From contig NZ_CP016756.1 of the NCBI RefSeq assembly GCF_001700965.1, forward strand, positions 868,001 to 932,000: a stretch of DNA of 64,000 bases, given 5' to 3'. The position numbers and the translations under genes are program-made. Each line of letters begins with the position of its first letter. The first letter of the stretch is position 1. The DNA is from Stenotrophomonas nitritireducens (GTDB lineage Bacteria > Pseudomonadota > Gammaproteobacteria > Xanthomonadales > Xanthomonadaceae). Under the pieces are notes generated by a model, which saw only the letters and a list, made by a program, of their open reading frames with translations, was not told where the DNA came from and ran no database searches. Of this stretch, positions 1-64,000 are shown one piece after another.

Positions 1-1
1 G

Positions 2-76
2 CGCAAGGAAAAGCCGGTCAAGAAGACCGCCGCCAAGAAGGCTGCCGCCCCCGCAAAGAAAAAGGCTTCGAAATGA
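2..76 (+). CDS. C-terminal tail of a lysine/alanine-rich protein (partial)
   Basis: Only the last 24 codons are in the window, ending in a TGA that overlaps the next ATG (ATGA). They read as Lys-Ala-Pro runs (KKTAAKKAAA..KKKASK). Tails like this occur at the end of DNA topoisomerase I in this family and in histone H1-like proteins. The visible part cannot separate these, so identity is open. The overlap indicates co-transcription with the thioesterase that follows. Confidence 0.6.
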   Translation, partial: RKEKPVKKTAAKKAAAPAKKKASK

Positions 77-480
77 GCAGTGAGCATAAGCAACTGGCCC
101 GCGTACCGATCAGCGTGCGCTGGCGCGACATGGACTCGATGGGCCACGTCAACAACGCCAAGTACGTGTCCTACCTGGAGGAAGCGCGCGTGCGCTGGAT
201 GCTGGGCGTGGAAGGCGTGTCGATGAACGACCGCATCGCCCCGGTGGTGGCCAATACCAACATCAACTACCGGCTGCCGATCGTGTGGCCGAACGACATC
301 GTGGTGGAGTTGTTCGTCGAGCGCCTGGGCAACAGCAGCGTGACCATCGGTCACCGCATCGTTGACCAGAATGACGACAGCAAGCTGTATTCGGACGGCA
401 ATGTGGTGGTGGTGTGGATGGACACGCAGACCGGCAAGAGCGCGCCGTTGCCGGAGGCTGTGCGCGGGGCTTCGAGCTGA
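73..480 (+). CDS. acyl-CoA thioesterase, 4-hydroxybenzoyl-CoA thioesterase (FadM/YbgC) family
   Basis: A 135-residue single hot-dog protein, the usual size for the family. Residues 17-42 (RWRDMDSMGHVNNAKYVSYLEEARVRW region) match the 4HBT active-site signature; by comparison with YbgC, Asp21 is the likely catalytic residue and the HVNN stretch starts the long helix. It should hydrolyse acyl-CoA esters in the cytoplasm, but chain-length preference cannot be read from sequence. The start codon overlaps the stop of the upstream lysine-rich gene, so the two are probably one operon. A second, unrelated thioesterase (TesB type) lies 3 kb downstream. Confidence 0.88.
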   Translation: MSSEHKQLARVPISVRWRDMDSMGHVNNAKYVSYLEEARVRWMLGVEGVSMNDRIAPVVANTNINYRLPIVWPNDIVVELFVERLGNSSVTIGHRIVDQNDDSKLYSDGNVVVVWMDTQTGKSAPLPEAVRGASS

Positions 481-513
481 GACGCGACGAACTGCACAAA
501 AAGCCTGAAGACT

Positions 514-666
514 CCTTTCTCCCGCGTGCGGGACTGCAGCCCCCTTCTTGGGGGAAGGTGCCCGAAGGGCGGATGAGGGGAGCTTTTGAAGCTTTAGAGC
601 TTTAAAGCGCCCTCACCCCAACCCCTCTCCCGCAAGCGGGAGAGGGGCTTGAGCTGCAGTTGCGGG
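514..666. repeat. two-part palindromic repeat (CTCTCCCGC family)
   Basis: The left part has a small hairpin (CTCCCGCGTGCGGGA) followed by GAAGGTGCCCGAAGGGCGGATGAGG. The right part is CCCTCACCCCAACCCCTCTC with the hairpin CTCTCCCGCAAGCGGGAGAG and a trailing CTTGAGCTGCAGTTGC. The same two-part layout recurs near 46,045 and 55,574, with part-copies near 30,821 and 59,565. It fills the gap between the thioesterase and the AhpD-like gene; no gene is seen in the gap. Confidence 0.8.
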
Positions 667-698
667 CATGGCGTCTACCTGCTTGCACCCACGCAGTC

Positions 699-1232
699 TT
701 ACTTCAACGCTACCTTCGGAAAATCCACCGGCACATCCAACGCCACGTTGATGTAGTTGGTGAACAGGTTCAACGCGACATGCGCGAGAATCTCGACGAT
801 CTGCTCGTCGCCGAACCCTACGCTGCGCAGCGCCGCTACATCGGCATCATCCAACTGCGCACGCTGCTCCACCACCTTCAACGCGAAACGCAACGCGGCC
901 GCAGTACGCGCGTCATCGGACTGGCCTGCCTGTGCCGATGCCATTTCGGTCGCGGTAGCGCCGGCCTGCTGGCCCAGCACGGTGTGCGCGGCCAGGCAGT
1001 ATTCGCAGCGGTTGCGGTTGGCAATGGCGACGGCGATCTGCTCGCCCAGCTTGCTGCCAAGCGCGCCCTTGCCCAGGGCGCCAAATGCTGCCCACATGCT
1101 CTGCAATGCCGCCGGTGAATTGGCTACTGCCTTGAACATGTTTGGCGTTGCGCCAAAGGCCTGGTGGATCTGCGCCAACAGTGGCTGGCTGGCGGTCGGG
1201 ACGGTCTGGGTCTGCAGGTTGATACGTGACAT
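699..1232 (-). CDS. AhpD-like carboxymuconolactone decarboxylase family protein
   Basis: A 177-residue protein of the AhpD/CMD fold. The stretch NRCEYCLAAHTVLG carries the CxxC...H redox motif of alkylhydroperoxidase D-like proteins, so a thiol-based peroxidase or related redox role is likely. The frame extends 26 codons further upstream, but the ATG at 1232 is preceded by AGGAGATCGCC, a good ribosome binding site, and the next residues (MSRINLQ) look like a normal start. It is divergent from an AraC-type regulator with a shared 117-bp gap, so that regulator is the obvious candidate controller. Substrate unknown. Confidence 0.85.
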   Translation of the reverse strand: MSRINLQTQTVPTASQPLLAQIHQAFGATPNMFKAVANSPAALQSMWAAFGALGKGALGSKLGEQIAVAIANRNRCEYCLAAHTVLGQQAGATATEMASAQAGQSDDARTAAALRFALKVVEQRAQLDDADVAALRSVGFGDEQIVEILAHVALNLFTNYINVALDVPVDFPKVALK

Positions 1233-1294
1233 GGCGATCTCCTGATCGATTGGAATGAGCTGCCGGGCACTGCGCCCGTGAGCAAAGTATTGCC

Positions 1295-1347
1295 AACCAA
1301 TCAGAACCATTTGATACGATTAGTCCATCAAACAAACCAATTGATAC
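1295..1347. promoter_or_regulatory. direct repeats between AhpD-like gene and araC-type regulator; candidate operator
   Basis: Two near-identical 13-mers, AACCATTTGATAC (1305-1317) and AACCAATTGATAC (1335-1347), lie 30 bp apart, about three helical turns. A shorter relative, AACCAATCAG, begins at 1295. AraC-family proteins commonly bind direct repeats on one DNA face. The second copy ends three bases before the regulator's ATG, which would suit autoregulation. Binding is inferred. Confidence 0.5.
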
Positions 1348-1349
1348 AG

Positions 1350-2213
1350 ATGAGCACACTTCCGCCCGTGGATCGCCTGGCCGGCGTGCTGGAGAACTTC
1401 CGCTTCCAGGCGCAGCTGTTCCACTCCGGCCCGCTGTGCGGGTTGACCAGCTTCGATGCGAGTGAAGGCCATGCCTATCTGCATGTACTTCGGCGTGGGC
1501 AGCTTGAAGTCAGCCATCCGGGCAGCCGTGATGTTCCGGCCTCGATGCACTTCAACGAGCCTACCCTGCTGTTCTATGCACGCCCGCTCAGCCATCGCTT
1601 CCACAACCCGCCACGCGACGGCGCCGACTTCACCTGCGCCCGCCTCGACTTTGATGGCGGCACCGCTCATCCCCTCGTGCGCGGACTGCCGTCGCTGATC
1701 GCGCTGCCACTGGCCCGCATCCCCGGGCTGGCGATGACACTGGAACTGCTGTTCAACGAAACCGACCATGTCCGTTGCGGCCAGCGCCTGCTCACCGACC
1801 GCTTGTTCGAGGTGCTGGTCATCCAGCTGCTGCGCTGGTTGCTGGATCACCCACAAGAAGCAGGCATTCCGGCCGGCTTCATCACCGGCTTGTCGGATCC
1901 GCGCCTGGCACGCGCGCTGGCGGCCATGCACGACCGTCCGGGTGAAATCTGGTCACTCAGCAGCCTCGCCGAACAGGCTGGGATGTCACGCACGGCGTTC
2001 GCCAACAGCTTTCGCGATGTGGTCGGGCAGACTCCGCTCGACTACCTGACCGATTGGCGTATCGCCCTGGCCCAGCGCCGGCTGCGTCAGGGCCGGCCGA
2101 TCAAGGCGCTGGCCGACGAGCTGGGCTACGCCAATGCGTCGGCGCTGTCGCGCGTGTTCGCCGCAAAAACCGGCATGGCGCCGCGCGAATGGTTGAAACA
2201 ACGCAGTGACTGA
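1350..2213 (+). CDS. AraC family transcriptional regulator, cupin-type N-terminal domain
   Basis: A 287-residue protein. The N-terminal ~190 residues look like the AraC_binding (cupin_6) sensor domain; the C-terminal ~95 residues are a typical pair of helix-turn-helix units (SLSSLAEQAGMSRTAFANSF and IKALADELGYANASALSRVF) ending in the usual GMAPREWLK. The open frame begins 24 codons earlier, but the ATG at 1350 fits the domain start. It is divergent from the AhpD-like gene and convergent with the copper chaperone gene 29 bp downstream. Likely local regulator of the divergent redox gene; inducer unknown. Confidence 0.88.
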   Translation: MSTLPPVDRLAGVLENFRFQAQLFHSGPLCGLTSFDASEGHAYLHVLRRGQLEVSHPGSRDVPASMHFNEPTLLFYARPLSHRFHNPPRDGADFTCARLDFDGGTAHPLVRGLPSLIALPLARIPGLAMTLELLFNETDHVRCGQRLLTDRLFEVLVIQLLRWLLDHPQEAGIPAGFITGLSDPRLARALAAMHDRPGEIWSLSSLAEQAGMSRTAFANSFRDVVGQTPLDYLTDWRIALAQRRLRQGRPIKALADELGYANASALSRVFAAKTGMAPREWLKQRSD

Positions 2214-2242
2214 CAACCCGACGGCAAACTGCAGGCAACGCG

Positions 2243-2686
2243 CTAGCGCGCAGGCGCCTCGCGCCGCAGCTGCAGCAGTCCGTCGATCCGGGTGCCATCT
2301 TCCAGGCTGAGCCGCAGCGGCAGCTGCGCGCCTTCGGCAAGCGGCACCTCCGGCTGCATCAGCATCAAGTGCATGCCACCGGGCTTGAGCTCGACCGATG
2401 TGCCCGCCGCGATCGGCAGACGTTCGATTTCGCGCATCCGGCTCACCCCCTGCACCATCGTGGTTTCGTGCAAGGACACCTCGCCGAACGCTTTGCTGCC
2501 GGCGCCGATCACCACCACATCTCCGGCACAATCGTTGCGGATCCGCGCATAGCCCGCCGCCATCCGCATCGGCCCCGGTGTCAGCCGCACCCAGCCCTGT
2601 TCCAGCTTCACGCAGGCCGGCGCCGCAGCCGATGCCTCGAATGCACACAGGACCAACAGTACGCACACGAATGGTTTGGTTATCAT
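2243..2686 (-). CDS. periplasmic copper chaperone PCu(A)C
   Basis: A 147-residue exported protein with a signal peptide (MITKPFVCVLLVLCAFEASAAA). It contains the full copper ligand pattern of the family: a histidine in SLHETT, 10 residues, Met in SRMREI, 21 residues, then HLM (H-X10-M-X21-H-X-M). Family members deliver Cu(I) in the periplasm to cytochrome oxidase centres. The ATG at 2686 is chosen because the signal peptide starts there, although the frame stays open upstream. It is divergent from the enoyl-CoA hydratase gene with only 36 bp between the two starts. No sco or cox genes are next to it. Confidence 0.92.
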   Translation of the reverse strand: MITKPFVCVLLVLCAFEASAAAPACVKLEQGWVRLTPGPMRMAAGYARIRNDCAGDVVVIGAGSKAFGEVSLHETTMVQGVSRMREIERLPIAAGTSVELKPGGMHLMLMQPEVPLAEGAQLPLRLSLEDGTRIDGLLQLRREAPAR

Positions 2687-2722
2687 CGGGCCACGACTCC
2701 TTGCCGTACGAGAAACCGCAGC

Positions 2723-3505
2723 ATGACCACGCTCATCGAAGTGATCAACCATGGCCCCATCCGCGAACTGCGCCTCGCCCGGCCGCCGGTCAACGCGCTG
2801 GACACCGAGCTGTGCCGCGCCCTGATTGCGGCCGTAACCCTGGCCATGAGCGACGACGTGCACGGCATCGTGCTGTCCGGCAGCGAGCGCATCTTCACCG
2901 GCGGCATGGACGTACCGCACCTGCTGTCGCATGGCGATGACAAGCGCAAGCTGATGGACAGCTGGCAGGCCTTCTTCGGCGCCGCGCGCGTGCTGGCCGA
3001 AAGCCGCGTGCCGGTCGTGGCTGCATTGACCGGCCATTCGCCGGCCGGCGGCTGCGTACTGGCACTGTGCTGCGACTACCGGGTGATGGCGCGCAGCACC
3101 GACCCCGCCAAGCCCTATGTGATCGGCCTGAACGAGGTACAGGTAGGCCTGGTGGCACCGGAAGGCATCCAGCGGCTGATGCGTCGTGTGGTCGGCCCGC
3201 ACCGCGCCGGCGTGCTGCTGAGCGGCGGCCAGCTGGTCACGGCCGAACGCGCGCTTGAGATCGGCCTGGTCGATGAATTGGCAGACGGCGCCCCGCTGGT
3301 GGTCGAACGCGCCATCGGCTGGCTGCAGGCCCAGCTCACCCTGCCGCCGCAGCCGATGCTGCAGACCCGCGCCATCGCCCGCGCCGACCTGCATGAGGCC
3401 ATGCAGGCCGAGCACATCCAGCTGGAACGCTTTGTCGAGGCCTGGTTCTCGGCCGATGCGCAGACGGCGTTGCAGGCCTTGGCAGCGCGGCTAGGCAAGA
3501 AATAG
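2723..3505 (+). CDS. enoyl-CoA hydratase/isomerase family protein
   Basis: A 260-residue crotonase-fold protein. SGSERIFTGGMDV resembles the first oxyanion-hole strand and HSPAGGCVLALCCDYRVM the second (GGG replaced by AGG), as in the family; length is normal. It probably acts on an acyl-CoA in the cytoplasm, in fatty acid or amino acid breakdown. The catalytic glutamates of true hydratases are not obvious, so isomerase or another crotonase activity is possible. It sits just before tesB on the same strand, 109 bp away, so an acyl-CoA theme runs through this segment. Confidence 0.85.
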   Translation: MTTLIEVINHGPIRELRLARPPVNALDTELCRALIAAVTLAMSDDVHGIVLSGSERIFTGGMDVPHLLSHGDDKRKLMDSWQAFFGAARVLAESRVPVVAALTGHSPAGGCVLALCCDYRVMARSTDPAKPYVIGLNEVQVGLVAPEGIQRLMRRVVGPHRAGVLLSGGQLVTAERALEIGLVDELADGAPLVVERAIGWLQAQLTLPPQPMLQTRAIARADLHEAMQAEHIQLERFVEAWFSADAQTALQALAARLGKK

Positions 3506-3594
3506 GAACGAGAGGCCAGGAACCGGGAACGAGTAGAAGCCCTGCTCCTGCTTTCACTGGATTCTGGTTCCTGATCCCTGGTTCCTTGCCCCTA
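3506..3594. repeat. imperfect inverted repeat (GGAACCGGGAAC / GTTCCTGATCCCTGGTTCC)
   Basis: The left arm contains AGGAACGAGAGGCCAGGAACCGGGAAC; the right arm contains GGTTCCTGATCCCTGGTTCCT. These can pair as a long irregular hairpin between the hydratase and tesB. It could act as a terminator-like structure for the upstream gene or be a dispersed repeat. I see no second copy in this window. Confidence 0.55.
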
Positions 3595-3600
3595 TATAAT
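3595..3600 (+). promoter_or_regulatory. -10 element of the tesB promoter
   Basis: A perfect TATAAT lies 14 bases before the ATG at 3615. A start of transcription about 7 bases on would leave a leader of fewer than ten bases, so the transcript may be nearly leaderless. No good -35 hexamer is seen 16-18 bp upstream. Confidence 0.5.
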
Positions 3601-3614
3601 CCCGGTCTGTCGAA

Positions 3615-4526
3615 ATGAAGGCCGCCGCCTTGTCCAACACGCCCGAACCCGTGGTCTCCGAACTGATTGACCTGCTGTCGCTGGAGCGGCTGGAGGACAA
3701 CCTGTTCCGTGGCCAGAGCCGTGATATCGGCACCAAATACGTGTTCGGTGGGCAGGTGCTGGGGCAGGCGCTGGCAGCAGCGCAGGCCACGGTCGAAAAC
3801 GGCCGTCACGTGCACTCACTGCATGCCTACTTCCTGCGCGCCGGCAATATCGACCACCCCATCGTCTATGACGTTGACCGCACCCGCGATGGCGGCAGCT
3901 TCTCGGTGCGCCGGGTCACCGCCATCCAGCACGGCAAGGTGATCTTCTTCTGCGCGGCCTCGTTCCAGCAGGCCGAAAGCGGCGCCGAACACCAGCACAA
4001 GATGCCGGAAGTGCCGCAGCCCGAAGACATCGAGCCGCAACGCCCGCTGCCGGCCGATGTGTTGGAGCGGTTGCCGGTCAAGGTGCAACGCTGGCTTTCG
4101 CGCGGCGGCCCGTTCGAGTTCCGCCATGTCTACCCGCGTGATGAACTGAACCCGCCCAAGCGCCCGCCCTATCATCAGGTGTGGCTGCGCTTGAACGAGA
4201 AGATCGGCGACGCGCCGGAACTGCACCAGGCGCTGTTGGCCTATGCCTCCGATTTCCACCTGCTAGGCACGGCAACCTTCCCGCACGGCATCAGCTACTA
4301 CCAGCCGCATGTGCAGATGGCCTCGCTGGACCACGCCATCTGGTTCCACCGCCCGTTCCGTGTTGATGATTGGCTGCTGTACTCGCTGGACAGCCCCAGC
4401 GCGCAGGATTCGCGCGGGCTGGCACGTGGCCAGTTCTACACCCGCAATGGCGTGCTGGTCGCCAGCACCGCGCAGGAAGGCCTGATCCGTGTGACCCCCG
4501 ACGACAACCAAGCGAGCAAGGGCTGA
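3615..4526 (+). CDS. tesB: acyl-CoA thioesterase II
   Basis: A 303-residue double hot-dog protein, close to the usual length of about 290. The N-terminal half has FRGQSRDIGTKYVFGGQVLGQAL; the C-terminal half has the family's active-site region, with Asp in LAYASDFHLL, the HRPFRVDDWLLY strand and Gln in STAQEGLIR (the D/T/Q set of E. coli TesB). It cleaves medium and long acyl-CoAs in the cytoplasm. A TTG at 3630, in frame, is an alternative start. The next gene begins three bases after its stop, so they are co-transcribed. Confidence 0.93.
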   Translation: MKAAALSNTPEPVVSELIDLLSLERLEDNLFRGQSRDIGTKYVFGGQVLGQALAAAQATVENGRHVHSLHAYFLRAGNIDHPIVYDVDRTRDGGSFSVRRVTAIQHGKVIFFCAASFQQAESGAEHQHKMPEVPQPEDIEPQRPLPADVLERLPVKVQRWLSRGGPFEFRHVYPRDELNPPKRPPYHQVWLRLNEKIGDAPELHQALLAYASDFHLLGTATFPHGISYYQPHVQMASLDHAIWFHRPFRVDDWLLYSLDSPSAQDSRGLARGQFYTRNGVLVASTAQEGLIRVTPDDNQASKG

Positions 4527-4529
4527 ACC

Positions 4530-5063
4530 ATGCGCAAGATTTTCAGCAGCCAGCGCGTCGAGAACGCCGAAGGCGTTGCGCAGATCCTGCGTGATGCCGG
4601 CATCGAGGTGCGAGTGACCAATGGCCGCTCGTACCACAGCAAGCGGCGCGGCCAGTTCAGCTATACCGACAAGGTCAACAACGACAACCAACCCGCGGTC
4701 TGGGTGGTGCACGCCAACGACCAGCCGCGTGCGCGCGAAATCCTGCGCGACAAACGCCTGCTCGACACCACCCGCCGTGACCACCCCACCGCCGAATACG
4801 CCTTCCGCGATGCTCCCGCCGAAACCGGCACCGGCCGCAACTGGGCCTGGCGCATCCGCATCGCGCTGCTGGTGGTGATTGCCGGCGTGGCGCTGGTGAT
4901 CATGCTGCGCCATCGCAACGCGCCCACGGCTGCCCAGGCCCCCGCCGCCGCACCGCAGGCGCAGCCGGCCGAGGCAGCGCCCGCCGCCGATGAATTCCGC
5001 GTGCGCATTGCGCCGCAGCCCACCACCCCGCCCCCCGCACCGACGCCTGCCTCGGGCAAGTAG
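4530..5063 (+). CDS. DUF2007-like protein with one membrane segment
   Basis: A 177-residue protein. The first ~75 residues (RVENAEGVAQILRDAGIEVRVTNG...) resemble the DUF2007 'signal transducing' fold, which senses or binds something unknown. A basic stretch leads to one membrane helix (about residues 109-126, IALLVVIAGVALVIML), then an Ala/Pro-rich tail likely outside the cytoplasm or on the opposite face. It starts three bases after tesB and is followed 61 bp later by the membrane-tailed sigma factor gene. No function can be assigned; membership of DUF2007 is tentative. Confidence 0.65.
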   Translation: MRKIFSSQRVENAEGVAQILRDAGIEVRVTNGRSYHSKRRGQFSYTDKVNNDNQPAVWVVHANDQPRAREILRDKRLLDTTRRDHPTAEYAFRDAPAETGTGRNWAWRIRIALLVVIAGVALVIMLRHRNAPTAAQAPAAAPQAQPAEAAPAADEFRVRIAPQPTTPPPAPTPASGK

Positions 5064-5124
5064 ACGGTCACATCCGGCGCCGGCCTCCGTCCTGCTTGGC
5101 AGTACCGTCCCGAAGGCCCGTCCG

Positions 5125-6339
5125 ATGAGCTCCGAAACGCTGGAAATACTGCTGCAGAACGAGCTGCCTGCCGCCCGTAAGGGCTGCATGCAGTCCTACG
5201 GGCGCATCGTGGTGGCCTGCCAGAACACGGTGACCGCCATCGCCCTGGCCATCACCCGCGACGTGCACGCCAGCGAGGACATCGCCCAGGAAGCCTTCAT
5301 CAAAGCCTGGCAGCAACTCACCCAGCTCAACAATGCCGCCAGCTTCCTGCCGTGGCTGCGGCAGATCACCCGCAACCTGGCCCGCGACTGGCTGCGCGCC
5401 AACCGCAACCGACCGCTCTCCGGCGAGGCTGCGGAAATCGCCATCAGCATGGCCGCCGATCCCTCGCCCAATGGCGTGGATGTGATGGCGCGGGTGGAAG
5501 AAGAACTGGTCGCCGAGGAAATCATCTCGGCCCTGCCCGAGGACAGCCGCGAAACACTGCTGCTGTACTACCGCGAAGGACAAAGTTCGCAGCAGGTGGC
5601 GATGCTGCTCGGCCTGAGCGATGCGGCCGTGCGCAAGCGGCTGTCGCGCGCACGCGCCAGCGTGAAGGAGGAAATGCTCAAGCGCTTTGGTGAATTTGCA
5701 CGCAGCAGCGCACCCGGTGCGGCATTTGCCGCGTTCGTCAGCTCGGCGCTGATGCTGGCCGCACCCGGCACCGCCAGCGCGGTGATCCTGGGCACCAGCG
5801 CAGGGGTCGCAAGCACGGGTGTCGGCAAGCTGGGCATTGGCGGCCTTGGCGCCAGCACCGCCAGCAGCGGTGCGGCAGCGGGCACGCTGGGGGCGGTAAT
5901 CAACAACTTGTTTCCCAATTCCTTTGCTGTCTGGGTGGTGCTGGGCTCGGTTGCGCTCGGTACCGGGGCCACCTACCTCTCCAATCTCTACCTGTTGAGC
6001 TATGCCGAGACGGCGGAGGAGAAGCGCGGCGTTCGGCGCTTCATGCGCTTGATCACCCTCAGCGCATTTGCGTTCTGCATCTGCACCATGGCCGGCGTCG
6101 CTCTGCGCATGGGCGTGATCGGCGGACTGGTGACGATGGCCGTGGGCATGATCGTTCTGAACTACCAGTATCTTGTGATCCTGCCCCCACTGATGGCGCC
6201 CATGCTCGCCCGCGACGCAGCACGCCATGGCCGCAACGGCCCCACCTGGGTTTACCAAAGCATGTTCGGGCGCAGTGCCATTGCCGTCACCTCGCTGATC
6301 GTGGTGGCAGTGGTGCTTTTCGTCCTGCTGCGGCACTGA
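5125..6339 (+). CDS. ECF-type RNA polymerase sigma factor with multi-pass membrane C-terminus
   Basis: A 404-residue protein. Residues ~25-95 are sigma region 2 (EDIAQEAFIKAWQQL, LPWLRQITRNLARDWLR), residues ~128-185 region 4 (LPEDSRETLLLYYREGQSSQQVAMLLGLSDAAVRKRLSRAR). Normal ECF factors end near residue 190. Here about 215 more residues follow with an Ala/Gly-rich hydrophobic part (~195-230) and strong membrane segments near 266-291, 309-328, 331-355 and 384-402. The likely reading is a sigma factor tethered to the inner membrane and controlled in cis. The ATG at 5125 is chosen where the sigma domain begins. No separate anti-sigma gene is adjacent. Confidence 0.85.
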   Translation: MSSETLEILLQNELPAARKGCMQSYGRIVVACQNTVTAIALAITRDVHASEDIAQEAFIKAWQQLTQLNNAASFLPWLRQITRNLARDWLRANRNRPLSGEAAEIAISMAADPSPNGVDVMARVEEELVAEEIISALPEDSRETLLLYYREGQSSQQVAMLLGLSDAAVRKRLSRARASVKEEMLKRFGEFARSSAPGAAFAAFVSSALMLAAPGTASAVILGTSAGVASTGVGKLGIGGLGASTASSGAAAGTLGAVINNLFPNSFAVWVVLGSVALGTGATYLSNLYLLSYAETAEEKRGVRRFMRLITLSAFAFCICTMAGVALRMGVIGGLVTMAVGMIVLNYQYLVILPPLMAPMLARDAARHGRNGPTWVYQSMFGRSAIAVTSLIVVAVVLFVLLRH

Positions 6340-6346
6340 AGCAGGC

Positions 6347-6376
6347 AAACAAAAACCCCCGCTGTTGCCAGCGGGG
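6347..6376 (-). terminator. rho-independent terminator of the EF-hand gene
   Basis: On the minus strand a CCCCGCT/AGCGGGG stem is followed by a T-rich run (TTTTTGTTT). It sits just past the EF-hand stop codon and just past the convergent sigma-factor stop. Confidence 0.75.
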
Positions 6377-6403
6377 ATGGTGTCGATCGGCGCCTCTCCG
6401 GAA

Positions 6404-6988
6404 TTACTTCGCAGCCGGAGTCTGCGGCGTCATCGGGCCACGCGGACCGCGGTGATCACGATGACCGTCGTTGCGTGCGGCCTCCAGTTCGGCCGGGCTC
6501 AACTTGCCGTCCTTGTTGGTGTCGGCCTTGGCAAACCATTCGGCGCGACGCTGTTCGGCGCGGGCCTGGCGATCAGCCTGGTCGATGTAGCCGTCCTTGT
6601 TGACGTCCAGGCGGGCGAAGTTGGCCTGGTACTCGGCGGCACTGATGCGGCCATCGTGGTCGGTGTCCATGCCACGCATGAAGCCGCCATCGCGCTGCCC
6701 ATGCATGCCGGCGTGACGACCGCCGCCATGACGTCCGCCGTGGCGCGGCTGCGGCATTTCCTCGCGCTGCAGCTTGCCGTCCTTGTTCTTGTCCAGTTCG
6801 TCAAAACGCTGCGCCAGTCGCGGATGCGCCGCTGCTTCCTGGCGGTCAACCACGCCGTCATTGTTGGCGTCCATGCGCGGCGCGGCCGGCTTCGGATCGG
6901 CCGGTGCAGCTGCAAAAGCCAGGCCGGTCGCCGAGGTGGCCAGCAGCATCGCCAGCAGGAGGAGAGGTTTGCGGTGGGTCTGGGTCAT
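6404..6988 (-). CDS. exported EF-hand calcium-binding protein
   Basis: A 194-residue protein with a signal peptide ([26 protein letters not shown]). Four calcium-loop motifs are visible: [36 protein letters not shown] and [12 protein letters not shown], with a further partial one, [13 protein letters not shown] His/Gly-rich linker splits the first two from the rest. It is probably periplasmic and binds Ca2+ as a buffer or sensor. It stands alone, convergent with the sigma factor gene and divergent from bpt. EF-hand proteins of this sort are common in the Xanthomonadaceae; a specific role is not known to me. Confidence 0.85.
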
Positions 6989-7137
6989 GGTGTGGCTCCG
7001 TGGTGAGACTGCGGACGCGGCATTGCGTCCTCGCTACGGTCAACGCGCCAGCCACCGAGCGGTTGACCTGTACACCGGCGATATTCATCGCGCAGACAGG
7101 CGCAGGTTTTGCGACGCACCGCCGCTATGCTGTGCGC

Positions 7138-7899
7138 ATGGCAGCCCACGGTGACAACAACGACGAACTGCGCCTGTTCCAGACCGGCGAGCATCCCTGT
7201 GGCTATTGGCCGGAACGGCAGGCACGCGACCTGGTGCTGGATCCGCAGGACCGGCGCCTGGGCGCGCTGTATCCAATGGCCTTGACCTGGGGCTTCCGCC
7301 GCTCTGGCGATCTGGTCTACCGCCCGCACTGCGAAGGCTGCCGCGCCTGCGTGCCGGTGCGCATACCGGTGGCGCGTTTCAACCCGGACCGCAGCCAGCG
7401 CCGCTGCCTGGCCCACAACGCCGATCTGGACTACCGGATCCTGCCCGCCGAACGCACCGAGGAACAGTTCGCGCTGTACCAGCGCTACCTGCAGCACCGT
7501 CACCGCAACGGCGGCATGGATGACCACGGCCCGCACGAGTTCGATCAATTCCTGATCGGCAGCTGGTCGCATGGGCGTTTCATGGAGATCCGCACACCGG
7601 GCGCGGCCGGCAAGCGCGGGCAATTGCTGGCCGTTGCAGTCACCGATGTGACCGAGCAGGGCCTGTCGGCGGTGTATACCTTCTTCGACCCGGATCAGGC
7701 AAAGCGCGGCCTGGGCACCTACGCCATCCTGCAGCAGATCGCCTGGGCGCAGCGCAATGGCCTGCCGCATCTCTACCTGGGTTATTGGATCAACGGCCAT
7801 CGCAAGATGGACTACAAACGGCGCTTCCATCCCTTGGAATATTTCGACGGCAAACGCTGGATGCCGGGCGGCCTGGACAACGATGATGGTTTCCCTTGA
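7138..7899 (+). CDS. bpt: aspartate/glutamate leucyltransferase (bacterial N-end rule)
   Basis: A 253-residue protein of the Bpt/ATE family. [18 protein letters not shown] and the cysteine cluster [18 protein letters not shown] are the hallmark N-terminal motifs; the C-terminal half has the GNAT-like core with [22 protein letters not shown] and [18 protein letters not shown]. It transfers leucine from tRNA to proteins with N-terminal Asp or Glu, marking them for ClpAP. The ATG at 7138 gives the normal length; a GTG two codons upstream is an alternative. No clpS or clpA is in the window. Confidence 0.93.
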
Positions 7900-8018
7900 A
7901 TGAGAACCCGCTCAATTGTGCCGCGCCTTGATGCATATTTAACCGCGATTTATGCAGAATGGCACGTCATCGCGCATCGTGGTGGCGCAAGGAAGTATCC
8001 ATTCAACAGGAGCAATGC

Positions 8019-8381
8019 GTGAAGACCCAACTACTGATTCTGGCTGCAATTGGCACCCTCGCCCTGGCCGGCTGCAAGAAGGCCGAGACCCCGGCTGCCG
8101 ATGCACCGGCAACCGCCGCCGCCGAGGTTACCCCGGCGCCGTCCACCGACACCGTCAAGGCCGGCACCGGCGTCCCCGAATGCGACCAGTACCTGGAAAA
8201 GGTCTACGCCTGCATCAGCGACAAGGTCCCCGAGGCCCAGCGCGACATGATGAAGCAGGGCATCGAGCAGTCGCGCAGCGCCTGGGCGGGCGTGACCGAC
8301 AAGACCGAACTGGCCAACCAGTGCAAGACCGCGCTGGAGCAGGCCAAGACCACCTTCGGCGCGATGGGCTGCAAGTTCTAA
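8019..8381 (+). CDS. small cysteine-containing lipoprotein, DUF5339-like (tentative)
   Basis: A 120-residue lipoprotein: signal VKTQLLILAAIGTLALAGC with lipobox LALAGC, then an Ala/Pro/Thr linker, then a helical domain with four cysteines (CDQYLEKVYACIS, NQCKTALEQ, GMGCKF-like end) that could form two disulfides. The start is GTG at 8019, preceded by AACAGGAGCAATGC; upstream codons are polar and do not look like protein. It resembles DUF5339 exported proteins, but this is from memory of the pattern. Function unknown. A hairpin terminator follows. Confidence 0.75.
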   Translation: MKTQLLILAAIGTLALAGCKKAETPAADAPATAAAEVTPAPSTDTVKAGTGVPECDQYLEKVYACISDKVPEAQRDMMKQGIEQSRSAWAGVTDKTELANQCKTALEQAKTTFGAMGCKF

Positions 8382-8406
8382 GCAACCGCATCGCGTTGTG
8401 CATGGG

Positions 8407-8434
8407 CGCCCCGCTTGCGGGGCGTCCGTGTTTT
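8407..8434 (+). terminator. probable rho-independent terminator after the small lipoprotein
   Basis: A GC-rich stem (CGCCCCGC / GCGGGGCG) followed a few bases later by TTTT. The loop is tight, so the real stem may be shorter. Confidence 0.6.
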
Positions 8435-8470
8435 CGCCTCTCCGTCATGGGGACGTGAGAAAATGGTCGC

Positions 8471-9664
8471 ATGCGCATATCAACCCTACTCGCCCCGATG
8501 ACCCTGCTGCTGGCAGCCTGTTCCACTTCCCCCAGCGGCAGCGCCGCCGCCCCGGAGCAACTCCGGCTGGCCACCTACAACACCTCGCTGTACTCCGATG
8601 AGGAAGGCGGCCTGATCCGCGAACTGCAAGGCGACAGCGCGCATGCGCGCAAGATCGCCGCAGTGCTGCAGCAGACACGCCCGGACCTGGTCCTGCTCAA
8701 CGAATTCGATTTCGACGACGCCCACAGCGCCGCCGACCTGTTCCAGCAACGCTATCTGGAAGTGGCCCAGCCCGGTGGCGGCGAACCCCTGAAATATCCT
8801 TACCGCTACCTGGCCCCGGTCAATACCGGCGTGCCCAGCGGCCTGGATCTGGACAACAACGGCAGCGTCGGCGGCAAGGGCCGCGAGCGCGGCAACGATG
8901 CCTGGGGCTACGGCCTGCACCCGGGCCAGTACGGCATGCTGGTGCTGTCCCGGTACCCCATCGATGAAGCCGCCGTACGCACCTTCCAGTTGTTGAAGTG
9001 GAGCAGCCTGCCCGGCGCGCTGCGCCCGGTCGACCCGACCACCGGCAAGTCGTTCTGGCCGGACGCGGTATGGTCGCAGCTGCGCTTGTCCTCCAAATCG
9101 CATTGGGACGTGCCGGTGCGCACGCCGCTGGGCACCGTGCATGTACTGGCCTCGCACCCCACCCCGCCCGTGTTCGATGGCAAGGAAAAGCGCAACGTCG
9201 CGCGCAACCACGACGAACTGCGGCTGTGGAAGGAATACCTGGACGGCGGCGACAAGCCATGGCTGTGCGACGACAAGGGTACCTGCGGCGGCCTGGCTGA
9301 CGACGCGCGCTTCGTCATCGTCGGCGATCTGAACAATGACCCCGCCGATGGCGACGGCCGCCACGACGCCATCCTCGAACTGCTGGAGCACCCGCGTGTG
9401 CTGCGCTACCCAACCCCGACCAGCATTGGCGCCGAGCAGACCAGCCTGGCCTATGCCGAAAAGGGCATCGTTCGCCGCGGCGCTCCGCAGCACGCCACCG
9501 GCGACTTCGGCCCGCGCTCGGGCACGATGCGGTTGGACTATGTGCTGCCCTCCAGCGGCCTGGGCTACATCGGCAGTGGCGTGTTCTGGCCTGCCAATGA
9601 AAGCCCGGAGGCGAAGATCGCCGATGGCAGCGACCACCATCTTGTCTGGGTGGATGTGCGCTGA
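8471..9664 (+). CDS. endonuclease/exonuclease/phosphatase family lipoprotein
   Basis: A 397-residue protein beginning with a lipoprotein signal (MRISTLLAPMTLLLAAC). EEP-fold motifs are present in order: LATYNTSL, LLNEFDFDD (metal-binding Glu), YGMLVLSRYPI, SHPTPPVF, VGDLNNDPADGD (GDxN) and SDHHLVWVD at the end. It is likely an outer-membrane or periplasmic phosphodiesterase/phosphatase; substrate cannot be told. It is monocistronic, between two terminators. Confidence 0.88.
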   Translation: MRISTLLAPMTLLLAACSTSPSGSAAAPEQLRLATYNTSLYSDEEGGLIRELQGDSAHARKIAAVLQQTRPDLVLLNEFDFDDAHSAADLFQQRYLEVAQPGGGEPLKYPYRYLAPVNTGVPSGLDLDNNGSVGGKGRERGNDAWGYGLHPGQYGMLVLSRYPIDEAAVRTFQLLKWSSLPGALRPVDPTTGKSFWPDAVWSQLRLSSKSHWDVPVRTPLGTVHVLASHPTPPVFDGKEKRNVARNHDELRLWKEYLDGGDKPWLCDDKGTCGGLADDARFVIVGDLNNDPADGDGRHDAILELLEHPRVLRYPTPTSIGAEQTSLAYAEKGIVRRGAPQHATGDFGPRSGTMRLDYVLPSSGLGYIGSGVFWPANESPEAKIADGSDHHLVWVDVR

Positions 9665-9669
9665 AAAAA

Positions 9670-9697
9670 ACGCCGGCTAAGCCGGCGTTTTTTTTTG
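9670..9697 (+). terminator. strong rho-independent terminator
   Basis: Stem ACGCCGGC/GCCGGCGT with a TTAA-like loop followed by nine T's, six bases after the stop codon of the EEP-family gene. Confidence 0.92.
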
Positions 9698-9707
9698 CTT
9701 CTGGATT

Positions 9708-9975
9708 TTGTGGGAGCGGTGTAAACCGCGAAGCTGATGGATCATCAGATCACAGAAACCACTGCACTCCAGCGATGCGAGCTTCGCGACCAACTTTGCT
9801 ACCACAAAGCAATGGCGACCCGCGCATGTAGGGGCGGCGTCAGTCGCGAAGCAGAAGCATCATCAGATGGCGATGCGCCTGTCTGCGCCAGCAATGCCAG
9901 CTTCGCGGCTCACGCCGCTCCTACAAGCTGACAACGCGCTCACGTGTAGGAGCGGCGTCAGCCATGAAGCTGCAC
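9708..9975. repeat. cluster of REP hairpins (GGAGCGGCGTNAGCCGCGAAGC family)
   Basis: At least five degenerate copies in alternating orientation: near 9708-9735, 9778-9810, 9828-9856, 9899-9930 and 9944-9972. The unit pairs GCGGCG..CGCCGC or its variants. No open reading frame with coding character is seen between the terminator at 9697 and purT; this cluster is all that the gap holds. Confidence 0.8.
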
Positions 9976-10045
9976 CAGCAAGAGCGGTGAAGCTCCCCCT
10001 CCCCAACCCTCCCCTGGCCTTCGGCAAAGCGAGGGAGCAGAGCGC

Positions 10046-11230
10046 TCAGCGCAGTTCAATTCCAATGGCCGCTGCGGCATCACGCGCAATCGCACGCGCC
10101 TGATCCACATCAGCTGCGCGGGCCAGGGTTACGCCGACGCGGCGCTGGCCCTGCACCATCGGCTTGCCGAACAGGCGCAGTGCCGAATCCGGATGGATCA
10201 GTGCCTCAGCCACATTGCTGAAGAACGGCACGCCATTGCCCTGTGCCAGCATCGCGCACGACGCCGACGCACCGTTGTGGCGGATGGTCGGGATCGGCAG
10301 CCCGAGGATGGCGCGCGCATGCAATGCGAACTCGCTCAGTTCCTGCGACACCAGCGTGACCAGCCCGGTATCGTGCGGGCGCGGTGAGACTTCACTGAAC
10401 CACACCGCATCGCCCTTCACGAACAGCTCCACGCCGAACAGGCCCCAACCGCCGAGGTCATCGGTGATGGCGCGGGCAATCTGCTGCGCGCCTTCCAGTG
10501 CCTTGGCCGACATCGCCTGCGGCTGCCAGCTTTCACGGTAATCGCCGTCCTTCTGCAGATGGCCGACCGGATCGCAGAACGCGGTGCCGCCGGCATGGCG
10601 CACGGTCAGCAGGGTGATCTCGTAATCGAAATCGATGAAGCCCTCGACGATGCAGCGACCGGCACCGGCACGGCCGCCGGTCTGCGCGTATTCCCAGGCC
10701 GGACCGATGTCGGCCTCATTGCGCAGCGTGCTCTGGCCTTTGCCCGAAGACGACATTACCGGCTTGACCACGCACGGCAGGCCGATCGCGGCAACAGCGT
10801 CTCGGTACTCGGCTTCGGTATCGACGAAGCGATACGGCGAGGTCGGCAGGCCCAGGGTTTCCGCTGCGAGACGGCGGATGCCTTCTCGGTCCATGGTCAG
10901 GCGCGCAGCGCGCGCGGTCGGGATGACCCGCAGGCCCTGCTCGGCCTCCAGCTGCACCAGGGTTTCGGTGTGGATGGCCTCGATCTCGGGCACCACCAGA
11001 TGCGGCTGCTCCTGCGCGATCAACGCCTTCAGCGCGGCCGGGTCCAGCATGTCCAGCACATGGCTGCGATGGGCGACCTGCATGGCCGGGGCATTGGCAT
11101 AGCGGTCGGCGGCAATCACCTCCACCCCGAAACGCTGCAGCTCGATGGCCACCTCCTTGCCCAGTTCGCCCGAACCAAGCAGCAGCACACGGGTAGCGGA
11201 CGGGGACAACGGGGTACCGAGGGTGATCAT
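10046..11230 (-). CDS. purT: formate-dependent phosphoribosylglycinamide formyltransferase 2
   Basis: A 394-residue ATP-grasp enzyme of the usual PurT length. Visible motifs: [29 protein letters not shown] at the N-terminus, [14 protein letters not shown] (nucleotide loop), [42 protein letters not shown]. It makes formyl-GAR from GAR, formate and ATP in purine synthesis. It is not next to other purine genes here; purA is 43 kb away. Confidence 0.95.
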
Positions 11231-11323
11231 CAGGCGGGTCCGGAAGGGCGATGAAGAGGGTGCCTATTCTAGGCAAGCCGGCCCGGCAAGGGGTGGCCGA
11301 CGGCCCCGTCACCACGTGGGGTC

Positions 11324-11422
11324 GTAGCCCGGGTAAGCAAAGCGCACCCGCGGATTCACCGCGATGACATCTGGCGCTGACGCCGGGGGATGCCCCGTGT
11401 GCGCTGCGCTTACCCGGGCTAC
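11324..11422. repeat. inverted repeat pair (GTAGCCCGGGTAAGC family)
   Basis: GTAGCCCGGGTAAGCAAAGCGCACCC on the left and GTGCGCTGCGCTTACCCGGGCTAC on the right form a long hairpin around ~50 bp of unrelated sequence. The same unit is at 62,488-62,562 and, as single arms, near 40,190 and 40,440. It fills most of the gap between purT and the SPFH operon. Confidence 0.8.
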
Positions 11423-11455
11423 TGGGCCTGGCCGGAAGCCGATTGTCAGAACCGC

Positions 11456-11483
11456 TTGCATGTTGATATCAATTTGATATCTT
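11456..11483 (+). promoter_or_regulatory. promoter with overlapping TTGATATC operators for the SPFH operon
   Basis: TTGCAT (11456-11461) and TATCTT (11478-11483) are spaced 16 bp and could be the -35 and -10. In and over the spacer is the perfect palindrome TTGATATCAA (11463-11472) and a second TTGATATC (11474-11481); their centres are 11 bp apart, one helical turn. The third gene of the operon encodes an Arc/MetJ-type DNA-binding protein, and that family binds tandem half-sites with this kind of spacing, so autorepression is likely. Inference, not shown. Confidence 0.55.
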
Positions 11484-11511
11484 CCATCTCAACCACCACG
11501 GAAGATGTGCC

Positions 11512-12393
11512 ATGAAAGAGAAGTCCATCGGTTCCATGTCCGGCATCCCCACCCTGCTCGGTACGCTCGTGATGATGCTGGTCGGTGCGGTCGCCATCGT
11601 CGCGGCAATCGTCGTCACCAAGAACGGCACTGGCGGCGGCGGGCTGCTGGTCCTGGCCGGCATCGTGCTGGTCACCGTGGGCATCTTCCTCAGCGCCGGC
11701 CTGTACATGGTGCAGCCCAACCAGGCGGCGGTAATCAGCCTGTTCGGCAAGTATGTGGGTACGGTCAAGGACAACGGCCTGCGCTGGAACAACCCCTTCT
11801 ACAGCAAGCGCACCGTCAGCCAGCGCGTACGCAACTTCGAAAGCGGCAAGCTCAAGGTCAATGAACTGGATGGTTCGCCCATCGAAATTGCCGCGGTCAT
11901 CGTCTGGCAGGTGGTTGATGCTTCTGAAGCCGTCTACAACGTCGACGACTACGAAAGCTTCGTGCACATCCAGTCCGAATCGGCGCTGCGTGCGATGGCC
12001 ACCAGCTATCCCTACGACCAGCACACCGAAGGCCAGCTTGCCCTGCGCAGCCATGCCGCCGAGATCTCCCAGCACCTGAAGGACGAACTGGCCGAGCGCC
12101 TGGCCGATGCCGGTGTGCAGGTGCTCGACGCACGCATCAGCCACCTCGCCTATGCGCCGGAAATCGCCCAGGCCATGCTGCAGCGCCAGCAGGCCAGCGC
12201 GGTGATCGCCGCACGTACGCAGATCGTCGCCGGCGCTGTCGGCATGGTCGAAATGGCGCTGCTGGAACTGCAGAAGAACGCCGTCGTCACCCTGGACGAG
12301 GAGCGCAAGGCGCACATGGTCAGCAACCTGTTGACCGTCCTGTGCTCGGACCGTGGCACCCAGCCGATCGTCAATGCCGGTTCGCTGTACTGA
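11512..12393 (+). CDS. SPFH/band 7 domain membrane protein
   Basis: A 293-residue protein. Two membrane helices occupy about residues 14-36 and 44-65, followed by the band 7 domain ([46 protein letters not shown]) and a coiled, Gln/Ala-rich helix ([22 protein letters not shown]). SPFH proteins form large ring or cage oligomers that organise the inner membrane. This one is the first gene of a tight operon with an Arc-like protein, a DUF4177-like protein, a hydrolase and a D,D-carboxypeptidase. It is separate from HflK/HflC at 55.7-57.7 kb. Role unknown. Confidence 0.88.
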
Positions 12394-12415
12394 ACAACGT
12401 AGTGAGGTAATCGTA

Positions 12416-12700
12416 GTGAATGTCTTCGCCCCCCTGATCATTGCCGCCACCGGCATCCCCGCACTGTGTTTCGCCGTATGGAGCGGACGCCCCGGCACCG
12501 CGCACGCGCGCGGCATGGGACTGCGCTGGGCCTTGATCGCGCTGTGCATGTTCGTGGCGGCCACCGGCGTCTACCTGGCCGGTGACAACCGCAACGTCGC
12601 CTACGGCGTTGTCATCGCGCTGGTGGTCGCGGTCAATGCGCTGGGCATCTCGCTGCTGCTGCATCTGCGTCGCGGCAACAACGGAGCACCCCGCCGGTGA
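12416..12700 (+). CDS. small three-helix membrane protein
   Basis: A 94-residue, almost wholly hydrophobic protein with about three membrane helices ([60 protein letters not shown]) and a basic C-terminus. The start is taken as GTG at 12416, after AGTGAGGTAATCGTA; there is no ATG near. It follows the SPFH gene by 22 bases and its stop overlaps the next start (GTGA). I do not recognise a family; it may partner the SPFH protein in the membrane. Confidence 0.7.
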
Positions 12701-12876
12701 GCGAGAAGAAGGCCTATCCGCTGCGCATCAACGCTGATGTTCTGGCCGCGACCCAGCGCTGGGCCGATGACGAACTGCGCAGCCTCAACGCGCAGATCGA
12801 GTATGTGATCCGCGACGCCCTGCGCAAGGCCGGGCGCCTGCCCACCCCCAAAGCTGATGACAAGGAAGAACAATGA
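12697..12876 (+). CDS. Arc-like ribbon-helix-helix DNA-binding protein
   Basis: A 59-residue protein starting at GTG 12697, overlapping the previous stop by four bases. The sequence KAYPLRINADVLAATQRWADDELRSLNAQIEYVIRDALRKAG fits the Arc fold: a short beta strand (YPLRIN) that would sit in the DNA major groove, then two helices with the typical RSLNAQIEYVIRDAL second helix. It most likely represses its own operon through the TTGATATC palindromes upstream. It is too short for many gene callers. Its stop overlaps the next ATG (ATGA). Confidence 0.8.
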   Translation: MSEKKAYPLRINADVLAATQRWADDELRSLNAQIEYVIRDALRKAGRLPTPKADDKEEQ

Positions 12877-13055
12877 GCAAGCGCTGGCAGTACCTCACCG
12901 TCGAACTTTCTCCGTCCATGCTCAAGGGCGGCCCGGCCAGCGACAAGCTGCAGGCCGAGCTGACCAAGCAGGGCAACCTTGGCTGGGAACTGGTCAACAT
13001 GGTGCACTACGGGCAATTCGCACCGGCAATGCTGATCTTCAAGAAGGAGCAGTGA
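12873..13055 (+). CDS. DUF4177-like small protein
   Basis: A 60-residue protein (KRWQYLTVELSPSMLKG..LTKQGNLGWELVNMV..MLIFKKEQ). The 'W-x-Y...LN..G..GWELV' layout is that of DUF4177, a small alpha/beta unit without known activity. Translationally coupled on both sides: ATGA with the Arc-like gene and a one-base overlap with the hydrolase gene. DUF4177 proteins are found near SPFH and toxin-antitoxin-like genes in other bacteria, but no mechanism is known to me. Confidence 0.75.
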   Translation: MSKRWQYLTVELSPSMLKGGPASDKLQAELTKQGNLGWELVNMVHYGQFAPAMLIFKKEQ

Positions 13056-14353
13056 TGAAAGCGCCGCGTGCATGGATCACAGCACTTGCACTGCTGGCGG
13101 CGGCAACCGCCAACGCCGCCGAGGCACCGGCCACACTGGCAGGCCGCCTGCTTGATCAACTCGATGCCGGGCAATACGCGGCCGCCGAAGCCAGCTTCTC
13201 GCCACAGATGAAAGCTGCAGTGCCGGCCGACAAACTCAAGGCGGTGTGGCAGTCATTGCCCGCACAGATGGGCGCGGCAGGCCCGCGCGGCACCGCGGTA
13301 ACCAGCGAAGCGGACGGCTTCCGCATCGTCGTCATTCCGCTGCAGTACGCCAATGGCAGCCTGCAGGCCCGCATCGCACTGGACAAGGATGACAAGGTTG
13401 CCGGCTTCCTGGTACAGCCTGCCGCCGCGCCGCCGGCACCCGTACCGGCCGCCGATGCCCGCTATATCGAGAAGGATTTCAGCGTACCTGCCAGCGGCAG
13501 CGCGAGCGCCGCCCTGCCCGGCACGCTGACCTTGCCCAAGGGCAAGGGCCCCTTCCCCGCCATCGTGCTGGTACACGGCTCCGGGCCGCAGGACCGCGAT
13601 GAAAGCATCGGCCCGAATCGTCCCTTCCTCGACATCGCGCGCGGCCTGGCCGCGCAGGGCATCGCCGTGCTGCGTTACGAAAAACGCAGCCATGCGCGCC
13701 CGCAGGATTTCAAGACGACTTTCAGCATCGATGATGAAACAACGGACGATGCCGTGGCCGCAGTGCGTGCGCTGGCCGCTACAGCGGATATCGATCCCAA
13801 GCATCTCTACCTGCTCGGCCATAGCCAGGGCGGACTGCTGGCCGGCCGCATTGCCAAGGCCGCCAACGGCACGCTGGCGGGGTTGGTGCTGCTTGCTGCA
13901 CCGGCACGCCCCATCCTCGATCTGCTGGCCGAACAGAACCGCTACATGGCCAATCTCGATGGCAGCGTCAGCACCGACGAACAGGCGCAGCTGGCAGCGC
14001 TGGATGCCGCCATTGCTGCCGTGCGTGCCGATCCAGACGCACGGCTGATGGAGGTCCCCGGCCGCTTCTGGCAGCAGTTGGAACAGGTCGACCCGATTGC
14101 CGATGCGCGCGACAGCCAACTGCCCATCTTGCTGCTGCAGGGCGGCCGTGACTTCCAGGTGGTTGACACCGATTGGCAGCGATGGAACCAGGGCCTGAAA
14201 GGCAAGCATTACCGCTTCCGGCACTACCCCGCACTCAATCACCTCGGAATCGCCGGTGAAGGCAAGGGTTCGCTGCAGGAATATGCACGCCCCGGCCATG
14301 TCGATGCCGCGCTGATCAACGACATCGCTCAGTGGATCAAGGCACAGCCGTGA
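13055..14353 (+). CDS. exported alpha/beta hydrolase with N-terminal DUF3887-like domain
   Basis: A 432-residue protein with signal peptide (ALALLAAATANAAEA). Residues ~28-115 (AGRLLDQLDAGQYAAAEASFSPQMKAAVPADKLKAVWQSL) look like the DUF3887 domain often fused to esterases. The hydrolase part has the oxyanion region LVHGSGPQDRDE, the nucleophile elbow LLGHSQGGLLAG, an acid in LLQGGRDFQV and the histidine in PALNHLGI. It is probably a periplasmic esterase or peptidase-like hydrolase of unknown substrate. It starts one base before the end of the DUF4177-like gene, so it belongs to the same operon. Confidence 0.88.
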   Translation: MKAPRAWITALALLAAATANAAEAPATLAGRLLDQLDAGQYAAAEASFSPQMKAAVPADKLKAVWQSLPAQMGAAGPRGTAVTSEADGFRIVVIPLQYANGSLQARIALDKDDKVAGFLVQPAAAPPAPVPAADARYIEKDFSVPASGSASAALPGTLTLPKGKGPFPAIVLVHGSGPQDRDESIGPNRPFLDIARGLAAQGIAVLRYEKRSHARPQDFKTTFSIDDETTDDAVAAVRALAATADIDPKHLYLLGHSQGGLLAGRIAKAANGTLAGLVLLAAPARPILDLLAEQNRYMANLDGSVSTDEQAQLAALDAAIAAVRADPDARLMEVPGRFWQQLEQVDPIADARDSQLPILLLQGGRDFQVVDTDWQRWNQGLKGKHYRFRHYPALNHLGIAGEGKGSLQEYARPGHVDAALINDIAQWIKAQP

Positions 14354-14925
14354 GCAGCCGCAGCAACGCCAGCGCATCCTCATCGGCAGCGTTCAAGGTC
14401 GCTGCGCCAACCAGCTCGCTGCTGTTCTGGCTATGGGCGCCGATGCTGCTGGTACTCAGCATCGACCCCTTGATCAGGCTGTTCGCAGGCAAGCTGCCGT
14501 TCGAGGCGGCATTCAATTCCTGGGGTGGCTGGCTGGTGCTGCCGCTGGTCGGCATCGCCTTGACCCTGGCGTATCGCCGCCGCGAACTACGCGTGGAACC
14601 GCAGCAACTGACCATCGCCGCCACCTTGTACACGCGGCGCGTGCCGCTGAGTTCGATGTGGCTGGATCGTGCGCGCATCGTCAACTTCGCCGAGAACCCC
14701 GACTTCAAGCCCGGCATGAAATCCAACGGCCTCCAGTTCCCGGGGTTTCGCGCCGGCCACTTCCATATGAAGGGTGGCGGCAAGTGTTTCTGCCTGATCA
14801 CCGATGACAGCCGCGTGCTGGTCATTCCGCTGCGCGACGGCAACAGCGTGCTGGTCAGCCCCGAGCAGCCGCGCGCACTGCTGGATGAACTCAGGCGACT
14901 GGCCGGCAACGGCGCGCGGGCCTAA
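14350..14925 (+). CDS. PH-like membrane protein
   Basis: A 191-residue protein starting at GTG 14350, overlapping the hydrolase stop (GTGA). Two membrane helices (about residues 17-37 and 55-73) are followed by a soluble ~110-residue part beginning ELRVEPQQLTIAATLYTRRVPLSSMWLDRARIV and ending with RALLDELRRL. This layout is that of bacterial PH/YdbT-like domain proteins (bPH), which are often membrane-linked. No function is assigned. It is part of the SPFH operon; the VanY-type gene follows after nine bases. Confidence 0.7.
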   Translation: MSSRSNASASSSAAFKVAAPTSSLLFWLWAPMLLVLSIDPLIRLFAGKLPFEAAFNSWGGWLVLPLVGIALTLAYRRRELRVEPQQLTIAATLYTRRVPLSSMWLDRARIVNFAENPDFKPGMKSNGLQFPGFRAGHFHMKGGGKCFCLITDDSRVLVIPLRDGNSVLVSPEQPRALLDELRRLAGNGARA

Positions 14926-14934
14926 GCTGCGCCT

Positions 14935-15750
14935 ATGCGCAACGCCCCCCATATCCTGCTCAACACCCCCGACATCGAAATCTGGCCGGGCGGCCTGCTG
15001 CGTGCACGCAGCAGCGACGATGCCCGCATTCTCGCTCGCGCAAGCCATGTGCTGCGACGCAAGCGCGACGGCCGCTATCTGGCCGCGCAGCTGCGCGGCG
15101 GGCTGATGCCGCTGGTGAACCGGTTGGCAGACGAACCCGGCATCGACTTCGCATTGACCGCACTCGACACCCTGCGTACCCAACCCGCACGCATTCCGCC
15201 GCCAGCGGGTACGCTGCCGCTGCTGCAATTGCACCTGCATCTGCAGCAGCTGGACCTGGATGCCGATGCCTATGCCGAACAGACCGGCCTGCCGCTGGTC
15301 GCCGAACCTGCGCATCTGCACCTCGCCGGCTTTGATCGCTACCGCCGTCCACTCTGGCTGACGGCCGCTGCAGCGCGCGGCTGGCAGCGCATACAGCAGG
15401 CCGCTGCCATCGACGGCGTGGCACTGGATGCGATCTCCGGCTACCGCAGCCACGCCTATCAACTCGGCATTTTTGAACGCAAGCTGGCACGTGGCCTGCG
15501 CGTGGACGAGATCCTCACCGTCAACGCCGCCCCCGGCTACAGCGAGCACCACGGCGGCGATGCGCTGGACATCAGCACGCCCGGCGAACCGCCGGCCGAA
15601 GAATCCTTCGAGCACACCGCCGGGTTTGCCTGGCTACAGCAGCATGCAGCGCGGTTCGGTTTCCACATGAGCTACCCGCGCGACAACCCGCACGGCATCG
15701 TCTACGAGCCCTGGCATTGGTGTTACCGCCGCGCGGAAGCGTTGTTGTAG
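14935..15750 (+). CDS. VanY-type D-alanyl-D-alanine carboxypeptidase family protein
   Basis: A 271-residue protein. The C-terminal ~130 residues carry the zinc-peptidase pattern of the VanY/LAS group: SGYRSHAYQLGIF, then YSEHHGGDALDI (SxHxxGxAxD variant with H and D ligands) and the final EPWHW. The N-terminal half has no known domain and no clear signal peptide, so either export is unusual or it acts on cytoplasmic or recycled muropeptides. It ends the SPFH operon. Stop is followed immediately by the tandem repeat. Confidence 0.85.
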   Translation: MRNAPHILLNTPDIEIWPGGLLRARSSDDARILARASHVLRRKRDGRYLAAQLRGGLMPLVNRLADEPGIDFALTALDTLRTQPARIPPPAGTLPLLQLHLHLQQLDLDADAYAEQTGLPLVAEPAHLHLAGFDRYRRPLWLTAAAARGWQRIQQAAAIDGVALDAISGYRSHAYQLGIFERKLARGLRVDEILTVNAAPGYSEHHGGDALDISTPGEPPAEESFEHTAGFAWLQQHAARFGFHMSYPRDNPHGIVYEPWHWCYRRAEALL

Positions 15751-16264
15751 GAGCGGCGTAAGCCGCGAAGCTGACGATAATCGAACCGCCACTTGAGTCC
15801 CGCTGATTCCGCGCCGGACAACACACAAGTGCAGGTTTGTGCGCAAAGGCATCACCTCCTGCTCTGAAACTCCATCAGCTTCGCGGCTTACGCCGCTCCT
15901 ACAAACAACAGCGCACGCCGGCGCTTGTGGGAGCGGCATAAGCCGCGAAGCTGACGATAATCGAACCACCACTTGAGCCCCGCTGATTCCGCGCCGGAAA
16001 ACACACAAGTGCAGGTTTGTGCACGCAGGCATCACCTCCTGCGCTGAAGCTCCATCAGCCTCGCGGCTTACGCCGCTCCTACAAACAACAGCGCACGCCG
16101 GCGCTTGTGGGAGCGGCGTAAGCCGTGAAGCTGACGATAATCGAACCACCACTTGAGCCCCGCTGATTCCGCGCCGGAAAACACACAAGTGCAGGTTTGT
16201 GCGCGCAGGCATCACCTCATGCGCTGGAGCTGCATCGACTTCGCGGCTTACGCCGCTCCTGCAA
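15749..16264. repeat. three tandem copies of a 180-bp unit bounded by REP hairpins
   Basis: The marker 'GAAGCTGACGATAATCGAACC' recurs with a period of exactly 180 bp (its 'GATAA' ends at 15780, 15960 and 16140). Each unit contains a forward REP (GGAGCGGCGTAAGCCGCGAAGC), ~100 bp of near-identical spacer and a reverse REP (GCTTCGCGGCTTACGCCGCTCC). The third copy ends at the reverse REP near 16264. Because 180 is divisible by three and no stop occurs on the minus strand, a false repeat-protein frame appears there. The gap holds no gene. Confidence 0.92.
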
Positions 16265-16290
16265 AACAGCGGTGCGCGGCGGTCATGGGC

Positions 16291-16965
16291 TCAGTCCTGC
16301 GAGCGGTTGGTCTTTTGTTTGGGCTCGGTGCTGAAATCGGCGATGCGCCACAGATAGAGGCTGGCCCAGGTCCGGTATGGGCCCCAACGCTCACCGCGCT
16401 CGGCCAGGGCCTTGGGGGTCAGCATGGTCTCACCGCCATCAACACGTTGGGCACCCTTGCGGATGCCGAGGTCGTCCACCGGCAGGATGTCCGGCCGCCC
16501 AAGCCGGAACATCAGCATCATCTCCACGGTCCAGCGACCAATCCCGCGCACCGGCAGCCAGGCATCAACGATGGCGTGGTGATCCATCAGCGCCATCTGC
16601 CGCAGGTTAGGCAATTCGCCCGCGGCCTCGCGCCGCGTCAGGTCGCGCAATGCCAGCGCCTTGTTGCCGGAGACGCCGCAGGTGCGCAGCGCGGCATCGT
16701 CAATCAGATCCAGGCTGGCCGCATGCAGGCGCTTGCTGCCAATCGCCGTTTCCACCCGCCCGACGATGGTCGAGGCAGCCTTGCCACTGAGCTGTTGGAA
16801 CAGGATAGCCCGTGCCAATGCATCCACCGGATCGAAGCGACGGGCCCAGCCTTCCGGGGCAGGCAATGGCCCTACGCGGCGCATCCAGCTGGCCAGGCGC
16901 TTATCTACCCGCTGCAGATGCGTCTGCGCCGCATCGATATCGAAACCGCGGCCGTAACGGGGCAT
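16291..16965 (-). CDS. DNA-3-methyladenine glycosylase II-like (HhH-GPD)
   Basis: A 224-residue HhH-GPD protein. It has LARAILFQQLSGKAASTIVGRV, the helix-hairpin-helix near LPNLRQMALMDHHAIVDAWLPVRGIGRWTVEMMLMF, and the catalytic Asp in DILPVDDLGIRKG. It removes alkylated bases (3-methyladenine) to start base excision repair. It is shorter than E. coli AlkA (282), matching the Mag/AlkA group without the N-terminal domain. The DUF423 gene lies three bases upstream and is probably co-transcribed. Confidence 0.92.
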   Translation of the reverse strand: MPRYGRGFDIDAAQTHLQRVDKRLASWMRRVGPLPAPEGWARRFDPVDALARAILFQQLSGKAASTIVGRVETAIGSKRLHAASLDLIDDAALRTCGVSGNKALALRDLTRREAAGELPNLRQMALMDHHAIVDAWLPVRGIGRWTVEMMLMFRLGRPDILPVDDLGIRKGAQRVDGGETMLTPKALAERGERWGPYRTWASLYLWRIADFSTEPKQKTNRSQD

Positions 16966-16968
16966 GGC

Positions 16969-17340
16969 TCAGCGACGCAGCGCGCTGAGTGCCAGCAGCA
17001 CCCAGCCGCCCATCAAGGTCATGCCACCGGCGGGCGCCAAGGTGGTCGGCCACTGCATCAGCACATTGCCTGCCAGGCTGCCGGAGAACAGCAACGTCCC
17101 CACCAGCAACACATACAGCGCGCCGCGCCCGAGCTGGTTCAACGAGGCCGCGCCAAGACACACCAGCACGACGCCATGGCCGAAGGCATACAGCGCCGCC
17201 GTGTTCAGATGCGACTGCGCCAGCGCATCGCTCACACCATGCGACGCATAGGCCGAAAGCCCGACCGCCGCCGCTGCCAGCAGGCCGCCACAGAACGCAA
17301 GAAACGAGGGCTTACGCATCCGCCGTTCCACTCCCAACAT
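16969..17340 (-). CDS. DUF423 family (YgdD-like) inner-membrane protein
   Basis: A 123-residue protein with four hydrophobic helices and the family motifs GLSAYASHGVSDAL, AALYAFGHGVVLVCLG, GTLLFSGSLAGNVL and PAGGMTLMGGWVLLAL. Start at 17340 is preceded by GGGAGAACGAC; an ATG seven codons inside (17319) is an alternative. Molecular role is unknown. It ends three bases before the glycosylase gene. Confidence 0.88.
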   Translation of the reverse strand: MLGVERRMRKPSFLAFCGGLLAAAAVGLSAYASHGVSDALAQSHLNTAALYAFGHGVVLVCLGAASLNQLGRGALYVLLVGTLLFSGSLAGNVLMQWPTTLAPAGGMTLMGGWVLLALSALRR

Positions 17341-17377
17341 GTCGTTCTCCCATCAATCCAACCCGCACCACCAGCCC

Positions 17378-17410
17378 AAAAAAAAACGCGCCGCTGGAAG
17401 CGGCGCGTTT
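17378..17410 (-). terminator. rho-independent terminator of the SRPBCC gene
   Basis: A ten-base perfect stem (AACGCGCCGC / GCGGCGCGTT, loop of five) followed on the minus strand by nine T's. It lies 32 bp beyond the stop of the gene ending at 17442. Confidence 0.92.
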
Positions 17411-17441
17411 CTTCGATCAGATCATCGTCAACAACCGATGA

Positions 17442-18590
17442 TTACTTGACCGCCCAGTAGAGGTCGTAGGAACCATCCGTGGTGAAGGCCTTGGCCACAC
17501 CACCCTTCCACGACTCATACGGACGATCAACAACTTCGTTGCCGGTGGTGGTTGCCCATGCACGCAGGCCGTTGCGGGCCAGGTCCAGGCCAGCCATGTG
17601 ACCGGTGTAGGAAGCAAACGCCGAGCGGTGCGCCGGAGCATGCACGTAGGTCACCGGGTTGCCCGCGGGGATCTTGACGGTCAGTTCGGCAGCGTCGCCA
17701 GCAGCAACCGGTGCAGCGGCAACAGCCGGAGCGGCAGCTTCGCCGTCCTTCTTGTCAGCAGCCTTGTCGGCAGCCGGAGCAGCAGTGCCCTTGCGAACCG
17801 GCAGCGCCACGTCGAAGGCGTACTTCTCAGCACCGAAATCGGTGGTGACGATACGCACAGGACCGGCAGCGACCAGACCATTGGCATCCATCGTGCGCTT
17901 GATCCATTCCATGTTGTCGTCGATCGACTTCTGGATGGCATCGTTGTTGCGGTCGATGTTGCCGGCGTTGACCACCAGCAGGTTTTCAGCCGGCACCTGG
18001 ATGACCTTCAGGTCGACCAGCGGCGCTTCCGGAGCGGCGTAGTCAACGTTCGGCACCGAGGCCAGCATGTTGGCCATGCGCGACAGACCCAGCTTCAGGT
18101 CGTCACCGATGTGACGGCTGACGTACAAGCCGGCGTAACGACCAAACAGGTCGAAACCGTACTTGACGCTGTAGTCCTGGGTGATCTTGACGTTGCGGTC
18201 GTTCTTGCCGGTCGGCTCGAGCGTGAACGAGGTGACCTTGTCGGTACCGCGCGTTGCATCATCAATGGCGATCACGACGCGCTTGTTCTTCTCGCTATCG
18301 GTGATCTCCCAGCTGCCCTGGCCCATGTCCTTGGAGACGTAGTCCATGCGTGCGCCCTTGCCGGCATCCGGACCGCTGAACTTCAGCTCGATGGCCTTGT
18401 CGCGCAGCACGAGCGGATTCCAATCCTTGAAGCGGCGCAGGCTGTTCACCGTGTCATACACGATGGTCATCTTGCGATTGGTTTCGATGCTTTCAGTGAT
18501 ATGGCGCTCGCCCGGCAGACACACGCCAATGAGGACAAACAGGCCAGCCACGATCCCCAAAGCGATCAGGAACTCGATAATACGGGTCAT
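17442..18590 (-). CDS. membrane-anchored SRPBCC (polyketide cyclase-like) and GyrI-like effector-binding protein
   Basis: A 382-residue protein. One N-terminal membrane helix (IIEFLIALGIVAGLFVLIGVC) is followed by an SRPBCC lipid-binding fold (~30-185; TIVYDTVNSLRRFKDWNPLVLRD, MDYVSKDMGQGSWEI) and then a GyrI-like/effector-binding region (~190-382) interrupted near 268-300 by an Ala/Lys low-complexity insert. Such proteins bind small hydrophobic ligands; nothing shows which. It has its own strong terminator and an upstream gap with no gene, so it is likely monocistronic. Confidence 0.82.
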   Translation of the reverse strand: MTRIIEFLIALGIVAGLFVLIGVCLPGERHITESIETNRKMTIVYDTVNSLRRFKDWNPLVLRDKAIELKFSGPDAGKGARMDYVSKDMGQGSWEITDSEKNKRVVIAIDDATRGTDKVTSFTLEPTGKNDRNVKITQDYSVKYGFDLFGRYAGLYVSRHIGDDLKLGLSRMANMLASVPNVDYAAPEAPLVDLKVIQVPAENLLVVNAGNIDRNNDAIQKSIDDNMEWIKRTMDANGLVAAGPVRIVTTDFGAEKYAFDVALPVRKGTAAPAADKAADKKDGEAAAPAVAAAPVAAGDAAELTVKIPAGNPVTYVHAPAHRSAFASYTGHMAGLDLARNGLRAWATTTGNEVVDRPYESWKGGVAKAFTTDGSYDLYWAVK

Positions 18591-18908
18591 TCAGGAGTCT
18601 CCGGGGCCGATCCCACGGCCGGGTTGATTGAAGGGAAGCCCCCATCCTATCAGGGTTTCCGCAGGTTGTTCAGCACATTTGGCGCACCGGTTTCCATTAC
18701 CAGAACGCGCTATCTCCGCGCCAGCTCGCAGGGTAGCGTATCAACCACCAACCCTACGCGACTTCAGCCGATAGCTTGGGCCGCATCCGGCCCACAAGCC
18801 GTCTATTTTCCACCTTGTCTGGTGCCCAACACCAGACCTGCCGGCATCTTTTTCGCATTCGGGCAGCGTATTCATCCAGGCCTGGGCACGCCGGATGCGG
18901 CGACCCGC
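18591..18908. other. intergenic stretch with nothing recognisable
   Basis: About 320 bp between the SRPBCC gene and the LuxR-type regulator, both on the minus strand. I see no frame with coding character, no REP and no convincing terminator, only a CATCTTTTTCG T-run near 18848. It should hold the promoter of the SRPBCC gene. Confidence 0.5.
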
Positions 18909-19553
18909 TCAGACCAGCTGCAGCTCGAAGGCCTTGAGCACGGCACGGGTACGGTCGCGCACACCCAGTTTGGAAAGAATGTTGGAGACGTGGTTCTTGA
19001 TGGTGCCCTCGGCCACGCCCAGCGAATTGGCGATCTCCTTGTTGGAGAAGCCGCTCGCCATCAGCCGCAGGATCTCGGTCTCGCGGTCGGTCAACGGGTC
19101 CGGCCGGTCCAGGCTGACGAACTCGTTGCGCATGTGCTCCAGCCCCGACAACAGCCGCTGGGTCACCGCCGGCTGCACCAGCGAGCCGCCGTTGGCCACG
19201 GTACGGATGGCACCGACCAGCTGTTCAAGGGTCACATCCTTGAGCAGGTAGCCCTTGGCACCGGCCTTGAGCCCGGCCAGCACCAGCTGATCGTCATCAA
19301 AGGTGGTCAGGATGATCGACGGCGGCAGCGTGCCGGCCCGGCTCAGCGTCTGCAGGGCCTCCAGCCCGGACATCACCGGCATGCGCATATCCATCAGCAC
19401 CACGTCCGGCTGCACCTGCGGGATCAATTCCACCGCCTGCCGTCCATCGATGGCTTCGGCTACCACTTCGATGCTGTCATCCAGCGCAAGCAGTGAACGG
19501 ATGCCCTGCCGTACCAGGGTTTGGTCGTCGACCAGACAGACACGGATCATCAA
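18909..19553 (-). CDS. NarL/FixJ-family response regulator
   Basis: A 214-residue regulator. Receiver domain 1-120 has the acidic pair (VCLVDDQ), phospho-acceptor Asp in VVLMDMRMP, Thr in ILTTFDDD and Lys in YLLKDV. A LuxR-type HTH (LTDRETEILRLMASGFSNKEIANSLGVAEGTIKNHVSNILSKLGVRDRTRAV) fills the C-terminus. Its ATG overlaps the kinase stop by four bases. DesR-like systems sense membrane state, but the signal here is unknown. Confidence 0.92.
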   Translation of the reverse strand: MMIRVCLVDDQTLVRQGIRSLLALDDSIEVVAEAIDGRQAVELIPQVQPDVVLMDMRMPVMSGLEALQTLSRAGTLPPSIILTTFDDDQLVLAGLKAGAKGYLLKDVTLEQLVGAIRTVANGGSLVQPAVTQRLLSGLEHMRNEFVSLDRPDPLTDRETEILRLMASGFSNKEIANSLGVAEGTIKNHVSNILSKLGVRDRTRAVLKAFELQLV

Positions 19554-20749
19554 TTCACTCCTTGCGGCCCCGAGGCCAACATCATATTGGTTACCAGTGG
19601 CAGGCTGGCGCGAAGACGGAAACCCTCACCGCGTCGCGCCGAAACATCCAGCACACCCCCATACTGCGCCAGCCGTTCACGCATGCCGCGCAAACCATTG
19701 CCCGGCATTATTTCCTCGAAATCGCCACCGATGCCGTCATCATGCGCGCAGATGACCACTTCCGCATCGTCACGCTCGACCTTGATCCACAGGTTGCGGG
19801 CACCGGCGTGGCGCACCGCATTGGTGATGATTTCCTGCGTACAGCGCAACAGCACGTGCGCGCGCTCGGGATCTTCGACGCTGAACGGATCGTCCACCTG
19901 CAGATGGATATCCAGCGACGGCACCCGCTCGGTCAAGGGCCGCAAGGCCGCCGCCAGGTCGATCGCACCGCTCTCGCGTAGCTGGCTGACCGCCTCGCGC
20001 ACGTCGGTGAGCAGCAATTTGGCCAGCGTATGCGCCTGCCGCACGTGTTCCTGCGCCTGGCCTTCGGTGATATGCCCGGCTACTTCGAGATTCAGGCTCA
20101 GCGCGGTCAGGTGATGGCCGAGCAGGTCGTGCAGCTCGCGCGAGATGCGGGTGCGCTCGTTCACCCGCGCGCTTTCCGCCAGCAGCAGGCGGGTGGCGCG
20201 CAGCTCGGCATTCAAGCGCCGCTGCTCCTCGCGCGCCTGGGTCTGCTGCCGGGCCACCAGGCTGGTGACGAAGATGAACATCGAGAAGCCGCCGTACAGC
20301 AGCGACTGCAGCAGCGCCTCGAACAGCGGCAGGCCCAGGATCAGGTTGTAGACCGGCAGCACCGCCAGCTGGCTCAGCACCAGCCAGATGATCCCCACCC
20401 AGCGGCTGAGCAGCCACGGGATCACCCCGGCCGCCACCATCATCAGGATGCTGCCCAGGCCGGTGGCCGACAGGTAGCTCACCGCCAGCGCCGAGACCGT
20501 CAGCACCAACAGCGCCAGGCGGTCGTACCAGCTGGTGTGACCGGCGGCGTTGAGCCCGCGGGTCAACCAGAAGTAGCAGCCACCGAAGGCCAGATAGGCT
20601 ACGAACAGCCAGACCGCCTCGCCGGCAGCCGGCTGCAGCACGCCTTCTTCCGGCGCGTATTGGGTATAGACCAGGGGCAGGCTGACCAGGGCCCAGGTAA
20701 ACAGGCCGGCCAGGCGGAGCACACGGGTATGGCTGAGGTATCCCAACAT
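19550..20749 (-). CDS. DesK/NarX-type sensor histidine kinase
   Basis: A 399-residue membrane kinase. About six hydrophobic helices in the first ~170 residues form the sensor, followed by a coiled coil (RQQTQAREEQRRLNAEL), the HisKA_3 phospho-acceptor in RTRISRELHDLLGHHLTALSLNLEV, and a HATPase domain (QEIITNAVRHAGA, CAHDDGIGG, GNGLRGMRERLAQYGG). The frame is open 37 codons further upstream; the ATG at 20749 is chosen because the first membrane helix begins a few residues later. It phosphorylates the regulator with which it overlaps. Confidence 0.9.
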   Translation of the reverse strand: MLGYLSHTRVLRLAGLFTWALVSLPLVYTQYAPEEGVLQPAAGEAVWLFVAYLAFGGCYFWLTRGLNAAGHTSWYDRLALLVLTVSALAVSYLSATGLGSILMMVAAGVIPWLLSRWVGIIWLVLSQLAVLPVYNLILGLPLFEALLQSLLYGGFSMFIFVTSLVARQQTQAREEQRRLNAELRATRLLLAESARVNERTRISRELHDLLGHHLTALSLNLEVAGHITEGQAQEHVRQAHTLAKLLLTDVREAVSQLRESGAIDLAAALRPLTERVPSLDIHLQVDDPFSVEDPERAHVLLRCTQEIITNAVRHAGARNLWIKVERDDAEVVICAHDDGIGGDFEEIMPGNGLRGMRERLAQYGGVLDVSARRGEGFRLRASLPLVTNMMLASGPQGVN

Positions 20750-20898
20750 CCGGCCATGGTAAGGATCTGGCGGCCCGGGCGCCCTCCCTCGTAAGTCATG
20801 GGTACCGATGATGGCTGCCCGCTCGCCCGGCTCGGGCGAGCCATGCGATAATCGCGCCACAGCCCACTGGGCCGACCGCGATACCCCACGGAGTCACA

Positions 20899-21489
20899 AT
20901 GTCGATTGTTATCCGCGACGTGCGCGAGCACGAGCTCGATTCCGTCCTGGCACTGAACAACAACGCTGGTCTTGCGATTCTTCCGCTGGATGCAGCCAAG
21001 CTCCGCCGTTTCTACGAAACCGCCGAATACTTCCGGGTTGCCGAACGCGACGGCAACATGGCCGGTTTCCTGGTCGGCTACGGCAGCAACAGTGCACATG
21101 ACAGCTGCAACTTCGCCTGGTTCCAGCAGCGCTACCCCAGCTTCTTCTATATCGACCGCATCGTGGTCGCCAGCCGCCGCCGCGGCGGTGGTGTCGGCCG
21201 CGCGTTCTATGCCGATGCCCAGAGCTACGCTGAACTGCGCTACCCGCAGATGGCCTGCGAGGTGTTCCTCGACCACGGCGCCGACGCCGCGCTGCTGTTC
21301 CATGGCAGCTTCGGCTTCCGCGAGGTCGGCCAGAACACCATGCCCTCGGTGGATGTGCGGGCCAGCATGCTGCTCAAGGATCTGTGCAGCTACGAGTGGG
21401 TAAAAGAGACCTATGGCGACAACCTGCCCGACGTTCCCTGGGTAGGCAACACACGCCGGCTGCTGCAACAGCGGCCGACCGGAACCTGA
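20899..21489 (+). CDS. GNAT family acetyltransferase
   Basis: A 196-residue protein. IRDVREHELDSVLALNNNAGLAILPLD begins the GNAT fold; FFYIDRIVVASRRRGGGVGRAFYADAQSYAEL carries the R/Q-x-x-G-x-G/A acetyl-CoA loop. Substrate is unknown. The C-terminal ~60 residues (DLCSYEWVKETYGDNLPDVPWVGNTRRLL) extend past the core fold. It ends one base before minC, so it is probably co-transcribed with the Min genes. Confidence 0.87.
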   Translation: MSIVIRDVREHELDSVLALNNNAGLAILPLDAAKLRRFYETAEYFRVAERDGNMAGFLVGYGSNSAHDSCNFAWFQQRYPSFFYIDRIVVASRRRGGGVGRAFYADAQSYAELRYPQMACEVFLDHGADAALLFHGSFGFREVGQNTMPSVDVRASMLLKDLCSYEWVKETYGDNLPDVPWVGNTRRLLQQRPTGT

Positions 21490-21490
21490 G

Positions 21491-22291
21491 ATGGCAGTGA
21501 ATTTGGATTACGAACAGGCTGGTGAACTGAAAATCGGGCAGGTGGGCATTGCCAACCTGCGTATCCGCACCCTCGATGTAGCGCGGCTTAGCCAGGAAAT
21601 GCGCGAACGCGTGGCGCGCGCGCCCAAGTTGTTTGGCCGGGCGGCGGTGATCCTGGATTTCGGCGGCTTGAGCCAGTTGCCCGACCGCGCCACCGCCCAG
21701 GAGCTGGTCAATGGCCTGCGCGACGCCGGCGTACTGCCGGTCGCCCTGGCCTACGGCACCAGCGAGACTGAGACCTTGGCCCAGCAACTGGGCTTGCCCC
21801 TGCTGGCCAAGTTCCGCGCCCAGTACGAGCGCGCCGACGTCGAACCGGCTGCAGCCCCGGCGCCCGCAGCAGCGCCAGCCGCCACTTCGACAGCAAGCAA
21901 ACGCGCCTCGGCAGCCGTGCCTGCCCCCGCCGCGCAGGCCGCCGCCGAGGCCGCCGCACCACAGCCAGGGCGCATGCAACTGGCCACGGTGCGCTCCGGC
22001 CAGCAGCTCTACGCCGAGAACTGCGACCTGACCGTACTCTCAACAGTGGGTGCCGGCGCCGAGGTCATCGCCGACGGCAGCATCCATATCTACGGTACGC
22101 TGCGTGGCCGCGCATTGGCCGGTGCCCAGGGCAACACCAGCGCACGCATTTTCTGTCGCTACTTCCATGCTGAATTAGTCGCGATTGCAGGACGGTATAA
22201 GGTACTGGACGATATTCCGGACAATCTGCGCGGCAAGGCCGTGCAGGTATGGCTGGAACAGGACCAGATCATGATTGCTGCGCTGGATTGA
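21491..22291 (+). CDS. minC: septum site-determining protein MinC
   Basis: A 266-residue protein. The N-terminal domain (~1-105) binds FtsZ; an Ala/Pro-rich linker (~115-165) precedes the C-terminal beta-helix dimerisation domain (LRSGQQLYAENCDLTVLSTVGAGAEVIADGSIHIYGTLRGRALAGAQGNTSARIFC). With MinD it blocks Z-ring assembly away from mid-cell. First gene of minCDE, directly after a GNAT gene. Confidence 0.96.
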   Translation: MAVNLDYEQAGELKIGQVGIANLRIRTLDVARLSQEMRERVARAPKLFGRAAVILDFGGLSQLPDRATAQELVNGLRDAGVLPVALAYGTSETETLAQQLGLPLLAKFRAQYERADVEPAAAPAPAAAPAATSTASKRASAAVPAPAAQAAAEAAAPQPGRMQLATVRSGQQLYAENCDLTVLSTVGAGAEVIADGSIHIYGTLRGRALAGAQGNTSARIFCRYFHAELVAIAGRYKVLDDIPDNLRGKAVQVWLEQDQIMIAALD

Positions 22292-22323
22292 CGCAGCTCC
22301 CAAACATATTCAGGAGAGATCCT

Positions 22324-23133
22324 TTGGCTGAAATCATCGTAGTCACTTCCGGCAAGGGCGGCGTGGGCAAGACCACCTCCAGCGCCAGCCTGGCATGTGG
22401 CATCGCCCGGCGCGGCAAGAAAGTTGCCGTCATCGACTTCGACGTCGGCCTGCGCAACCTCGACCTGATCATGGGCTGCGAGCGCCGGGTGGTATACGAC
22501 TTCGTCAACGTCGTGCATGGCGAGGCCACGCTCAAGCAGGCGTTGATCAAGGACAAGCGCTTCGACAACCTGTACGTGCTGGCTGCCTCGCAGACCCGCG
22601 ACAAGGACGCGCTGAACAAGGAAGGCGTGGAGAAGGTCCTCAAGGACCTGGCCGCCGACGGCTTCGACTACATCATCTGCGACTCCCCGGCCGGCATCGA
22701 GAAGGGCGCGTTCCTGGCGATGTACTTCGCCGATCGCGCCGTCGTGGTGGTCAACCCGGAAGTGTCCTCGGTACGCGACTCGGACCGCATCATCGGCCTG
22801 CTCGATTCTAAGACCGCCAATGCCGAGGCCGGCAAGCCGGTGCCAGCCTACCTGCTGCTGACCCGCTACAGCCCCTCGCGGGTTGAAACCGGCGAGATGC
22901 TGAGCATCACCGACGTGGAAGAAGTGCTGGGGCTCAAGGCCATCGGCGTCATTCCCGAATCGGGCGACGTGCTCAACGCCTCCAACAAGGGCGAGCCGGT
23001 CATCCTGGACAATGAATCGCCGGCCGGACAGGCCTACGATGACGCAGTGAGCCGCATCCTGGGCGAAGATCGCCCGATGCGCTTCATCTCGGTGGAGAAG
23101 AAGGGCTTCTTCAGCAAGTTGTTTGGAGGATAA
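22324..23133 (+). CDS. minD: septum site-determining ATPase MinD
   Basis: A 269-residue P-loop ATPase with deviant Walker A ([17 protein letters not shown]), switch regions [26 protein letters not shown] and [11 protein letters not shown], and the C-terminal amphipathic membrane-targeting helix ([13 protein letters not shown]). The start is TTG at 22324, seven bases after CAGGAGAG; no ATG gives the usual N-terminus. It recruits MinC to the membrane and is cycled by MinE. Confidence 0.96.
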
Positions 23134-23135
23134 GC

Positions 23136-23387
23136 ATGGGACTGCTCGACTTCCTGAGACAGAAGAAGACGACCGCCGAAACGGCGAAGAACCGCCTGCA
23201 GATCATCATCGCGCAGGAGCGCAGCACCCGTGGCGGCCCAGATTACCTGCCGCTGCTGCAGCGTGAACTGCTGGAAGTGATCAAGAAGTACGTCAACATC
23301 GACGCCGATGCGGTCCGCGTGGACCTGGTCAAGGATGGCGCCAACGACGTGCTCGATATTTCCGTGGCCCTGCCCGACGACAAGTAA
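23136..23387 (+). CDS. minE: cell division topological specificity factor MinE
   Basis: An 83-residue protein, normal length. The membrane-binding start (MGLLDFLRQ), the anti-MinCD helix ([36 protein letters not shown]) and the beta-rich dimer part are all there. It begins two bases after minD. It stimulates MinD ATPase and creates pole-to-pole oscillation. Confidence 0.96.
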
Positions 23388-23421
23388 CCGCCACCCGGCG
23401 GCTGCGGCCGCCGGGGCTACC

Positions 23422-23916
23422 GTGCCCGTGAACGAAAGCCCTGCCAGCGCCCCGACCCACCCCGTACTCTGTGTGGGCGATATCGTGTGGGATGACGCGC
23501 AGGCCCTGCTTGCGCGCCACGGCCTGCGCCTGAACCACGTTGCCGCGGGCGAGAAGATCCCCGGCAGCTACTGGGGCGAGCCCGAGGCCGGCATCATCGC
23601 CTGCGATGTCTATGTACGCGACGACACGCCGGTGCATTCGATGCTGCACGAGTCCTGCCACCTGATCGTACTGCCGCCCGAGCGCCGCGCGCAGGTACAT
23701 ACCGACGCCACCGACTCGGTGCCCGAGGAAGACGCCACCTGCTACCTGCAGATCGTGCTGGCCGGGCAATTGCCCGGCGTTGGCAGCGCGCGGCTGATGG
23801 CCGACATGGACAGCTGGGGCTATACCTACCGGCTGGGTTCGACCCAAGCCTGGTTCGAGCAGGATGCCGACGATGCCCGCCGCTGGCTGGTGGAGCGCAA
23901 CCTGCTGCCGGCCTGA
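23422..23916 (+). CDS. small HExxH-motif protein of unknown function
   Basis: A 164-residue protein 34 bp after minE on the same strand. The stretch PVHSMLHESCHLIVLPPERR contains HESCH, an HExxH zinc-peptidase signature (about residues 76-80), in a helix-like setting; acidic residues in TDSVPEEDATCYLQIVL might supply the third ligand. It has no signal peptide or membrane helix. The start is uncertain: GTG at 23422 has GGGG five bases before it, and GTG at 23428 is the alternative. I do not recognise the family. Activity is inferred from the motif only. Confidence 0.65.
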   Translation: MPVNESPASAPTHPVLCVGDIVWDDAQALLARHGLRLNHVAAGEKIPGSYWGEPEAGIIACDVYVRDDTPVHSMLHESCHLIVLPPERRAQVHTDATDSVPEEDATCYLQIVLAGQLPGVGSARLMADMDSWGYTYRLGSTQAWFEQDADDARRWLVERNLLPA

Positions 23917-23929
23917 CGAGGCAGGCTTG

Positions 23930-24027
23930 CAGGAGCGGCGTAAGCCGCGAAGCAGATGGACCAACAGGTCCAGCTGCTGCCAGCCATCACGCATTGCCAG
24001 CTTCGCGGCTTACGCCGCTCTTACAAC
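23930..24027. repeat. inverted pair of REP hairpins
   Basis: GGAGCGGCGTAAGCCGCGAAGC (23934-23955) and its reverse copy GCTTCGCGGCTTACGCCGCTC (about 24000-24020) flank ~45 bp, between the convergent HExxH gene and sensor kinase gene. Confidence 0.85.
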
Positions 24028-24046
24028 CGCCCTCGCCCGTTCACCG

Positions 24047-25327
24047 CTATTGCGGCCTGGAACTGCTCATATCCAGGGTGACGCGGGTCCCGCGCTCCGG
24101 CTGCGAATGGATATCCAGCCGCCAGCCCAGGTGATCGCATAGCCGCGCGATCAGGTCCAGGCCGATGCCGGCGCCCGGATTGCGTTCGCCACGAGTCATG
24201 CGCGCATAGACCTGCGCGACTTCTTCCGGGCTCATGCCATGGCCGGGGTCTTCGATGCTCAGCACCGCATCGGCGGAAATACCCATGCGCACCACACCAC
24301 GGTCACTGTTCTCGATGGCGTTGCGCAGCAGGTTGCCGATTGCCGCCTGCACCACCGCCAGCGGCGCAAGGATCCGGCACGGCGCCACTTCCACCAGCTC
24401 CAGTTCCAGCTCCTTGCCCTTGGCGAGATAACGGTGGTCTTCGGCGATTTCCGGCAGCAGTTCTTCCAACGCCACCAGTTCGCTCATCGCGGCCAGCTTG
24501 GCCGGGTCGCGTGCCAGCACCAGTAGCAGCTGGATCAACTGCTCCATACCGGTGGAAGTGCTGCGCACGCGCAGCAGCTGCTGGCGCGCCCTTTCCGGCA
24601 GGCCCGGCTGTTCCAGCGCCAGCTCGGCGGCGCCGCTGATCACCGCGATCGGCGTGCGCAGCTCGTGGCTCGCGGTACTGATGAACGCCCGCTCGCGCTC
24701 GACGAAATGCTCATTGCGCTGCAGGTAGTCATTCACGGCACCGGCAATCACTTCCAATTCGGTGCTGCCACGCCGGTCCACGTAAACGCGCTGCCCGCGA
24801 CGCTCAGGGCTCAGCCTGGCGATGTCCTGCGCCAGCACCGACAAGGGCCGTACCAGCCGGGTCATGCCCACCCAGGCCATCAACAAGGTGACCAGCAACA
24901 AGGCCACGCCGGCCAGCAACGCCCAGCGGGTGATGAAGTGCTCAAGCTCACCGAAATCGGAAATATCCAGTGCCAGCACCACCCGACCGAAATCGGAGGT
25001 ATCGCGCACCATCACCGCCATGTCCTTGCCTTCCAGCAAGGCGCCGTCGTGCAGCCCCGGATGCAGCTTGGCCAGCCCTTCGGGAATGCCAGCCGGAACA
25101 TGCGCCGAATAGAAACGCAGCGTGTCCGAATCCTGCCAGTGGTAGTTCGGGTCGCTGCGCATCTGGCCGATGATGCTGTCCAGCTCGGTATTCAACAGCG
25201 AGCGCCACACCGCATGCTCGGCATGCTCATGCACATAGTTGGCCGCACTGAACACCGCCAGCGTCACCAGCCCCACATAGATCGCCAGCCAGCCCAGCAG
25301 CTTGCGGCGCAGCGTGCGCCGTGTCAC
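24047..25327 (-). CDS. sensor histidine kinase of an OmpR-type two-component pair
   Basis: A 426-residue kinase. Two membrane helices (~11-31 and ~137-158) enclose a ~105-residue periplasmic sensor. Then come HAMP (RLVRPLSVLAQDIARLSPERR), HisKA with SHELRTPIAVISG, and HATPase (NLLRNAIENS, IEDPGHGMS, GAGIGLDLIARLCDHLGW). Its start overlaps the regulator's stop by four bases. Placement beside arnT-, PAP2- and eptA-type genes suggests control of lipid A modification, as PmrB or ColS do elsewhere; which ortholog this is cannot be settled here. Confidence 0.9.
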   Translation of the reverse strand: MTRRTLRRKLLGWLAIYVGLVTLAVFSAANYVHEHAEHAVWRSLLNTELDSIIGQMRSDPNYHWQDSDTLRFYSAHVPAGIPEGLAKLHPGLHDGALLEGKDMAVMVRDTSDFGRVVLALDISDFGELEHFITRWALLAGVALLLVTLLMAWVGMTRLVRPLSVLAQDIARLSPERRGQRVYVDRRGSTELEVIAGAVNDYLQRNEHFVERERAFISTASHELRTPIAVISGAAELALEQPGLPERARQQLLRVRSTSTGMEQLIQLLLVLARDPAKLAAMSELVALEELLPEIAEDHRYLAKGKELELELVEVAPCRILAPLAVVQAAIGNLLRNAIENSDRGVVRMGISADAVLSIEDPGHGMSPEEVAQVYARMTRGERNPGAGIGLDLIARLCDHLGWRLDIHSQPERGTRVTLDMSSSRPQ

Positions 25328-26016
25328 TGCGAGCTGCCTGCTGCCGGTGCGGACAACCGGTAGCCAACGCGCGGCAGGGTCTGCAGCAGCTTCTCTTCGA
25401 ACGGACCATCGACGGCGCGGCGCAGTTCGTAGATATGCGAGCGCAGCATGTCGCCATCGGGCGGCTCATCGCCCCACAGCGCGTATTCGAGCTGGTCCCG
25501 GGTGACCGCCGCCGGGCTGGCGCGCATCAGCACTTCCAGCAATTTGCGGCAGGCCGGGTACAGGTGCAGCACCTGGCCGCCGCGCTTGGCTTCGAAGCTG
25601 GACATATCCAGCTGCAGGTCGTGGACCTCCAGCACCTTGCGCGGGTTGCGCCCGTGGGTACGCGCCAGCACCGCCTCCAGCCGCACCTCCAGTTCCGGCA
25701 GGGCGAAGGGTTTGGTCAGGTAATCGTCGGCACCGGCGCGGAAGCCGGCGATCTTGTCGGGCAGCTCGTCGCGGGCGGTCAGCATGATCACCGGCACTTC
25801 GGAACGGAACTCCTCGCGCAGCTTGCGCAGCACCTCCGGTCCTTCCATGCGCGGCAACATCCAGTCCAGCAGAATGGCGTCGTAACTCTGGGTGCCGGCC
25901 AGGTGCAGGCCGGTGATGCCGTCCGGCGCGACGTCGAGCACGTGCCCGCGCGCCTCGAAATAGTCGAACAGGTTGGCGATCAGATTGCGATTGTCTTCAA
26001 TGACCAGCAGCCGCAT
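25324..26016 (-). CDS. OmpR/PhoB-family response regulator
   Basis: A 230-residue regulator. Receiver: RLLVIEDN, phospho-acceptor Asp in ILLDWMLPR, TARDELPDK and Lys in DYLTKPF. Winged-helix output domain at the C-terminus (TRDQLEYALWGDEPPDGDMLRSHIYELRRAV...LPRVGYRL). It is first in the kinase operon and divergent from the ArnT-like gene across a 121-bp gap, a natural site for it to act. The adjacent envelope genes make a PmrA/ColR-like role plausible. Confidence 0.92.
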   Translation of the reverse strand: MRLLVIEDNRNLIANLFDYFEARGHVLDVAPDGITGLHLAGTQSYDAILLDWMLPRMEGPEVLRKLREEFRSEVPVIMLTARDELPDKIAGFRAGADDYLTKPFALPELEVRLEAVLARTHGRNPRKVLEVHDLQLDMSSFEAKRGGQVLHLYPACRKLLEVLMRASPAAVTRDQLEYALWGDEPPDGDMLRSHIYELRRAVDGPFEEKLLQTLPRVGYRLSAPAAGSSQ

Positions 26017-26137
26017 GCGGGCGTAACCTTGCTGCCCCGGGCCGGGGCTTTACCGACGTATCCTAGCGCCGCCACCGTCGGATTGTCGTGGGAACACCGG
26101 CGAAGCCGGCAACTGCCGGTTTCGACGTGTTTCCAAC

Positions 26138-27913
26138 GTGGTCTGCGGCATCATCCTGCCAGCCTTCGACACCGAGCCGCCTGTGCACCCAAGCCTGCCC
26201 CGCCCTTCCCGTTCAAATCCCTGGTTTGCGGTCCTGATCGCGCTGGTGGTGATCAGCCTGCTGGCCGGGCTTGGCATGCGCTCGCCGAACCCGCCGGACG
26301 AGCCCCGCTTCGTGCTGTCCGCACGCCATATGGTGGAAACCGGGCAATGGCTGCTGCCCCATCGCGGCAGCGAGTTGTATGCGGAAAAGCCCGCCACATT
26401 CATGTGGATACAGGCGGCCAGCTACAAGCTGATCGGCGACTGGAACCTGTCGTTCCTGGTGCCGTCGCTGCTGGCGGCGCTGCTGACCCTGTGGCTGACC
26501 TGGGACATGAGCCGACGGCTGTGGAACCGGCAGATCGCGCGCTATGCGGTGGTCGGGCTGTTCGTCTGCATCCAGTTCGGGCTGATGGCCAAACGCGCGC
26601 AGATCGACATGGTGCTGGTCGCCATGACCACACTGGCGTTGTGGGGGCTGGTCCGCCACCTGCTGCTCGGGCCGAACTGGTGGGCACTGGCGCTGGCCGC
26701 CTTTGCCGCCGGTGCCGGCACCGTCACCAAGGGCGTGGGCTTCCTGCCACTACTGATGCTGCTGCCGTGGATGGTCTGGCGCTGGCGCCACCCGCAGGCC
26801 GCAGGCCCTGGACGCAGCTGGGGCTGGTGGCTGCTGCTGCCGGCGTTCCTGGCCGGTACCGCAATCTGGCTGGGTCCCCTGGCCATCGCCCTGCTGCAGA
26901 ACCCCGACCCGCACCTGCAGGCCTACGCCAAGGAACTGCTGTTCAAGCAGACCGGCACCCGCTATGCCAACGCCTGGCACCATCATCAGCCGTTCTGGTA
27001 CTACCTGCAGGTCATGGCGACGCTGTGGCTGCCGGGCAGCCTGCTGGCACCGTGGCTGATTCCCGCTTGGTGGCGCCGCTGCCGCCGCGCCGATCCGCGC
27101 TACATCCTGCTGCTGGGCTGGGCGCTGCTGGTGCTGCTGTTTTTCAGCGCCAGCCCGGGCAAGCGCGAGGTCTACATATTGCCGATGCTGCCGGCCCTGG
27201 CGGTGGCCGCGGCGCCGCTGCTGCCGGGCCTGTTGCGGCGCACCGGCGTGCGCTGGCTGCTGCTGGGCTATGTGTTGCTGCTGGCCGTCGCCACGCTGGT
27301 GGTCGGCTACGGCGCCGTGCACGGTGACGGCTGGGCACAGCGCAATGCGATCAAGCGCGCAATCGATCCCTGGGTGCTGCCGCAGATTGGCTGGTGGCTG
27401 ATCGGCTTCAGTGCTGCCTCGCTGCTGTTGGTCGCAGTGCTGCGGCTGCGCCGCGCCGGCTTGGCGGTGGTGCTGACCACGGTGCTGCTGTGGAGCATGT
27501 ATGGCCTGGGCGCGATGCCGGCACTGGATCCCTACAGCTCGGCCTCGCTGCTGATGGACAAGGTACGCGAGCGGATAGGCCCGGACGCGCAGTTGGGCAT
27601 GGTCGGCTGGCGTGAACAGAACCTGCTGCAGACCCATCCGCAGGCCACCGATTTCGGTTTCAAACGGCCTGTCGCCGAACAATGGGAAGACGCTGCCCGC
27701 TGGGTGACCGAAGACCCGCAGCGGCGCTGGCTGTTCGTGCTGGACAAGGCGATGACGCCCTGTGCTGACCGCGAGCAGATCGTCGATATCGGCAGCGCCA
27801 ACCGCAACAACTGGCAGTTGCTGCCCGGCACCGCCCTGCATGCGGACTGTGTTGCCAGGACCCATGGCGTGGTGGCCGGCGGTGACGCGGCGGTGGACGA
27901 CGCCGGCGACTGA
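26138..27913 (+). CDS. ArnT-like glycosyltransferase (GT83, membrane)
   Basis: Up to 591 residues with about 12 membrane helices. The first periplasmic loop has the GT-C family acidic pattern (NPPDEPRFVLSARHMVETGQWLLPHRGSELYAEKPATFMWIQAASYKLIG), as in ArnT/PMT enzymes, and SPGKREVYILPMLPALAVAA matches the ArnT group. It would transfer a sugar, perhaps aminoarabinose, from undecaprenyl phosphate to lipid A or another acceptor outside the inner membrane. The start is unclear: GTG at 26138, or GTG at 26183, which begins closer to the first helix. No arnBCADEF genes are here, so the donor sugar is open. Confidence 0.82.
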   Translation: MVCGIILPAFDTEPPVHPSLPRPSRSNPWFAVLIALVVISLLAGLGMRSPNPPDEPRFVLSARHMVETGQWLLPHRGSELYAEKPATFMWIQAASYKLIGDWNLSFLVPSLLAALLTLWLTWDMSRRLWNRQIARYAVVGLFVCIQFGLMAKRAQIDMVLVAMTTLALWGLVRHLLLGPNWWALALAAFAAGAGTVTKGVGFLPLLMLLPWMVWRWRHPQAAGPGRSWGWWLLLPAFLAGTAIWLGPLAIALLQNPDPHLQAYAKELLFKQTGTRYANAWHHHQPFWYYLQVMATLWLPGSLLAPWLIPAWWRRCRRADPRYILLLGWALLVLLFFSASPGKREVYILPMLPALAVAAAPLLPGLLRRTGVRWLLLGYVLLLAVATLVVGYGAVHGDGWAQRNAIKRAIDPWVLPQIGWWLIGFSAASLLLVAVLRLRRAGLAVVLTTVLLWSMYGLGAMPALDPYSSASLLMDKVRERIGPDAQLGMVGWREQNLLQTHPQATDFGFKRPVAEQWEDAARWVTEDPQRRWLFVLDKAMTPCADREQIVDIGSANRNNWQLLPGTALHADCVARTHGVVAGGDAAVDDAGD

Positions 27914-28070
27914 GCCGTGCGGCGGGAACCCGGCGCCGGGTTGCCGCCTTCACATCGCCGGCCGCGGCAGGCGATGCTGATGTTTCGACATAATTCCCAC
28001 ATCGCTCCGACCGAGTTCCGACAGCACCGGGCACAGCATGCAGCCATCCTCCTGATGGTCCGCATGCTCC

Positions 28071-28844
28071 ATGCCCCAGTCACCGCTACCAATCCCCACT
28101 GCGCAGCAGCCGCCCAGCCGAGCCGCCTTCGCCCGGCAGGCATTGTGGCTGCCGCTGCTGCTGGCGTTGGCAGCGAGCGCTGCGCTGATGGCCGGCGGTG
28201 GTGACCAATGGCTGGCCGACCAGTTGTTCCAGCTGCAAGGGCAGCAATGGGCAGCCAAGAACGCCTGGTGGAGCGCACACCTGGTCCACAAGGGTGGCCG
28301 CAACCTGAGCTTCCTGATGGCGGCACTGGTGCTGCTGGCGCTGATCCGCAGCAGCCTGCACCCGCGTTGGAAGCCGCTGCGGCGGCCACTGGGTTATCTG
28401 CTGCTGTCGGTAGCCCTGTCCACCGGCATCATCGCCCTGCTCAAGTCCTGGACCCATATGGACTGCCCGTGGGACCTGCAGCGCTACGGCGGCCTGCGGC
28501 CGTTCATTGGTTTGTTCGAACAGCGCCCGGTTCTGCTCGGACACGCTTCCTGCTTTCCGGGCGGCCACTCCGGCTCGGCCTATGCGTGGATAGCGGCGTA
28601 CTTCTTCATGTTGCAGGTGCGCCCGCAGTGGCGCCGCCCTGCGCTGCTCATTCCCTTGGGTATTGGCGTGGTGTTCGGTTTCACCCAACAGCTGCGCGGC
28701 GCCCATTTCCTGTCGCATGACCTGTGGTCGCTGGCGATCAGCTGGTCGGTTGCAGTGCTGCTGTACACGTGGATGTTCGCGCCTTCCCTGGCTACCGCAC
28801 GGGTGCCCCGCCCTGCCACCTCTACCGTTGGAGAAACCGCATGA
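28071..28844 (+). CDS. PAP2-family membrane phosphatase
   Basis: A 257-residue protein with about six membrane helices. The three PAP2 motifs are recognisable: KSWTHMDCPWDL, CFPGGHSGSAYAW and QLRGAHFLSHDLWS (catalytic histidines in GGHSGS and LSHD). Relatives remove or transfer phosphate on lipid A or undecaprenyl pyrophosphate (LpxE/LpxT type). Its last four bases overlap the eptA start (ATGA), so the two act together: dephosphorylation or phosphate transfer beside phosphoethanolamine addition. Confidence 0.87.
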   Translation: MPQSPLPIPTAQQPPSRAAFARQALWLPLLLALAASAALMAGGGDQWLADQLFQLQGQQWAAKNAWWSAHLVHKGGRNLSFLMAALVLLALIRSSLHPRWKPLRRPLGYLLLSVALSTGIIALLKSWTHMDCPWDLQRYGGLRPFIGLFEQRPVLLGHASCFPGGHSGSAYAWIAAYFFMLQVRPQWRRPALLIPLGIGVVFGFTQQLRGAHFLSHDLWSLAISWSVAVLLYTWMFAPSLATARVPRPATSTVGETA

Positions 28845-30496
28845 GCACCACGCTTTCGCGCCCTGACAGCCCGCGCCTTAGCTGGGACCGCCTGCGCGCC
28901 TGGCGCCCGGAAATCAGCAGCGAAATGCTGATACTCGCGGCCAGCCTGTTCTTCGCGCTGGCCTGCAACAGCTTGTTCTGGCGCAGCGCCATGGCCGCCA
29001 ACCCGGGCAGCGTGATGTTTGCGCTGTCCTTGTTCGCGCTGCTGGTAGGCGTGCATGCGCTGCTGCTGAGCGTGTTGCTGTGGCGGTGGAATGCCAAGGT
29101 GCTGCTGACGTTGCTGTTCATCACCACCGCCTTCGCGGTGCATTACATGAGCAGCTTCAACGTCTACCTGGATGCGGACATGCTGCGCAATGTGCTGGCC
29201 ACCGACCGCAAGGAAAGCAGCGAGCTGATGACGCCGGCACTGATCCTGCCGCTGCTCGGCTACGGCCTGTTGCCCACCCTGCTGCTGTGGCGCCTGCGCC
29301 TGCGCAAGCGCAGCTGGGGCAAGGCGTTGCTGTGGCGCGTCGCGTTCATGCTGGGCGTGGTGCTGGTGACCGGTGCCGGTGCGATGGCTTCGTTCCAGGA
29401 TATCTCGGCATTGATGCGCAACCACCGTGAAGTGCGTTATCTGGCCACACCGGTGAACTACCTGATCGCCCTGAAGCAGAACCTTGCCAGCTCCAGCCCG
29501 ATCAAGAAGCAACCCAAGCTGCCGATCGGCACCGACGCCAAGGTCCTGCCGCGTGCAACGGGCAGCAAGCCGCGCCTGCTGGTGCTGGTGGTGGGCGAAA
29601 CCGTGCGCGCGCAGAACTGGGGCCTGAATGGCTATGCGCGGCAGACCACGCCGGAGCTGGCACAGACCGGTGCGGTCAACTTCCCCGACATGCACGCCTG
29701 CGGGTCCAGCACCGAGGTGTCGCTGCCGTGCATGTTCTCGCCGTACGGGCGACACGACTACGATGAGAAGAAAATCCGCGACCATCAATCGCTGCTGCAC
29801 GTACTGGAACATGCCGGCATCAGCACCCTGTGGCGCGACAACCAGTCCGGTTGCAAGGGCGTATGCGAGAACTTGCCGATAGAGCGCCTGGACGACGCAA
29901 AGACCCCGGGCCTGTGCGCCGATGGCCGTTGCATGGATGAAATCCTGATCGAAAACCTGGCCAGCCAGGTACGCGCCAAGCCGGGCGACCGGGTGGTGGT
30001 GCTGCATCAGCTGGGCAACCATGGCCCGAGTTATTTCCAGCGTTACCCCGCCCAGTTCCGCCAGTTCGTACCCACCTGCGACACCCCTGACCTGGGCAAG
30101 TGCGATCGCCAGCAGATCGTCAACAGCTACGACAACGCAATCCGTTACACCGACCATTTCCTGAGCCGCACCATTGCCACACTGCGCGGACTGGACGACT
30201 ACGACACGGCGATGATCTACCTGTCCGACCACGGTGAATCGCTGGGTGAGAAGGGCTTGTACCTGCACGGCATGCCATATGCGATCGCGCCGGAAGAGCA
30301 GACCCGCGTGCCGATGGTGATGTGGTTCTCGCCGGGGTTCGTCGCCGATCGCGGGCTGGACATCCAGTGCCTGCGCCACCGCGCCGGCCAGCGCACCGAG
30401 CAGGACAACCTGTTCCCCTCGGTATTGGGCCTGATGCAGGTGCAGACCTCGGTGTATGACCGGTCAAGGGATGTGTTTGCCGGGTGTGCGGGATGA
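28841..30496 (+). CDS. eptA: phosphoethanolamine-lipid A transferase
   Basis: A 551-residue protein of normal EptA length. Five N-terminal membrane helices (~20-170) are followed by the periplasmic sulfatase-fold domain: VLVVGETVRAQNWGLNGYARQTTPEL (metal Glu), CGSSTEVSLPCMFS with the Thr nucleophile, HQLGNHGPSYFQRYP, and YLSDHGESLGEKGLYLHGMPY. It adds phosphoethanolamine to lipid A phosphates, which lowers charge and gives polymyxin resistance in related bacteria. It is the last gene of the PAP2-eptA pair, downstream of an OmpR-type regulatory pair. Confidence 0.92.
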   Translation: MSTTLSRPDSPRLSWDRLRAWRPEISSEMLILAASLFFALACNSLFWRSAMAANPGSVMFALSLFALLVGVHALLLSVLLWRWNAKVLLTLLFITTAFAVHYMSSFNVYLDADMLRNVLATDRKESSELMTPALILPLLGYGLLPTLLLWRLRLRKRSWGKALLWRVAFMLGVVLVTGAGAMASFQDISALMRNHREVRYLATPVNYLIALKQNLASSSPIKKQPKLPIGTDAKVLPRATGSKPRLLVLVVGETVRAQNWGLNGYARQTTPELAQTGAVNFPDMHACGSSTEVSLPCMFSPYGRHDYDEKKIRDHQSLLHVLEHAGISTLWRDNQSGCKGVCENLPIERLDDAKTPGLCADGRCMDEILIENLASQVRAKPGDRVVVLHQLGNHGPSYFQRYPAQFRQFVPTCDTPDLGKCDRQQIVNSYDNAIRYTDHFLSRTIATLRGLDDYDTAMIYLSDHGESLGEKGLYLHGMPYAIAPEEQTRVPMVMWFSPGFVADRGLDIQCLRHRAGQRTEQDNLFPSVLGLMQVQTSVYDRSRDVFAGCAG

Positions 30497-30609
30497 GTGT
30501 TGGGTGTAGAGCGTAGCGGCAATGCTCGAGCCGGCTTGATATTTGATGCCGCGTGCTGAAGCAGAAGCCGATGCGAAGTGAGATGACAGGCGCTGACGCA
30601 GATAGCTAG

Positions 30610-30815
30610 TTTTGCTGTTGCTTTAGGGCCTGGCTGTTGCTTTGGCGATTGCTTTTGGCTTTGGCTTTTGGCTTTTGGCTTTTGGCTTTGGCTTTGGCTG
30701 TTGCTTTGGCCGTTGCTTTGGCCGTTGCTTTGGGCGTTGCTTTGGCTGCTGCTTTGGCTGCTGCTTTGGCTGCTGCTTTGGCTGCTGCTTTGGCTGTTGC
30801 TTTGGCCGTTGGCTT
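30610..30815. repeat. hexanucleotide tract (GCTTTG/GCTTTT and GCTTTGGCTGTT/CTGCTTTGG variants)
   Basis: About 200 bp made almost only of six-base units such as GCTTTG, GCTTTT, GCTGTT, GCCGTT and GCTGCT. The minus strand would read as Lys-Ala repeats, but there is no start signal or partner domain. It runs directly into a part-copy of the CTCTCCCGC-family element at 30821. A second tract with the same relation lies at 45,924. Confidence 0.9.
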
Positions 30816-30820
30816 CACCT

Positions 30821-30884
30821 TCCCTTCTCCCGCCTGCGGGGGAAGGTGCCCGAAGGGCGGATGGGGGGAAGCTTCTGCAGTTGC
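30821..30884. repeat. partial CTCTCCCGC-family palindromic element
   Basis: CCCTTCTCCCGCCTGCGGGGGAAGGTGCCCGAAGGGCGGATGGGGGG: the left part of the two-part element seen at 514-666, followed only by a remnant (CTTCTGCAGTTGCC) of the right part. The central region is missing, which suggests deletion. Confidence 0.8.
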
Positions 30885-30904
30885 CTGCTTTAAATTCAAC
30901 TGAT

Positions 30905-31065
30905 GCCCCATCAGCTTGGCGGCTTACGCCGCTCCTACAACAAACTGTTGGTCTATCAGCTTCGCGGCTCACGCCGCTCCCACAAACTGCTGTTCCATCA
31001 GCTTCGCGGCTCACGCCGCTCCCACAAACTGGTGGTCTATCGGTTTCGCCGCTTACACTGCTCCC
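30905..31065. repeat. run of REP hairpins (four reverse-orientation copies)
   Basis: Four successive copies of GCTTCGCGGCTCACGCCGCTCC or close variants (near 30914, 30958, 30999 and 31041), each followed by CACAAACTG..GTCTATCA or similar, so the unit repeats with a period of about 40 bp. Together with the hexamer tract this explains the whole 30,497-31,123 gap; no gene is seen. Confidence 0.82.
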
Positions 31066-31123
31066 GCAAACCCGCGCTGTTCCGCTCCCCTAAACAGCCG
31101 GCCGCCGGCGACCAGGAGCTGTC

Positions 31124-31558
31124 ATGACCACCTTCCCGCAATGGCTTCCTTGGGCGCTGCTGTCGGCGGTGTTCGCCGCGCTGACCGCCATCTTCGCCAA
31201 GCTCGGCCTGCAGAACATCGATTCGGACATGGCGATGCTGCTGCGAACGGTCATCATCACCGTGGTACTGGCGATGTTCGTCGCCGCCACCGGCAAATGG
31301 AGCAACCCGCTGCAACTGCCCGGCCCGACGGTCGGCTGGCTGGTACTGTCCGCGCTGGCCACCGGTGCCTCCTGGGTGTGTTATTTCCGCGCACTGCAGC
31401 GCGGTCCGGCCGCGCAGGTGGCGCCGGTGGACAAGCTCAGCGTGGTGCTGGTCGCCATCTTCGCAGTGGCCTTCCTGCACGAGCGCCTGGCCTGGCGGGA
31501 ATGGCTGGGGGTGGCGATGATCGGCAGCGGCGTGCTGCTGATGGCGCTCAAGCGCTGA
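31124..31558 (+). CDS. half-size EamA-type transporter protein
   Basis: A 144-residue membrane protein with one EamA repeat: WALLSAVFAALTAIFAKLGLQNIDSDMAMLLRTVIITVVL at the start and VCYFRALQRGPAAQVAPVDKLSVVLVAIFAVAFLHERLAWREWLGVAMIGSGVLLM at the end. Full EamA permeases have two such units, so this one would need to dimerise, as EmrE-size exporters do. Substrate unknown. AGGAG precedes the ATG. Confidence 0.85.
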   Translation: MTTFPQWLPWALLSAVFAALTAIFAKLGLQNIDSDMAMLLRTVIITVVLAMFVAATGKWSNPLQLPGPTVGWLVLSALATGASWVCYFRALQRGPAAQVAPVDKLSVVLVAIFAVAFLHERLAWREWLGVAMIGSGVLLMALKR

Positions 31559-31627
31559 CCTTTGTCCACTTGCGGCCCGGCCGCTGCCCCACTAGCCTTC
31601 GCCGGTACTTATAAACCGGGGTTTGCT

Positions 31628-33655
31628 GTGAAGAATCGTCATTTGGTCCTGGCCGCCGCCGTCGGCGTGGCCGTGCTCTCGTTGGCTGCCTGTAAAAAGG
31701 ACGCCGCCACCGACGCCGCCAAGCCGGCCACCACCCAGACCGCACCGGCCGAAAGCGCCGACCAGTTCATTGCCCGGGTCAATGCCGAATACAAGGCCAT
31801 GTACCCGGAGATGACCTCGGCGCAGTGGCTGTCGTCCACCTATATCAACGACGATTCGGCACGCGTCGCGGCCAAGGCCAACGAGCGCTGGCTGACCGTG
31901 CTGAACGGCTGGATCGAGCAGGCCAACAAGTACGAAGGCCAGCCGATGAGTGCCGATACCAAGCGCGCCATCAGCCTGCTCAAGCTGATGACCTCGATGC
32001 CCGCCCCGCGTGACCCGCAGAAGCTGGCCGAGCTGGCCGGCATCGCCACCAAGCTGGAAGGCGACTACGGCGCCGGCACCTATTGCGTGGGTGAAGGCGA
32101 CAAGCAGAACTGCCGCCAGCTTGGCGACCTGGAGAAGGTATTGGCCACGTCGCGCGACTACGACAAGCAACTCGACGCCTGGCAGGGCTGGCAGTCCACC
32201 GCCGTGCCGTCGCGTGCCAACTACCAGCGCTTCGTCGAACTGGTCAACGAAGGCGCACGCGAACTGGGTTACACCGATGCCGGCCAGATGTGGCGCAGCG
32301 GCTACGACATGCCGGCCGACCAGGTTGGCCCGGAAACCGACCGCCTGTGGGGCCAGCTCAAGCCGCTCTACGAACAACTGCACTGCTACACCCGCGCCAA
32401 GCTGGACAAGGAATACGGCAAGGACAAGGCCGAAGTGGGCGGCGGCATGATCGCCGCGCACCTGACCGGCAACATGTGGCAGCAGGACTGGAGCAACCTG
32501 TGGGACATGACCGCGCCGTACCCGAACGCGGGCAGCCTGGACATCACCGCCGCGCTGGAAAAACAGTACCAGACCAATCTGAGCGGTGCCCTGGCCAAGG
32601 CCGGCGGCAGCGACCCGGCCAGCCGCTTCAAGGCGCAGCGTGAAGCCGAGCTGGCCACCGCCAAGCAGATGACCGAGCGCGCGCAGGACTTCTACGTGTC
32701 GCTGGGCATGCCCAAGCTGCCGGACAGCTACTGGCAGAACACCCAGTTCATCAAGCCGCTGGACCGCAACGTGGTCTGCCACGCCAGCGCCTGGGACATG
32801 AACATGGGCGGTGACGGCAAGGATGTTGGCCCGGACGTGCGCACCAAGATGTGCATCACCCCGAACGAAGAAAACTTCACCACCATCTACCACGAGCTCG
32901 GCCACATCTATTACGACCTGGCCTACAACCCGCTGCCGCCGTTGTTCCAGGGCGGTGCCAACGACGGCTTCCACGAAGCCATCGGCGACACCATCGTGCT
33001 GGCGATGACGCCCAAGTACCTCAACTCGATCGGTCTGGTCGATGCGCAGCAGGAAAGCCGCGAAGCCACCATCAATGCGCAGATGCGCATGGCGATGTCG
33101 GGCGTGTCATTCCTGCCGTTCGGGCTGATGATCGACCGCTGGCGCTGGGGCGTGTTCGATGGCTCGATCAAGCCGGACCAGTACAACCAGAAATGGTGGG
33201 AACTGAAGGCCCAGTACCAGGGCGTGGCCCCGGCCAGCGCCCGCGGCGAGGAGTTCTTCGACGCCGGTGCCAAGTACCACGTACCGGGTAACACGCCGTA
33301 CCTGCGCTACTTCCTGGCGCGCGTGTTGCAGTACCAGTTCTACAAGGGCCTGTGCGACGCATCCGGCTATACCGGCCCGCTCAACGAGTGCAGCTTCTAT
33401 GGCAACAAGGAAGCCGGCCAGAAGTTCTGGGCCATGCTGAGCAAGGGCGCCAGCCAGCCGTGGCAGGCCACGCTGAAGGAACTGACCGGCACCGAGAAGC
33501 TCGACGCCGCGCCGATGCTGGAATACTTCTCCCCGCTGCAGGAATGGCTGAAGCAGCAGAACGAAGGCCAGATGTGTGGTTGGCAGGCTGCAGCTCCTGC
33601 TGCGGCACCGACCGCTGCTCCAGCAGCTGCACCGGCGCAGCCATCGGCACCGTAA
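31628..33655 (+). CDS. M2 family (ACE-like) peptidyl-dipeptidase lipoprotein
   Basis: A 675-residue protein starting at GTG 31628, with a lipoprotein signal (HLVLAAAVGVAVLSLAAC). The zinc motif is in FTTIYHELGHIYYDLAYNPLPP (HELGH), with the third-ligand Glu probably in GANDGFHEAIGDTIVLAMTPKYL. WQQDWSNLWDMTAPY and FLPFGLMIDRWRWGVFDG are typical of the ACE fold. It should cut dipeptides from peptide C-termini in the periplasm or outer-membrane surface. An Ala/Pro-rich tail ends the protein. It follows the EamA-like gene by 69 bp. Confidence 0.93.
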   Translation: MKNRHLVLAAAVGVAVLSLAACKKDAATDAAKPATTQTAPAESADQFIARVNAEYKAMYPEMTSAQWLSSTYINDDSARVAAKANERWLTVLNGWIEQANKYEGQPMSADTKRAISLLKLMTSMPAPRDPQKLAELAGIATKLEGDYGAGTYCVGEGDKQNCRQLGDLEKVLATSRDYDKQLDAWQGWQSTAVPSRANYQRFVELVNEGARELGYTDAGQMWRSGYDMPADQVGPETDRLWGQLKPLYEQLHCYTRAKLDKEYGKDKAEVGGGMIAAHLTGNMWQQDWSNLWDMTAPYPNAGSLDITAALEKQYQTNLSGALAKAGGSDPASRFKAQREAELATAKQMTERAQDFYVSLGMPKLPDSYWQNTQFIKPLDRNVVCHASAWDMNMGGDGKDVGPDVRTKMCITPNEENFTTIYHELGHIYYDLAYNPLPPLFQGGANDGFHEAIGDTIVLAMTPKYLNSIGLVDAQQESREATINAQMRMAMSGVSFLPFGLMIDRWRWGVFDGSIKPDQYNQKWWELKAQYQGVAPASARGEEFFDAGAKYHVPGNTPYLRYFLARVLQYQFYKGLCDASGYTGPLNECSFYGNKEAGQKFWAMLSKGASQPWQATLKELTGTEKLDAAPMLEYFSPLQEWLKQQNEGQMCGWQAAAPAAAPTAAPAAAPAQPSAP

Positions 33656-33676
33656 TCGCAACAGCTGATGAAACAA

Positions 33677-33705
33677 ACAAAGGGCGCCGCAATGGCGCCC
33701 TTTGT
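33677..33705 (+). terminator. hairpin terminator after the M2 peptidase
   Basis: A perfect 12-base stem (ACAAAGGGCGCC / GGCGCCCTTTGT) with a five-base loop, 21 bp after the stop. The T-run is short and lies inside the stem. Confidence 0.75.
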
Positions 33706-33872
33706 GTATCCGCTGGCGCTGCATTTGTCTCAAGGCGAATTGCCTCCAGCCGGCAAACAATGATGCAACCGGCAGTGCTGGCAACCGCGCAACACTCCAC
33801 GATCCGCCATTCACCCGCCTTGACACATCAGCATGCCGTGGCATCGTTACCCGGCAACTTCGGGAGATACGA

Positions 33873-34475
33873 ATGAAATTAGTAGCAGTTCTTGCTGCAT
33901 TCGCTGTCCTTGCGATTCCGCTAAACCTGGCGTTTGCCGCCGAGAGCACCGGCACCGGGCCGATACATGTCGGCATCACCGATGCGGGCAGCACGCTTGG
34001 CCTTGCATTCACACCTCCCGGCGAAGAAGGCTGGACAAGGAATGGTTCCGGAGCGAGCACGACGCTGAGCTGGAACGCGGAGTCCGCTTCGGACAACCGC
34101 AAGATCGAAGCCTATCTAACCCGTCTCGACGCGCCGATAGCGCCAATTTCGGGCTACATCAAGACCGTCAAACGCAATCTGGAACAAGGCTACGCCAGCA
34201 GCCCACGCTTCAAGATCAGCTCGCTTCAAGTGAGCCAATACCCTTCGGACCCGCGCTGCGCAAGAATCCACCTGCTGCTTGAGGCACGGCAACCCGCGGC
34301 AGACGGGCAGCGGCAATGGAGCGAACAGTACGCACTGTCGTGCGGCTCATTGAAAACCAGAGGTGTCGGTTACGAGCTGCGCTATTACCACCGCTATACC
34401 GACGCCCACCGCGATGACGGGCTGGAAGCAAAAGCCAATGCAGTGCTGGAAAGCCTGGTCATTGAAGGCGGTTGA
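33873..34475 (+). CDS. exported protein of unknown function
   Basis: A 200-residue protein with a signal peptide (MKLVAVLAAFAVLAIPLNLAFAA). The mature part has no motif I recognise; two cysteines (DPRCARIHL and ALSCGSL) may form a disulfide. GGGAGATACGA is a good ribosome binding site, which sets the start. Its base composition is less GC-rich than its neighbours (many AAA, TTA and AGT codons at the start). It is convergent with the TonB-domain gene. Confidence 0.7.
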   Translation: MKLVAVLAAFAVLAIPLNLAFAAESTGTGPIHVGITDAGSTLGLAFTPPGEEGWTRNGSGASTTLSWNAESASDNRKIEAYLTRLDAPIAPISGYIKTVKRNLEQGYASSPRFKISSLQVSQYPSDPRCARIHLLLEARQPAADGQRQWSEQYALSCGSLKTRGVGYELRYYHRYTDAHRDDGLEAKANAVLESLVIEGG

Positions 34476-34545
34476 TCTTCACTGCGCTCCGCCGTTCCAT
34501 CCCCGTAGAGCGCAAGGCAGGCAGGGTGCGCGGAACCAGGCGCGC

Positions 34546-36465
34546 CTACTCCGCCCTGAACATCACCGGCATATTCAGCGTCACCTCGTCCACACCGGCC
34601 GCCGTTTCCCCGGGCGACACACTCCAGCCCAAGGCCGCTTCGCGGGCGGCCTTATCCAGCAAGGCGTTACCACTGCTCCTGGCGACGCTGACCCCACGGA
34701 CCTCGCCTGATCCGGCCAGCCTGATTGCCAACATCACCGTACCGCCCGCCTTTTCGTTCCAGGCAGCGGTGGGATAGCGTGGCGGGTTGAAACGCGCCTG
34801 GCGCGCTACCAGCTCCTGCAGATGCTGCACGGTGCGCGGCGAAACCGGGCGTGGCGCCGGCGCCTTGGCCCCTGCTGCCACAGGCTCCCTGCCCGGCACC
34901 ATGGGCGGGGGCGGCCAGTCGGGAATTTCCTCCACTGGCTGCGGCGCTTCGAATCGCACCTGCACGCGCCGCCGCTCGCCATCCCCGGCAATTGGCCTCA
35001 GCGCTTTCCAATTGCGTGCGGACCCCCGCACGGCATCATCCAGCGCGGGGTCGCCGCTGCTGCGCTCGATCAGGACCGAGCTGATGCTGCCATCGGCCAG
35101 CACGTCCACCGCCACCAGTACGCTGCCACCACTGCTGAGGCCAGATGGCGGAAGCCGCACAGGACGCTGTTGCTGTTCGAACCCCGCAGACGGCAGATCA
35201 ACCCGGACCAATTCATCGGCAGGCTGCACCGTCACTACCGAGGGCGGTGTCGGCCGCGGCAACGGCAACAAGCCCTTGCCGGTGCTCACGAACTGCGGCG
35301 CGGGCAGGACCTGCTCCGGCGACGTCTTTCCCTCTTCGGCCGCAGCGCTGCTCTCGCCCGAAGCGGACGCGGTGTTGCCGATGATCGTTGCAGCACGCGC
35401 CTTCAGCAAATCCAAACGCAGGCGCGAGCCATCGGGCAGCAAGCGGGTGCTGATCCGCATATCCGATTGAAACAACATCTCATCGCTGATCGACATCGTC
35501 ATCGCGGAACTACCGGATGCCGAGCGCCGCAACTGGTCGGCAAGCAGCAAAGCCCCCAGCGCCACTTCTTCGTCGGCGTCCACGATGGTGGCGGCATAGC
35601 TGGACCAGAATTCGGCGGACTTGGGTGCATAGCCGAGGATGGCCTCCTGCAGCCGAATCAGGTCAATGAGTTTTTCCTCCAGCAAGCCATCGTCGTCCGA
35701 CGCCGCATCCTCAGCGGAACCGCGCTCGGCCTTAAGCCGCAACGCAAACGCAAGCACAGCCATGTCCTGCAGCAGCAGCCGCCGCCCGGCGATATCCACA
35801 TCAGGGACGGCCTGCCACATTGATTTCAGCGCGGCATGCCGCTGCCGGCTCAGCATTTGTTTTGTTTCCCTGCCCGCCGGCATGTCGAAGGTGGCATTGA
35901 ACCTGTCGCGCGCAGCATTGAACGCCTCGCGGTCACCACCAACACGCACGCCCCTGCGCGCCCATAGTTGCAATTCATCCAGCCCGGCATCCACCCGTTG
36001 CTGATCCTGACGCGCCGCAGCCCGGGCAAGCGCATGCACTTTTCCGGCAGCGTCTCGCTCGTAGCTGCTGCGTGAATACCATTCGGGAATCTCGGTGCGC
36101 TTGACCGCAGGCGAACTGCCAGCAACGTCGGCACGCAGCGTTCCCTCTTCCGGTATTACGACATACGGAGACAAACGGGTGGCAAACAGCAGAAAGGCAA
36201 ACCCAATCCCCACAACCAGCGCCGCGCCCGCGTACTTGTGGGAGTGGTCCTTGACTGCCACACGCAGCAGCGCACCTACCGAAACCAGGCTGCCCACCAG
36301 CACGCCAGCGCGGAACGCTGCCCTGCCATCCGGCAATACACCGGTGGCGAACCGATGCCCGATCCATTCGACTCCGCCATAGATGTAAACACCCAACCAG
36401 CCGGCAAACACCACCACGAACAGCAGCATCAGCAGCGCGACGAAGATACCGATGGCGATCTTCAT
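34546..36465 (-). CDS. membrane protein with two TonB-like C-terminal domains
   Basis: A 639-residue protein, last gene of the VWA-PP2C-kinase operon; its ATG overlaps the kinase stop (ATGA). Three membrane helices occupy about residues 4-28, 58-78 and 86-104. A long helical region follows, then Pro-rich linkers with two copies of a TonB C-terminal fold: SGGSVLVAVDVLADGSISSVLIERSSGDPALDDAVRGSARNW and GGTVMLAIRLAGSGEVRGVSVARSSGNALLDKAAREAALGW. Such domains usually sit in the periplasm and touch an outer-membrane or envelope partner. Two of them in one protein tied to a kinase is unusual; the role is open. Confidence 0.82.
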   Translation of the reverse strand: MKIAIGIFVALLMLLFVVVFAGWLGVYIYGGVEWIGHRFATGVLPDGRAAFRAGVLVGSLVSVGALLRVAVKDHSHKYAGAALVVGIGFAFLLFATRLSPYVVIPEEGTLRADVAGSSPAVKRTEIPEWYSRSSYERDAAGKVHALARAAARQDQQRVDAGLDELQLWARRGVRVGGDREAFNAARDRFNATFDMPAGRETKQMLSRQRHAALKSMWQAVPDVDIAGRRLLLQDMAVLAFALRLKAERGSAEDAASDDDGLLEEKLIDLIRLQEAILGYAPKSAEFWSSYAATIVDADEEVALGALLLADQLRRSASGSSAMTMSISDEMLFQSDMRISTRLLPDGSRLRLDLLKARAATIIGNTASASGESSAAAEEGKTSPEQVLPAPQFVSTGKGLLPLPRPTPPSVVTVQPADELVRVDLPSAGFEQQQRPVRLPPSGLSSGGSVLVAVDVLADGSISSVLIERSSGDPALDDAVRGSARNWKALRPIAGDGERRRVQVRFEAPQPVEEIPDWPPPPMVPGREPVAAGAKAPAPRPVSPRTVQHLQELVARQARFNPPRYPTAAWNEKAGGTVMLAIRLAGSGEVRGVSVARSSGNALLDKAAREAALGWSVSPGETAAGVDEVTLNMPVMFRAE

Positions 36466-37865
36466 GGCCGCTTGCTCAAAATCAACACCGGCACGCAGAC
36501 GAGGAACAACAACACCGCGGCCAGCAGCAGGCCGCTCTGGAAGCCCAGCCCCAGGGTCAACCACCAGCCCGGATCCTTGTCCGCCAGGTAGTCACGATAG
36601 GCCGTCATTCCCCAGGTGGTGGCCCAGCCCAACAGCACCGGCCCGATCACCGCAAAGAACACCCGCATGCCCAGCCCAACCGGCTGTGTCGCCGGTGCCG
36701 CAGGCGCTGCTGCGGTCAAAGCGGCAGCGACATTGGGCGTGGCTGCACGGGTCCGACGTGTCGTGCGCGTCGTTTTTCTGCCGGCCGACGTGGTCTGCCT
36801 TGCCCGGGTCTGCGCGGCACGCGCACTGCTCGCCAGCAACTCGGCGCGCGCACAGCCCGCGCACGGCATGCCATCGAAATGCTGATGCGAGCCGTCCCTT
36901 ACGCACTTCACCAACAAGCCGTTGCTGCGCCGCGCATAGCGCAGCAGCAGCGACGACCATTCGGCCGCGGCCGGTCGCCGCCGGGCCTGGCTGGCGAACG
37001 CGCGGTCGAACATGTCACGCAGCTCGGCTGGAAATGCCGCATGGCCACTGACCGGCGATGGCAGGATCCGCGTATCGCCCCTGCCCTGCGCATAAGGATA
37101 GAGATGGGCGGCAATCCGCCCCGGCAGATCACTGGGTAGCGTCGCGCCATTGGGCCTGCCGCTATAGGGATGCAGGCCCGAGTTGAGCAGCTGGAACACC
37201 ATCACCGCCAATGCAAACCTGTCCTGCGCCTCTTCCTCGCCGGCGGCGACGCCGCGCTGCTGGAATTCGGCAGCCAGGTAGTCGGTGGTGACTTGCTCGG
37301 ACAGAAAACGTTCGCCCTTGCCCTGGATGCTGAAGCCATCGCAATCCAGCATCGCGATGAACAGGGACTTGCGATAGAAGCGCACATTGAGCGGCTTCAG
37401 ATCCACCACGTAATGCTGGCGCTCATGCAACGCTGCCAGCATCACCGCCAGATTGGCGGCCAGCGTCATCTTCGGGCCCAACGCGGTCGGCAAGCCCTCC
37501 TCACGCGCCTGCCGCTCCTGCAGTACGTGTTCCAGATCACTGGTTGCGGCGACATCCAACACCGGCATGGTGAAACCCAGAAACCCCCGCGCCTTGTCGC
37601 GCAGCAGGCCGGTGGGCCAGGCAATCTGCACCTGACGCACGCCCTTGTCCTCAACATCGGGCAGGTCCGGGCGCAGCTCCAGCATCGCCCGTACCTTGCG
37701 CTCGTAGACCTGGCCACCCTTGTCGGAGTGATAGAGCTTGGCGACTTCGAGCGGGCGTTCCTTGATCAGGAACACGCTGCCCGCACCACCGCTCTTGAGC
37801 AGCCGGCCCAGCGTCAGCGGCGTACGCTGCTCGTCGTAGATGGTGTCGCCGGCTTGTGCGGCCAT
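36462..37865 (-). CDS. membrane-anchored serine/threonine protein kinase with Zn-binding-like motif
   Basis: A 467-residue protein. Kinase domain ~15-310: ATP-lysine in PLEVAKLYH (K43), catalytic loop YVVDLKPLN (D155, K157, N160; no HRD), and metal site MLDCDGFS in place of DFG, the form seen in kinases paired with VWA and PP2C proteins. Then a Cys/His cluster (C321, H327, C335, C338), a Thr/Arg-rich linker (~350-380) and two membrane helices (~398-420 and ~434-463). The ATG at 37865 lies at the first conserved residues; upstream frame belongs to the phosphatase region. It lies four bases after the PP2C gene. Confidence 0.85.
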   Translation of the reverse strand: MAAQAGDTIYDEQRTPLTLGRLLKSGGAGSVFLIKERPLEVAKLYHSDKGGQVYERKVRAMLELRPDLPDVEDKGVRQVQIAWPTGLLRDKARGFLGFTMPVLDVAATSDLEHVLQERQAREEGLPTALGPKMTLAANLAVMLAALHERQHYVVDLKPLNVRFYRKSLFIAMLDCDGFSIQGKGERFLSEQVTTDYLAAEFQQRGVAAGEEEAQDRFALAVMVFQLLNSGLHPYSGRPNGATLPSDLPGRIAAHLYPYAQGRGDTRILPSPVSGHAAFPAELRDMFDRAFASQARRRPAAAEWSSLLLRYARRSNGLLVKCVRDGSHQHFDGMPCAGCARAELLASSARAAQTRARQTTSAGRKTTRTTRRTRAATPNVAAALTAAAPAAPATQPVGLGMRVFFAVIGPVLLGWATTWGMTAYRDYLADKDPGWWLTLGLGFQSGLLLAAVLLFLVCVPVLILSKRP

Positions 37866-37869
37866 GCGC

Positions 37870-38631
37870 CTAGACCGGCAGCGCCACCAGCAACGTCTTG
37901 TCGTCGCCGGTGATGTGATCGGTGCGCGGATCGGACAGCGTCGCCTGCAAGGCCTGGCTGCCATGGGCAGCATCCACACCGCCCAGATAGCGCAGTACCG
38001 GTGCGATGAAGGGCTGGAACAGGCCACTGCCATCGCGTGTCATCGCAAACGGCTGCACGCCATCGGACATCAGCACCACGGCCTGCACGCGCCCCTCAAA
38101 GCGGGTCAGCCGCAGCTGCTCACGCCAATTGCCACCGGTGACGAACCAAGTCTCGTTGGCGTATTCGCCATTGGCCGGCAGCGATACCGCCGGCGCCTGC
38201 GGCGGCGCAAACTCGCATGCCGCAACACCGTCGCCCACATGGAAGAACCAGCCGCCGCCGGCGTCGGCCACAACCCCGACCAGGGTGCAGGCGTGATCGG
38301 CCAGTGTCAGCTGTTTGCCCGCAGCCATACTGGCCAGTTGCTCGCGGGCATCGATGATCGCCGCCTCGATGATTGTGCGCAGCGCATCCACCGACAGCGC
38401 AGCAGGATTGCCGCCCAGCTGGCGATGCGCGGCAATCGCCGCCACCACTGCCGTGGACACCGTCTTCGCGCCCGTATCACTATGCGTGGCCGAGCCTGCG
38501 CCATCACAGACCGCCGCAACCAGCACGCGCCCTGCGCAAGCCGATGCGAACGCGTCCTGGCATGGCTGCCCGCGATCAAGATGGGAGCGCCCCGTGGCCG
38601 ATGCGGCCATCACCCGCCAGCCCATGTTCAA
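37870..38631 (-). CDS. PP2C-family protein phosphatase
   Basis: A 253-residue protein. PP2C metal-ligand motifs are present: GQPCQDAFA, AAVCDGAGSATHSDTGA, VVLMSDGVQPFA and ITGDDKTLLVALP. It should remove phosphate from Ser/Thr targets of the kinase next door. ATG overlaps the VWA gene stop by four bases. VWA, PP2C and kinase genes in this order form the 'TerY-P triad' described for tellurite-resistance-linked systems, although no terABCDE genes are in the window. Confidence 0.88.
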   Translation of the reverse strand: MNMGWRVMAASATGRSHLDRGQPCQDAFASACAGRVLVAAVCDGAGSATHSDTGAKTVSTAVVAAIAAHRQLGGNPAALSVDALRTIIEAAIIDAREQLASMAAGKQLTLADHACTLVGVVADAGGGWFFHVGDGVAACEFAPPQAPAVSLPANGEYANETWFVTGGNWREQLRLTRFEGRVQAVVLMSDGVQPFAMTRDGSGLFQPFIAPVLRYLGGVDAAHGSQALQATLSDPRTDHITGDDKTLLVALPV

Positions 38632-39308
38632 ACCGTCACGTGCGACCAGCTATCGGTCGACGGCAGCTGTACCTGGCCACCGGGCGTGGAGTTGGACACC
38701 ACCCGCATGCTGGCACTGAGCCACATGAACAGTTCCTTGAACTGCAAGCCCTGCAGGCGCTTCACGCCGCGCTCGCCATTGCGGCTGAACTGGCCAAGCA
38801 CAGCCATATCGGCGTTGCCCACACCAATCGGGAACACCGCCACCTTGTTCTGCTGCTCGGCATCGCGGCAGCGCTCGGCCACGGCCTCCCAGGCATCGGT
38901 GGGGTTGCCATCGGACATCAGGAACAGCCAAGGCCGCGTATAGGCCACCCCGGCCTGGCGGAAGCGCGCCTTCTCGTCTTCGATTTCCTGCAGGGCCAGC
39001 TCCACCGCCGCGCCGGTCGGCGTGGTGCCGTTGGCAGAAAGCTCGGGCGCGCTGAAATCCATCGCGTCACACCAGTCACCGGTGATCGCCGCATTGTCCA
39101 TGTCGCCGTATTCGATCAGCAGCACGCGCACGCGCTTGGCAGCAATCACGTCGCCTTTCAGCTCCTGCTCCAGCAGCTTCAGCCCGGCATTCAGTTGCGC
39201 AATGGGTTCCCCGCTCATGCTGCCGGAACAATCCAGCACCAGAATCAAGGGCGTGCGCTGCTCGCTGTTATCAACCAGCGATACATCGGGAATAGCTGCA
39301 ACAGACAT
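38628..39308 (-). CDS. VWA domain protein (TerY-like)
   Basis: A 226-residue soluble von Willebrand A domain. The MIDAS metal site is intact: LVLDCSGSMSG (DxSxS), the Thr in GTTPTGAAV and the Asp in LMSDGNPTDAW. The ATG at 39308 is preceded by GGAGG eight bases upstream; two in-frame ATGs upstream lack such a site. It is first in the operon and probably scaffolds or binds targets for the kinase/phosphatase pair. Confidence 0.88.
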   Translation of the reverse strand: MSVAAIPDVSLVDNSEQRTPLILVLDCSGSMSGEPIAQLNAGLKLLEQELKGDVIAAKRVRVLLIEYGDMDNAAITGDWCDAMDFSAPELSANGTTPTGAAVELALQEIEDEKARFRQAGVAYTRPWLFLMSDGNPTDAWEAVAERCRDAEQQNKVAVFPIGVGNADMAVLGQFSRNGERGVKRLQGLQFKELFMWLSASMRVVSNSTPGGQVQLPSTDSWSHVTV

Positions 39309-39345
39309 CAGGTGTGCCTCCATGCTCAGGGGACGTCGTGGCCGG

Positions 39346-39351
39346 ATTATA
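39346..39351 (-). promoter_or_regulatory. -10 element for the VWA-PP2C-kinase operon
   Basis: A perfect TATAAT on the minus strand, 38 bases before the VWA start. The -35 region is weak, so an activator may be needed. Confidence 0.45.
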
Positions 39352-39560
39352 GCCATAACTGTGTCTGCAGCTTTTGACGCCCCCAGGTCCCGCCCCTACC
39401 CGCCACGTCCACGCAGCCGCTCGCAACTGCCGAAACCGGCCTATCGCCCCTGCGTCAGGTCGCCATGGCTGCGCTACCATCCGCCGCAACGGGGCGCTGC
39501 GGACCATGGCCCCCTCACCCGCGACCGGCCTGGTCCGGCAGCACAACAGGAGTATCTGGC

Positions 39561-39974
39561 ATGACCGGGATCATCGCTGTTGCCCGTTGGCTGTTTGCAC
39601 TTTTCTACATCTATGTCGGCGCCAGTTGGTTCTCCTACAAATTGTTCGGCACCGCGTGGCCGGACCATAAGGAAACCCCTGCCGCCAAGGCACTCACCAC
39701 CGCGCTGACCGACAGCGGCATCGTTGATCCGCTGATCGCATCGGCCTGCCTTGGCGGCGGCCTGCTGTTGCTGTTCCGTCGCACCGCGCCGCTGGGCATC
39801 GTCGTGCTCGCACCGCTGGTGGTTGGCATCTTCATCTTCCACCTGTTCCTCAACCACGATTGGCCGTGGGGAACATTTCACCTGTGCTACCTGGGCGTGC
39901 TGGTGTGGCTGTATCGCGCAGGCCTGCGGCCCTTGTGGAATTTCCAGACGCCTCCCATCAACAAAGCGCATTGA
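39561..39974 (+). CDS. small four-helix membrane protein, DoxX-like (tentative)
   Basis: A 137-residue protein with about four membrane helices (VARWLFALFYIYVGASWFSYKLFG, LIASACLGGGLLLLF, LGIVVLAPLVVGIFIFHLFL, FHLCYLGVLVWLYRAGL). AGGAG lies ten bases before the ATG. The layout is that of DoxX/DUF-type redox-linked membrane proteins, but I cannot name the family. It is divergent from the VWA operon, with ~250 bp between, and its stop overlaps the next start. Confidence 0.7.
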   Translation: MTGIIAVARWLFALFYIYVGASWFSYKLFGTAWPDHKETPAAKALTTALTDSGIVDPLIASACLGGGLLLLFRRTAPLGIVVLAPLVVGIFIFHLFLNHDWPWGTFHLCYLGVLVWLYRAGLRPLWNFQTPPINKAH

Positions 39975-40168
39975 TGTCGATGAAATTACTCACCCGCATG
40001 TCTGTCGTGCTGTCGATATTGCTGATGCTGGTGGCATGCAGCTCCGCGCCTGCCCGGGGTCCATCCGAAGCAGAGGACGCGGCCATTAAGGAAAACTGCG
40101 CGCTTGCCCGGGAAAGACAAAACGAAATCGCCATCGCGCATTGGTGCGACAAATCAGCGGTGCGTTGA
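39974..40168 (+). CDS. small lipoprotein of unknown function
   Basis: A 64-residue protein with lipobox LMLVAC after MSMKLLTRMSVVLSILL; the mature part is only ~45 residues with two further cysteines (ENCALARER, AHWCDKS). The start overlaps the previous stop by one base. The last 21 codons lie in the first unit of a 250-bp tandem duplication, so a second copy of the 3' end sits just downstream. Confidence 0.65.
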   Translation: MSMKLLTRMSVVLSILLMLVACSSAPARGPSEAEDAAIKENCALARERQNEIAIAHWCDKSAVR

Positions 40169-40594
40169 AATCCAGCAGGAACTCCGGCTCCCGGGTGCGC
40201 GTCGCTTACCCGGGCTACGCCTGCCGCACGCCAACCTGTAGTGCCGAGCCATGCTCGGCAGAGGCCTCACCGGTAGACCAGAAGCAGCACAACCAAACGT
40301 GCACGTGCTTCGCGGCTTACGCCGCTCCTACAACAGGCCATGCAGTTCCACACTTGCCCGGGAAAGACAGAACGAAATCGCCATCTCGCATTGGTGCGAC
40401 AAATCAGGGAAGCGTTGAAATCCAGCGGGAGTTCCGGCTCCCGGGTGCGCTGCGCTTACCCGGGCTACACCCGTCGCACGCCAACGTGTAGTGCCGAGCC
40501 ATGCTCAGCAGAGGCCTCACCGGTAGACCAGAAGCAGCACAACCAAACGTGTTCGTGCTTCGCGGCTTACGCCGCTCCTACAAGAGGCGGCGTA
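40103..40594. repeat. 250-bp tandem duplication carrying the 3' end of the lipoprotein gene
   Basis: Two copies with an exact 250-bp period: CTTGCCCGGGAAAGACA starts at 40103-40104 and 40353-40354, and GCCGCTCCTACAA recurs at 40331 and 40581. Each unit holds the gene's last ~66 bases, a GTAGCCCGGG-family arm (reverse orientation), a GTAG-type REP (GCCGAGCCATGCTCGGC), ~60 bp of spacer and a GCGGCTTACGCCGC hairpin. The copies differ at scattered bases, so the event is not recent. Confidence 0.92.
40353..40420 (+). pseudogene. duplicated 3' fragment of the small lipoprotein gene
   Basis: In the second repeat unit the frame LARERQNEIAISHWCDKSGKR followed by TGA is still open and differs from the parent gene at three residues near its end. 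It lacks the signal peptide, lipobox and any start signal, so it is a remnant, not a gene. Confidence 0.75.
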
Positions 40595-40625
40595 GCCCAT
40601 CGGGCCATCACCAGCGGTTACAGAC

Positions 40626-40652
40626 GACAAGGGCGCCAATGGCGCCCTTGTC
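40626..40652. terminator. hairpin between the duplication and a convergent gene
   Basis: A 12-base stem (GACAAGGGCGCC / GGCGCCCTTGTC) with a three-base loop, 23 bp beyond the stop of the minus-strand gene. No clear T-run on either side, so terminator function is moderate. Confidence 0.55.
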
Positions 40653-40674
40653 GGTTTCAAACCTGTGCGCAAGC

Positions 40675-41091
40675 TCAGTGCGTACCGGCAGCAGCCTTGC
40701 CTTTCGCGCCCAGCTCGCCGGCAAGGTTGCGGCGGTAGGTATCGAAATCGATCCCCTGCTCGGCGGCTTCGGCATGCGCAGCGTCCTTGAGCGCGTCCGA
40801 ATACATCAGGCGTACCGGGGTTTCGTTGTTCTCGTGCCACTCGGCGGCCTGCATGATCAAGGCCAGCACGCGTGCAGCACTGGTGGTCTCACCGGCGATC
40901 TTGCCATCCATGCCCAGCACCCATTCGCCATCACGGCGGACGATACCGGCCAGCAAGGCGCGATGCTGGTCGCGCAATTCGGCATGCGGCTCCACCTTGG
41001 CCTTTGCCGGCGGATTGGCTTCGGCCTGGTTGCGCTCGCGCTCGGCCAGCTTCTTCTTCGCCTCGCGGCGGCCTTTGGATTGGATCGACAT
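40675..41091 (-). CDS. hypothetical protein, charged
   Basis: A 138-residue soluble protein. It begins with a basic/acidic helix (MSIQSKGRREAKKKLAERERNQAE) and continues with AELRDQHRALLAGIVRRDGEWVLGMDGKIAGETTSAARVLALIMQAAEWHE. There is no signal peptide, membrane helix or motif I can name. It stands between a hairpin and the MFS gene. Codon use matches its neighbours, so it is a real gene. Confidence 0.75.
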   Translation of the reverse strand: MSIQSKGRREAKKKLAERERNQAEANPPAKAKVEPHAELRDQHRALLAGIVRRDGEWVLGMDGKIAGETTSAARVLALIMQAAEWHENNETPVRLMYSDALKDAAHAEAAEQGIDFDTYRRNLAGELGAKGKAAAGTH

Positions 41092-41165
41092 CAGTTGTTC
41101 ACTCTTTGAACGGCCGCCGGTGATGGCGGCACGGCTATTGTCCCCGATACGGGGAGAAATTCATG

Positions 41166-42386
41166 TCAGGACGCGTTCTCGACGCGTTGGGCACGCAGGC
41201 TGATGCGCTCCCACTTCCACATTGCCCAGCTGCCAAAGGCAAACAGGGCCGCGCCAATCGCCAGGGTCAGGCCACTGCGGCTGAGCAGCGGCGAAAGCAC
41301 GCCGGCGATGATGGCATTGGTGACCAGGGTGCTGAAGGCCTGCATCGACGAGGCCGTGCCGCGCTGGCGCGGGTACATATCGAGGATGGCCAGGGTCAAG
41401 ATCGGGAAGATCAAGGCCACGCCGAACGAGGTCAGGGTCAGCGGCAACACCGCCCACGGTACCGTCATTTCAGTGGCGAAGGCGTTGTAGCTGATGTTGT
41501 AGACCGCCGCCACCGCCATGAAGCCGTAGCCGATACGCACCGCGCGGGCGCCATCCATCCGCCCAGCCGCACGGCCGGAGGCGTAGGCACCCAAGGCCAT
41601 GCCGCCAATGGTGGGGATGAACAACCAGGCGAACTGGCGTTCGTTCATGTGCAGAAGATCGAGCACGAAGGCCGGCGCCGAGGCGATGTACAGGAACAGC
41701 CCGCCGAAGCCCAGCGAGCCGGCCAGGGCCAGCCGCAGGAAGCGCGGATTCACGCCGATGCTCACGTAGTCCTGCAGCAGGCGCTTGGGGTGCAGGCTCA
41801 GCCGTGCGTGCGGCGGGTGGGTTTCCGGCAGCCAGATGCAGGTGATCAGCAATAACAGTGCCGAGAACCCGACCAGGAACCAGAAGATGCCCTGCCACTG
41901 CGTCCAGCCCAGCAGCCAGCCGCCAATGATCGGGGCGATGGCCGGGGCGATGGAGAAGATCATCGACACCTGGCTCATCAGCCGCTGCGCGTCGTCGCCG
42001 TCGTACAGGTCACGGATCACCGCGCGGCCGATGATGTAGCCCACGCCAGCGGACAGGCCCTGCAGGAAGCGGAACAGCAGCAGCGTGCCCATGTCAGTGG
42101 AAAGTGCGCAGCCGACCGAGGCGGCAATGAACACCACCAGCCCGCCGATGATCACCACCTTGCGGCCCAGCGCATCGGACAGCGCGCCATGCACCAGGCT
42201 CATCAGTGCATAGGCCAGCAGGTAGACGCTGATCACCTGCTGCATGGCCAGTTTGTCGGCGCCCAGGTCGGCGCCCATGTGCGGGAACGCGGGGAACACC
42301 GCATCGATCGCGAACGGGCCGAACATCGACAACCCGGCCACCAACAGGGCGATACGGCGCAATGAAACCTGCTTGCTTGCTTCCAT
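41166..42386 (-). CDS. Bcr/CflA-type MFS drug exporter
   Basis: A 406-residue transporter with 12 membrane helices. The family marks are clear: ADKLAMQQVISVYLLAYALMSLVHGALSDALGRKVVIIGG in the helix 2-3 region, FLQGLSAGVGYIIGRAVIRDLYDG and IAPAIAPIIGGWLLGWTQWQGIFWFLVGFSALLLL. Bcr-type pumps export bicyclomycin, sulfonamides or chloramphenicol by proton exchange, but substrate here is unknown. ATG at 42386 is chosen at the start of the protein-like sequence. It is divergent from gcvP. Confidence 0.9.
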   Translation of the reverse strand: MEASKQVSLRRIALLVAGLSMFGPFAIDAVFPAFPHMGADLGADKLAMQQVISVYLLAYALMSLVHGALSDALGRKVVIIGGLVVFIAASVGCALSTDMGTLLLFRFLQGLSAGVGYIIGRAVIRDLYDGDDAQRLMSQVSMIFSIAPAIAPIIGGWLLGWTQWQGIFWFLVGFSALLLLITCIWLPETHPPHARLSLHPKRLLQDYVSIGVNPRFLRLALAGSLGFGGLFLYIASAPAFVLDLLHMNERQFAWLFIPTIGGMALGAYASGRAAGRMDGARAVRIGYGFMAVAAVYNISYNAFATEMTVPWAVLPLTLTSFGVALIFPILTLAILDMYPRQRGTASSMQAFSTLVTNAIIAGVLSPLLSRSGLTLAIGAALFAFGSWAMWKWERISLRAQRVENAS

Positions 42387-42615
42387 GGTGTTCAGTAACC
42401 AGCAACGGCACCAGCGCGGCGCCGGTGCGGGGTGAGAGACCAGATGAACAGGGCCGGACGCCGGCGGCGCCACTGAGCCATGATGCGGTAATTTGTCCGG
42501 ACATTCACCCGCCTCAGGTAGCGGTTCCGGGCTCCCGGCCGTACGCGTGCAACGCGCGGGTTTGAAACCGGGACGTAGATGGTAATCCAAGCCGCTGCGC
42601 CGGTCTGCCCCGGGC

Positions 42616-42621
42616 TATAAT
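42616..42621 (+). promoter_or_regulatory. -10 element for gcvP
   Basis: TATAAT 20 bases before the first riboswitch base. No strong -35 at the usual distance. Confidence 0.5.
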
Positions 42622-42640
42622 CGGCCAGCTGTACGAACAA

Positions 42641-42814
42641 GGTGGGAGAAGCGGTTCACCCCGCTGCCGAAGGCGCAAACGCCCGTAATCGCTCAGGCCC
42701 GATACCACCCGCATCAAAACTCTGGAGAGACCGGTTCAATCCGGCGCCGAAGGTGCACGAAGCGCACGATCCTCGTCGCGTCGCTTCCAAACTCTCAGGC
42801 AAAAGGACAGAGGG
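42641..42814 (+). ncRNA. tandem glycine riboswitch
   Basis: Two aptamers in a row: 42641-~42720 (GGTGGGAGAAGCGG ... GCCGAAGGCGCAAACGCC ... CTCAGGCCCGATACCACC) and ~42721-42814 (CTGGAGAGACCGG ... GCCGAAGGTGCACG ... AACTCTCAGGCAAAAGGACAGAG). Both have the conserved GCCGAAGG and CTCAGGC cores of the gcvT riboswitch. Glycine binding normally turns on glycine-cleavage genes, which fits the gcvP that follows. About 115 nt separate the second aptamer from the ATG and must hold the switching part. Confidence 0.95.
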
Positions 42815-42930
42815 GCGCGAGGTAAGCCACCAGCTTGCCGGCTGAGGTGTCGCGTGTGCGGCACCCGGGCGGCTGCGCGGCAGACCTGGCCCACCGCCCC
42901 TGCCCTGCATGCCTTCTCCGGACGTCAGCC

Positions 42931-45795
<2,865 letters not shown>

Positions 45796-45827
45796 TCGGG
45801 GCTTGATTGCCTGATGGCGTGAATGAA

Positions 45828-45856
45828 AACAGCCGGCGAAAGCCGGCTGTTTTTTA
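45828..45856 (+). terminator. rho-independent terminator of gcvP
   Basis: Ten-base stem AACAGCCGGC/GCCGGCTGTT with a GAAA loop and six T's. Confidence 0.93.
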
Positions 45857-45923
45857 TGTCGATTGGAGAGCTGGAGCGCGGGTCTTTCTGGAGCGGTGGA
45901 AACCACAGATGACAAGGTTTTGA

Positions 45924-46042
45924 GCTTCTGCTTCTGCTTCTGCTACTGCTTTGGCTTTGGCTTTGGCTTCTGCTTTGGCCTCTGCTTTGGCTTCTGCTTT
46001 GGCCTCTGCTTTGGCTTTGGCTTTGGCTTTGGCTTTGGCTTC
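45924..46042. repeat. hexanucleotide tract (GCTTTG, GCTTCT, GCCTCT units)
   Basis: About 120 bp of six-base units: GCTTCT, GCTTTG, GCCTCT. Immediately followed by the CTCTCCCGC-family element at 46,045, the same order as at 30,610-30,884. The plus strand reads as Phe-Gly-Cys repeats; it is not a gene. Confidence 0.9.
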
Positions 46043-46044
46043 TA

Positions 46045-46180
46045 CTCTCCCTTCTCCCGTTTACGGGAGAAGGTGCCCGAAGGGCGGATGAGGGGGATTT
46101 TGACTTTGCTTAGCTAGAAGCTTCCCCTCACCCCAACACCTCTCCCGTAAACGGGAAAGGGGCTTTACAGCTGCAGTTGC
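46045..46180. repeat. complete two-part CTCTCCCGC-family palindromic element
   Basis: CTCCCTTCTCCCGTTTACGGGAGAAGG and GTGCCCGAAGGGCGGATGAGG, then CCCTCACCCCAACACCTCTC with hairpin CTCTCCCGTAAACGGGA and CTGCAGTTGC. The remaining bases before the M1 gene hold nothing else. Confidence 0.85.
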
Positions 46181-46204
46181 ATTCATGGCCTCAGCCACAG
46201 CTCC

Positions 46205-48868
46205 TCAATACCCCTTCTGCTTCAACCACGCATCCACCTGCGGCTTGCGCTCCGCGCGCAGTCGCAGTCGGGTCTGGATTCCGGCAATCGCCGTCTCCGC
46301 ATCACGCCGCGAAGTGGGCGCGATATGCGCATCGGCGAAGGCCTTGATCTTGTCCACCATCTGCAGATTGTCGGCACTGCGGCCCAGGCCCGGGTAATAG
46401 CGCGCACGCGAGGTGCTGTCGACCAACCCGTCCACCTGCTCGCGATGGGTGACGGCGAAGTCGAACGCCAGATCCGCGTGCTCACGCGCTACACCGCCAA
46501 TCATGCTGGCGCTGTTGGTCGCACCGGGCTCGTCGGTCAGTGCCATGTCCAGCGCACGCTGGGCCAGCACCTTGTCTTTCGGCGCGGCCAACAGACCGTA
46601 ATAGCGATCACGCACCATCGCTGAGGTTTCCTTCTTTGCCAGTGCGTGCAGCGTGTCCCAGGTCGCCACGTCAGCATTGTGTGCAACCACACCCAGCACG
46701 GTGGAACGCAGATCCGCCGACAGCGAGTCCGGCTTGAGCAGGAAGGCATCGAAACGACGCTGCGCCTCGGCGATGACCTGCGCATCGTCCAGCGCCGCCA
46801 AGGTGCTGATCAGACTGCTGCGCAGCTCCTTGGTCTGTGCAGAATCACTTTCCTTCCCATCCCAACCCAGCGACTGCAGCACCGGCACCAGGCGCGAGCG
46901 TGCATAGCTGCGGAACGCCGCCTGCCGGCTTTCATCGCCATCGAACATGCTGTCGATGCCATTCAAGGTGCCCGACACCAGGTCCCACAGATCCGTAGGC
47001 GCATCGGTAGCGACCTTGGCCGTCAGATCCAGCAGGTCCGCATCCGGCTGCAGGCCGGCCGCAGCCAGTGCACTGGTATCCATCATCACGCCAAGCTGGT
47101 CCACCACCGGCAATTTGTCGAAGCCCGTGCTGAGCGCGGTGAACTGCGCCGGCGCGTACAAGGTGCGGTAGTAGCCCTTCTGTCCAGCGTTGACCAGCAA
47201 CGGCCCGTCACAGGCGGGCAGCTGCACGGTGGTGTCGCCATCCACCAACGTATGCATGACCTCGCCGGTGCCCGCGCGCAGGCTCACCGGTACGCGCCAG
47301 TGCAGCGGCTGCTTGTCCTTGCGATCAATCGTGTACTCGCCCTGGCTCAGCTTCACCTGGGTATTGCCGGCCACGCAGCTGCTGCTGGCGCGGATCAGCG
47401 GCACGCCCGGTTGCAGGGTGAAGTCATGCGCCACTTCCATGAAACGCTTGCCCGGTGCCGCCTTGTCGATCTCGACCCACAGGTCATCGGTGACCGCGTT
47501 GCCATAGGCATGGGCGGCGACATAGCGGCGTACGCCATCACGCCACGCGTCGGCACCCACATAGTCCTCGAACATCGAGATCACCGCCGAACCCTTGCCG
47601 TAGGTGATGCCATCAAACGCCTGGCTGGCCTGCTCCACCGTTGCCACGTGCTGCACGATCGGGTGGGTGGTGGCATAGGCATCACGTCCCATCGCGGCGC
47701 GGCTGGTCTGCGCGGCATCGACGTTGTTGATGTCCCATTCCGGATGCAGCTTGCGGGTGGTGCGCGCCTCCATCCATGAAGCGAAGCCTTCGTTGAGCCA
47801 CAGGTCGTCCCACCAGGCCATCGTCACCAGGTTGCCGAACCACTGGTGCGCGATTTCATGCGCGGCAATCGAGAACACACCCTTCTTGTCCGAGATGCTG
47901 GAAACCGCCGGATCAAGCAGCAAGGCATATTCGAAGGTGAAGATCGCGCCCCAGTTCTCCATTGCACTGAAGAACTGGCTGCCGCCCGGCGCGGCCACGT
48001 TGTCGAGCTTGGGCAGCGGATACTTCACGCCGAAATAGTCGTTGTATTCGCGCAATACCTCGGCGCTGCCTTCCAGCGCGAAACGCGCCTGTTCGACTTT
48101 GCCGGTCTGGGCGATGACACCAATCTCGGTGCCCCCTTCGTTGACGGTGGCGCGCTCGAACTCGCCACTGGAGAAGAACAGCAGGTAGGTCGACATCTTC
48201 GGCGTGGTCTGGAACACCACCTCCTTCAGCCCCTTGCCCAGCGGCTTGCTGCTGGCCACCGGCATGTTGCTCACCGCCATCTCCGCTTCGGGCACGGTCA
48301 CGGCCAGGTCGAAGCTTGCCTTGAAGCCGGGTTCGTCCCAGGACGGAATGAAGCGGCGCGCGTCGGAGTTCTCGAACTGGGTGAACAGCGCGCGCTTCTT
48401 GCTGCCATCGGCCACCGGGTAGTCCAGTGCGAACAGACCGTTGGCCTGGGTGTTGATGGTGCCGCTGTAGTCGATGCTCAGCACGTAACGGCCCGGCACC
48501 AGCGGCGCGGCAACGGTGAAACTGGCGGTCTGGTTGGGCTCATCGACGCTGACCGTGGCCGGCACCGGCTTGCCGCCACCGGCGGGCTGCAGCTGGCTCT
48601 TGCCGAAGCGCATGCCTGCGGCCTGCAGCACGATGCTGTTGGTGGGCTGCAGCACTTCCAGATCGATGCTGACCTTGCCATCGAAGCGCATCTGCGCGGC
48701 GTGCGGGGTGATCTGTACGCGGTAATGGTCGGGCCGCGCAGTACGCGGCAGCTGCGTGGTGATCTGTCCTGTGGAAGCCGCGGAGGGAGCCGCTTGCGCC
48801 GCGGATATTGCCGGCATGGCACCACAGGAAAGGGCAAGACTGATTGCAACAACGAGAGAAGGGCGCAT
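46205..48868 (-). CDS. exported M1 family aminopeptidase
   Basis: An 887-residue protein with signal peptide (MRPSLVVAISLALSCGAMPAISAAQAA). It has the exopeptidase motif SAMENWGAIFTFEY (GxMEN variant with Ser) and the zinc site HEIAHQWFGNLVTMAWWDDLWLNEGFASWME (HExxHx18E). The C-terminal ERAP1-like helical domain completes the usual length. It removes N-terminal residues from peptides in the periplasm. The ATG at 48868 has AGGAG five bases before it. Confidence 0.94.
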   Translation of the reverse strand: MRPSLVVAISLALSCGAMPAISAAQAAPSAASTGQITTQLPRTARPDHYRVQITPHAAQMRFDGKVSIDLEVLQPTNSIVLQAAGMRFGKSQLQPAGGGKPVPATVSVDEPNQTASFTVAAPLVPGRYVLSIDYSGTINTQANGLFALDYPVADGSKKRALFTQFENSDARRFIPSWDEPGFKASFDLAVTVPEAEMAVSNMPVASSKPLGKGLKEVVFQTTPKMSTYLLFFSSGEFERATVNEGGTEIGVIAQTGKVEQARFALEGSAEVLREYNDYFGVKYPLPKLDNVAAPGGSQFFSAMENWGAIFTFEYALLLDPAVSSISDKKGVFSIAAHEIAHQWFGNLVTMAWWDDLWLNEGFASWMEARTTRKLHPEWDINNVDAAQTSRAAMGRDAYATTHPIVQHVATVEQASQAFDGITYGKGSAVISMFEDYVGADAWRDGVRRYVAAHAYGNAVTDDLWVEIDKAAPGKRFMEVAHDFTLQPGVPLIRASSSCVAGNTQVKLSQGEYTIDRKDKQPLHWRVPVSLRAGTGEVMHTLVDGDTTVQLPACDGPLLVNAGQKGYYRTLYAPAQFTALSTGFDKLPVVDQLGVMMDTSALAAAGLQPDADLLDLTAKVATDAPTDLWDLVSGTLNGIDSMFDGDESRQAAFRSYARSRLVPVLQSLGWDGKESDSAQTKELRSSLISTLAALDDAQVIAEAQRRFDAFLLKPDSLSADLRSTVLGVVAHNADVATWDTLHALAKKETSAMVRDRYYGLLAAPKDKVLAQRALDMALTDEPGATNSASMIGGVAREHADLAFDFAVTHREQVDGLVDSTSRARYYPGLGRSADNLQMVDKIKAFADAHIAPTSRRDAETAIAGIQTRLRLRAERKPQVDAWLKQKGY

Positions 48869-48954
48869 CAAAGCTCCTGGCGGCTCAGCCTGGGCGAGAT
48901 GCCCGGCAAACCCGCATCATCTGCCCGTCTGCCGTGCCCCAACACTCCCGGAAG

Positions 48955-49692
48955 TCACGCCCCCGCAGCTGCGCGGGCGGCGTCATGCTGCGCGCGCTCG
49001 GCGATCATGGCCCGGTACTGGCGCGGCGCCATGCCCACTTCTGCCTTGAATTTGCGCGTGAATGCGCTCTGGTCGCTGAAGCCGCACGCTTGGCCGATGC
49101 TGGCCACGCTGTCCTCGCCATGCAGCAGGTGCAGCGCGATCTGGATGCGCAGACGCGTCAGCACCTGCTGCGGCGTCATCTGGAACACCTTGCGGAACGA
49201 ACGCTCCAGCTTGGACAGCGAGAACCCGGTGATGTCCAGCAAGGTCTGCATGCGCACGTTTTCGGCGTAATGCGTGTTGAGGTAATCCAGCGCCAGCCGC
49301 AGCGGCTCGTACTGCGATTCCAGCCCACCGCGCTGGCCCAAATCGCGCGAAATACCGATCAGGCCGATCACCTTGCCGTTCTCGACGATGGGCCGCTTGC
49401 AGGTCAGGCACCAACCCGGTTGCTGGTTGGGGAACAACTGCAGTTCCATCACGTTCTCGATCACCTCGCCGCCCAGCACCCGTGCATCCTGCGCCACGTA
49501 GGCCTCGCTCATGCCCACCGGGTAGAGCTCGTCGGCGCGCCGGCCTATCACGTCATTGCGCGACTTCATGCCCAGCCGCTGCATCATCGTCATGTTGACG
49601 TGGGTGTAGCGGCCATCGATGTCCTTGGCAAAAAACAGCACGTTGGGGATGGCGTCGAACAGCGCTTCAATTTCGGCAGGGTCAATACGCAT
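48955..49692 (-). CDS. AraC family regulator with N-terminal PAS domain
   Basis: A 245-residue protein. Residues ~5-118 form a PAS domain (IEALFDAIPNVLFFAKDIDGRYTHVNMTMMQRLGMKSRNDVIGRRADELYP... KVIGLIGISRDL). The C-terminal ~100 residues are the AraC HTH pair (MQTLLDITGFSLSKLERSFRKVF, DSVASIGQACGFSDQSAFTRKFKAEVGMAPRQYR). The frame extends upstream, but no clear ribosome site decides between the ATGs at 49692 and 49731. The PAS signal and target are unknown; the M1 peptidase gene lies downstream on the same strand, 86 bp away. Confidence 0.87.
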   Translation of the reverse strand: MRIDPAEIEALFDAIPNVLFFAKDIDGRYTHVNMTMMQRLGMKSRNDVIGRRADELYPVGMSEAYVAQDARVLGGEVIENVMELQLFPNQQPGWCLTCKRPIVENGKVIGLIGISRDLGQRGGLESQYEPLRLALDYLNTHYAENVRMQTLLDITGFSLSKLERSFRKVFQMTPQQVLTRLRIQIALHLLHGEDSVASIGQACGFSDQSAFTRKFKAEVGMAPRQYRAMIAERAQHDAARAAAGA

Positions 49693-49862
49693 CGGGTCGG
49701 TCAGGCTGGCAGCGGGAACGTGCCCGGCCATTCTAGCCAGCGCCGGGCCGGTCCCGCGCTGGCCATAAGTACCTACCCAGGCAAGCACCCGCCAGATCCG
49801 GTCAAGTCGGCTGCCGGCATTGGCGGCATGATCGGCCCAACCTGCCTGCGAACACCCGCCCC

Positions 49863-50273
49863 ATGAACCCCACCAGCCCCTCCCCTCCCTACGCTGTCGG
49901 CCAACTGTGGGCCTGCCAAGGCCGCCATGACGACGAGCAGCCCACGCTGTTGATCAACCGTATCGACCAGCATCCGCTCGGCGGCGGCAACATCTATCAC
50001 GTCACCCTGGGGGCGTTGAAGATCCGCCATCCCGGTTTGCCCGGTGGCGTGATGAACCAGCTTGCCCATGCCCCGGTGACCGACCAGACCCTGCAGCGCA
50101 GCCAGCTGCGTCTGCTGGGCCAGCAGGCACCTGACCCGGCCTACCTGCAGGGTTATGGACAATGGCGCGAGGCATTTGATGCCGGCAATGCCGGTTCGTT
50201 CGGGGTCAGCGTGCCGACCATTCTGGAAATCGTCGAACGTCGGCTCAACGGCACCCCGCTCGATCAGCCCTGA
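49863..50273 (+). CDS. hypothetical protein of unknown function
   Basis: A 136-residue soluble protein starting with MNPTSPSPPYAVGQLWACQGRHDDEQPTLLINRID. It has a regular mix of strands and helices (YHVTLGALKIRHPG, TILEIVERRLNG) and no signal peptide. I do not recognise the family. It is divergent from the PAS-AraC gene across 170 bp, and convergent with the TonB-dependent receptor gene, from which a hairpin separates it. Confidence 0.7.
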   Translation: MNPTSPSPPYAVGQLWACQGRHDDEQPTLLINRIDQHPLGGGNIYHVTLGALKIRHPGLPGGVMNQLAHAPVTDQTLQRSQLRLLGQQAPDPAYLQGYGQWREAFDAGNAGSFGVSVPTILEIVERRLNGTPLDQP

Positions 50274-50397
50274 GCGGCAACGGCCACACGCTGCAGTGCG
50301 CATCCGCGCAACCGGGTTTCACTGGCCAGCTGCCCGTCCTGACCATGTCACAGAGCAGATGCCGGTGGCCACGAGGCCTCAACCAACGTGGCTTTCA

Positions 50398-50434
50398 CAG
50401 CAAGAAACAGGGCACGGGACGCATCCCGTGCCCT
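50398..50434 (-). terminator. terminator of the TonB-dependent receptor gene
   Basis: Stem CAGGGCACGGGA/TCCCGTGCCCTG with a four-base loop; on the minus strand TTTCTTGCT follows. It lies 20 bp after the receptor stop. Confidence 0.8.
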
Positions 50435-50454
50435 GCCTATGGCACCTGCGGCCG

Positions 50455-53442
50455 TCAGAAGCCGTAACGCAGGTAGAGGTTGGTGCTGCGCGGCGTCTGC
50501 AGACCATTGACGGAACGGAAGGTCGGCGAAGGAACCACATTCCCCGATGCATCCAGGCCACTGCTCGACGTCATGTTGCGCGAGGTGATGGCGTCATTGT
50601 TGGTCAGGTTGGTAACCGACACATCAACGCTGAGCTGCTGGCCCTTGTCGCGGCCAAAAGCGAAGTCGTAACCAACGCTCATGTCCAGCCGCCAGGTGCT
50701 GTCGGTCTTGCCGCCATGCCCCTGCGGCGACAACTTGCCGTTGCAGTAATGGGTGACAGCGCCCTGTTGCACCAGCAGATCGAATTCCGGGCTGCCATCC
50801 GGATACACGCCCAGGCAGCTCTGCGGAATGCCCGAGGCAATATTCAACACCGAGCCCACGCGGAAGCCATTGGCGAAGTAATACACGCCATTGGCCACCA
50901 GGGCGTGGCGACGATCGCCACTGAGGTTACCGTTGCTGCCAAAGGTGTTCTGCAGGAAGTCGTAGTTGCCCGACGTACCCGGCTTGGGATCGGTCGACCG
51001 GGTCAGGTTGGTGTAACCATCGTGGTTGCCGTAGCGGTGCGACCAGGTGTAGCTCAGGTTGAGGTAGTAAGGCGCCTCGTCGCTGCGCTGATGCGACAAC
51101 TGCGCGCCAAGCTTGATATAGCGGCGCTTGGCCTTGGGCATCTGCAGGTAGCTGTTGGGTATGGTGATGTCCTTCAAGCTGCCATCGGCATCCAGGTAAT
51201 CACGCAGCTCGATGCTGCTGCCCGGATTGAACTCGATGCAGCCACCGCCACCGGTCAGGCACTCGTAGTCGGCGTGGCCATTGGCACGGACGTAGTCGCT
51301 GAGGCGGCCGTCGGTGTCGCAGGTCTGGTCGACGATGCGCTTGAGGTCGTGGAAGGCGGCCTGGCCAAGGAATGACCAGGTCGGGGTCAGCTGCTGCTGC
51401 AGATACACCTGGTATTCGTTCTGGTAAGTATTCTTCATGTTGCGGCTGACCACCGCCGACATCTCCGGCAGGGTCCCGTCCGAGTACACATACGATGCCA
51501 CCGGCGTCAGCCCGGTCGGGGTGCCGTCCGTGTTGCGCCCGCTGTAGGTGTAGTAATTGAGCTTGTAGGTCTCGGCAGAGGCGATCAGATAGCTCAGCGT
51601 CGAAGGCATCGGCAGGGTGTAACGGCCAACATTGGCGCCGATCTTCAACGAGCTGTCACCGTGCACGTCCCAGGAAACGCCCGCACGCGGCGAGAACAGA
51701 TCCATGTCCAGGAACTTGGTGCCGGTCGAGGTCATGTTCTGCGTCTGGTCCCAGCGACCGCCCAGCATCAGCATCACGTTCGGCGACACCTGCCAGTTGT
51801 CGTACAGGTACACGCCCTTCTGCTTGCTTTCGAACTCGCCACCAATGGAATACTCGTACTTGTACACGACGTCGCCCGGCGGCACGAAGCTGCCCACTGC
51901 ATAGGGGTAGTTGGTGTAGTAGTAGTAATAGCCTGCCGGGTTGGTCTCCGGCTCGTAGTAGTAGTTGTTGCGGTAGAACTCGCCGCCGAACACTACTTCA
52001 TGGTCGCCGATGTTCCAGGTCACATCGCCCTTGAAACCCTTCTTCTCGAAGTAGTACTCGAAGGGCTTCCATTCGTCGCCGGGGCTGATGGTCGTGTCGA
52101 TATCGGTGGCGTAATCATATTCGCCGATGAACGGGACATCACTGTTCTCCGTCGCCTGGGCATAGTCATAGCGCATGGTGCCTGCCATCAGCCGCACGCG
52201 CAGATTGTCGTTGATGCGCCACTTGTAGTTGCCGATGATCAGTTTCTGCTTGGTCTCCAGCCCACTCCAGGCCGGGTCGCCATAGGTCGACTTGGAAGGC
52301 TCGTAGCGGACACTGCCGCTTTCGGCCAGCGACTTGTAATAGTTGGTGCTGTATTCGTTGCGGTAGGCGGCAACGTTCAAGGACTGGTCATCGGTGATGT
52401 TCCAGGTGAGGTTGATCAGGCCTTCCTTGTTGTCGCGCTGCGTATCGGTGCGCGTGTTGGACGTATAGCTGCGGGAGTCGTAGCCGGGATTGCGCCCGTA
52501 CAGCACATAGGCAAACAGGCGATCACGCACCAGCGGACCCGATCCCCAGACATAGTGCTGCGCAATGTGGCCGGTACTGTTGTCTGATTGATACAGGCTC
52601 GGCGAGCCTGACGGATTGAAACGGTCCTGGCCTCGCGGGTTCAAAGTGCTGGACGTCGCCGGCGTGTAGTAGAGGCTGTAACCGCCGTGGACCTCGTTGG
52701 TGCCCTGCCGCAGCGTTGCCGAGGAAATGCCGCCGGTGGTGCTCGTCCAGCCAAGGCCACCGCTGCCGGTGATCAACTGGGTACTGGCAACGGCCACCTG
52801 CGGGAACACGATGGCGCCTGCGCCGGTGACGTCATAGGACGTATCGAATTCGTTGAAGTAGTAGCGGTTCTCGGTTTCGCTGGCGCCGCCGATCTGCGCA
52901 AAGCTGTTGCCCATCACCGTGGCCGAATCCAGTCTTGCCAGCGCATAGATGCTGGTCTGGCTGACCGGCAGATCGGAAAGAAGATCAGCGGTGTAGATGG
53001 AGGACAGTTCCGGCGTGCTGACGTCGATCGGGTTGATGACGGTGTTCCAGTTCTGCGCGGTCACCGTCACCGTCCCCAGGTCGGTAGCCGATTCGCTCGC
53101 CGCAGCGGGGACCGCCGCGGCACTGCTGGCCACCACCGTTACCTGCTGGGTGCTGACGGCCTGCCCGCCGCGCATCACCTTGACCTGATAGACGCCTGGC
53201 GAGAGCTGATCCAGGCTGTACTGGCCGTTTCGATTCGCAATGACGGTCTTGGCGAAACCGGTAGCCTCACGCGTTACCTCGACGGTTGCGCCGGCCTCCC
53301 CTGCCGAACCGTACAGCCCGCCGGTAATCGACTGGGCGTTGGCCTGCATGGCCAGACCAAGCGCGAGCGCCAGCCCCGCCACGCGCAGCGCGCGCCGCCG
53401 ACAACCGTCCCCACCCGCTTGTTGTTTGATTGCGTCGTACAT
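50455..53442 (-). CDS. Oar-like TonB-dependent outer-membrane receptor
   Basis: A 995-residue protein. Signal peptide (about 1-37, ending AMQANAQS), a carboxypeptidase-regulatory-like beta domain (~38-105; GGLYGSAGEAGATVEVTREATGFAKTVIANRNGQYSLDQLSPGVYQVKV), a plug domain, and a large beta barrel ending in the aromatic NLYLRYGF. One loop is very tyrosine-rich (GYYYYYTNYPY). It should import a substrate through the outer membrane with TonB energy; ligand unknown. The start at 53442 has GGGGGGTAC before it. It stands alone, with a ~240-bp AT-richer upstream region. Confidence 0.9.
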   Translation of the reverse strand: MYDAIKQQAGGDGCRRRALRVAGLALALGLAMQANAQSITGGLYGSAGEAGATVEVTREATGFAKTVIANRNGQYSLDQLSPGVYQVKVMRGGQAVSTQQVTVVASSAAAVPAAASESATDLGTVTVTAQNWNTVINPIDVSTPELSSIYTADLLSDLPVSQTSIYALARLDSATVMGNSFAQIGGASETENRYYFNEFDTSYDVTGAGAIVFPQVAVASTQLITGSGGLGWTSTTGGISSATLRQGTNEVHGGYSLYYTPATSSTLNPRGQDRFNPSGSPSLYQSDNSTGHIAQHYVWGSGPLVRDRLFAYVLYGRNPGYDSRSYTSNTRTDTQRDNKEGLINLTWNITDDQSLNVAAYRNEYSTNYYKSLAESGSVRYEPSKSTYGDPAWSGLETKQKLIIGNYKWRINDNLRVRLMAGTMRYDYAQATENSDVPFIGEYDYATDIDTTISPGDEWKPFEYYFEKKGFKGDVTWNIGDHEVVFGGEFYRNNYYYEPETNPAGYYYYYTNYPYAVGSFVPPGDVVYKYEYSIGGEFESKQKGVYLYDNWQVSPNVMLMLGGRWDQTQNMTSTGTKFLDMDLFSPRAGVSWDVHGDSSLKIGANVGRYTLPMPSTLSYLIASAETYKLNYYTYSGRNTDGTPTGLTPVASYVYSDGTLPEMSAVVSRNMKNTYQNEYQVYLQQQLTPTWSFLGQAAFHDLKRIVDQTCDTDGRLSDYVRANGHADYECLTGGGGCIEFNPGSSIELRDYLDADGSLKDITIPNSYLQMPKAKRRYIKLGAQLSHQRSDEAPYYLNLSYTWSHRYGNHDGYTNLTRSTDPKPGTSGNYDFLQNTFGSNGNLSGDRRHALVANGVYYFANGFRVGSVLNIASGIPQSCLGVYPDGSPEFDLLVQQGAVTHYCNGKLSPQGHGGKTDSTWRLDMSVGYDFAFGRDKGQQLSVDVSVTNLTNNDAITSRNMTSSSGLDASGNVVPSPTFRSVNGLQTPRSTNLYLRYGF

Positions 53443-53780
53443 GTACCCCCCCGGAAATGAAATGACTTCGTTGAATGCAGGCGGGTACCCAACCCCACGC
53501 CTGCAGGCACCAATTGCGGCTTCGTTCTGCGCTTCAACTGACGTATCGATATTCCGGGTACAGGGGGCGGCGCGTCTTGAATAATTCAAACTTCGTTAAA
53601 GCCGAATTCAGCACACAAATTAAGCAGAACCCGCAAAAATGAGTTGCAAATGCAATCAATAGCCTTGAGGTGAACCGTATTAATGCCGAAATCGGCACAA
53701 ATTAGAAGCGGCGCGTTTGGCGAATCCCAACTACATCCGGCGCTGATCGCGACCACCGGCCCGGCGCAGGCAGCTTGGCC
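53443..53780. promoter_or_regulatory. upstream region of the TonB-dependent receptor, AT-rich
   Basis: About 340 bp with no gene. The part at 53575-53710 is distinctly AT-rich (AATTCAAACTTCGTTAAAGC, CACAAATTAAGCAG, AATGCAATCAATAG), unlike the rest of the window, and probably carries the receptor promoter and regulator sites. No specific motif is identified. Confidence 0.5.
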
Positions 53781-53784
53781 ACAA

Positions 53785-53817
53785 ACAAAAAAGGCCCCGC
53801 ATTGCGGGGCCTTTTCA
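53785..53817 (-). terminator. rho-independent terminator of purA
   Basis: Stem AAGGCCCCGC/GCGGGGCCTT with a three-base loop followed on the minus strand by TTTTTTGTTTGT. It also has TTTT on the other side and could act in both directions. Confidence 0.92.
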
Positions 53818-53838
53818 ACGTGTGTTACCGCTGGCGTA

Positions 53839-55305
<1,467 letters not shown>

Positions 55306-55373
55306 TTATCCGGGTTTTGCATGACAGCTACCACCCCCGCGAGTTCAGGATGGTATGGCCGTCAGGGTTTGGT

Positions 55374-55559
55374 TCAGTGCCGGGCCCACCACAGGCAGCC
55401 CAGGCCAATAACAACGGCCACCGCGCCCATCCCGCGCAGCGCAGAGGACGGCTGCTCCAGCAGCTGCGCGGCCATCCGCTTCCACGCCAGCGGTGCAATG
55501 AACAGGAACAGGCCTTCGATGACGGCGACGAGGCAGAGGGCGGAAAGGAGGTCTTGCAT
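55374..55559 (-). CDS. DUF2065 family (YjeT-like) small membrane protein
   Basis: A 61-residue protein with two membrane helices (LLSALCLVAVIEGLFLFIAPLAW and LRGMGAVAVVIGLGCLWWA), the YjeT pattern. AAGGAGG precedes the ATG. It sits between hflC and purA as in E. coli. Function unknown. Confidence 0.87.
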   Translation of the reverse strand: MQDLLSALCLVAVIEGLFLFIAPLAWKRMAAQLLEQPSSALRGMGAVAVVIGLGCLWWARH

Positions 55560-55573
55560 GCGCTATCGCCATT

Positions 55574-55731
55574 GCCTTCTCCCAGCGGGAGAAGGTGCCC
55601 GTAGGGCGGATGAGGGTGCGGGCGGAGCCCATCGAATCGGGACATCAGGGGCGTTCCGCCCCCCTGCCCTCAGCCCGGAAGCTGCCCTCACCCCAACCCC
55701 TCTCCCGCATGCGGGAGAGGGGCTTGAGCAA
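55574..55731. repeat. complete two-part CTCTCCCGC-family palindromic element
   Basis: CCTTCTCCCAGCGGGAGAAGG and GTGCCCGTAGGGCGGATGAGG on the left; CCCTCACCCCAACCCCTCTC with hairpin CTCTCCCGCATGCGGGAGAG and GGGGCTTGAGC on the right. It lies between DUF2065 and hflC and splits an otherwise compact operon. Confidence 0.85.
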
Positions 55732-55747
55732 GGCCCAGGCCAAGCGA

Positions 55748-56611
55748 TCAGCGATCGCTCTTCATGTACTGCAGGAACGGGTCGTTCTTGTCGAGCACGA
55801 TCACGCCGTTGCCGTCGGTCATCGAGGCACGGTAGGCCTCCAGGCTGCGATAGAACGCGTAGAACGACGGATCGGCCGAGCCGGCCTTGCCGTAGATCGA
55901 GGCGGCAGAAGCATCGCCTTCACCGCGCAGCTGCTGTGCATCACGCTCGGCTTCGGCCACGATCACCGTGCTTTCGCGGTCGGCCTGGGCACGGATGGTC
56001 AGTGACTGCTCCTCGCCTTCGGCGCGCAGCTTGGCCGCTTCCTGCTTACGCTGGGCGCGCATGCGCTCGTAAACGTCGGCAATCACCTGGCTGTCGGTAG
56101 GCAGGTCGATCTGCTTGATACGCAGATCGATGATCTGCATGCCCAGGGCAGCAATGGCCTCGTTGATCGACTTCAGCTGGCCGGCAATCAGCTCGCCACG
56201 GTCGCCAGATACCAGCGCCTGCAAGGTGCGCGAGTTGATCTGGTTACGCAGCGAGTCGGTGATGATCGGCGCAAGCCGGGCATTGACGATCTTGCTGTCG
56301 CCGCCGGTGGCGCGGTAGTAGGCGCGCACATCGGAGATCCTGCCAATGGCGAAGAAGTCGACGCTGACGTCCTTCTGCTCGGCGGTGAAGTAACGCGCCG
56401 GGGCGGTATCCAGGACCTGGAAGCGACGGTCGAACACGCGCACGGTTTCCACCAGCGGCACCTTGAAGTGCAGGCCCGGCTTGATGTCCGCACGTACCAC
56501 CTTGCCCAGGTTGAGCACCATGGCGGTCTGGTCTTCACGCACCACATAGACCGAGCCCAGCAGGCCCAGCAACACTGCGACGACTACGCCGATAACGACT
56601 GAATTTTTCAT
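55748..56611 (-). CDS. hflC: HflC, SPFH modulator subunit of FtsH protease
   Basis: A 287-residue protein. One N-terminal membrane helix (VVIGVVVAVLLGLLGSVYVV), then the SPFH domain (REDQTAMVLNLGKVVRADIKPGLHFKVPLVETVRVFDRRFQVLD) and a long coiled coil (RMRAQRKQEAAKLRAEGEEQSLTIRAQADRESTVIVAEAERDAQQLRGEGDA). With HflK it forms a large periplasmic cage around FtsH hexamers. ATG overlaps the hflK stop by four bases. Confidence 0.95.
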   Translation of the reverse strand: MKNSVVIGVVVAVLLGLLGSVYVVREDQTAMVLNLGKVVRADIKPGLHFKVPLVETVRVFDRRFQVLDTAPARYFTAEQKDVSVDFFAIGRISDVRAYYRATGGDSKIVNARLAPIITDSLRNQINSRTLQALVSGDRGELIAGQLKSINEAIAALGMQIIDLRIKQIDLPTDSQVIADVYERMRAQRKQEAAKLRAEGEEQSLTIRAQADRESTVIVAEAERDAQQLRGEGDASAASIYGKAGSADPSFYAFYRSLEAYRASMTDGNGVIVLDKNDPFLQYMKSDR

Positions 56612-57714
56612 CGGCCGGCCTCCTCACGCGATGCCGAGCGCGAGACCGAACGGTCCGCGTTGCGAATGCTGTCGGTTGCCGCCGGCAATGCCGGTGCCAC
56701 CATCTCCGGGGTCAGCTGCGGCGCATTGCCGGTCTTGCCTGCATCGGCAGGCATCGGCACATAGATCAGCTGACGGCCGTCGCCACCGATGACCTTGCGG
56801 TTCTCGGCCAGCACCTGCTCCACCGTTTCCAGCCACAGGCGCTTGCGGGTGACATCCGGGGCGTTCTTGTACTCGCCCTGCAGCAGGGTGAAGCGACGTG
56901 CGTCACCTTCGGCGCGGGCGACGATGGCCTGCTTGTAACCTTCGGCGGTGGTACGGGCACGCGAGGCCTGGCCACGCGCTTCCGGCACCACCTTGGCGGC
57001 ATAGGCCTGGGCTTCGTTGATCAGACGTTCCTTGACCTGCTGGGCACCGTTGACCTCGTCGAAGGCCGGCTTCACTTCTTCCGGCGGACGCGCATCGGGC
57101 AGGGTCAGGCCGGTCACGCTGAGGCCGGTCTTGTAGGCCTTCAACGATGCCTGCAGGCGCTGCTCGGCAACCACGGCCAGCGGCCCACGGTTGTTCAGCA
57201 CGGTGTTCAGGTCGGCACGGCCAACCTGCTCACGCACGGCGCTCTGCGCGGACTGTTCCAGCATCTGGTCGGCATCAACCGTACCGAACAGGTACTCGCG
57301 CGGATCATCGACGCGGTACTGCACGTTGACCGACACGTTGACGATGTTCTCGTCGCGGGTCAGCACCGGCACATTGCTGCTGAAGGTCTTGATCTGGGTC
57401 GCATTGACCTTGACCACCGATTCCAGCGGCCACGGCAGCTTGAAGTTCGGGCCCGGCTGCAGGATGCGCGAGTATTCGCCAAAGCGCAGGACCACACCAC
57501 GCTGCTGTTCGCCGATCAGCTGGAAGCTGGAGAACAACAACAGCAGAACCACTGCGACCAGCACCCAGCGCCATATACCGCCATCAAACAGGTCGCGCAG
57601 CGGTCCCGGAAGACCCCCACCCCAACCTCCGCCATTGCCGCCACGTGGCGTACGCGGCGCGCGGTTGTTGTCCGCACCACCACCGCTGTTGCCGCCGGGT
57701 GTATTCCAGGCCAT
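56608..57714 (-). CDS. hflK: HflK, SPFH modulator subunit of FtsH protease
   Basis: A 368-residue protein. A Gly/Pro-rich cytoplasmic start (MAWNTPGGNSGGGADNN) is typical of HflK; one membrane helix (~50-70, WRWVLVAVVLLLLFSSFQLI) precedes the SPFH domain (GEQQRGVVLRFGEYSRILQPGPNFKLPWPLESVVKVN). It is the first gene of the operon. hfq and hflX, its usual upstream neighbours in E. coli, are not here. Confidence 0.95.
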   Translation of the reverse strand: MAWNTPGGNSGGGADNNRAPRTPRGGNGGGWGGGLPGPLRDLFDGGIWRWVLVAVVLLLLFSSFQLIGEQQRGVVLRFGEYSRILQPGPNFKLPWPLESVVKVNATQIKTFSSNVPVLTRDENIVNVSVNVQYRVDDPREYLFGTVDADQMLEQSAQSAVREQVGRADLNTVLNNRGPLAVVAEQRLQASLKAYKTGLSVTGLTLPDARPPEEVKPAFDEVNGAQQVKERLINEAQAYAAKVVPEARGQASRARTTAEGYKQAIVARAEGDARRFTLLQGEYKNAPDVTRKRLWLETVEQVLAENRKVIGGDGRQLIYVPMPADAGKTGNAPQLTPEMVAPALPAATDSIRNADRSVSRSASREEAGR

Positions 57715-58013
57715 GCATGCTCCATCTGTAAGGGCCAGGCTGCGGGGGTTCCCGCCGAGGACCTGACCATCTATCGAATCCCGATTCTAACAAGGCAGAC
57801 TCTGAACAGGTTCGGGGCTACCTGAACCGACAATGTTTACCTGCTGACCATTTACCCAAGCGCCAGATCCTGCGGCACCCGCCCAAGCCGAGGCGGCTCC
57901 CGCGGTAACCGTGCAGGCCCCTGTCGGCACCTACTTTGAATAGGAATAAGGGCAGACCGGCCATTTCACAACAGTTATGGTTGCACTCCCCCCGTTCCGA
58001 CGCAGGCCTACCG
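57715..58013. other. divergent promoter region between hflK and the YhdH-like gene
   Basis: About 300 bp with no coding frame of its own. It must carry the promoters of both genes; a pair of direct repeats CTGACCATCTATCG / CTGACCATTTACCC occurs near 57764 and 57843. No clear -10/-35 set is identified. Confidence 0.4.
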
Positions 58014-59009
58014 ATGTTCCCTACCGCCCCGTTTACTGCCTTCCGCATCCATAACGACGACGCTGGCTACCGCAGCGGCCCTGAACAAGTAGGCCTGGAC
58101 CAACTGAGCCCAGGCGAGGTGGTCATCCGCGCCCGCTGGTCTTCGGTGAATTACAAGGACGCGCTGGCCGGCACCGGCAAGGGCAAGATCCTGCGCCGCT
58201 TCCCGCTGGTCGGCGGTATCGACGTGGCCGGCGAAGTGGTCGCCTCCAGCGACCCGGCGTTCCGTGAGGGCGACCAGGTGCTGACCACCGGCTGCGGCCT
58301 GAGCGAAACCCGCGACGGCGGCTACAGCCAATACGTGCGCCTGGAATCCAAGTGGGTGATCCCGCTGCCGGCCCAGCTCAGCCTGCGCGAGGCCATGGTG
58401 CTGGGCACCGCTGGCTTCACCGCCGCGCTGGCGCTGCTGCGCATGAGCGAGAACCGGCAGGTGCCGTCGCAGGGGCCGCTGGCGGTCACCGGCGCCACCG
58501 GCGGGGTCGGCTCGCTGGCGGTGGACATCTTCAGCCGCGCCGGCTTCGAGGTGCACGCCATCAGCGGCAAGGCCGAAGCAGCCGACTACCTGACCGCGAT
58601 CGGTGCCAGCCAGGTGCTGGGCCGCGATGCCCTGGCCACCACCCGGCCGATGGAATCGGCGCGCTTCGGCGGCGGCCTAGACAATGTCGGCGGCAGCATG
58701 CTGACCAGCCTGCTGGCGCAGACAGCGCCCTACGGCAACGTGGCCTCTGCCGGGCTTGCCGCCTCTGGCGAGCTGGACATGACGGTGATGCCCTTCATCA
58801 TCCGTGGCGTGTCCCTGCTGGGAGTGGCCTCGGCCGGCACCGCTCGCGACATCCGCGAGCAGGTCTGGGAGCGCCTGGGCAGTGACTGGAAGCCGCGCCA
58901 CCTGGATAAGATCTGTACCCGCGAGGTGGGCCTGGAAGGGCTGCCCGAGGTATTTGCGACGATGCTGGAAGGAAAGTCCTTCGGCCGTACCGTCGTAAGA
59001 ATTGATTGA
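58014..59009 (+). CDS. YhdH/AcuI family acrylyl-CoA reductase-like oxidoreductase
   Basis: A 331-residue medium-chain dehydrogenase/reductase without the zinc ligands. Key stretches: ARWSSVNYKDALAGTGKGKILRRFPLVGGIDVAGEVVAS, TAGFTAALALLRM, LAVTGATGGVGSLAVDIFSRAGFEV (NADPH fold) and VDNVGG-like GGLDNVGGSM. Family members reduce acrylyl-CoA with NADPH, a detoxifying step. The frame is open 26 codons upstream, but MFPTAPFTAFRI matches the family start. Confidence 0.9.
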   Translation: MFPTAPFTAFRIHNDDAGYRSGPEQVGLDQLSPGEVVIRARWSSVNYKDALAGTGKGKILRRFPLVGGIDVAGEVVASSDPAFREGDQVLTTGCGLSETRDGGYSQYVRLESKWVIPLPAQLSLREAMVLGTAGFTAALALLRMSENRQVPSQGPLAVTGATGGVGSLAVDIFSRAGFEVHAISGKAEAADYLTAIGASQVLGRDALATTRPMESARFGGGLDNVGGSMLTSLLAQTAPYGNVASAGLAASGELDMTVMPFIIRGVSLLGVASAGTARDIREQVWERLGSDWKPRHLDKICTREVGLEGLPEVFATMLEGKSFGRTVVRID

Positions 59010-59100
59010 CGGCGATCACATGACCTCCCCGGCGTGAAGACGGTGACTTCACGCCGGCGGCGTGCCAGCACTACACTGCCGCCACTACTTGGGGAAAAAC

Positions 59101-59484
59101 ATGGCGCGTATCCTGATCGTCGACGATTCACCATCGCAGTTGATGGGCATCCAACGCATTGTGGAAAAGCTGGGGCATGAGATTTTCACCGCAACCGATG
59201 GCGCCTCTGGGGTGGAGGTTGCCAAGCAGGTGCTGCCGGACCTGGTGTTGATGGACGTGGTGATGCCCAATCTCAATGGCTTCCAGGCGACCCGCACGCT
59301 CAAGCGTGAGGCCACCACACAGCACATTCCGGTGATCCTGGTGACCACCAAGGATCAGGACACCGATCGCTTGTGGGGCATGCGTCAGGGCGCCAAGGCC
59401 TACATCACCAAACCGTTCACCGAAGACGATCTGTCCGCGGTGATCGCGCAGGTGTTCAGTGCCGAGGCACCGCCGGTTGGGTGA
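59101..59484 (+). CDS. single-domain CheY-like response regulator (PilH/PilG-like)
   Basis: A 127-residue receiver with no output domain: ARILIVDDSPSQLMG, phospho-acceptor Asp in LVLMDVVMPNLNGF, ILVTTKDQDTD and Lys in YITKPFTEDDL. The 'DDSPSQL..I..IVEKLGHEIFTATDGASGVE' pattern is that of PilH-type regulators of twitching motility. No pil or chp genes are near, so its partner kinase is elsewhere. Confidence 0.87.
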   Translation: MARILIVDDSPSQLMGIQRIVEKLGHEIFTATDGASGVEVAKQVLPDLVLMDVVMPNLNGFQATRTLKREATTQHIPVILVTTKDQDTDRLWGMRQGAKAYITKPFTEDDLSAVIAQVFSAEAPPVG

Positions 59485-59512
59485 GATCGCTTTCTTGGGG
59501 AAAGCTTTCAGG

Positions 59513-59537
59513 AAAGGCGGGCTTAGCCCGCCTTTTT
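59513..59537 (+). terminator. rho-independent terminator of the CheY-like gene
   Basis: AAAGGCGGGCT/AGCCCGCCTTT stem with five T's, 29 bp after the stop. Confidence 0.9.
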
Positions 59538-59564
59538 GTTTGCGGCGGTGGGTGGCCCGGAGCG

Positions 59565-59691
59565 TTCCCCCTCTCCCCAACCCCTCTCCCGCAAAGGGAG
59601 AAGGGCTTAAGCTGCAATTGCGCTCAATGCTGAAACTCGTAGCGCACCGAGCCCCTCTCCCCTTGCGGGAGAGGGGTTGGGGAGAGGGGAA
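59565..59691. repeat. inverted pair of CTCTCCCGC-family right arms
   Basis: CCCTCTCCCCAACCCCTCTC + CTCCCGCAAAGGGAGAAGGG on one side and CCCCTCTCCCCTTGCGGGAG + GGGTTGGGGAGAGGGG on the other. Unlike the other copies, two right-hand halves face each other and the GTGCCCGAAGGGCGG half is absent. Confidence 0.8.
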
Positions 59692-59702
59692 GGCGCAAGC
59701 CT

Positions 59703-60602
59703 TCAGTCTTCCCCAAACGCCTTGGCCAGATCCTTGTAAGCCTTGCGCTGGGCCTCGTTGCTCGCCACCGGCGCCACCACTTCCAGCTCCACGATCTGGT
59801 CGCCGTCAGGCTTGCCCGGCAGACCGCGGCCACGCAGGCGCAGCTTGCGGCCACTGTCCGAATCGGCCGGCACCTTCAGTTCCACCGCACCGCCCAGGGT
59901 TGGCACGCTGATGCTGGTGCCCAGCGCGGCCTGCCATGGCGTGACCTGCAGGGTGTACAGGATGTTGCGCCCGTCCACCTCGAACTGCGGATGCGAGGCG
60001 TATTCCACCTCCAGCATCAGGTTGCCGCCACCACTGCCCTGCCCGCTCAAACGGATCACCTGGCCCGGACGAATGCCCTTGGGCACACGCACATCGAGCT
60101 GGCGGCCGTCCACGGTGATGCGCAGGCTGTCGCCGTTGTAGGCCGCTTCAAGCGGTACCGACAGCTTGGCGCGGGTGTCGCGCATCGGCTGCGGGCCGGC
60201 GCCACCGAAGCCGGGGCCCGGTCGTCGCGCACCTGCACCGGCACCGCCGCGCTGGCGGGCAAACAGGCTCTCGAAGAAATCGCTGAAGCCACCGTTGGCC
60301 CCACCTCCGCCGAAGACCTCCTCGAAATCAAAGCCCTGCCCGCCACCAAAGTTCGGCGGCGCATTGAATTCCTCACCCGGGCGGTAGCCCTGCGCGCGCA
60401 GCTGGTCGTAGGCCTGACGCTTCTGCGGGTCGCGCAGCGCTTCATAGGCCTCGTTGACCGCCTTGAATTTCTCCTCGGCGCCGGCTTCCTTGCTTACGTC
60501 CGGATGGTATTTGCGGGCCAGCCGGCGGTAGGCCGTCTTGATTTCTGCATCACCGGCGCTGGGCTCAACCCCTAGCGTGGCGTAGTAATCCTTGAATTCC
60601 AT
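59703..60602 (-). CDS. cbpA: CbpA-type DnaJ co-chaperone
   Basis: A 299-residue type II J-protein. J domain: MEFKDYYATLGVEPSAGDAEIKTAYRRLARKYHPDVSKEAGAEEKFKAVNEAYEAL with HPD; then a Gly/Phe-rich part (~85-145) and two beta C-terminal domains (LSVPLEAAYNGDSLRITVDG, RLSGQGSGGGNLMLEVEY, LRGRGLPGKPDGD). It lacks the zinc domain of DnaJ, so it is CbpA-like. The start at 60602 has AGGTGTAAGG before it. It stimulates DnaK and may bind DNA. No cbpM modulator gene is visible beside it. Confidence 0.9.
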   Translation of the reverse strand: MEFKDYYATLGVEPSAGDAEIKTAYRRLARKYHPDVSKEAGAEEKFKAVNEAYEALRDPQKRQAYDQLRAQGYRPGEEFNAPPNFGGGQGFDFEEVFGGGGANGGFSDFFESLFARQRGGAGAGARRPGPGFGGAGPQPMRDTRAKLSVPLEAAYNGDSLRITVDGRQLDVRVPKGIRPGQVIRLSGQGSGGGNLMLEVEYASHPQFEVDGRNILYTLQVTPWQAALGTSISVPTLGGAVELKVPADSDSGRKLRLRGRGLPGKPDGDQIVELEVVAPVASNEAQRKAYKDLAKAFGED

Positions 60603-60728
60603 CCTTACACCTCTGAAAAAAACTGGCCCGACACCTTGCGGCAACGGGCCATCATGCATTCGGCGGGCACCGTGGCCCCATTCTACCGGGCCACGGTGCC
60701 TGCGCAGGTGGAAGTTCGCTCACGCCTA

Positions 60729-61166
60729 TCAGGCGTTAGGCTGGCCCTGCACCACCTGGATACGGCGCGGTGCCGCTTCGCTGCGCTTGGGAATGCGCAC
60801 TTCCAGCACGCCATTATGGCTGTGGGCGACGATACCCTCGGCATCAGCGCTGTCGGGCAGCACAAAGCGTCGGTTGAACGCACCCTGGCCACGCTCACTG
60901 CGGGTCAGCCGCTGGCCTTCGGCCAGTTCCGGCGCCGTGCGTTGGCCGCTGATGGTCAACACACCCTTCTCCATCTGCACATCGATGCTGGCCGGGTCAA
61001 CGCCGGGAAGATCGGCCTGCACCACGAAGCGATTGGCTTCCTCGCGGATATCCACTGCCGGCATCCACGCAGAGGCGGTGCTGCCGGTAACCGTTTCAAG
61101 CAGCGGCGACAACAACTGATGGATCTCGGACTGGGTCGGCCACTGGCGGTAACGTACGATGCTCAT
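60729..61166 (-). CDS. small heat-shock protein, Hsp20/IbpA-like
   Basis: A 145-residue protein with a central alpha-crystallin domain (PAVDIREEANRFVVQADLPGVDPASIDVQMEKGVLTISGQR ... GAFNRRFVLPDSADAEGIVAHSHNGVLEVRIPK) and a C-terminal tail. It holds unfolding proteins for later refolding. AGGAGGACATC is a near-perfect ribosome site before the ATG at 61166. It lies 126 bp upstream of cbpA on the same strand and is divergent from the peroxiredoxin gene. Confidence 0.93.
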   Translation of the reverse strand: MSIVRYRQWPTQSEIHQLLSPLLETVTGSTASAWMPAVDIREEANRFVVQADLPGVDPASIDVQMEKGVLTISGQRTAPELAEGQRLTRSERGQGAFNRRFVLPDSADAEGIVAHSHNGVLEVRIPKRSEAAPRRIQVVQGQPNA

Positions 61167-61233
61167 GATGTCCTCCTGCAAGATGTGGGGGATTGGCGTG
61201 CCGGAATGGCGCTGCCGTTCCCATGCCCAGGAC

Positions 61234-61260
61234 GTATTGTGTGAAGACCGCCTTTTCAAG
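61234..61260 (-). promoter_or_regulatory. candidate sigma-32 promoter of hsp20
   Basis: On the minus strand CTTGAA (61260-61255) and CACAATAC (61241-61234) are 13 bases apart, close to the heat-shock sigma pattern CTTGAA-N13-CCCCATNT; the second box matches only about half. A GGAACGGCAGCGCCATTCC hairpin lies in the leader between this promoter and the gene. Confidence 0.4.
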
Positions 61261-61263
61261 CTG

Positions 61264-61293
61264 TTGACGCGGTGCTTCGCCCGCCTCTTTAAA
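61264..61293 (+). promoter_or_regulatory. candidate sigma-70 promoter of the peroxiredoxin gene
   Basis: TTGACG (61264-61269) and TTTAAA (61288-61293) are spaced 18 bp, 25 bases before the ATG. Confidence 0.45.
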
Positions 61294-61318
61294 CTCAAAT
61301 TCAGCCTAGGAGCCCCCA

Positions 61319-61801
61319 ATGCCCATCAACGTCGGCGACCGTATTCCGGAAGTAACCCTCAAGCGACTGCGCGAAGGCCTGGAAACGATCGACACCCATG
61401 CATTGTTCGACGGCCGCAAGGCGGTGTTGTTCGCAGTGCCTGGCGCGTTCACCCCGACCTGCTCAGCCCGCCATCTGCCCGGCTATGTGGAGCATTTCGA
61501 GGACTTCCGCAACCGCGGCATCGAAGTGTTCTGCATGGCGGTCAATGACCCGTTCGTGATGCAGGCCTGGGCCAAGAGCCAGTCGGTGCCAGATGGTTTG
61601 CAGATGCTGTCCGACGGCAATGGCGATTTCACCCGCGCCTTGGGCCTGGAAATGGACGCCAGTGCCTCCGGCATGGGCACGCGTTCGCGTCGTTTCGCCC
61701 TGTACATCGAAAACGGTGTAGTACGCGCCGCGTATATCGAACAGCCGGGGCAATTCGAGGTATCCGGGGCCGAGCACGTGCTCGCCCATCTCCCCGCATA
61801 G
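61319..61801 (+). CDS. peroxiredoxin, Prx5 type
   Basis: A 160-residue protein. The active site PGAFTPTCSARHLPGY (peroxidatic Cys in TPTC) and the conserved Arg (DASASGMGTRSRRFALYIENG region) match the Prx5/AhpE-like group, which uses glutathione or glutaredoxin. It reduces peroxides in the cytoplasm. AGGAG is eight bases before the ATG. A ferritin-like gene follows 30 bp later, probably in one transcript: peroxide removal beside iron storage. Confidence 0.93.
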   Translation: MPINVGDRIPEVTLKRLREGLETIDTHALFDGRKAVLFAVPGAFTPTCSARHLPGYVEHFEDFRNRGIEVFCMAVNDPFVMQAWAKSQSVPDGLQMLSDGNGDFTRALGLEMDASASGMGTRSRRFALYIENGVVRAAYIEQPGQFEVSGAEHVLAHLPA

Positions 61802-61831
61802 GGACTCACCAGAAAGAAGGAAAGGCCAGCC

Positions 61832-62407
61832 ATGAGCAAGCAGCCCGCCGCCAAGTCGACCAAAACCACGCAGTTGGCAGGCATAACCGATCGAAAAACC
61901 CTGCGCGCCAACGCGCGCAAGAGCATCGAGGATGGGGCGGTCACGCCCACCTACAGTGCCAACCGCCCAGCGGTGATCAAGCTGCTCAACGATGCGCTGG
62001 CCACCGAATGGGTGTGCGTGCTGCGTTACTACCGGCATTACTACATGGCCAAGGGCATGCTGGCCGATTCGGTGAAAGCCGAGTTCCTTGAGCATGCACA
62101 GCAGGAGCAGGCACATGCGGGCATGTTGGCAGAGCGCATCGTGCAGCTCGGCGGTGAGCCGGATCTGAACCCGGACACCCTCACCGCCCGCGCGCACGCC
62201 GAGTACAAGGAAGGCGGCAACCTGCGCGACATGGTCCGCGAAAACCTGGTCGCCGAGCGCATCGCCATCGACAGCTATCGCGAGATGATCAACTTCATTG
62301 GCGACAAGGACACCACCACCAAGCGCATCCTCGAGCACATCCTTGCCCAGGAAGAAGATCATGCCGACGACTTCGCCGACATGCTGGAAGGCTGGATAGG
62401 CGAGTAA
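61832..62407 (+). CDS. ferritin-like (bacterioferritin/Dps-like) iron-binding protein
   Basis: A 191-residue four-helix protein. Iron-site residues are visible: Glu in NDALATEWVCVLRYYRHYYM, the ExxH in FLEHAQQEQAHAGML, Glu in NLVAERIAIDSYREMI and ExxH in LAQEEDHADDFADML. It is closest to the bacterioferritin type but lacks an evident haem Met. A basic N-terminal tail (MSKQPAAKSTKTTQ) could touch DNA, as in Dps. It follows the peroxiredoxin gene and should protect against Fenton chemistry. Confidence 0.87.
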   Translation: MSKQPAAKSTKTTQLAGITDRKTLRANARKSIEDGAVTPTYSANRPAVIKLLNDALATEWVCVLRYYRHYYMAKGMLADSVKAEFLEHAQQEQAHAGMLAERIVQLGGEPDLNPDTLTARAHAEYKEGGNLRDMVRENLVAERIAIDSYREMINFIGDKDTTTKRILEHILAQEEDHADDFADMLEGWIGE

Positions 62408-62419
62408 CCCCGACGCACC

Positions 62420-62655
62420 TGTAGAGCCGAGCCATGCTCGGCTGAAGCGTTACCGACAATGCCGGAAAGGCTCTCTTTGTAGCCCCGTAGCCCGGGTAAG
62501 CGCGAGCGCACCCGGGGCCTGTCGCGAAAAACCCCGGGTGCGCTATCGCTTACCCGGGCTACATCGAATGCACGCCCTGTAGAGCCGAGCCATGCTCGGC
62601 GGGGGCGTTACCGGCATCGTCAGGATGGCTTGCCGAGCATGGCTCGGCACTACAT
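62420..62655. repeat. GTAG-type REPs flanking a GTAGCCCGGG inverted repeat
   Basis: Forward REPs GTAGAGCCGAGCCATGCTCGGC at 62420 and 62578, and a reverse copy ending 62655 (CCGAGCATGGCTCGGCACTAC). Between the first two lies the inverted pair GTAGCCCGGGTAAGCG .. CGCTTACCCGGGCTAC (62488-62562). It fills the gap between the ferritin-like gene and pbpC; no gene is seen. The GTAG-REP is known from Stenotrophomonas maltophilia. Confidence 0.88.
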
Positions 62656-62671
62656 TGCGATATTGCGCCGT

Positions 62672-64000
62672 TTAATTTGCTACGCGGAAGCGCACACGCG
62701 TCCATGCACCGTCGGATGCCAATGCGGTCAGGGTGTGTTCGCCGGCGTCGTTGAAATCGCGCATGAAGGTGCGGGTGCCCTGGGTCTGGGCGATCCAGCG
62801 GCCATCCAACAGCCATTCGATCGTCGCCTCACTGCCCAGTGCGCGCAGCTGCAGACGCGGCCCGTGCTGCGCACCCGGCGCGCGTGCCAATGTGGCCAGA
62901 TCATTCAGGCCTTCGATATGCAGCACGCCGTCGGATTGGCGCCCGTCATCCGCACAATCTGCTGCCAACGGCGGCAGACTTTGCGCCTGCCGCTGGGCCA
63001 CGCTCAGCCATGGCGATGCCAGTGCCGGCCAGCGGGCGATCTCGCGATCTTCGACCTGCGGATGCCCCTCGCAACCGGGCGACAGCCGCTGCCCGCTGCG
63101 TGCATCCACCTGGAAACGCATGCGCCCGGATTGCCATAGCCGCGCTTCGCGCTCGGGGAAACTGGGCGGCACCACGCCGTCCAGCACCCAGGCTGGAAAA
63201 CGTCGCTGGCACATCGCCGCTGGTGTCTGCTCGGCGGCAATGCCCAGTGGCCAACAGATCTCGACTTCACTGACGCTGTCGGGCCGCGACCGCAGCGCAT
63301 TGTCGCCGGCCTGCCGTGGCAGGCTGTCGATGACCTCGAACATCAGCGGCAATGCGGTAACCGCACCGTACTGGCCGGGCAATGGCGTGCCATCGGGCCG
63401 CCCCACCCACACGCCAACGGTATAGGTGCGGGTACTGCCGATCGCCCAGGCGTCGCGGTAGCCGTAGCTGGTGCCGGTCTTCCATGCCACCCGCGGGCGG
63501 TTGCCGGTGTCGAAGGTACCCACGCCGTAGCCGGGACGCGAGTTGGATTCGAGCACGTCACGCACGATCCACGCCGCCCCCGGCGACACCAGCCGGCGCT
63601 CGATGCGCGGGTCCTGCGGGGTGTAGCGCACACGTCCGGCGATGCCCTCGCGGTTGAGCGCGGAAAAGGCACCGACCAGGTCTTCCAGCCGTGCGCCGGT
63701 GCCGCCCAGGATCAAGGCCAGGCTGGGCTGGGTACCGCGCGGGAATCGCAGGTTGATACCGGCATTGCCCAGCCGCGCGGCAAACCGCGCCGGCCCCACC
63801 CGCTCCAGCAAGTCCACCGAAGGCACGTTCAAGGACAGGCGCAGCGCGGTGGCGGCACCCACCGGGCCGTTGAAGGCAGCATCGAAATTGCCCGGCCGAT
63901 AGCCACCAAAGCTCTGCGGCGCATCGACAATCAGGCTTTCGGAGTGAATCAGGCCATCGTCCAGCGCCATGCCATACAGAAACGGCTTCAGCGTTGAACC
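62672..64000 (-). CDS. pbpC: penicillin-binding protein 1C, C-terminal part (runs off the window)
   Basis: 443 codons are visible; the N-terminus with the glycosyltransferase domain lies beyond base 64000. The first visible residues GSTLKPFLYGMALDDG hold the transpeptidase SxxK serine; SLNVPSVDLL gives SxN, and WKTGTSYGYRDAWAIG gives KTG(T). After this comes the PbpC-type C-terminal domain (~residues 285-443; WLLDGRWIAQTQGTRTFMRDFNDAGEHTLTAL). Enzymes of this group cross-link peptidoglycan in the periplasm; an alpha-2-macroglobulin (yfhM) gene is often next to pbpC and may lie further on. Confidence 0.93.
   Translation of the reverse strand, partial: GSTLKPFLYGMALDDGLIHSESLIVDAPQSFGGYRPGNFDAAFNGPVGAATALRLSLNVPSVDLLERVGPARFAARLGNAGINLRFPRGTQPSLALILGGTGARLEDLVGAFSALNREGIAGRVRYTPQDPRIERRLVSPGAAWIVRDVLESNSRPGYGVGTFDTGNRPRVAWKTGTSYGYRDAWAIGSTRTYTVGVWVGRPDGTPLPGQYGAVTALPLMFEVIDSLPRQAGDNALRSRPDSVSEVEICWPLGIAAEQTPAAMCQRRFPAWVLDGVVPPSFPEREARLWQSGRMRFQVDARSGQRLSPGCEGHPQVEDREIARWPALASPWLSVAQRQAQSLPPLAADCADDGRQSDGVLHIEGLNDLATLARAPGAQHGPRLQLRALGSEATIEWLLDGRWIAQTQGTRTFMRDFNDAGEHTLTALASDGAWTRVRFRVAN

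Follow-up and report, generated by a model that had tools for sequence, protein, structure and literature searches.

The minus-strand operon described here, located in the window (the whole stretch of 64,000 nucleotides that was analysed), probably encodes, with moderate confidence, a phospho-signalling triad of the YegL-PphC-YegI type whose kinase is a receptor of two chains, the fourth protein being its sensor arm. Judged from the sequences, the most plausible reading of this fourth protein is that of a periplasmic arm which was split off from a receptor-like kinase, since its arm is homologous to the arms of related kinases and since arms ending in TonB_C are found on the kinase chain itself in relatives.

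Gene content and predicted protein structure

Pfam analysis of the operon revealed matches to VWA, PP2C_2, Pkinase (weak) and two stretches of TonB_C. All four genes lie on the minus strand. A VWA protein of 226 amino acids, YegL/TerY-like and with intact MIDAS motifs, is encoded at 38628..39308 (PF00092, E 4.3e-12), and a PphC-like PP2C phosphatase of 251 amino acids at 37870..38625 (PF13672, E 7.5e-43). They are followed by a YegI-like Hanks-type Ser/Thr kinase of 467 amino acids (36462..37865; PF00069 weak) with a C-terminal Cys/His cluster and a membrane hairpin. The fourth gene (34546..36465) encodes a predicted three-helix membrane protein of 639 amino acids, with two TonB-like domains at the C-terminus and an arm that is helical and probably lies in the periplasm (PF03544, E 1.6e-20; AF2 model). 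The original prediction of a VWA protein with MIDAS, a PP2C phosphatase, a kinase and a membrane protein with two TonB-like C-terminal domains was confirmed by Pfam, motifs and AF2, and the four genes are real and positioned as claimed, except that the VWA gene starts at 39308 and not at 39351.

The proteins were compared over 11 close loci, ten from Stenotrophomonas (the window included) and one from an Azonexus MAG (L002). The MIDAS motifs of the VWA protein, the PP2C motifs DGAGS, HxGDG, SDG and DDKT, and the active-site motifs of the kinase are kept in all 11. The same holds for the pattern of the kinase Cys/His cluster (residues 321-338; 36852..36905, minus strand), a putative zinc ribbon for which metal binding is likewise putative. 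At residues 196-200 of the window kinase an APE-type motif is located, which reads YLAAE in seven, YLASE in three and YLAPE in one of the 11 operon kinases; the long kinases discussed below (77 from the best 120 of 464 relatives) all have its proline.

The AF2 model of the kinase has a mean pLDDT of 86.4, and a Foldseek search identified the PASTA kinase PknB as the closest solved kinase (best PDB match E 9.6e-11). Two membrane helices are predicted at the kinase C-terminus (36477..36680, minus strand; AF2 helices 398-417 and 434-463) and three at the start of the fourth protein (residues 1-98; 36172..36465, minus strand). By simple hydropathy, on which all membrane topology calls are based, both kinase helices could be recognized in 9 of the 11 loci (in G320 and G335 the first one was missed), and three fourth-protein helices also in nine (two in G320 and Azonexus). 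The helical arm follows at residues 125-370 (35356..36093, minus strand; hhalign). The first TonB-like domain occupies residues 420-506 (34948..35208, minus strand; PF03544, 32.6 bits; PF13103; bb-a-b in the model), and the second one residues 545-639 (34549..34833, minus strand). Pfam TonB_C was found in 20 of 20 members of the fourth-protein family, and the number of TonB-like domains per fourth protein, read from the sequences, is two in eight of the close loci and one in three (G320, G335 and Azonexus).

The TonB-like tips match solved TonB CTDs, and the claim that the C-terminal folds are TonB-like by structure prediction was borne out by the AF2 model and these matches. The fourth protein shares this C-terminal domain fold with the energy transducers TonB and TolA, but differs from them in its three predicted membrane helices, in place of a single N-terminal one, and in an arm related to kinase arms. 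According to an excerpt of PMC12204202, TonB and TolA bind their motors via an S-H-L-S motif and their targets via strand addition. An S-x2-3-H or S-x-H-x-L motif was found in none of the 11 fourth proteins when the first 40 residues were searched, so coupling to ExbBD/TolQR is unlikely. This result bears on one of the two directions proposed in the original prediction, in which kinase and phosphatase would switch the fourth protein, so that its TonB-like tips could engage either outer-membrane receptors or the Tol/Ton machinery. Such an output is consistent with the TonB CTD matches and with the position of the fourth gene as the last in transcription order. However, besides the absence of the motif, the variable number of tips (none in the arm gene of locus L024, see below) and the arm being the kinase's own C-terminus in relatives argue against it, and under the predicted topology the kinase would have no access to the greater part of the fourth protein. 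We consider this output role unlikely. For the proposal that the fourth gene carries either output or input across the inner membrane, input is favoured, while a role as energy transducer is disfavoured by the absent motor motif.

Conservation of the operon in close loci

A search of 91 Stenotrophomonas genomes for the kinase (E 1e-3) was positive in ten, one of which is the window's own genome. The order of VWA, PP2C, kinase and TonB-domain gene, a check proposed with the original prediction, is the same in 11 of 11 close loci. With gene starts picked by script as those nearest to the starts in the window, the kinase and the fourth gene overlap by four bases in all 11 loci and the gap between PP2C and kinase is four in all 11, while the spacing between VWA and PP2C is 2 in ten loci and 87 in the Azonexus MAG. 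The kinase of G349 is 99.6% identical to that of the window and the upstream flank 96.7%, so that this nearly identical locus adds little to the count of 11. The best segment of the S. terrae DSM 18941 kinase is 100% identical to the window kinase. Two metagenome pairs, P0010 with P0021 (8405) and P0015 with P0028 (3875), agree with the linkage, the members being paired solely by contigs of equal size. When three of the 81 genus genomes that lack the kinase (G036, G005 and G331) were searched with the fourth protein, only matches to the TonB tips were obtained (best E 5.6e-9 to 2.3e-8).

The median identity over 55 pairs falls from 91.2% for the VWA protein to 74.5% for PP2C, 70.2% for the kinase and 38.8% for the fourth protein. 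Within the kinase, the medians are 77.3% for the catalytic part and 37.5% for the linker (55 pairs); within the fourth protein, they are 47.4% for the membrane part, 35.1% for the arm, 48.8% for the first tip and 44.0% for the second tip (28 pairs). Contact of the fourth chain with ligands that vary would lead to such a drop, and relaxed constraint could be an alternative cause of the rapid divergence. The fast drift of the arm would also suit a fourth protein that serves only to anchor the kinase to the peptidoglycan, to the outer membrane or at the division site, without passing a signal, and a helical arm with a tip of the TolA/TonB kind fits such a tether as well. Against this, the varied arms and ectodomains found on the same kinase family look more like swapped sensors, and a pure tether is judged to be quite improbable.

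Homology of the arm and fusion to the kinase in relatives

The reading of the fourth protein as a sensor arm is carried mainly by long relatives of the kinase. Among the best 120 of 464 kinase relatives, 77 have at least 600 amino acids (36 of 600-739 and 41 of at least 740 amino acids). In this set the Cys/His cluster is present in 77 of 77, and one membrane helix beyond residue 340 was predicted in 76 of 77; this single helix would place kinase and arm on opposite sides of the membrane. When 66 of the 77 were scanned with Pfam, 25 showed TonB_C (E 0.01) as part of the kinase chain, and up to ten matched TPR families. A second-round TonB HMM matches all 41 kinases of at least 740 amino acids from this set.

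In a single hhalign comparison, residues 100-395 of the fourth-protein family matched the 36 long-kinase arms without TonB at a probability of 97.3% (E 1.6e-11). Reversed profiles gave 0.3% and 0.8%, five column shuffles at most 0.1%, and controls with PP2C, VWA and the operon kinases 0.1-0.2%. The same 36 arms matched the arms of the 41 kinases of at least 740 amino acids, with the TonB part cut off, at 99.4% (E 4.6e-22; reversed 1.4%). The direct match of the fourth-protein arm to the TonB-bearing arms is weak (18.7% for the whole arm, 21.2% with TonB removed), and the homology link therefore passes through the arms without TonB. The full-length fourth protein aligned to the TonB-bearing arms over helix 3 and the arm start (94.7%) and, further along in both, over the TonB part (95.3%), which indicates collinearity with the fused kinases in their C-terminal half.

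The TonB-tailed kinases belong to Janthinobacterium and Cupriavidus and are labelled 'energy transducer TonB' or 'TonB family protein' in the source. They share the kinase family, the helical arm and TonB_C with the operon, but form one chain with one predicted helix after the kinase, whereas the operon encodes two chains. The claim that the kinase and the fourth gene belong together is supported by their linkage in 11 of 11 loci, by the arm homology and by these fusions of arm and TonB to the kinase chain. The reading as a split-off arm also lends support to the membrane complex put forward in the original prediction, in which phosphorylation would act as the gate. Not supported was the idea of the fourth gene as an unrelated addition to the triad, as its arm is the counterpart of the relatives' own C-terminal kinase arm.

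Distribution of the wider kinase family

Searches with the kinase gave matches in six of 61 relatives and in three of 99 family genomes (the window's own, G148 in two places and G121 weakly at E 3.7e-4). Seven of 143 class genomes matched, including the window's own and two at E over 1e-4, and ten of 200 genomes of the Azonexus order, including the MAG and two at E over 7e-4. A further 16 loci with more distant kinases, two of which (L023 and L110) overlap, were scanned with our own HMMs. A full triad was found by these HMMs in 11 of the 16, and a TonB-domain gene of the fourth-protein family in none. In ten of these 11 triads the same HMMs detected neither an arm nor a TonB-domain gene. The remaining one, L024 from another genus of the same family, carries the triad and then an arm gene (E 1e-16) that overlaps the kinase by four bases and has no TonB domain. 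This locus is situated at 5527-10495, and the same genome carries a second, lone kinase (L023). The notion that relatives which keep the triad also keep the fourth gene holds in the close branch, where all 11 loci are linked, but not outside it, where by these HMMs 10 of 11 triads are without an arm or TonB gene.

As for the loci without a full triad, the kinase stands alone in L023/L110, L053 and L055; in L052 it lies on the opposite strand near a contig end, and in L027, which stops at the contig end, only VWA and PP2C fragments adjoin it. The kinase relative of L053 (6945-9950) has Big_5 and FG-GAP matches in its C-terminal part, i.e. a different ectodomain. In L106 (7411-10705) the full triad is followed by a gene matching the septation protein family IspA (PF04279, E 1e-12), and a gene that by eye is similar to it follows in L107.

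A tree was constructed from 79 kinase catalytic regions, in which many deep forks are open and YegI, L106 and the Azospirillum kinase sit on long branches in unsure places. In this tree one branch (99/97) unites 26 of the 31 entries labelled short with all five operon kinases used, and it also includes two fused kinases. Among the five short entries that fall elsewhere, P0068 has 582 amino acids and the others resemble fragments of long kinases. Four of the five TonB-fused kinases in the tree form a separate branch (99/96), and the L024 kinase is placed outside both. As the TonB-fused kinases are mostly in a branch of their own, the TonB tips may have been gained twice. The tree suggests that fission or fusion of the arm took place more than once, and that TonB tips are present in separate branches.

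Genomic context

The M2 peptidase region gave a match in 61 of 61 genus genomes searched. In 29 loci besides the window's own (30 with it), none of them from operon-bearing genomes, a match to window 40100-42600 lies at most 1.5 kb from the peptidase in 17 and does not in 12. About 7 kb separate the two regions in the window, which indicates that the operon is part of an islet. Within the genus it occupies at least two sites on the chromosome: the flanks are common to G000, G349 and G326, and the other seven have a different downstream stretch in common. Pfam names an M2 peptidase and an MFS transporter among the six flanking ORFs, four being without a match.

Within the islet, small ORFs without Pfam match flank the operon at window 33876-34475 and 39465-39974; the first, of 199 amino acids, has by eye a signal-like start, and the second, of 169 amino acids, is by eye hydrophobic. 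Adjoining the operon, window 40103-40588 contains two direct copies of 236 bases that are 92% alike at a spacing of 250, and this stretch has crossed matches with the G349 flank.

The islet of about 7 kb between genes that are close together in relatives and the patchy spread (10 of 91 genus genomes) are what a TerY-P-like islet for defence or stress would show, in which the kinase would protect the envelope from phages or toxins that enter by the TonB route. TerY-P-like modules with an OB-fold kinase are antiphage, as stated in part of PMC11090510. However, no PADLOC model exceeded 15 bits (best 14.4 and 14 bits, PADLOC-DB), there is no nuclease-like domain in the four genes of the operon, the flanking ORFs named by Pfam are only the peptidase and the transporter, and relatives of long kinases occurred in 0 of 28 viral-contig stretches. 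A defence islet is regarded as very unlikely.

Comparison with known systems

TerY-P triads were reportedly treated by Anantharaman et al. in 2012. According to PMC11090510, they consist of VWA, PP2C and a kinase whose C-terminus bears a zinc ribbon, and they have links to tellurite resistance and to restriction systems. The operon has the same three components, including a C-terminal Cys/His (zinc ribbon) cluster on the kinase, but differs in having a membrane kinase and a separate arm chain. No restriction or DNA-processing gene was found by Pfam among its four genes. The prediction that ter genes are lacking agrees with 0 matches to the TerD family in the window's own genome, the search covering PF02342 alone among the ter families. 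The likeness to TerY-P stands, with E. coli yegL-pphC(yegK)-yegI as the nearer relative and closest characterised triad. There, VWA, PP2C and kinase follow in the operon's order (L029, with an IS1 between pphC and yegI in that record). The identity to the E. coli counterparts is 28% for the kinase over 329 aligned positions, 45% for VWA and 31% for PP2C. In contrast to the operon kinase, YegI (648 amino acids) has an unlike C-terminal part, and the E. coli locus is without an arm or TonB-domain gene by our own HMMs. YegI is a membrane kinase dephosphorylated by PphC, as described in an extract of PMC13232886.

With the PASTA kinases (PknB, PrkC), which provide the closest solved kinase fold, the operon kinase shares the Hanks fold and intact catalytic residues. 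PASTA receptor kinases such as PknB and PrkC also have a PP2C partner. They sense peptidoglycan and combine a kinase with a membrane anchor and an outside sensor (PMC12189002). No PASTA domain was matched in the four operon proteins (Pfam, E 0.1); the operon differs from these kinases in a sensor that would be placed in a second chain with TonB-like tips and in its VWA partner.

For the two-chain receptor kinase, the following mechanism can be proposed. The kinase chain would comprise a cytoplasmic Hanks domain, the Cys/His cluster and a two-helix membrane anchor, and the fourth chain, as the sensor, three membrane helices, a periplasmic helical arm and one or two TonB-like tip domains. Through strand addition, as is the case for the tips of TonB and TolA, these domains may attach to a partner in the periplasm or the outer membrane; alternatively, they may bind peptidoglycan. 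Binding would be relayed via a joint membrane bundle to the kinase, which would then autophosphorylate and phosphorylate cytoplasmic targets; PP2C would undo the phosphorylation, and the VWA protein, the best conserved part, may dock the kinase onto its targets.

In a broader view, to which we give somewhat less than an even chance, a Gram-negative class of receptor Ser/Thr kinases would take the role of PASTA kinases by means of exchangeable periplasmic arms, made up of helical arms, TonB-like tips or Ig/FG-GAP domains. In Stenotrophomonas this receptor would have come apart into two chains, the kinase and a sensor with TonB tips that monitors the outer membrane or peptidoglycan, and PP2C and a VWA adaptor would be its constant partners. 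A receptor that is split by nature and has fused relatives offers a direct handle, the removable chain being the candidate sensor, and the TonB-like tip suggests where the ligand should be sought. If true, the TonB fold would gain a role outside energy transduction.
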